Shown here: one piece after another, positions 1-21,387 of the stretch
How the letters are laid out: each line of letters opens with the position of its first letter
How positions within the stretch are numbered: the first letter of the stretch is position 1
Origin: a virus
Reading direction: 5' to 3' (one strand)
Virus record (IMG/VR): IMGVR_UViG_3300036839_000029
Coordinates: 1-21,387 of that record
Length of the DNA stretch: 21,387 bases
Notes under the pieces: generated by a model
The model's input: the letters and a program-made list of their open reading frames with translations, nothing else
The model's database searches: none
Told to the model about the DNA's origin: nothing
Position numbers and translations under genes: made by a program

Positions 1-40
1 GTCGAGGTTTATCCCCCCGCGCGATTTTGGGAGGCCCGGC

Positions 41-409
41 ATGATCGACGGGTTGGGTGAGCGTGGTCAACGGCTGTGGCGCGAAATGGGCGGAGACACC
101 CTGTCAGGGGCCGCGTTGGTGCTCCTGGAAGAAGCCTGCCGGCTATCTGATCGTCTGGACCGGTTGGACGACTTCCTGCGCGGCCGTGAGGAGTCGTGGA
201 TGAAGTTCCACGCCCGCAACGACGACGGGTCGATCGTCGAAGTTGTGGTCGACAAGGCGTTGGCGGAGGCCCGGCAGCAGCAGGTGTCGTTGAAGCAGGT
301 TGTTGCCGAGCTGCGGCAGGTGGTCAAGGGCAGGCAGGAACCAGCGGGGGGTGGCAGTGACGACCTCGCCGCTCGCCGTGCTGCCCGACGTAAGGCCGCG
401 GGTCTGTAG
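41..409 (+). CDS. Probable terminase small subunit
   Basis: This 122-aa acidic/basic helical protein sits directly before the large terminase, the usual place of the small terminase subunit, which binds the packaging start site and hands DNA to the ATPase. No diagnostic motif is visible; the call rests on position, size and a predicted all-helical make-up, with a helix-rich core (about residues 20-50 and 75-100) and a basic Arg/Lys/Ala tail (about 107-120). The ATG has a good Shine-Dalgarno sequence, GGGAGG at about 29-34. The 3' end overlaps the large terminase start by about 53 nt in another frame, longer than the 4-nt overlaps elsewhere in the operon. It could instead be an unrelated small packaging-region protein. 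Confidence 0.65.
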   Translation: MIDGLGERGQRLWREMGGDTLSGAALVLLEEACRLSDRLDRLDDFLRGREESWMKFHARNDDGSIVEVVVDKALAEARQQQVSLKQVVAELRQVVKGRQEPAGGGSDDLAARRAARRKAAGL

Positions 410-1838
410 CTACCCGCCCTACCAGTATTCGTCGGGCGCCGACGCGATCGAGTTGGCGGAGCTGGCCGGGCTGGTGCTGGATCCGTGGCAGCGGCTGGTG
501 CTCGAGCATGCGCTTGGCGAACGTGACGACGGGAAGTGGTCGGCGTTCGAAGTCGCGGTCGTCGTCGCCCGGCAGAACGGCAAGGGGGCGATCCTCGAAG
601 CGCGGGAGCTGGCGGGGCTGTTCCTGTTCGGCGAGAAGCTGATCCTGCATTCCGCGCACGAATACCGCACCGCCATGGAGGCGTTCCTGCGCGTCCGGGC
701 GCTGGTCGACGGGTGCGACGATCTGCGCCGCAAAGTGAAGCGGATCGTCAACACCAACGGTGAAGAGGGCATCGAACTGCTCACCGGGGAGCGGCTGCGG
801 TTCATCGCCCGATCCAAGGGCGCGGGCCGCGGATTCTCCGCCGACGTGCTGATCTGGGATGAGGCGTACGCGCTGACCGAGGAACAGGTCGAGGCGCAGA
901 TGCCGGTCCTGTCCGCCCGCCCGAACGCGCAAATCTGGTACACGTCGTCCCCGCCGTTGGACGCGGTGACCGGGGCGCAGCTGTTCTCGGTGCGGCGCCG
1001 GGCACGGGCTGGTGAGGCGAACACTCTGGCCTACTTCGACTGGGGCGCCGAAGGATGTCTGGACAACCTGCACGACATTGACCTGGACGACCGGGACCTG
1101 TGGAAGGCCAGCAACCCGGCGTACGGCTTCCGGATCGCCGAAGAGGCCATTGACCGGGAACGGGCCGCTATGTCCGACGCTGGGTTCGCCCGGGAAAGGC
1201 TGTCGATTTGGCCGCCGGACCTGACGTTCGGGTTCCGCGTCATCCCCGAGCAGGACTGGAAAGACGCCCTTGATCCGAAGTCGGAGATCAAGGGATCGAT
1301 CGCGTTCGGACTGTCCGCGGCGTGGGACCGCAAAACGGCCTCGATCGGCGCTGCGGGCAACCGGCGGGACGGCTTCAAACACGTCGAACTGATCGACACC
1401 CGGCCGGGCACCGGCTGGGTGGTCGAACGGGCCGTGCAACTGCGGGACCGGTGGCGGCCGTGCGCGTTCGTCGTCGACCCGGGTTCCCCGGCCGGTTCGC
1501 TGATCCCCGCGCTCGAAGATGCCGGGATCGAAGTGACCGCGATGTCGCTGTCTGACGCGGCCCGCGCTTACGGGCTGATGTACGACGGCATCTCCGGCCA
1601 GCCGTACGAAGAGGCCGGGCAGATGGTGAACCCGCGTAACGTCCGCCACCTCGGCCAGCCGCAACTCGACGCCGCTGTCGCGGGCGCCACCAACCGGACC
1701 GTGGGTGATGGGAAGGCGTGGGATTTGCGTAACGCCACCGTCGACATCACCAGCTTGGACGCTGTGACGAAGGCCCTGTACGGGCATGCGTTGAAAGGCG
1801 CCGTGAAGACGGTGGTTCCGCTGGTGGAGTGGCGGTGA
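357..1838 (+). CDS. terL: Terminase large subunit (packaging ATPase/nuclease)
   Basis: This is the motor that pumps DNA into the prohead and cuts it. From GTG 357 the protein is 493 aa; that start has a GGGGGG run 6 nt upstream and puts the conserved RVCSYPPY/LDPWQ region near the N-terminus (GTG 351 is an alternative). The ATPase domain has a Walker A-like RQNGKG at about 72-77, Walker B followed by the catalytic acid in LIWDEAY (DE about 168-169), and a YTSSPP coupling motif at about 195-200. The nuclease domain keeps VVDPGSPAGS (Asp about 374) and VDITSLD (about 463-468). At the usual first acid of the RNase H-like site I read LSAAWDR, with Ser (about 320) where relatives have Asp. Family assignment is secure; nuclease competence is less so. 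Confidence 0.95.
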   Translation: MTTSPLAVLPDVRPRVCSYPPYQYSSGADAIELAELAGLVLDPWQRLVLEHALGERDDGKWSAFEVAVVVARQNGKGAILEARELAGLFLFGEKLILHSAHEYRTAMEAFLRVRALVDGCDDLRRKVKRIVNTNGEEGIELLTGERLRFIARSKGAGRGFSADVLIWDEAYALTEEQVEAQMPVLSARPNAQIWYTSSPPLDAVTGAQLFSVRRRARAGEANTLAYFDWGAEGCLDNLHDIDLDDRDLWKASNPAYGFRIAEEAIDRERAAMSDAGFARERLSIWPPDLTFGFRVIPEQDWKDALDPKSEIKGSIAFGLSAAWDRKTASIGAAGNRRDGFKHVELIDTRPGTGWVVERAVQLRDRWRPCAFVVDPGSPAGSLIPALEDAGIEVTAMSLSDAARAYGLMYDGISGQPYEEAGQMVNPRNVRHLGQPQLDAAVAGATNRTVGDGKAWDLRNATVDITSLDAVTKALYGHALKGAVKTVVPLVEWR

Positions 1839-2011
1839 AAGCCGCCGCCATCGCCGCCGTAGGTGCGGTGACCATCGCTGCCGGGGTCGGCTGGATCTAC
1901 CCGCCCGCAGGGCTGATCGCCGCAGGGATCGAACTGGTCGTCGCCGGATACGTCACCGCCTACCTGGGTGCGAGGAGGACCGTTGAAGTTCCTCGACGCC
2001 CTGGTCCGTAA
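1835..2011 (+). CDS. Small two-helix membrane protein between terminase and portal
   Basis: A 58-aa protein, starting at GTG 1835 (GGTGGAG just upstream) and overlapping the terminase stop by 4 nt. Residues about 2-20 and 22-45 are two hydrophobic Ala/Gly/Val/Ile-rich stretches separated by a WIYPPAG turn, which suggests a helical hairpin in the membrane; the tail is short and Arg/Pro-rich. It also overlaps the portal start by 29 nt. Small membrane proteins at this place occur in other actinophages, from my general knowledge of such genomes, but their role is unknown to me. It could be a holin-like protein or an anchor for assembly at the membrane. A purely spurious ORF is possible but less likely given the start context and hydrophobic pattern. 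Confidence 0.6.
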   Translation: MKAAAIAAVGAVTIAAGVGWIYPPAGLIAAGIELVVAGYVTAYLGARRTVEVPRRPGP

Positions 2012-3335
2012 CACCACCCTGCCGTATTCGATGGACCAGTGGATCGCCGACATGGGGTCCATGCTGTTCCAGGGCCGCCAATATCCGCTCGGGTATCAGA
2101 CGACGTGGGGTCGGGAGCCGGCCGAGCAGATCGGCAACTCGTTCGCCGGCTACGTGCAGGCCGGGTTGAAGGGCAACGGGATTGTCTTCGGCCTGGAGCG
2201 TAAGCGGCTGGAGGTGTTCTCCCAGGCCCGGTTCCAGTATCAGCGGTTGCGGGACGGCCGGCCGGGGGATCTGTTCGGCGACCGGGCCCTGACGGTTCTG
2301 GAGCGGCCGTGGCCGGGCGGCACCACCGGCGACCTGATGGGTCGGATGCTGCTGGACGCGGACTTCGCCGGCAACGCTTGGGTTGTCCGTTTGAACGGGC
2401 AGATCGTGCGGTTGCGGCCGGACTGGGTCGAGGTCGTTCTGGCCGAACGGTTGGCCCCTGTCGGCGCGGGCGGGGAAGACGTTCAGGTCGGCTGGGAGCA
2501 GGTAGGCGTCTTCTACTACGAAGGCGGCCCCTACTCGGGGTCCAAGCCTGGCGTGTTCCTGCCGGGCGAGTACGCGCATTTCGCGCCGATGCCCGACCCG
2601 GAAGCCACCTACCGCGGCATGTCGTGGCTGACCCCGGTCCTGCGGGAGTTGCAGGCGGACACGCAGGCGACGAAGCACAAGTTGAAGTTCTTCGAGAACG
2701 CCGCCACACCCAACCTGGCCGTGAGCCTGCCGAAGGAGCTGACGCCGGAGCAGTTCAAGGCGTTCGTGGAGCTGATGGACCGTAAGCACGTCGGAGTCGA
2801 CAACGCGTACAAAACCCTGTACACGGGCGGCGGCGCCGATGTGACGGTCATCGGGCAGAACATGCAGCAGCTGGATTTCAAAGTCACCCAGGGCGCTGGT
2901 GAGACGCGGCTCGCGCACGCGGCGGGGGTGCACCCGGTCGTCGCCGGGCTGTCGGAAGGCATGCAGGGGTCAAGCCTGAACGCCGGCAACTATCAGGCGG
3001 CGAAACGCTCCTTCGTGGACACCACGATGCGGCATCTGTGGCAGAACGCCGCGGGCTCGTTGGAGCCGATCGTCCCGGCTCCCGCCGACTCGAGGCTGTG
3101 GTACGACGCCCGCGACATCCCGTTCCTGCTCGACGACGCGAAGGACCGCGCCGAAATCCAGCAGTCCCAGGCCATCACCATCCGCAACCTGACCGACGCC
3201 GGGTATACCGCCGAGTCGGCGGTCGCCGCCGTCGTCGCCGAGGACATGCGGCTGCTCGTGCACTCCGGTCTGTTCTCCGTTCAGCTTCAGCCGCCAGGCA
3301 CCCAGCAAGGAGGCACCGGTGCAGACGCTGCCTGA
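1983..3335 (+). CDS. Portal protein (HK97-like family)
   Basis: The portal forms the 12-subunit ring at one capsid vertex through which DNA enters and to which the tail joins. The protein is about 450 aa, normal for the HK97 portal family. I place the start at TTG 1983 because GAGGAGG lies 4 nt upstream; a GTG at 1968 in frame would put the Shine-Dalgarno inside the gene. Recognisable parts are the N-terminal wing (about 1-230), the DTQATKHKLKFFENAATPN segment (about 226-244), typical of the portal stem helix, and the clip/crown region with HPVVAGLSEGMQGSSLNAGN (about 320-339) and NYQAAKRSFVDTTM. It lies between terminase and protease as expected. The unusual TTG start is the only oddity. Confidence 0.93.
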   Translation: MKFLDALVRNTTLPYSMDQWIADMGSMLFQGRQYPLGYQTTWGREPAEQIGNSFAGYVQAGLKGNGIVFGLERKRLEVFSQARFQYQRLRDGRPGDLFGDRALTVLERPWPGGTTGDLMGRMLLDADFAGNAWVVRLNGQIVRLRPDWVEVVLAERLAPVGAGGEDVQVGWEQVGVFYYEGGPYSGSKPGVFLPGEYAHFAPMPDPEATYRGMSWLTPVLRELQADTQATKHKLKFFENAATPNLAVSLPKELTPEQFKAFVELMDRKHVGVDNAYKTLYTGGGADVTVIGQNMQQLDFKVTQGAGETRLAHAAGVHPVVAGLSEGMQGSSLNAGNYQAAKRSFVDTTMRHLWQNAAGSLEPIVPAPADSRLWYDARDIPFLLDDAKDRAEIQQSQAITIRNLTDAGYTAESAVAAVVAEDMRLLVHSGLFSVQLQPPGTQQGGTGADAA

Positions 3336-4131
3336 CCTCGACATCGTCCGCACCTGGGCGGTTCCCGTACGCGCCGTGGAGCCCGAGGAGGACGGCACGT
3401 TGGGGCTGATGGAGGTGCGGTTCTCCGTCTTCGACGCCTGGTACGAGATCGACTCCTGGTTCGAAGGGCGGTTCCTGGAGAAGACCGCCCGCGGCTCGTT
3501 CCGCAAGACGATCGCCGACCACCACGCCCGCAAGTCCGAGTCCGCCGGGGTGAAGGTGCTGTTCAACCACGGCCACGACTTCACCATCGGCGACAAGCTC
3601 CTCGGCGGCATCCGGGACCTGTCGGAGAAGAAAGACTCCCCACTCGGGCTGGTCGCCCTAGATGACACCTCCTACAACCGGGACCTGCTGCCCGGGTTGA
3701 AGCGGGGCGGGTACGGGTCGTCGTTCATGTTCCGGGTCATCCGCGACGAGTGGAACGACGAGCCCGGCAAATCCGACCACAACCCCGACGGTTTGCCGGA
3801 ACGCACCATCAAAGAGGTGCGGCTGTTCGAGTTCGGTCCGGTCACCTGGCCGGCTAACCCGGACGCCACCGCCGGGATGCGTTGCGCGTCCGGCACCGAC
3901 GCCTACTACACCAGCTTGCGCAGCCGCGACCCGCAACGGGTCGAGCAGCTGCGATCGCGCGTCCACGCGCTTCGCACCCCGCCGTCCGACGCCGCCCCCA
4001 CGGGCACCTCGGCCGGCAGCGCCGCGACTGAACCACCGACCGCGCCGGCTTCCAGCCACCCGGACGGACGAGCGTTCGCGCACCTGCGCGCACGCGACCT
4101 CTATCTGATGGAACTGGAGGGCGTCCGATGA
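3319..4131 (+). CDS. Prohead protease (peptidase S78 family)
   Basis: This maturation protease cleaves the scaffold-like N-terminus of the capsid protein and itself inside the prohead. The protein is 270 aa. Candidate active-site residues are His in VLFNHGHD (84 or 86), Ser in GSSFMFRV (134 or 135) and the acidic LFEFGPVTWPANPDA segment (Glu about 171), the order known for herpesvirus-like S78 proteases. The region after about residue 195 is low-complexity Ala/Thr/Pro/Ser and probably a disposable tail. GTG 3319 has AAGGAGG at 3307-3313 and overlaps the portal gene by 17 nt; the stop overlaps the capsid ATG by 4 nt, which fits translational coupling. Confidence 0.93.
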   Translation: MQTLPDLDIVRTWAVPVRAVEPEEDGTLGLMEVRFSVFDAWYEIDSWFEGRFLEKTARGSFRKTIADHHARKSESAGVKVLFNHGHDFTIGDKLLGGIRDLSEKKDSPLGLVALDDTSYNRDLLPGLKRGGYGSSFMFRVIRDEWNDEPGKSDHNPDGLPERTIKEVRLFEFGPVTWPANPDATAGMRCASGTDAYYTSLRSRDPQRVEQLRSRVHALRTPPSDAAPTGTSAGSAATEPPTAPASSHPDGRAFAHLRARDLYLMELEGVR

Positions 4132-5564
4132 CGCTGGAAGAGCTCCGCGCCGCGCTGTCGCAGGCCGCGGAAGAGCTCCGCAGCCTGCACGCCGAGATCG
4201 GCGACAACGTGCCGACCGACGAGCAGGCCACCAAGTGGGACGAGACGAAGGCCCGGCACGCCAAGGCCAAGTCCGACCTGGAAGCCGCTGAGGCGCGGGC
4301 GAACGAGCGGCGTTCGTTCGTCGCCGACCTGCCGACCAGCCGGCCCGCCGCGGCGCGCACCGAGTCCGGCGACGCGCCCCGGCACGCCCCGAACGTCAAC
4401 ATCCGCCGCGACCCCTACGACCTGCTGGAGTCCCGCGGCCACGGCATGACGGGCCGGGAGTTCGCCAAGACCGCCACCGATGCGATCCTGCGCTCCAACG
4501 AACACCGGATCGACGACGCGGAAAACCAGGCGCACTTCGAGCGGATGGTGCGCCGGTTCGCCGGTGGCCGGGAGTGGGCGCTGGGGATCCTGGGCCGGTC
4601 GCACGAGGACTACGAGTCGGCGTTCTACAAGCTGATGGTGGGGCGGGCGGAGATGCTCACCGCCGAGGAGCGCACCGCCGCGCAGGTAGGCTCCAACCCG
4701 CTCGGCGGCTACCTGGTGCCCACCCACCTCGACCCGACGATCATCCTCACCAACTCGGGCTCGAGCAACGCGATGCGGCAGATCTCCCGGGTGGTGCAGC
4801 TGACCGAGGGCAACGTGTGGAACGGCGTCACCAGCGCCGGTGTGACCGCGTCTTTCGACGCCGAACTGACCGAGGTGTCGGACGACACGCCGACGTTCGG
4901 CAACCCGACGGTCACCCTGAACACGGCCAAGTCGCTGGTGCAGGCGACCATCGAAACGTTCCGGGACACCAACCTGGCCTCGGACGTGATGATGCTGTTC
5001 GCCGACGCCCGGGACCGGCTCGAAGGCTCCAAGTTCATGACCGGCTCGGGCACGAACGAGCCGCGCGGCATTTTCACCGCGCTGGACGCCAACACCAACG
5101 TGGAGATCACCTCCACGACGGCGGCGACGATCGGCACCGTGGACCTGCACTCGGTGTACCGGCAGGTGCCGTTCCGGTGGCGGTCCCGGTCGCGGTGGCT
5201 GATGGCCCCCGTCTACAACCTGGCCATCAAGTCGCTCGGCACCGCCGTGTCCGCGTCCTATTCGACTGATCTGACGCAGGCCCCGGCCGATTTCATCCTC
5301 GGCCGGCCGGTCACCGAGTCCGACGACGCGCCGACCACCCAGACCACCACCGCGCTGGACAACGAACTGGCCCTCGGCGACTTCTCCAACTACGTGATCG
5401 TCGACAAGCCCGGCTCGATGGCGGTCGAGTTCATCCCGCACCTGTTCTCCACCACCACGAACCTGCCCGACGGCCGGCGCGGCTGGTACGCCTACTGGTC
5501 GACCGGCGGCAACAGCGTGAACGACGTCGCGTTCCGGCTGTTGCAGGACAAGACCAGCGCATAA
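4128..5564 (+). CDS. Major capsid protein (HK97 fold)
   Basis: A 478-aa protein that builds the icosahedral shell. Residues about 1-60 are charged, heptad-like and helical, matching the delta/scaffold domain that the upstream protease removes; the linker (about 62-90) is Pro/Arg/Ala-rich. The rest reads as an HK97 capsid core: a GGYLVP segment (about 194-199) at the start of the N-arm, the TSAGVTASFDAE region of the E-loop, GSGTNEPRG (about 305-313) in the P-domain, and the ending FRLLQDKTSA. The ATG has GGAGGG at about 4116-4121. It is followed by the only non-coding gap in the head operon, which holds a strong RNA structure, as expected where capsid output must exceed that of downstream genes. 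Confidence 0.95.
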   Translation: MTLEELRAALSQAAEELRSLHAEIGDNVPTDEQATKWDETKARHAKAKSDLEAAEARANERRSFVADLPTSRPAAARTESGDAPRHAPNVNIRRDPYDLLESRGHGMTGREFAKTATDAILRSNEHRIDDAENQAHFERMVRRFAGGREWALGILGRSHEDYESAFYKLMVGRAEMLTAEERTAAQVGSNPLGGYLVPTHLDPTIILTNSGSSNAMRQISRVVQLTEGNVWNGVTSAGVTASFDAELTEVSDDTPTFGNPTVTLNTAKSLVQATIETFRDTNLASDVMMLFADARDRLEGSKFMTGSGTNEPRGIFTALDANTNVEITSTTAATIGTVDLHSVYRQVPFRWRSRSRWLMAPVYNLAIKSLGTAVSASYSTDLTQAPADFILGRPVTESDDAPTTQTTTALDNELALGDFSNYVIVDKPGSMAVEFIPHLFSTTTNLPDGRRGWYAYWSTGGNSVNDVAFRLLQDKTSA

Positions 5565-5571
5565 CTGAGAC

Positions 5572-5638
5572 CGGAAGGGCCGGGACCTTCGCAGGGCACC
5601 CGGCCCTTCCGCATGCCCTGCGGCGCCCTGCGAAGGAG
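5572..5638 (+). promoter_or_regulatory. Hairpin with loop complementary to the next gene's ribosome binding site
   Basis: Stem 1 is a perfect 13-bp hairpin (5572-5584 with 5599-5611; inner arms GGAAGGGCCGGG and CCCGGCCCTTCC) with a 14-nt loop. The loop sequence CCTTCGCAGGGC (5586-5597) is the exact reverse complement of GCCCTGCGAAGG (5625-5636), which runs into the Shine-Dalgarno AAGGAG (5633-5638) of the gene at 5645. A second partial copy, GCCCTGCG (5615-5622), gives the loop another partner. The two stems have H-type pseudoknot topology, although the 1-nt connectors make full simultaneous pairing strained, so a two-state switch is also possible. Stem 1 has no following T-run. I infer control of expression between the abundant capsid protein and low-need downstream genes. 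Confidence 0.7.
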
Positions 5639-5644
5639 ACATCA

Positions 5645-5896
5645 ATGGTCAAGTACGTGCGTGTGAAGCAGCCCGCCTGTGCCCTGCGGCATCCGGAGCA
5701 CGGCGGCATCATCGTCCCGGACCCGGCGATCCCGTGGCGGGAAGACGACCCGCTGGTGAAGGCGTTCCCGTGGCAGTTCGCCGCCGACGACGAGATCGGC
5801 GCGGAACGGGAGAAGCCGGCCCCCGACTCGGTGCAGATCGAGCAGGCCACCAAAGCCCCGGGCGAGAAGCGCGCCTACCGCCGCCGCGCCCAGTGA
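5645..5896 (+). CDS. Small head-region protein of unknown function
   Basis: An 83-aa soluble protein beginning at ATG 5645, 6 nt after AAGGAG. The first half (about 1-50) is compact, with two Cys-poor beta-like stretches and IIVPDPAIPWREDDPLVKAF; the second half is charged and ends in the basic AYRRRAQ. Short proteins of this type commonly sit right after the capsid gene in actinophages, but I do not recognise a specific family or function. Its Shine-Dalgarno is inside the structured RNA element upstream, so its translation, and that of the coupled glycosyltransferase behind it (4-nt overlap), may be regulated by that structure. A role in head stabilisation or as a glycosylation accessory is only a guess from context. 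Confidence 0.75.
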   Translation: MVKYVRVKQPACALRHPEHGGIIVPDPAIPWREDDPLVKAFPWQFAADDEIGAEREKPAPDSVQIEQATKAPGEKRAYRRRAQ

Positions 5897-7314
5897 CCGA
5901 CACAGTTGTCGTCGGCTACCTCGACGACGGGCACTGGTCTGCCTGTTTCGGCCTGTCCTACCGGGACCTGCTGCTCGCCGACGCCAGCACGCAGCGCCGG
6001 ATTGTGCGGCCGGGCGGCACAGAGCTGCGGCAGGTGTGCGGCACCGGCGGCATCCCCGCCGGCCGCAACTCGGTGGTGAAGGGGTTCCTGGACGACACGG
6101 ACGCCGACTGGCTGTTCATGGTTGACACCGACATGGGTTTCGCTGCGGACACCGTCGAAGCGCTGCTGGCCGCGGCCGATCCGGTGCAGCGGCCGGTGGT
6201 CGGCGCGTTGTGTTTCGCGTTGAAGCGCACCGAATCCGGCAACCCGGCGACCCTGTTCGCGGAGCGGTGGCGGATCGCGCCAACAGTGTTCCTGCTGCAC
6301 GAGATCCCCGACCGGCAGGAAGTCGGGATGCGGCCCGTCTACGACTACCCGCGTGACGCGCTCGTCCAAGTCCACGCCACCGGCGCGGCGTGCCTGCTGA
6401 TCCACCGGGACATCGCGTCGAAGATCCGCGCCGAAACAGGCGACAACTGGTTCGACCCGATCACCCACCCGACCGGCGACGGCGGTAAGCCCCGCGCGTT
6501 CTCTGAGGATCTGTCGTTCTGCCTTCGCGTCGGCCGGCACGCCCCGGTGTACGTGCACACCGGGGTGAAGACCTGCCACGAGAAGGGCGGCATCTTCCTC
6601 GACGAGTTCGCTTTCGACCGGCAGGAAAACCAGCACACCCCGGCGCCGCGGATCGCGTTGGTGTGCCCGACCCGTAACCGGGTGCGGCAGGTCGAGCAGA
6701 TGGTCCAGTCGGCGATGGCCACCGCGGCGGGGCCGGTCGAAGTGGTGCTGTACGCCGACGACGACGCCCCGCTGCCGGACAGGTTCTCCAAAACCCGCGG
6801 TGTGACGGTGGTGACCGGGCCGCGGATCCTGCTCTCCGAAGCGTGGAACACCGCCGCCGGGCTTGCGTCGGCGGACATCCTGATGCACTGCGGCGACGAC
6901 ATCGTGTTCCGCACACCCGGCTGGGATGAGCGGGTGGTGCGCGAGTTCGCGAAGGTGCCAGACCGGATTGTGTTCGTGCACGGCAACGACCTGCTGCAGG
7001 GCCCGAATCTGGGCACACACGGATTCCTGCACCGGCGTTGGGTCGACGCGGTCGGCTACCTGGTGCCGCCGCACTTCTCGTCCGACTACAACGACACCTG
7101 GCTGACCGAAGTCGCCGACAAGCTCGGCCGCAGGGTGTATCTGCCGGATGTGGTGACCGAACACATGCACCCGCTGGCCGGGAAGGCCGAGTGGGATCTG
7201 ACGCACCGGGAGCGGCTGGAACGGCACAAGGCCGACGACGTCGACCAGCTGTACAAGCAGCTGGCGGCGCAGCGGGAAGCCGACGTGGCGAAGCTGCGGG
7301 CGGTGATGTCGTGA
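5893..7314 (+). CDS. Two-domain glycosyltransferase (GT-A-like, duplicated)
   Basis: From GTG 5893 (overlapping the previous stop) the protein is 473 aa. Two glycosyltransferase-like halves are visible. The first (about 1-245) has an Asn-containing PAGRNSVV segment and FMVDTDMGF (DTD at 78-80) as a metal-binding DxD motif, then SEDLSFC (about 204-210), the acidic position typical of the catalytic base. The second (about 250-473) begins LVCPTRNRV, a GT2-style start, has LYADDDAP (about 286-293), CGDDIVF (about 333-339) and DYNDTWL (about 398-404). It should transfer an activated sugar to an unknown acceptor. The next gene encodes a nucleotide-sugar dehydrogenase, so the donor may be an oxidised sugar. 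Its place between capsid and connector genes argues for virion protein glycosylation rather than DNA modification. Substrate and acceptor are unknown. Confidence 0.85.
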   Translation: MTDTVVVGYLDDGHWSACFGLSYRDLLLADASTQRRIVRPGGTELRQVCGTGGIPAGRNSVVKGFLDDTDADWLFMVDTDMGFAADTVEALLAAADPVQRPVVGALCFALKRTESGNPATLFAERWRIAPTVFLLHEIPDRQEVGMRPVYDYPRDALVQVHATGAACLLIHRDIASKIRAETGDNWFDPITHPTGDGGKPRAFSEDLSFCLRVGRHAPVYVHTGVKTCHEKGGIFLDEFAFDRQENQHTPAPRIALVCPTRNRVRQVEQMVQSAMATAAGPVEVVLYADDDAPLPDRFSKTRGVTVVTGPRILLSEAWNTAAGLASADILMHCGDDIVFRTPGWDERVVREFAKVPDRIVFVHGNDLLQGPNLGTHGFLHRRWVDAVGYLVPPHFSSDYNDTWLTEVADKLGRRVYLPDVVTEHMHPLAGKAEWDLTHRERLERHKADDVDQLYKQLAAQREADVAKLRAVMS

Positions 7315-8540
7315 ACGTCGGCTGGATCGGGCTGGGGAAACTCGGCTTCACGTGCGCCGCCGTCCTGTCGGACCGCGGTCACGACGTGGCCGGCTACGAC
7401 GTTCGCGGCCTGCTAGACGGCGAACTTCCCGTGCCCGAGTACGAGGCCGGGTTCGCCGAGTTGGACAAGTCCCGGCTGCTGACGCATCCGTCGATCGCCG
7501 GCGTCGTCGAGGCGGCCGAGCTCGTGTTCGTGGCGGTGCAAACCCCACACGCGCCCGCGTACGGCGGGGAAACCCCGGCGCCGCAGCAGCGGCGGGATTT
7601 CGAGTACGGCTACCTGGTGTCGGCGGTGCGGGACGTGTGCGACGCCGTCGCCGAGCTCGGCCGGCACACCACGGTGGTGGTGGTTTCCACGGTTCTGCCG
7701 GGCACCTGTGACAGGCTACTTCGGCCGCTGCTCAACCAGTGGACGACGCTGGTGTACAACCCGTTCTTCATCGCCATGGGCACCACCGTCGAAGACTTCC
7801 TCAACCCAGAGTTCGTGCTGCTGGGCTGCGACCGGCCGGCTGACGCGGAACCTGTCCAGCGGTTGTACCGCACCTTGCACGACCGGCCGCATCAGGTCAT
7901 GTCGATCCCGTCAGCGGAGCTGGCCAAGGTTTCCTACAACACGTTCATCTCCATGAAGATCGTGTGGGCGAACGCGTTGATGGAGATCGCGCACAAGACC
8001 GGAGCGGACTGCGACGCCGTGGTTGACGCGCTGAGCTTGGCCACCGACCGGGTCGTCAGCCCGAAGTATCTGCGTGGCGGGATGGGCGACGGCGGGCACT
8101 GCCACCCCCGCGACCTGATCGCGATGTCGTGGCTCGCGCAACGGCTGGACCTGTCGTACGACCTGCTCGGCGAAATGGCCAAAGCCCGCGAAGCACAGTC
8201 GCAGTGGCTCGCCGAAGTCGTCCGCGGATGGTGCGACCAGACCGGGCTCAAGCCGTTCGTCATGGGCAGCGCGTACAAACCCGAGAGCCCGCTGACCGGC
8301 GGCAGTCCGGCGCTGCTGCTCGCCCACCAACTCGGCTGCGAGACGTGGGACCCGTTCGTCGGTGACGACGGGCTGCTACAACTGCGCAGCGTCGGGCAGC
8401 CGCACGTGTACGTGATCGGCACCCGGCATCCAGAGTTCGCCGACTACACCTGGCCGGCCGGCTCCGTGGTGATCGACCCGTGGGGATACATCCCCGACAA
8501 GGCAGGCGTCACCGTCATCCGACTCGGCCGCAAAACGTAG
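7311..8540 (+). CDS. UDP-glucose/nucleotide-sugar 6-dehydrogenase family enzyme
   Basis: A 409-aa member of the UDP-glucose/GDP-mannose dehydrogenase family, which makes uronic acid nucleotides by two NAD-dependent oxidations. The N-terminal Rossmann domain starts VGWIGLGKLG (GxGxxG, about 3-12); STVLPGT (126-132) follows. The central helix has AELAKVSYNTF (202-212; Lys206 and Asn210 at the conserved places). GGHCHPRD (261-268) supplies the catalytic Cys264, and GSAYKPESP (319-327) matches the C-terminal domain motif. The usual PEF segment that provides a catalytic Glu reads NPFFIAMG (150-157) here, so the substrate or rate may differ from a standard UDP-glucose dehydrogenase. The start is GTG 7311, 4-nt overlap with the glycosyltransferase; the pair is surely co-translated. 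Confidence 0.9.
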   Translation: MNVGWIGLGKLGFTCAAVLSDRGHDVAGYDVRGLLDGELPVPEYEAGFAELDKSRLLTHPSIAGVVEAAELVFVAVQTPHAPAYGGETPAPQQRRDFEYGYLVSAVRDVCDAVAELGRHTTVVVVSTVLPGTCDRLLRPLLNQWTTLVYNPFFIAMGTTVEDFLNPEFVLLGCDRPADAEPVQRLYRTLHDRPHQVMSIPSAELAKVSYNTFISMKIVWANALMEIAHKTGADCDAVVDALSLATDRVVSPKYLRGGMGDGGHCHPRDLIAMSWLAQRLDLSYDLLGEMAKAREAQSQWLAEVVRGWCDQTGLKPFVMGSAYKPESPLTGGSPALLLAHQLGCETWDPFVGDDGLLQLRSVGQPHVYVIGTRHPEFADYTWPAGSVVIDPWGYIPDKAGVTVIRLGRKT

Positions 8541-8551
8541 GCGGGAGAACC

Positions 8552-8998
8552 ATGACCTTCCCCATCTCGGTCAACCCCACCACCGGTGTGCAGACATCAC
8601 CGATCCGGGCGATCACCGTCGCCGGCACCGCCGACCCGGCGGCCGGGGCGGAGATGACCGTGTTCACCGTCCCCGCCGGGCAGGCGTGGGAGCTGCTGTC
8701 GGTCCGCTTCACCCTGGTCAGCAGCGCGACGGTCGCAACCCGGCGGGTTCACCTGACGTTCGACGACGGCACCAACACGTTCGCGAAGATCCCCGTCCTG
8801 TCCACCCAGGCGGCGTCGCTGACGTACGGATACACGTTCATGGTGGACATCGAGTCGTCCGCGTTGCAGTCGCTGGACGTGCCCACCCGCATCCCGCGGC
8901 TGACCCTGCCGACCGGCTTCCGGGTCATCACGGTGACCGAGAACATCCAGGCCGGCGACAACTTCTCCGCCGGCGTCTACGCGTACGTGGGCTACTGA
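8552..8998 (+). CDS. Beta-rich probable head decoration protein
   Basis: A 148-aa protein starting at ATG 8552 with GGGAGA just upstream. It is rich in Thr, Val, Ser and Ala with alternating hydrophobic stretches, few charges and no signal peptide, which suggests a beta-sandwich. I do not recognise a family motif. The place between the sugar-modification genes and the head-tail connector suggests a capsid decoration or head-fibre protein; a Thr/Ser-rich surface protein here would also be a natural acceptor for the adjacent glycosyltransferase. Both points are inference from context. The stop overlaps the connector ATG (ATGA type), so it belongs to the head operon. Confidence 0.75.
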   Translation: MTFPISVNPTTGVQTSPIRAITVAGTADPAAGAEMTVFTVPAGQAWELLSVRFTLVSSATVATRRVHLTFDDGTNTFAKIPVLSTQAASLTYGYTFMVDIESSALQSLDVPTRIPRLTLPTGFRVITVTENIQAGDNFSAGVYAYVGY

Positions 8999-9600
8999 TG
9001 GCCCTCGGCGACCCGTACGTGACGCTGGCCGAGTTCAAAACCCGCGTCGGTATCGGCGACACCAACGACGACGACGCCATAACCCAGGCGGTCAACACCG
9101 CATCGCGGTGGATTGACGGGCACTGCCGCCGCCAGTTCAACAAGACCACCACCGCATCGGCGCGGATCTACTACCCGGAGCATTGCGGCCTGGTGCTGGT
9201 GGACGACTTCCACACCACCACCGACCTGGCGGTGAAGACGGGCACCGACGGCACCTACGGCACCACCCTGACCTCAGCCCAGTACGAGCTGCACCCGTTG
9301 AACGGGATCGTGGGCGGGGAGTCGGGCTGGCCGTACTGGAAGATCTACACGGTCAACACGTCCATCCCGGCCAGTGTCGGCAGAGCCACCGTGCAGGTAA
9401 CCGCCCAGTGGGGTTGGAACGCCGTGCCGGCCGCGGTGAAGGAAGCCTGCTTCATCGTCTCCCGGGAGACGTTCAAGCTGAACGACACGTTCACCGGCCG
9501 GTCCGGGTTCGGCGAGTTCGGCGAGATGGTGCTGCGGCGGGCCCCGCAAGCCCTGGACTATCTGGTCAAGTACCGGCTCGATCCGGTGCTGGTGGGCTGA
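8998..9600 (+). CDS. Head-tail connector protein (gp6-like)
   Basis: This 200-aa protein resembles head-tail connectors that attach below the portal and seal the filled head. The visible pattern is MALGDPYVTLAEFKTRVGI with an acidic DTNDDDAITQAVNTASRWID helix, typical of the gp6/YqbG-like connector N-terminus, a beta-rich middle (about 50-135) with GWPYW, and a C-terminal helical part (about 140-195) rich in Arg and Phe. It lies one gene before the tail completion proteins, the expected place. Overlaps of a few nt at both ends link it to its neighbours. Confidence 0.8.
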   Translation: MALGDPYVTLAEFKTRVGIGDTNDDDAITQAVNTASRWIDGHCRRQFNKTTTASARIYYPEHCGLVLVDDFHTTTDLAVKTGTDGTYGTTLTSAQYELHPLNGIVGGESGWPYWKIYTVNTSIPASVGRATVQVTAQWGWNAVPAAVKEACFIVSRETFKLNDTFTGRSGFGEFGEMVLRRAPQALDYLVKYRLDPVLVG

Positions 9601-10022
9601 TGCCGACCGTCACCCAGATCCGTGAAGGCATCCAAACCAGGCTGAACACCATCTCCGGGCTGCGCGCGTTCGACTACGCCAAGGGCACGATCGAGCCGCC
9701 CACCGCCATCGTGGTGCCGGATCCGGGGAACTTCATCGACTTCGACGCCACCATGGGCGACGGCGCCGACGACTACCGGTTCCTGGTGTATGTGCTGGTC
9801 GCCGGCCGGGTCAACCGGGTCGCCACGGACGAGCTCGACGGCTACATCTCCCGCACCGGGGCCACGTCCATCAAGACGGCGATCGAAGGCGACCCGGACC
9901 TCGGGTCGGTGGTGCACTTCACCAACGTCACCGGGGTGTCCAACTACGGCGACATCGAATACGCCGGCATCACCTACTTCGGGGCGGTGCTCACCTTGGA
10001 GGTGACGGCCAGTGGCAGCTAA
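9600..10022 (+). CDS. Tail terminator/head-tail completion protein
   Basis: A 140-aa protein that starts at ATG 9600, overlapping the connector stop. The pattern of an N-terminal helix (VTQIREGIQTRLNTISGL), a beta segment around AIVVPDPGN, YRFLVYVLVAGR and a closing beta pair ending in ITYFGAVLTLEV is that of small tail-terminator or minor head-tail proteins that cap the tail tube where it meets the head. No catalytic motif is present. It precedes the tail-tube genes, as expected. Whether it is the terminator or a second connector cannot be decided here; the gene at 11364 is the other candidate. Confidence 0.7.
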   Translation: MPTVTQIREGIQTRLNTISGLRAFDYAKGTIEPPTAIVVPDPGNFIDFDATMGDGADDYRFLVYVLVAGRVNRVATDELDGYISRTGATSIKTAIEGDPDLGSVVHFTNVTGVSNYGDIEYAGITYFGAVLTLEVTASGS

Positions 10023-10170
10023 AGCGTTCCGGGTGCTGGTCGGGCTCAACTATCCGGGCAAGGACGGCGAACAGCGCGCCGAACCCGGCGACATCGTCTC
10101 GGACCTGCCCGCCAAGTCGGTGAAATGGCTGACTGAGCAGGGCCACATCGAGCCGGTGGAGGACAAGTGA
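10012..10170 (+). CDS. Small tail-operon protein of unknown function
   Basis: A 52-aa protein beginning at GTG 10012 inside the end of the previous gene (11-nt overlap) and overlapping the next start by 4 nt. It contains FRVLVGLNYP, EPGDIVSDLPAKSVKWL and QGHIEP, a pattern I associate with small conserved proteins just before the tail-tube gene in actinophages; their role is not known to me. The short compact fold, possibly a small beta-barrel with one helix, could be a tail or head completion peptide. Kept as real because both junctions show coupled start/stop geometry. Confidence 0.65.
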   Translation: MAAKAFRVLVGLNYPGKDGEQRAEPGDIVSDLPAKSVKWLTEQGHIEPVEDK

Positions 10171-10877
10171 GCTTCGTCCACTCGAAGGCGTCGCGGGTCT
10201 TCCTCAACGCCGTCCACCAGTCGGCGCAGATCACCGGCTACTCGGTGCAAGGTTCCCGCGCGTACGGCGACACCACCGCGCTGGCCGACGAAGGCAACCG
10301 GTACACGCCCGGTCTGCGGTCGGGTTCGTTGACGGTCAACGGGAACTTCAACGCCGACGCCGCCGCGTTGGATGTCACGTTCCAGGCAGCGATGGGCACC
10401 GACAACTCGGCGCTGTGGACGGTGTGCCCGAACGGGTACGCGCTCGGCTCGCCGTGTTTCATCGTCAACTCGGACCCGCAGGGCTACGACATCACGGCGT
10501 CGGTGGCCGACACGGTGACGGTGGCGCTGGACTCGATGCCCGATGACGGGGTGGACCGCGGGATCGTCCTGCACACGTTGGAAGCCGAGACATCGGACAC
10601 CAACGAAACATCCGTCGACAACAGCGCCGCCACGTCGAACGGGGGGGCGGCGTCGCTGCACGTCACCGCCTACTCGGGTCTGACCAGCGCGGCGCTCAAG
10701 GTACAGCACTCCACCGACAACTCCGTGTGGGTGGACCTGGTCACGTTCACGTCGGTCACCGCGACCACCTACGAACACAAGACCGTCACCGGGACGGTAA
10801 ACCGGTACCTGCGGGCGACCACGGACGTCACCGGCACCGGCTCGGTCACCTTCGTGGCCGCGTTCGCCCGCCGCTAA
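10167..10877 (+). CDS. Major tail (tube) protein with C-terminal beta domain
   Basis: A 236-aa protein starting at GTG 10167 with GGAGG at about 10158-10162. Residues about 1-155 form the tube fold: FVHSK at the N-terminus, YGDTTALADEGNRYTPGL (33-50) and a beta-rich remainder. After a Ser/Asn/Gly linker (about 149-160) comes a separate domain, about 161-236, of alternating beta strands (SLHVTAYSGL, NSVWVDLVTF, RYLRATTDVTG), reminiscent of the Ig-like or jelly-roll decorations found on many siphovirus tail tubes. The next gene encodes a shorter protein with the same N-terminal pattern. It is probably the main tube subunit, the decoration projecting from the tail. Confidence 0.82.
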   Translation: MSFVHSKASRVFLNAVHQSAQITGYSVQGSRAYGDTTALADEGNRYTPGLRSGSLTVNGNFNADAAALDVTFQAAMGTDNSALWTVCPNGYALGSPCFIVNSDPQGYDITASVADTVTVALDSMPDDGVDRGIVLHTLEAETSDTNETSVDNSAATSNGGAASLHVTAYSGLTSAALKVQHSTDNSVWVDLVTFTSVTATTYEHKTVTGTVNRYLRATTDVTGTGSVTFVAAFARR

Positions 10878-10935
10878 CCCCTGCTCTTCCAGCCGTCCGG
10901 CCGCCGGCCGGGCCATGTCCTCAAGGGAGTAAAAG

Positions 10936-11364
10936 GTGGCTTTCACGCACGGTAAGGACGCCGTCTTTTCGCTGGATGACAGCGGCGGCAGCCTGCGCGC
11001 CCTGTCCGCGTTTGTCGACTCGGTCTCCGGGCTGCCCGGGACCCGGAACCTGTCCGAGGTCTCCGCGTTCGGCGACGAGGGAACCAAGAACATCCCCGGG
11101 TTGCAGAACGCCCAAATCTCCATCTCCGGGCACTGGGACCCGACCGCCACCACCGGCCCCGACGCGGTGCTGTCGTCGCTGCTCACCGCCACCGCCACCG
11201 CCACCTTCGAATACGGGCCCGGCGGCGGCGCGGCCGCGGCCATCAAGTACACCGGCGAATGCTGGCTGACCGACTACACCACCGACGCGTCCGTATCGGA
11301 CAAGGTGTCCTTCTCGGCGTCGCTTCAGGTCGACGGCGTGGTGACCCGCACCGCGTACGCCTGA
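10936..11364 (+). CDS. Second tail-tube-like protein (paralogue without decoration)
   Basis: A 142-aa protein beginning at GTG 10936, with AAGGGAG about 6 nt upstream, after a 58-nt gap. It shares the N-terminal layout of the previous gene: F-x-H-x-K at 3-7, then a beta-rich stretch, FGDEGTKNIPGL (45-56) and a following ISISGHWDP strand. It lacks the C-terminal beta domain. I infer a tube-fold paralogue; either protein could be the main tube subunit, or this one could form the tube initiator or terminator. The run of TATATATF (about 83-90) is encoded by a short ACCGCC repeat. The 58-nt gap before it holds only a weak GC-rich inverted repeat and the Shine-Dalgarno site. Confidence 0.72.
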   Translation: MAFTHGKDAVFSLDDSGGSLRALSAFVDSVSGLPGTRNLSEVSAFGDEGTKNIPGLQNAQISISGHWDPTATTGPDAVLSSLLTATATATFEYGPGGGAAAAIKYTGECWLTDYTTDASVSDKVSFSASLQVDGVVTRTAYA

Positions 11365-11828
11365 TGGCCTTCGAGGTCAAAATCACCGGAGGGGCGCAGC
11401 TGCGCGACGTGCAGAACCGGCTGCGCGCCATCGGCGACACGGGCCTGGGCAAGCAGATGGGCAAGGCCCTGCGTGATGCGGCCAGTCCGCTGCGGCCAGC
11501 GGTGAAAGCCGAAGCGGTGCGGGCGATGCCGTCCGGCTACGGCCCGACCCTGTCCCGGTCGCTGCGGTTCCGCACCGCCGTCAAGGAGACGCGGCACACC
11601 GCCGGCGTGGTCGTGAGGGTGTACGGCGACGGACGGCGGCAGCGCCGCGACGTGCCGGCGTTGAACCGTGGCCGGTTGCGGCACCCGCTGTACGGCGACC
11701 GGAATTGGTGGTTCGACCAGCGGGTGAGGTCTGGGTTTGTGGACCGGCCCGCCGACCGGATCCTGCCCGACGCGGTGAGGCAGATGCAGGCGGTCATCGA
11801 CTACGTGGCAGATCAAATCGGGGGATGA
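11364..11828 (+). CDS. HK97 gp10-like tail completion protein
   Basis: A 154-aa protein starting at ATG 11364 (overlaps the previous stop). The pattern FEVKITGGAQLRDVQNRLR, then a helix with KQMGKALRDAASPLRPAVK, a basic Arg-rich middle, and HPLYGDRNWWFDQ (about 112-124) resembles the HK97 gp10-like family, whose members join head and tail or complete the tail; the His-Pro-x-Tyr-Gly segment with nearby Trp is typical. It lies unusually after the tail-tube genes, whereas relatives often sit before them. The end overlaps the tail chaperone start by 4 nt. Confidence 0.75.
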   Translation: MAFEVKITGGAQLRDVQNRLRAIGDTGLGKQMGKALRDAASPLRPAVKAEAVRAMPSGYGPTLSRSLRFRTAVKETRHTAGVVVRVYGDGRRQRRDVPALNRGRLRHPLYGDRNWWFDQRVRSGFVDRPADRILPDAVRQMQAVIDYVADQIGG

Positions 11829-12163
11829 GCATGTTGCGGATCAAACTGGCCGACAAGGACCGCGCCGACCTTGGCGTACCGGAGTGGGTTGATTTCGACG
11901 GGTCGGTCCTGCGGCTGAAGGAAGTCGCAAGCCTCGCTCAGATCCCGTTGAAGGCCTCGGAGTTCGAGGCCTTCAACAACAGCGAGGACCCCGACGAAAA
12001 GCTCGCCGGGCTCGGCGCGCTCATCTGGCTCGCGGTCCGTCGAGCCGGCGTCGAGGTGTCGTGGGCCGACTTCGACGTGGACATGGTCGCGGTAGAGACG
12101 GAGTTGGTCGCCGACCCAAACCCGTCGGCCCCGACTGGGGCCTCGACCGAGCCGACGAACTGA
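11825..12163 (+). CDS. Tail assembly chaperone, short (G-type) product
   Basis: The unshifted product is 112 aa and starts at ATG 11825 (ATG 11831 is a second option). It lies directly before the tape measure gene, where siphoviruses encode a chaperone pair that coats the tape measure during tail assembly and does not enter the virion. The sequence is mostly helical and acidic: WVDFDGSVLRL, PLKASEFEAFNN, LAGLGALIWLAVRRAG. It ends in a Pro/Thr/Ser tail (about residues 96-112) that is bypassed in the shifted product. A slippery heptamer at 12115-12121 is in the correct phase. A perfect 13-bp inverted repeat lies inside the gene at 11947-11977. Confidence 0.85.
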   Translation: MSMLRIKLADKDRADLGVPEWVDFDGSVLRLKEVASLAQIPLKASEFEAFNNSEDPDEKLAGLGALIWLAVRRAGVEVSWADFDVDMVAVETELVADPNPSAPTGASTEPTN

Positions 12164-12276
12164 AACCCCGCGTCTGCCGCCTGTACGGCATCGCCTGGGA
12201 CCGCTTCGACGATCTGACCGTGCGGGAGTGGCAGGGCATCCTTGCCGACCTTGAGGGGGGTTCTGGTGGCAGCTGA
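11825..12276 (+). CDS. Tail assembly chaperone, -1 frameshifted long (GT-type) product
   Basis: Slipping back one base on CCCAAAC (12115-12121) joins the first 99 codons to an open downstream frame from 12121 to the stop at 12274-12276, giving a protein of about 150 aa. The added part reads PVGPDWGLDRADELKPR and then YGIAWDRFDDLTVREWQGIL, helical and typical of the T part of siphovirus GT proteins, which recruits the tube subunit to the tape-measure complex. No own start with a Shine-Dalgarno sequence exists for that downstream frame, which supports a frameshift rather than a separate gene. Only the shifted product carries this domain. Its end overlaps the tape measure start by 11 nt. Confidence 0.85.
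11947..11977 (+). repeat. Perfect 13-bp inverted repeat inside the tail chaperone gene
   Basis: GTTGAAGGCCTCG (11947-11959) and CGAGGCCTTCAAC (11965-11977) are exact reverse complements around a 5-nt loop, GAGTT. The repeat encodes part of PLKASEFEAFNN. It lies about 140 nt upstream of the frameshift site, so it is not the classical downstream stimulator. In the mRNA it would be a very stable hairpin that a ribosome must open. Confidence 0.75.
12115..12142 (+). promoter_or_regulatory. Programmed -1 ribosomal frameshift signal
   Basis: The heptamer C CCA AAC (12115-12121) fits X XXY YYZ and is in phase with the chaperone frame, so both tRNAs can re-pair after slipping to CCC and AAA. A 5-nt spacer (12122-12126) leads to a GC hairpin, GGCCCC (12127-12132), loop GACT, GGGGCC (12137-12142). 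An alternative or extending pairing is GTCGGC (12124-12129) with GCCGAC (12151-12156). Slip site, spacer length and stimulatory stem all match known -1 signals in tail chaperone genes. Confidence 0.88.
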
Positions 12277-14137
12277 CGCCGTCCGTCAGATCCTCATCAA
12301 GCTGCTCGGCGAAGAGACCGTCGACAAGGCGGCCCGTAAGGCTGCCCGCGGCTTGGGCGCCATGGGCGACGCCGCGGACGACGCCGAGCGGGACACCCGC
12401 GGTCTGAACAAGGCCCTGAACGACACCCACCGCGAGCTGACCAAACTTCGGTCGCAGGCCCGCTCGTCGGACGACCCGCTGTCCTTCATGAAGGACATCA
12501 ACCGGCAGCAGCGGAACCTGAACAACCTGAAGAAGCTGTTCGCCGACGCCGGCGACGACAGCGCGTCCGGGTTCGGCGCACGGTTCGTCACCCGGCTCGG
12601 CCCGGTTCTGGCGCATGCGCCAATCTCCCCGCCGCTGATCGCCGCCGTCGCCGCTGCGGGCCCCGGCATCGCCGCCGCGGTATCCGCGGGCGTGCTGGCC
12701 GGGCTGGCCGGTGGGACGGTCGCGCTCGGCGTGCGGGCCGCGTTCAACGACCCGGCGGTGCAGGCCGAGGCGAAGTCGGCCAGCGTCGACATGGCACGCA
12801 CGTTGACCAACGCCACCACCGCGTTCAAGCCCGCCACCATCGCCGCGATCCGGGTCGTCCGCGACGAGATCCGCAGTCTCGGCCCCGAACTGGAGGAAGC
12901 AGGCCAGGTTGGCGCGTCGTTCGTCGCGCCGATGACCCGCGGCGTCACCTCGCTGGTGCGCGAAGCCATCCCCGGCATCAAGAGGGGACTGCAGGAGTCC
13001 GCGCCCGTCGTGCGCTCCCTGGAGCGCGGGCTGGGCCAAGTGGGCGCGGCCGCCGGCAAAGCCGTGGATGACATCGGCGACGGCGCGCACGGCGCCGCGC
13101 TGGCGCTGGGCGACCTGCTCACCGTCACCGCCATGGGTGTGTCTCAGGTGGGCCGCAGCGTTGGCGGACTGACCAAGGCCTACACCTTTCTCCGCGCGGC
13201 GACGGCGATCAACAAAACCGAATTCGCTGCCGAGATGGCCGACAACGCGGCAGCGTCGGCGGCGTTCAAGGTCGAGCTGGACCGGGTCATCCAAGGCCTG
13301 CGGGGCGAGGGGTCCGCGGCAACCTCCGCCGCGGAGGCCACCAAGGACCTCGCCGACGCGCAGCGCGACGCCGCCACGGCAGCCTCATCGCAGTACGGCG
13401 CGGTGACCGACCTCGAGGAGGCCATCGACGGCGCCGCAGCGGCGCTGAAGGAGAACGGCAAGACCCACGACGCGAACACCGAAGCCGGCCGCGCGAACCG
13501 CGACGCGCTCAAGGAGTTGGGCGACGCCGCCCGCGGCGCATACAACGAGACGGTGGCGCTGGGCGGTTCGCAGGCCGAGGCGGATCGGCTGATGCAGCGG
13601 TCGTACGACGCGTTCATCCGCACCGCCCGCGGCATGAACTACACCGAAGACCAGGCCCGGGAACTGGCCGCGCAGTTCGGCCTGTTCCCCACCCAGAAGT
13701 CCATCCCGGTTAAGACGCCGGGCCTTCCGCAGGCGATCGCCAACGTCAAGGCGCTCAAGCGCGAGATGTCCACGATCGACACCTACAAAGAGATCCGCAT
13801 CGTGCAGCGGCTATCTGTTAAGGGCGTGCGGGTCGCCGGGGTGACCGGGGCGGGCGGGTTCACCGAGCGGGCATCCGGCGGCCCGGTCGGGCCCGGCCGC
13901 ACCTACCTGGTCGGTGAGCAGGGCCCGGAGTTGGTGCGGTTCTCCGGGAAGGGCAGTGTCGAATCTGCGGCCAGGACCAGATCGATCCTCGGCGGTGGGA
14001 ATGCGCGGGCGATGGCCCCGTCCGCGGCGCCGGTTGTTCGGGTCGTTGTTGAAGGGGAGGAAGCCTTCAAGCGCCTGATCCGCAAGATTGTCGTTGTCGA
14101 CGGCGGCGGCGACGTACAGACCGCGTTCGGCCGATGA
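12266..14137 (+). CDS. Tape measure protein
   Basis: A 623-aa protein that sets tail length and is ejected with the DNA. I start it at GTG 12266 because GAGGGGGG (about 12253-12260) lies 5-6 nt upstream. Residues about 20-92 are charged and helical (coiled-coil style); about 113-160 is a hydrophobic Ala/Gly/Val/Ile region that could insert in the host membrane; long Ala/Glu/Lys helices follow to about 500. The C-terminal part has a Gly/Ser-rich segment, GGFTERASGGPVGPGRTYLV, which includes the ASGG-P-GP and YLVGEQGPEL motif common at the end of phage tape measures. Length is at the short end for siphovirus tape measures, which suggests a short tail. It follows the chaperone pair directly. Confidence 0.92.
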   Translation: MAADAVRQILIKLLGEETVDKAARKAARGLGAMGDAADDAERDTRGLNKALNDTHRELTKLRSQARSSDDPLSFMKDINRQQRNLNNLKKLFADAGDDSASGFGARFVTRLGPVLAHAPISPPLIAAVAAAGPGIAAAVSAGVLAGLAGGTVALGVRAAFNDPAVQAEAKSASVDMARTLTNATTAFKPATIAAIRVVRDEIRSLGPELEEAGQVGASFVAPMTRGVTSLVREAIPGIKRGLQESAPVVRSLERGLGQVGAAAGKAVDDIGDGAHGAALALGDLLTVTAMGVSQVGRSVGGLTKAYTFLRAATAINKTEFAAEMADNAAASAAFKVELDRVIQGLRGEGSAATSAAEATKDLADAQRDAATAASSQYGAVTDLEEAIDGAAAALKENGKTHDANTEAGRANRDALKELGDAARGAYNETVALGGSQAEADRLMQRSYDAFIRTARGMNYTEDQARELAAQFGLFPTQKSIPVKTPGLPQAIANVKALKREMSTIDTYKEIRIVQRLSVKGVRVAGVTGAGGFTERASGGPVGPGRTYLVGEQGPELVRFSGKGSVESAARTRSILGGGNARAMAPSAAPVVRVVVEGEEAFKRLIRKIVVVDGGGDVQTAFGR

Positions 14138-17100
14138 CGGTCAACCCGCAGGTTGACATCGCCGTCGACAACGTCTGGACCGACATCACCGGCGATGTGC
14201 GCGCGGGCGGGGTGACGGTCAACCGCGGCCGGCCGGACTGGCGTTCGTCCCTGGTTCCCTCGCGGTGCTCGTTGACGCTGGACAACACCGGCGGCGTGTA
14301 CTCGCAGCGCAACCCCAACTCGGTCTACTTCGGCAAGATCGGCCGCAACACGCGGATGCGGGTGTCGGACGTGGTGGCGTCCGACGACTTTTCCCGCACC
14401 ACCTCAAATGGTTGGGGCACGTCGTCGTCGGGGCTGGCGTGGACTGTTCCCGCCGCGCCGTCGGCGTTCTCCACCACACCCGGCGTGGGGATCATCACCC
14501 CGGCCGCGGTATCCACCATCTACGAGACCTACCTGGGTGATGTGCTGCTGCGTGACACCACGGTGGCGGTCACCATCAAGCCGGGCGTGGTCGCCACGGG
14601 CGGGTCGATCGACGGGGCTGTCATCGCCCGCCGTTCGGGATCCGGCGACTACTACTACGCGACCGTACGCGCGTTCACCGACTCCACGGTCGACCTGCTC
14701 ATCATCAAGCGGGTCGGCGGTGTGCTGACTGTCATCGAGCAGCAGGACCAGGTGTTCGGCTACGACGCGGACACCCAGGTCCGGGTTGAGTTCATCCTCG
14801 ACCACTCAACGCTGAAGATCCGCGCCTGGGATGTGGCCGATCCGTCGACATTGGCCGAAGTCATCGACACCGACACCGCCCACACCCTGCCGTTCTCGGT
14901 CGGCTGCCGGGCGATCCTGCAAACGGGCAACACCAACCCGTCGGTGGCCGTCGAGTTCTCCGACTTCCAATGTCTGGACGTCAGGTTCACCGGCGAGGTG
15001 GCGGCGTGGCCGCAAACCTGGGACCCGTCAGGCAACGACGTCGTCGCCCCGATCGAGGCGTCCGGGCTGTCCCGCCGACGCTCCCGGTCGCTGCGGTCGG
15101 CGATGTACCGGGCGATCACCAACAACACGTGGCCGGTCGACCACTCCACCGGAGACCTGCTGTCCTACTGGCCGATGGAAGACGGCGGGGGCTCGACGCA
15201 GGCCGCGTCCGGCATCGGCGAGCAGCCGATGAACATGCGGTCGGTTATCACGTTCGCTTCAGCCGACGGGCCCGGCGGCTCCCAACCGTTGCCGGACATC
15301 AACACCTCCACCGGCCGGCTGACCGGCGCGATCGCCCGCCACACCATCACCGTGCAGGACACGTGGTGGGCGATGTGCGTGTTCAAAGGCGAGGGAACCG
15401 GGTCGATCGTCGCGCTGGAAGTCGTGGCGTCGGGGGAACTTCCGTCGTGGCGGCTCACGATCACCGACACCGCCACCTCATGGGTGGGCCGGGATAGTTC
15501 GGGAGTCACGCAGGTCACCGCGTCGGTGTCGACGAACCTGCTGGACGGCGAATGGCATCTCGTCATGGTGTCGGCGCACCAGGTCAACTCCACTACGGTG
15601 CAGGCCGCGCTGTACATCGACGAGACCGACAGTGACGCCGTCAACGACACCACGTGGACCCTCGGCCCTGCGCAGCGGATCCTCACCCCTGCGCCGGTGG
15701 CCCCGTCATCGATCACATCCGCACAGCTGGGACACATTTCGGTGTGGAAGGGCAGTGGTGGGCTCGGCGGCAACCCATCCGGCCTGCAGACCGACGGCGC
15801 AGCGTACCGGGCCATGCTCGGCCACACCGGCGAGACCGCCGGGAACCGGTTCACCCGCCTGTGCGCGGAGGAGGGCGTCGACGCGGTCCTGGTCGGCGAC
15901 GCCGACGACACCTTAGCGATGGGAGCGCAGCGGGTCGCTCCGCTGCTGGACCTGCTCGCCGACGTTGAGGGCGTCGACCGGGGGATGGTGTTCGAACCCC
16001 GCTCGCTGGTCGGGTACGGCTACCGCACCCGCGCCTCCCTGTACAACCAGGACCCGACCGTTGAGCTCGACTACGACGCCGGCGAGGTGTCGCCGCCGTT
16101 CGAGCCGGCCGAGGACGACCAGCTGACCGTCAACGACGTCACCGTTTCCCGGGTCGGCGGGTCCTCGGCGCAGGCTACGGTCACCGAAGGCCCGCTGTCG
16201 GTCAATGATCCACCGGACGGGGTGGGCGTATACGACGAGTCCCTGTCGGTGAACGCCGAATCGGACGGGCAGCTGGCGGACATCGCCGGCTGGCGGGCGC
16301 ACGTGGGCACCTGGGATGAGGCCCGCTACTCGTCGATCACGGTGAATCTGCAGCGGCCCGGGTTCACCAAGGGACTCGACGTCGTCGGGGTGGATGTCGG
16401 CGATGTCGTTCAGGTGGCGAACGCGCCGGCGTGGCTGCCGCCGGACCAGATCCAGCAGATCGCCATGGGCTGCGCCGAGCACATGACACGGTTTGAGCGG
16501 CGGATCACCTTCAACGGCGTGCCCGCCGGACCGTGGACGGTGCCGTCGTGGGGATCGTCCACGGACGCGTCGGACGAGGCAAGCTCCCCCGACCACTACG
16601 ACACCGCTGGGTCTGTGCTGGCGGTGGCGGTGGACAGCGACGACACCTCCTGGTCGGTGGCCACCACCTCGGGTCCGCTGTGGACCGAGGACACCGACGA
16701 CCTGCCGTTCGACCTGCGGATCAGCGGGGAGAGGGTGACCGCCACGGCGGTCGCCAACACAACGATAGGGTTCAGGGCCGCCGGCGCGGCGGATTCCGAC
16801 AACAACGCCTCGGTGACCCCGGGGCTGCCGGCCGGCCTCGCGGTCGGGGATCTCCTGCTCGGCCTGGCCGGCATCCGCAACACGTCGGCTGTCGTGACAG
16901 TCCCGACCGGGTACACGACGCTGCTCAGCCAGGACAACTTCGTGCTGTTCGGACGGATCGCTGACGGCACCGAAACCACACCGACCATCGCCTTCTCCGG
17001 CGGCGCGGCCGGTGATGACACGATCGCCCAGTTGGCCGCGTTCACCGGCACCTTCTACGACATCGACAACCTGGTGGTGGCCGCGCAACCCCGCACCGGC

Positions 17101-17481
17101 AGCTCCGGGCAGAACATCACCTACCCCGAGCTGGTCGTCCCGGTCGATGACTGTCTGATCCTGTACCTCGGCTGGAAACACGACGACTGGACGTCGGTGG
17201 CGACAATCGCCTCAGCAACGGAGATCGGCGAACCCGACTCGACGGCGGGCACCGACGCCGGTCTGGTGTGGGACTTCGTCGTCCAGACATCCAAGGCCGA
17301 CATCGCCTCCGACGTGTTCACCGTTACGGGCGGCGCGGGCGCGGTGTCCAAGGCTGGAGTGGTGGCCGTCCGTTCCGACGTGCAGTCGTTCACCATCACC
17401 CGATCGGTCAACGGGGTGGCCAAATCCCACACCGCGGGTTCGGACATCCGGCTGTGGACGCCGCCGGTCTACTCGCTGTGA
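14134..17481 (+). CDS. Large multidomain minor tail protein with two LamG-like domains
   Basis: A 1115-aa tail-tip protein, probably involved in host contact. Residues about 1-75 match the distal-tail start of actinophage minor tail proteins (RPDWRSSLVPSRCSLTLDN, NPNSVYFGKIGRNT). About 83-280 is a concanavalin/LamG-like sandwich (DDFSRTTSNGWG start). About 285-335 returns to the tail framework (FTGEVAAWPQTWDPSGNDV). A second LamG-like domain (about 345-560, LSYWPMEDGGGS) is followed by a baseplate-hub-like region (565-820). The end framework, FDLRISGERVTATAV and QSFTITRSVNGVAKSH, is separated by about 207 residues (about 875-1081) of beta-rich sequence that look inserted. The ATG overlaps the tape measure stop. 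It replaces the usual two or three separate tail-tip genes. Confidence 0.85.
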   Translation: MTVNPQVDIAVDNVWTDITGDVRAGGVTVNRGRPDWRSSLVPSRCSLTLDNTGGVYSQRNPNSVYFGKIGRNTRMRVSDVVASDDFSRTTSNGWGTSSSGLAWTVPAAPSAFSTTPGVGIITPAAVSTIYETYLGDVLLRDTTVAVTIKPGVVATGGSIDGAVIARRSGSGDYYYATVRAFTDSTVDLLIIKRVGGVLTVIEQQDQVFGYDADTQVRVEFILDHSTLKIRAWDVADPSTLAEVIDTDTAHTLPFSVGCRAILQTGNTNPSVAVEFSDFQCLDVRFTGEVAAWPQTWDPSGNDVVAPIEASGLSRRRSRSLRSAMYRAITNNTWPVDHSTGDLLSYWPMEDGGGSTQAASGIGEQPMNMRSVITFASADGPGGSQPLPDINTSTGRLTGAIARHTITVQDTWWAMCVFKGEGTGSIVALEVVASGELPSWRLTITDTATSWVGRDSSGVTQVTASVSTNLLDGEWHLVMVSAHQVNSTTVQAALYIDETDSDAVNDTTWTLGPAQRILTPAPVAPSSITSAQLGHISVWKGSGGLGGNPSGLQTDGAAYRAMLGHTGETAGNRFTRLCAEEGVDAVLVGDADDTLAMGAQRVAPLLDLLADVEGVDRGMVFEPRSLVGYGYRTRASLYNQDPTVELDYDAGEVSPPFEPAEDDQLTVNDVTVSRVGGSSAQATVTEGPLSVNDPPDGVGVYDESLSVNAESDGQLADIAGWRAHVGTWDEARYSSITVNLQRPGFTKGLDVVGVDVGDVVQVANAPAWLPPDQIQQIAMGCAEHMTRFERRITFNGVPAGPWTVPSWGSSTDASDEASSPDHYDTAGSVLAVAVDSDDTSWSVATTSGPLWTEDTDDLPFDLRISGERVTATAVANTTIGFRAAGAADSDNNASVTPGLPAGLAVGDLLLGLAGIRNTSAVVTVPTGYTTLLSQDNFVLFGRIADGTETTPTIAFSGGAAGDDTIAQLAAFTGTFYDIDNLVVAAQPRTGSSGQNITYPELVVPVDDCLILYLGWKHDDWTSVATIASATEIGEPDSTAGTDAGLVWDFVVQTSKADIASDVFTVTGGAGAVSKAGVVAVRSDVQSFTITRSVNGVAKSHTAGSDIRLWTPPVYSL

Positions 17482-17487
17482 GGTGAC

Positions 17488-17958
17488 ATGGCCATCCTTG
17501 CCGGGCAGCGGATCCGCGCGCTGGACTTCGCAGGCGACGCGTACGACTACGAGACCGCCAACGACACCACCGCGTCAACGTCGTTCACCAACGGCACCCT
17601 GCATGGGGTGGCGTTCACCGCCCCCACCAGCGGAAGTGTGTGGATCACGTTCGGTGGGGCGATTGGCAACAACGCCGCCACCGCCCTGACGATCCTGTCG
17701 TACATGTCGTTCTATGTGCGTACCGGCTCAAGCATCGGCGCCGGGACGGATGTGCTGGTGCCCGACAACGAGCGGGCCATCCGCATGAGCAAGCTGTCCG
17801 CCACAGCTGGCCACATCTACGACGAAGCCAGCTTCAGCTACAAGCTCACCGGGTTGACCGCTGGCAGTTCGTACAACGTGATCACCCAGTTCAAGGCCGT
17901 CTCCGGGACGGCCAGTTGCGATGACCGTTGGATCAGGGTTTCGCCGGCGTTCAGTTAG
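17488..17958 (+). CDS. Small minor tail or fibre protein
   Basis: A 156-aa protein starting at ATG 17488 with GAGGTG just upstream. It is Thr/Ser/Ala/Gly-rich and beta-stranded, beginning MAILAGQRIRALDF, a start I associate with small tail-tip proteins of actinophages that follow the big minor tail protein. The middle, FTAPTSGSVWITFGGAIG, and the end, SASCDDR-like region followed by WIRVSPAFS, look like a beta-sandwich head domain such as those at fibre tips. No enzymatic motif. A receptor-binding tip or a structural fibre piece are both possible. Confidence 0.7.
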   Translation: MAILAGQRIRALDFAGDAYDYETANDTTASTSFTNGTLHGVAFTAPTSGSVWITFGGAIGNNAATALTILSYMSFYVRTGSSIGAGTDVLVPDNERAIRMSKLSATAGHIYDEASFSYKLTGLTAGSSYNVITQFKAVSGTASCDDRWIRVSPAFS

Positions 17959-17969
17959 AGGGGGGATCG

Positions 17970-18140
17970 ATGTCGCGGCATTCGTTCGAGGTGGTTCTGG
18001 AGAACGACACCGACCAGATGTTTCCCGACGAGGTCGCGTCGCAGTGCGAGAGGGTCGCGCTGGACGCCGTCGCCGACTCCGGGCTGCTGCCCGACGGTTG
18101 CCAGGTGGTCTACCCGGAGCGGCTGGCCGACCGCCGGTGA
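17970..18140 (+). CDS. Small protein coupled to the lysin gene
   Basis: A 56-aa acidic protein starting at ATG 17970, with GAGGGGGG (about 17959-17965) upstream. It reads as one small alpha/beta unit (HSFEVVLENDTD, then a helix with VASQCERVALDAVADSG) and has two cysteines. The stop overlaps the lysin GTG by 4 nt, so it is translated together with it. Function unknown to me. Context would allow an inhibitor, chaperone or tail accessory protein. Confidence 0.6.
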   Translation: MSRHSFEVVLENDTDQMFPDEVASQCERVALDAVADSGLLPDGCQVVYPERLADRR

Positions 18141-19552
18141 TCCGTTTCGGCGCTACCGCGTTGCCCGGGCAGACCGCGGCGACGGTGGCCGCGTTCCCGA
18201 AGCTGCGCTACATGCGGGACTTCGGCAGGGACACCGACTCCGACCGGCTGCCGGAACTGCCACCCCACGCCACGGGGAAGTGGCTGCAGAAACCTCCCGG
18301 CTGTCTGCTGCACGTCAGCTGGAAGGACGACGTCGAAGAGCTGAAGACGTGGCTGGACGGTTTGCAGGAAGACATCTGGCTGACCGTGTGGCATGAGCCG
18401 ATGGGCGACGTCACCCCCACCCAGTACCGGACGAACGCGCAGCGGGCGCTGGACATCATCGCCGGTCACCGCAACGGCCACTTCGTCGCCCGGGTCGGTC
18501 CGGTGGTCACCCGCTACTGGCTGGTTTCCAAGGGCGGCAACCCGGCCGACTGGTGGATGCCGGGTTTCAACCTGTACGGCATCGACGTCTACAACGACCA
18601 CAAGAGCGTGTACCGGGACTCGGTGGATCTGTTCGCCGCAGCGTTCGACAAGGTCCGCCACGCCCTACCAGGTGTGCAGTTGTGTGTGCCGGAGTTCGGG
18701 CTGGCGTTGCTGCCCGGCGACGACGGCACGGTCCGGTCGCAGATGATGCGCTCCCACGTCGCGTGGCTGCGCCGTCAGCCCGACCTGTTGGCGGTGGGCT
18801 GGTGGGACATCGGCGGTAACCGGATCACCGGCAAGGAGCCCGAGCAGGGTGTGTGGCGCACCGTCCTGGAGGAGCCGATGGCCTGGTATTTGAACCGTGC
18901 GTTGACCAACCTTCGGGCCGAGGTCAACGCCTCATACCCGGACCGGGACCGCACCTCCGACGGCACGATCGGCGACGCCGCCCACCAGTCCACGAGCTCG
19001 GACCACAACCCGGACCCGGACGGGTCGGTCGACGCGTGGGACATGGACGTCGACGGTGTCGACGTCTGGCACATCATCGAGCGATTCGAGCAGCACGAGG
19101 CCGCCCGCTACTGGATCTACAACGGGCAGATCGCCAGCCGCTCCAACGGTTGGCGGCGCGAGCGGTACACCGGCGCCAACCCGCACGACCGGCACGTGCA
19201 TTTCAATACCCGTGAGGGGTATGAAGACTCACGGGAACCATGGGGGATCGAGGAGGACGACGTGGTCACCGCCGCTGACGTGTGGAACCACCGGATCAGC
19301 TCGCCGGCGCTGGGCTTCGAGGACAAGCCGGCCGCTGACCTGCTGAAGGCGGGCTACGCCGCTGAGCGCAAGGTCGACGCCCTGCGGGCAGAGGTGGCCG
19401 TCCTGCGCGTGGCGTTCACCGAGCTGGCGAACGCCATCACCGACGCCGGGGGCAGCGTGGACACGGCCGCGCTGCTGGCCGCGATCGACACCCGCCTGGC
19501 CGCGCTTCCCGACGCCACGGCCGACGCCGTGGTCGCCGAGATCGCGTCATGA
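18137..19552 (+). CDS. Cell-wall hydrolase: GH26-like domain fused to M15-like peptidase
   Basis: A 471-aa protein from GTG 18137. Residues about 1-250 look like a TIM-barrel glycoside hydrolase of GH26 type: TVWHEPMGD (Glu87, acid/base position) and LCVPEFGLAL (Glu186, nucleophile position), with YGIDVYND and GWWDIGG barrel strands. Residues about 255-370 carry the D-Ala-D-Ala-peptidase-like pattern of actinophage lysins: TIGDAAHQS, SDHNPDPDG (His290), DAWDMDVDG (Asp302 or 304) and PHDRHVHFN (His353, His355), a probable zinc site. A tail (about 375-471) with SDVWN-like DVWNHRISSP and a Leu/Ala coiled coil ends the protein. No signal peptide, so release would need the holin, or the protein may sit on the tail. 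Sugar target of the first domain is unknown. Confidence 0.82.
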   Translation: MIRFGATALPGQTAATVAAFPKLRYMRDFGRDTDSDRLPELPPHATGKWLQKPPGCLLHVSWKDDVEELKTWLDGLQEDIWLTVWHEPMGDVTPTQYRTNAQRALDIIAGHRNGHFVARVGPVVTRYWLVSKGGNPADWWMPGFNLYGIDVYNDHKSVYRDSVDLFAAAFDKVRHALPGVQLCVPEFGLALLPGDDGTVRSQMMRSHVAWLRRQPDLLAVGWWDIGGNRITGKEPEQGVWRTVLEEPMAWYLNRALTNLRAEVNASYPDRDRTSDGTIGDAAHQSTSSDHNPDPDGSVDAWDMDVDGVDVWHIIERFEQHEAARYWIYNGQIASRSNGWRRERYTGANPHDRHVHFNTREGYEDSREPWGIEEDDVVTAADVWNHRISSPALGFEDKPAADLLKAGYAAERKVDALRAEVAVLRVAFTELANAITDAGGSVDTAALLAAIDTRLAALPDATADAVVAEIAS

Positions 19553-19785
19553 GCACCGATCCGCTGGCCGGGGTGGTCATCACCTCGCGGGAGATCTACG
19601 ACGCGGTCGTACGGCTCACCGGCCGGGTCGACGTGCTGATCGAGCAGCAGACCACCACCACGGCCGAGGTGAAGGACCACGAGGCCCGCCTGCGCGCCGT
19701 AGAGCGGCGCATGTGGCCGCTGCCGTCCGCCGCGCTGCTGGTCGCCGCCGCGTCGCTGGCCGTGGCTGTCGTACCCCGGCTGTAG
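19549..19785 (+). CDS. Probable holin (coiled coil plus C-terminal membrane segment)
   Basis: A 78-aa protein, ATG 19549 overlapping the hydrolase stop by 4 nt. Residues about 10-55 form a helix with heptad-like spacing (DAVVRLTGRVDVLIEQQ, EVKDHEARLRAVERRM); about 56-76 is one hydrophobic segment (PSAALLVAAASLAVAVV) ending PRL. Coiled coil followed by a single membrane helix is the layout of XhlA-like and several actinophage holin-type proteins, and the gene lies next to the lysin. It would permit lysin escape, alone or with the membrane proteins encoded at 19877 and 20453. Confidence 0.65.
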   Translation: MSTDPLAGVVITSREIYDAVVRLTGRVDVLIEQQTTTTAEVKDHEARLRAVERRMWPLPSAALLVAAASLAVAVVPRL

Positions 19786-19876
19786 CCTGCTACGCCGGCC
19801 ACTCGCCCGGCTCGCGCACGTACGTGCCCCGCTGCGGCACCGTGAAGACCAGGCCGCGGTCGCGTTCGTCGCGTCG

Positions 19877-20083
19877 ATGCTGCTGCTCGCCGTGGCCGGG
19901 ATTTGGTACACGAACTATGTGCAGCACCAGTCGGAGAAGCGGTACGAGCAGGTGGTGCGGGAGTCGGAACGTAAGTGGTGCGTGATCCTGGACGTTCTGA
20001 CTGGCGGGCCGGCTCCGGAAACCGACCGTGGCCGGGTGATCGCTGAGGAAATGCGCAAGCTGCGGGAGTCGTTCGGCTGCTAG
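19877..20083 (+). CDS. Single-pass membrane protein of the lysis region, start uncertain
   Basis: From ATG 19877 the protein is 68 aa: a membrane helix (MLLLAVAGIWYTNYV) then a charged helix (QHQSEKRYEQVVRESERKWC) and a C-terminal EEMRKLRESFGC. It resembles small actinophage proteins found beside holin genes. The frame stays open upstream for at least 32 codons and there reads LRHREDQAAVAFVAS, which looks like the cytoplasmic lead-in of the same membrane helix. However, no ATG, GTG or TTG occurs in that stretch (19784-19876), and ATG 19877 would cut the membrane helix short and lacks a Shine-Dalgarno. A CTG start (19787 or 19832) or a shift from the holin frame are alternatives. A spanin-like role is possible, unproven. 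Confidence 0.65.
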   Translation: MLLLAVAGIWYTNYVQHQSEKRYEQVVRESERKWCVILDVLTGGPAPETDRGRVIAEEMRKLRESFGC

Positions 20084-20259
20084 TGCCGGTGGTCTGGATC
20101 GCGGACCTTCACCAGGCATGTCTGGCAGCGCCAGTGGATACACGCCCACCCGCACACGTCGCAGGGTGACCAGCACTGCACCAGGGTGGTGTGCCCATCC
20201 GGGCATTGCTCGGGCGGCTTGTACTTCCAGCCCTTCGCGGTCCGGATCAGCCGCGCCAT
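20080..20259 (-). CDS. Cys-rich mini-protein (putative zinc-binding), minus strand
   Basis: A 59-aa protein on the opposite strand, from ATG at 20259-20257 to the stop next to the end of the membrane protein gene, with which it converges. Seven cysteines lie at 19, 29, 33, 36, 40, 45 and 48 (Cx3Cx2Cx3C, x4, Cx2C), plus His23 and His42 and a basic N-terminus (MARLIRTAKGWKY). This dense pattern suggests a zinc ribbon or similar metal-binding fold. No ribosome binding site is visible; a TACAGT hexamer ends 7 nt before the ATG, which would suit a leaderless transcript. I do not recognise the family. The density of Cys makes random ORF less likely. Confidence 0.6.
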   Translation of the reverse strand: MARLIRTAKGWKYKPPEQCPDGHTTLVQCWSPCDVCGWACIHWRCQTCLVKVRDPDHRH

Positions 20260-20260
20260 T

Positions 20261-20274
20261 CGAACAACTGTACG
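20261..20274 (-). promoter_or_regulatory. Possible LexA/SOS-box-like operator at the minus-strand promoter
   Basis: CGAACAACTGTACG matches the actinobacterial SOS-box form CGAAC-N4-GTTCG at all but one position (GTACG for GTTCG). It covers the TACAGT hexamer that would serve as the -10 element of the minus-strand Cys-rich gene. No clear -35 is seen. One mismatch in a short site makes this tentative. Confidence 0.25.
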
Positions 20275-20308
20275 CGGCAGGTTCAATCTCCCGCCGCTAA
20301 TCAACCTC

Positions 20309-20384
20309 GGCGCGGTGGAGGAGTTCGGTCGTCCTCGCGGCCCTCATAAGGCCGAGAACGCAGGTTCGAATCCTGCCCGCGCAA
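20309..20384 (+). tRNA. tRNA with CAU anticodon (Met-type, initiator-like)
   Basis: A full 76-nt cloverleaf can be folded. Acceptor GCGCGG (20310-20315) pairs with CCGCGC (20377-20382); the first pair is a G20309/A20383 mismatch. The D stem is GAGG/CCTC (20318-20321, 20333-20336), the anticodon stem CGGCC/GGCCG (20338-20342, 20350-20354) with loop CTCATAA and anticodon CAT at 20345-20347, and the T arm is GCAGG-TTCGAAT-CCTGC (20360-20376). The discriminator is A20384; CCA is not encoded (CGA follows). A missing 1:72 pair and A11:U24 are bacterial initiator features, as is the UG at positions 8-9, but the three stacked G:C pairs of the initiator anticodon stem are absent. Confidence 0.88.
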
Positions 20385-20385
20385 C

Positions 20386-20449
20386 GATCCCCGGCCCGTC
20401 CTCTGGGTGGAAGGCCGGGCCGGGATCACTCCACCCACCAAAAGGAGGA
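20386..20449 (+). promoter_or_regulatory. Post-tRNA hairpin with loop complementary to the next Shine-Dalgarno region
   Basis: GATCCC/GGGATC and GGCCCG/CGGGCC (arms within 20386-20398 and 20416-20427) form a 12-bp hairpin with one bulged C, right after the tRNA. The loop strand 20399-20411 (TCCTCTGGGTGGA) can instead pair downstream: TGGGTGGA with TCCACCCA (20430-20437) and TCCTC with GAGGA (20445-20449), the latter in the AAAAGGAGG site of the gene at 20453. The layout parallels the element after the capsid gene. It could also act simply as a terminator or tRNA 3' processing signal, but no T-run follows. Confidence 0.5.
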
Positions 20450-20452
20450 CTC

Positions 20453-20620
20453 ATGAAGATCGCCAAGGCGCTCGTGGCGTCCGCAATCGCCGGCTTGACC
20501 GCGCTCGGCCAGGCACTCACCGATGACAGGGTGACCGGCCAGGAGTGGATCGTCGTCGCCATCGCGGTGCTCGCCGGGCTCGGCGTCACCTACGCCGTGC
20601 CGAACAGGCCGACGCCCTAG
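20453..20620 (+). CDS. Small membrane protein, holin-like
   Basis: A 55-aa protein starting at ATG 20453 with a strong AAAAGGAGG 4 nt upstream. Residues 1-18 (MKIAKALVASAIAGLTAL) form an amphipathic or membrane helix and about 34-48 (WIVVAIAVLAGLGVTYAV) a second hydrophobic helix, separated by DDRVTGQE; the tail is PNRPTP. Short two-helix proteins of this pattern end the lysis region in many actinophages and are usually called holins or left unnamed. It is the last plus-strand gene before the terminators. Function as holin is inferred from topology and place only. Confidence 0.75.
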   Translation: MKIAKALVASAIAGLTALGQALTDDRVTGQEWIVVAIAVLAGLGVTYAVPNRPTP

Positions 20621-20626
20621 TAGGCC

Positions 20627-20674
20627 CCCCGCCTTGCCCACCGGCAACCCCCGTGCGGAAGCGGCAGGGCGGGG
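20627..20674 (+). terminator. GC-rich hairpin after the last plus-strand gene
   Basis: CCCCGCCTTGCC (20627-20638) and GGCAGGGCGGGG (20663-20674) pair over 12 bp with one G-T wobble, around a 24-nt loop, starting 6 nt after the stop codon. No T-run follows, so it would be a GC-type terminator or an mRNA 3' end stabiliser. Confidence 0.4.
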
Positions 20675-20717
20675 CTAGCATCACGCTAGAACTCTCGCGA
20701 AGTGCTCCTGGCGAGCG

Positions 20718-20755
20718 ACAGCGCCCCACCTCCTTCGGGAGGTGGGGCGCTGTTT
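20718..20755 (+). terminator. Strong intrinsic terminator with TTCG tetraloop
   Basis: A perfect 16-bp stem (20718-20733 with 20738-20753; outer bases ACAGCGCCCC and GGGGCGCTGT) closes on a TTCG tetraloop and is followed by TT. It ends the plus-strand late operon and faces the convergent minus-strand gene at 20807. Confidence 0.88.
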
Positions 20756-20783
20756 GGCATCTACGGGGTACCGCGTAGATGCC
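20756..20783. repeat. 28-bp near-perfect palindrome beside the terminator
   Basis: GGCATCTACG (20756-20765) and CGTAGATGCC (20774-20783) are exact reverse complements, and the centre GGGTACCG is itself palindromic apart from one G/G pair, so 26 of 28 positions are symmetric. It adjoins the terminator without a gap. It may be the terminator for the minus-strand gene, an operator, or an attachment-site arm; no T-run follows in either direction. Confidence 0.6.
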
Positions 20784-20806
20784 CTCTACCGGGCCGCACC
20801 CGGGAG

Positions 20807-21298
20807 CTAGTCGCCGAATTTCACGACGATGCCGTGGTTCGCGCAGGCCGCCGTCATCGCCCCCGTCGCGTCCGCGGCCCGCCCGCCGTACAGCAGCGCG
20901 GCGCCGAGCTCGTTGCCACCGCCGGTCTGCTCGATCTGCCACAACAGGTCCACCATCTTCACGCCGGCTTCGCTGATGTCCTCATGCTTGGAGCCGCGGA
21001 ACAGCTCGCGCGCCTCGCGGTACTCGGCTTCGGTGAATCCGTCGCCGCTGCCCTCGATGACGGGCTTCCCGCCGGCCATCGCTTCGCAGGCCGCGATGCC
21101 AGGGTCGGTCTTGAACTGGGTGTAGATGGCGTACCCGGCGATCCCGCCGATGAGTAGGACCGCGGCGACGGCTCCGACAACTAGTGGCCACACCTTCCGG
21201 CGCTTCGGCGGATCCTGGAACGCGGGCGGCCGGTCCCAGGACGCGTAGTAGTTCGACGGCGGAACCTGGGAGGTCGGCTGGGTGGACGGCTCGGACAT
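20807..21298 (-). CDS. Membrane-anchored protein of unknown function
   Basis: A 163-aa protein on the minus strand. I start it at ATG 21298, which has GGAG about 8 nt upstream. Residues about 1-34 are a Pro/Ser/Thr-rich cytoplasmic tail ending PPKRRK, about 36-60 is one membrane helix (VWPLVVGAVAAVLLIGGIAGY), and about 65-163 is an outside domain (DPGIAACEAMAGGK, helix with EAEYREARELF, ending CANHGIVVKFGD) with two cysteines that could bond. This layout is common for actinobacterial chromosomal proteins of unknown function. The gene faces the phage operon and may be the first host gene, or a lysogeny-expressed prophage gene. About 89 nt upstream to the window end show no clear promoter. Confidence 0.82.
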   Translation of the reverse strand: MSEPSTQPTSQVPPSNYYASWDRPPAFQDPPKRRKVWPLVVGAVAAVLLIGGIAGYAIYTQFKTDPGIAACEAMAGGKPVIEGSGDGFTEAEYREARELFRGSKHEDISEAGVKMVDLLWQIEQTGGGNELGAALLYGGRAADATGAMTAACANHGIVVKFGD

Positions 21299-21387
21299 GG
21301 TCAACTCCGTGTAGTCGGGTGGATGCCGCCAGTGTGGACCGCCGCCGCAACAGCCTCGACCCACCAGACAGTCTCAGACGAACGGAC

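Follow-up and report, generated by a model that had tools for sequence, protein, structure and literature searches.

How phages of this type set the output of the genes behind their major capsid gene is the question raised by this locus. Tailed phages need hundreds of capsid copies but only about a dozen connectors from adjacent genes, and to our knowledge the post-transcriptional setting of this ratio is poorly understood in dsDNA phages. In the window, by which we mean the whole stretch of DNA analysed here (a viral record of 21,387 bases), a hairpin directly behind the capsid gene carries a loop that is complementary to the Shine-Dalgarno (SD) region of the next gene. We find a covarying RNA element at the capsid/connector boundary across a lineage, with a pairing that lies at the SD sequence and stays with the connector gene. 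The element is probably a pseudoknot that acts in cis, has alternative 3´ partners through duplication and controls the translation start of the connector and glycosyltransferase genes; its action on translation, the direction of that action and the switching are our inference. The duplicated partner provides a clear, testable switch model, and the element, if it works, would be a compact modular part for actinobacterial hosts. The element and its neighbors in the window are the following.

4128–5564, plus strand: major capsid protein, HK97 fold (Phage_capsid PF05065, E 8.7e-32; PHROG 10)
5572–5584, plus strand: stem 1, 5´ strand, CGGAAGGGCCGGG (from sequence, fold and compensatory changes of this stem in close relatives)
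5586–5597, plus strand: loop anti-repeat CCTTCGCAGGGC, the 5´ strand of stem 2, within the loop 5585–5598 (from sequence; complementarity tested in 87 loci)
5599–5611, plus strand: stem 1, 3´ strand, CCCGGCCCTTCCG (from sequence)
5614–5622, plus strand: stem-proximal (first) repeat TGCCCTGCG, alternative loop partner, 9 bp, 2 nt past stem 1
5625–5636, plus strand: SD-proximal (second) repeat GCCCTGCGAAGG, 12-bp loop partner, 13 nt past stem 1, overlapping the AAGG of the SD
5633–5638, plus strand: SD sequence AAGGAG of the downstream gene (from sequence; ATG start at 5645)
5645–5896, plus strand: small gene, 83 aa, head-tail connector-like, travels with the element (PHROG 9538)
5893–7314, plus strand: glycosyltransferase-like gene, with a GTG start that overlaps the small-gene stop codon

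The capsid stop codon (TAA, 5562–5564) lies 7 nt before stem 1. The two strands of stem 1 (S1) form a perfect 13-bp pairing, and the loop segment 5586–5597 is the exact reverse complement of 5625–5636 over 12 nt, including the AAGG of the SD. GCCCTGCG is present twice (5615–5622 and 5625–5632), and the region of the first copy (5614–5622) pairs with the loop over 9 nt. Read directly from the sequence, the 13-bp stem, the 12-nt loop match and the repeat are all located where a preliminary description had placed them. The helix energies in the window are −29.3 kcal/mol for S1, −17.5 kcal/mol for stem 2 (S2) formed with repeat 1 and −24.6 kcal/mol for S2 formed with repeat 2. Stem 1 is recovered when 5555–5660 is folded with a plain folding program that cannot draw pseudoknots (z = −2.98). 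L1 is 1 nt for the 12-bp S2, which suggests that all 12 pairs of S2 are probably never formed simultaneously. None of 60 dinucleotide shuffles of the window yields a comparable hit (a stem of at least 10 bp whose loop is matched over 8 nt or more in the next 40 nt), in keeping with the earlier argument that the two pairings are unlikely to arise by chance, and the stronger evidence is the complementarity that recurs across relatives with different sequences. A known RNA family was rejected, since a search of the whole window against Rfam returns only a tRNA above the gathering threshold and chance-level matches at the element; literature searches retrieved no description of such an element.

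Judged from sequence, the element is present in a lineage of uncultured actinobacterial-type phages. Its close relatives are found in IMG/VR contigs, several of which apparently derive from isolate genomes according to their record numbers. Among the matches listed, GenBank phages include only distant capsid relatives (Gordonia phages, Mycobacterium phages and others) and none of the capsid lineage above 42% identity, and the small gene has no match in GenBank phages. Searched for prophages, a sample of 395 genomes of the class Actinomycetes gives 14 capsid matches, with three readable flanks that are all of the control (sister-lineage) type, without the pairing.

To score the complementarity, the spacers behind the capsid gene were taken from all fetched relatives and deduplicated, the best hairpin was selected per spacer, and its loop was compared with the spacer as far as the following start codon, recording the longest exact inverted match. 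Some of the start codons and hairpins come from automatic assignment, which is wrong in a few cases (in L032, for example, a second hairpin further down holds a 9-nt match). For 87 distinct loci anchored on the small gene, the mean longest inverted match is 6.75 nt, versus 4.75 nt with shuffled spacers (maximum of 300, 5.03), 4.48 nt with swapped loops (maximum 4.83) and 3.63 nt for the same-strand match, where the loci are related by descent and hence not independent, and the shuffles and loop swaps do not fully remove relatedness. A match of at least 7 nt is found in 57 of these loci versus 6.7 expected. Anchoring on the capsid (the lineage of the window, n = 92) gives a mean of 6.32 nt versus 4.54 nt with shuffled spacers (sd 0.10, maximum 4.88), 4.24 nt with swapped loops and 3.65 nt in direct orientation, and 54 loci versus 5.5 expected reach at least 7 nt. 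Loops that lack CAGG still exceed the control (5.40 versus 4.17 nt, n = 55). The sister capsid lineage of the Gordonia/Mycobacterium-phage type, which has a hairpin and a homologous small gene, shows no excess (3.86 versus 3.75 nt, n = 50), and neither does subclade Q247, in which the downstream gene is mostly different (4.08 versus 3.93 nt). About one quarter of the lineage members that carry the small gene have no pairing of at least 6 nt, which, together with the sister lineage, indicates that the element is not essential to such a gene. The pairing trait clusters on the capsid tree, with about 20 gains or losses compared with 50 for shuffled labels.

The two arms of the pairing change together. 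Between near neighbors on the tree, we count 53 compensatory double changes versus 14.9 expected (maximum 23 of 500), and 86 broken pairs versus 153 expected. L059 and L070, for instance, carry CCTAGAT/ATCTAGG and CCTAGAC/GTCTAGG, and both repeats follow the loop change between L065 (GGCAGGC) and L068 (GACAGGC). The pairing is kept with different letters in GCAGGGC/GCCCTGC, GGCAGGA/TCCTGCC, GACAGGC/GCCTGTC, TTGACGGC/GCCGTCAA and GGTGGGC/GCCCACC, and further loop/partner variants are TGCGCGGT/ACCGCGCA, CTTGATCCGA/TCGGATCA, CCTTCCGG/CCGGAAGG, GACTCCGG/CCGGAGTC and TCCCGTT/AACGGGA. The sequences are too divergent for one alignment, and covariance models cannot hold pseudoknots, so no single model was built. 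In alignment A7, which includes both helices, the covariation score is 0.209 versus 0.073 and 11 pairs are changed on both sides versus 4.1 in the shuffles; in alignment A8, for stem 2 alone, the score is 0.166 versus 0.041. Neither score is reached in any of 500 shuffles, and a register-slide control, which unlike the shuffles removes relatedness, gives at most 0.076 (A7) and 0.093 (A8). Compensatory changes in S1 are also present among close relatives. The preliminary description had named the lack of covariation or conservation in relatives as one observation that would overturn it; we find conservation and compensatory changes in both arms, and the complementarity of the loop to the SD region of the next gene, as it had proposed, is conserved. 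These substitutions show, at the level of sequence, that the loop/repeat pairing is maintained by covariation, and a loop complementary to a sequence 3´ of its hairpin and conserved in this way is the arrangement expected of an H-type pseudoknot. The control lineage and the compensatory counts argue against an artefact of shared descent. Paired changes preserve the loop match, which is therefore probably a genuine switch or brake acting on translation of the gene behind the capsid gene.

In the general layout, a GC-rich hairpin with an anti-repeat loop is usually followed by two tandem repeats, each complementary to the loop, and then by the SD. Direct repeats of at least 6 nt, searched without using the loop, occur in the spacers of 41 of 76 lineage members versus 7.9 expected, and in 5 of 39 members of the sister lineage versus 2.1 expected. 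The repeat unit is complementary to the loop of its own locus in 40 of the 41 (15.6 after swapping), which supports the earlier suggestion that the repeat offers the loop a second partner. Of the loci with the pairing, about two thirds have a duplicated partner, and the tandem copies are mostly 7–14 nt apart, with a spacing centred on 9–11 nt. The last partner has its 3´ end between 7 nt within the SD and 16 nt upstream of it (median about 3 nt upstream). General pseudoknot geometry suggests that the SD-proximal copy alone would be able to pair with an intact stem 1, and that the stem-proximal copy would require the base of the stem to be opened. Across the lineage, S1 is mostly 10–16 bp, and L1 is mostly 1–6 nt against an S2 of 6–12 bp. 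The SD-proximal repeat starts 8–18 nt past stem 1 (27 nt in one locus), and the stem-proximal repeat mostly 0–7 nt past it (11 nt in one locus). Counting lengths only, we judge that an L3 of 8–18 nt over an S1 of 10–16 bp is feasible, and that the L3 of 0–7 nt at the stem-proximal copy is too short for the full S1. The same holds for the many single-copy variants, whose partner is only 3–6 nt from a 12–16-bp stem, so that stem 2 and the full stem 1 could not coexist.

The centred spacing of the repeats would also suit sites for a repressor-like protein or an RNA-binding autoregulator, in which case protein would bind the repeats and the inverted loop copy, and the symmetry of the sites would account for their complementarity. 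Two subclades have a nearly invariant GCAGG core, the presence of this core in many loops would suit a bound protein, and T4 gp32, which binds a pseudoknot plus repeats, provides a precedent. However, only the inverted orientation is in excess (6.75 versus 3.63 nt direct), the inverted copy is located in a loop closed by a strong stem, lineages differ wholesale in sequence yet keep the complementarity, and GCCCTGC/GCAGGGC sites are not obviously enriched in the window outside the element. We consider this explanation quite improbable, although protein binding to the folded RNA is possible.

The small gene behind the element is linked to head-tail connectors by PHROG 9538, which is matched by 33 of 47 members of the small-protein family, the window copy reaching only E 0.093. 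This is the only link, since the protein has no PDB sequence relative and no convincing Pfam family; its AlphaFold model has a pLDDT of 82 but no significant fold match in the PDB. Downstream in the window follow the glycosyltransferase, a UDP-glucose dehydrogenase-like gene and a connector. The glycosyltransferase lies directly behind the small gene in each of the 78 lineage loci that extend far enough, but in only 2 of 68 loci of the control lineage, one of which (L010) has the pairing. The controlled unit is therefore probably the connector-like gene plus the glycosyltransferase. The preliminary description had named sugar enzymes and a connector as the genes behind the element, and this applies lineage-wide to the connector-like gene and the glycosyltransferase, whereas the UDP-glucose dehydrogenase-like gene is particular to the window; it lies at 7311–8540, inside the head-gene operon, and was not found in the 71 other lineage loci examined.

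Six loci have a gene between the capsid gene and the small gene (HNH-type, recombinase-like or another small gene). In these loci the capsid stop and the element are separated by 434–1,051 nt, yet the element adjoins the small gene, which indicates a leader of the small gene rather than a 3´ element of the capsid gene. This bears on the proposal that the element is chiefly a 3´-end or RNA-stability device of the capsid transcript, with an exonuclease block or an RNase III-type site in stacked S1 and S2 and secondary effects on the SD; such a device would uncouple the abundant capsid mRNA from the genes behind. The sister lineage also has stable GC hairpins behind its capsid gene, so a hairpin is useful without the pairing, S1 and S2 would stack to about 20–25 bp, and the element separates the gene of a highly abundant protein from those of low-copy proteins. 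Because stem 1 resembles capsid-downstream hairpins generally, some of the structure may have a role at mRNA 3´ ends. As the main function we regard stability as unlikely, because the displaced element accompanies the downstream gene, the partners abut or overlap the SD, and an exonuclease block requires a hairpin alone and no covarying loop partners.

A strong GC hairpin that ends a highly expressed gene could also be an intrinsic terminator or attenuator. A run of at least four T within 12 nt past stem 1 is found in 0 of 62 loci, a criterion that actinobacterial terminators without U-tracts would escape, and the window has no terminator-like site. Moreover, the loop partners lie downstream and exist only on RNA that was not terminated. 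We rejected a terminator as very improbable.

The distance from the capsid stop to the stem is 4–55 nt, and at most 10 nt in 20 of 56 loci. Some capsid genes use frameshift signals with a downstream structure (T7 10A/10B and Listeria phage PSA), and the frames past the capsid stop are often open in this GC-rich DNA, so a pseudoknot that stimulates frameshifting or readthrough into a C-terminally extended capsid protein was considered. The variable spacing, a small gene in all three frames relative to the capsid gene (26/19/11) and displaced elements behind the stops of other genes make such a fusion extremely improbable, and it was rejected. The same spacers and displaced elements speak against the view, put forward in the preliminary description, that a ribosome terminating on the capsid gene reaches into stem 1; a switch specific to capsid ribosomes was rejected as a conserved trait. 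The displaced elements start 3–15 nt behind the stop of the inserted gene in five loci and 49 nt behind it in one, which suggests that coupling to whichever gene lies upstream is possible. A tentative trigger, ribosomes that end the upstream gene, would agree with the displaced elements, though not with the variable spacers.

In the pseudoknot model that we favor, the GC-rich stem 1 would present the loop anti-repeat, which would pair with a downstream repeat to form an H-type pseudoknot beside or over the SD of the small gene. The element would most likely set how frequently ribosomes start on the connector gene, and the overlapping start and stop codons would extend this control to the glycosyltransferase behind it. 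Two states are plausible: pairing of partner 2 would hinder the SD, whereas opening of the stem 1 base, for instance by a ribosome that terminates on the upstream gene, would let partner 1 pair and leave the SD free. Stem 2 of the single-partner variants is often located over the SD and would read as sequestration; where there are two partners, the distal one adjoins the SD, which could be released by pairing of the proximal one. By analogy with the IncI-alpha plasmid gene repZ, the effect may instead be activating. That a ribosome-toggled two-state switch, with one anti-repeat and two competing partners, sets the head-protein stoichiometry lineage-wide, as a DNA-phage counterpart of MS2 coupling with an undescribed architecture, is a tentative proposal that we regard as doubtful.

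Within our own reading, which is not a full literature review, repZ, T4 gene 32, MS2 coupling and rpsO are closest in logic, and a loop anti-repeat with duplicated competing partners is unreported for these four. The leader pseudoknot of repZ (ColIb-P9) is coupled to the repY leader ORF and is activating. It differs from the phage element in that repZ is a plasmid replication gene regulated by an antisense RNA, with no duplicated tandem partner described, and the two have no sequence relation. In the T4 gene 32 leader, an mRNA pseudoknot with adjoining short repeats precedes the SD, and this pseudoknot is retained where the homing endonuclease gene segG is inserted just upstream (PMC535899). 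The likeness lies in a phage pseudoknot 5´ of an SD with repeats, and in endonuclease insertion upstream as with the HNH-type genes here. However, the T4 pseudoknot nucleates gp32 binding and its repeats are unpaired UUAAA units, whereas the repeats here are pairing partners and no binding protein is known. In MS2-type RNA phages, the start region of the gene behind the coat gene is closed by pairing and opened by ribosomes on the coat gene (PMC9894550). A start region closed by pairing behind a capsid-type gene is what we propose here by analogy; the difference is a local loop/SD pseudoknot in dsDNA phages, with a stop-to-stem distance that is not conserved. The pseudoknot of E. coli rpsO (S15) and other pseudoknots at ribosome-binding sites control initiation (PMC3858243). 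The phage element shares this location but has duplicated alternative partners and no known ligand or protein.

A second hairpin in the window (20388–20455) has a loop, TGGGTGGA, that matches TCCACCCA (20430–20437) before AAAAGGAGG and the ATG at 20453. It lies right behind a tRNA-Met (20309–20385) and precedes the gene of a 55-aa membrane-like protein, which has no match in the phage collection. About 0.6 hits of such kind per strand are expected by chance, so this hairpin is only suggestive. HNH-type genes often lie directly past the capsid stop in both lineages (L031, L046, L309, L201, L080, L263 and others), which may mark a homing hot spot beside the element. The constant glycosyltransferase (5893–7314) of the capsid lineage suggests lineage-wide virion glycosylation. 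In L032, L041 and L048, a plain hairpin behind the capsid gene is accompanied by a separate loop/repeat element further down, which suggests two separable functions, a capsid 3´ hairpin and a connector leader, that have been merged into one stem in the window.
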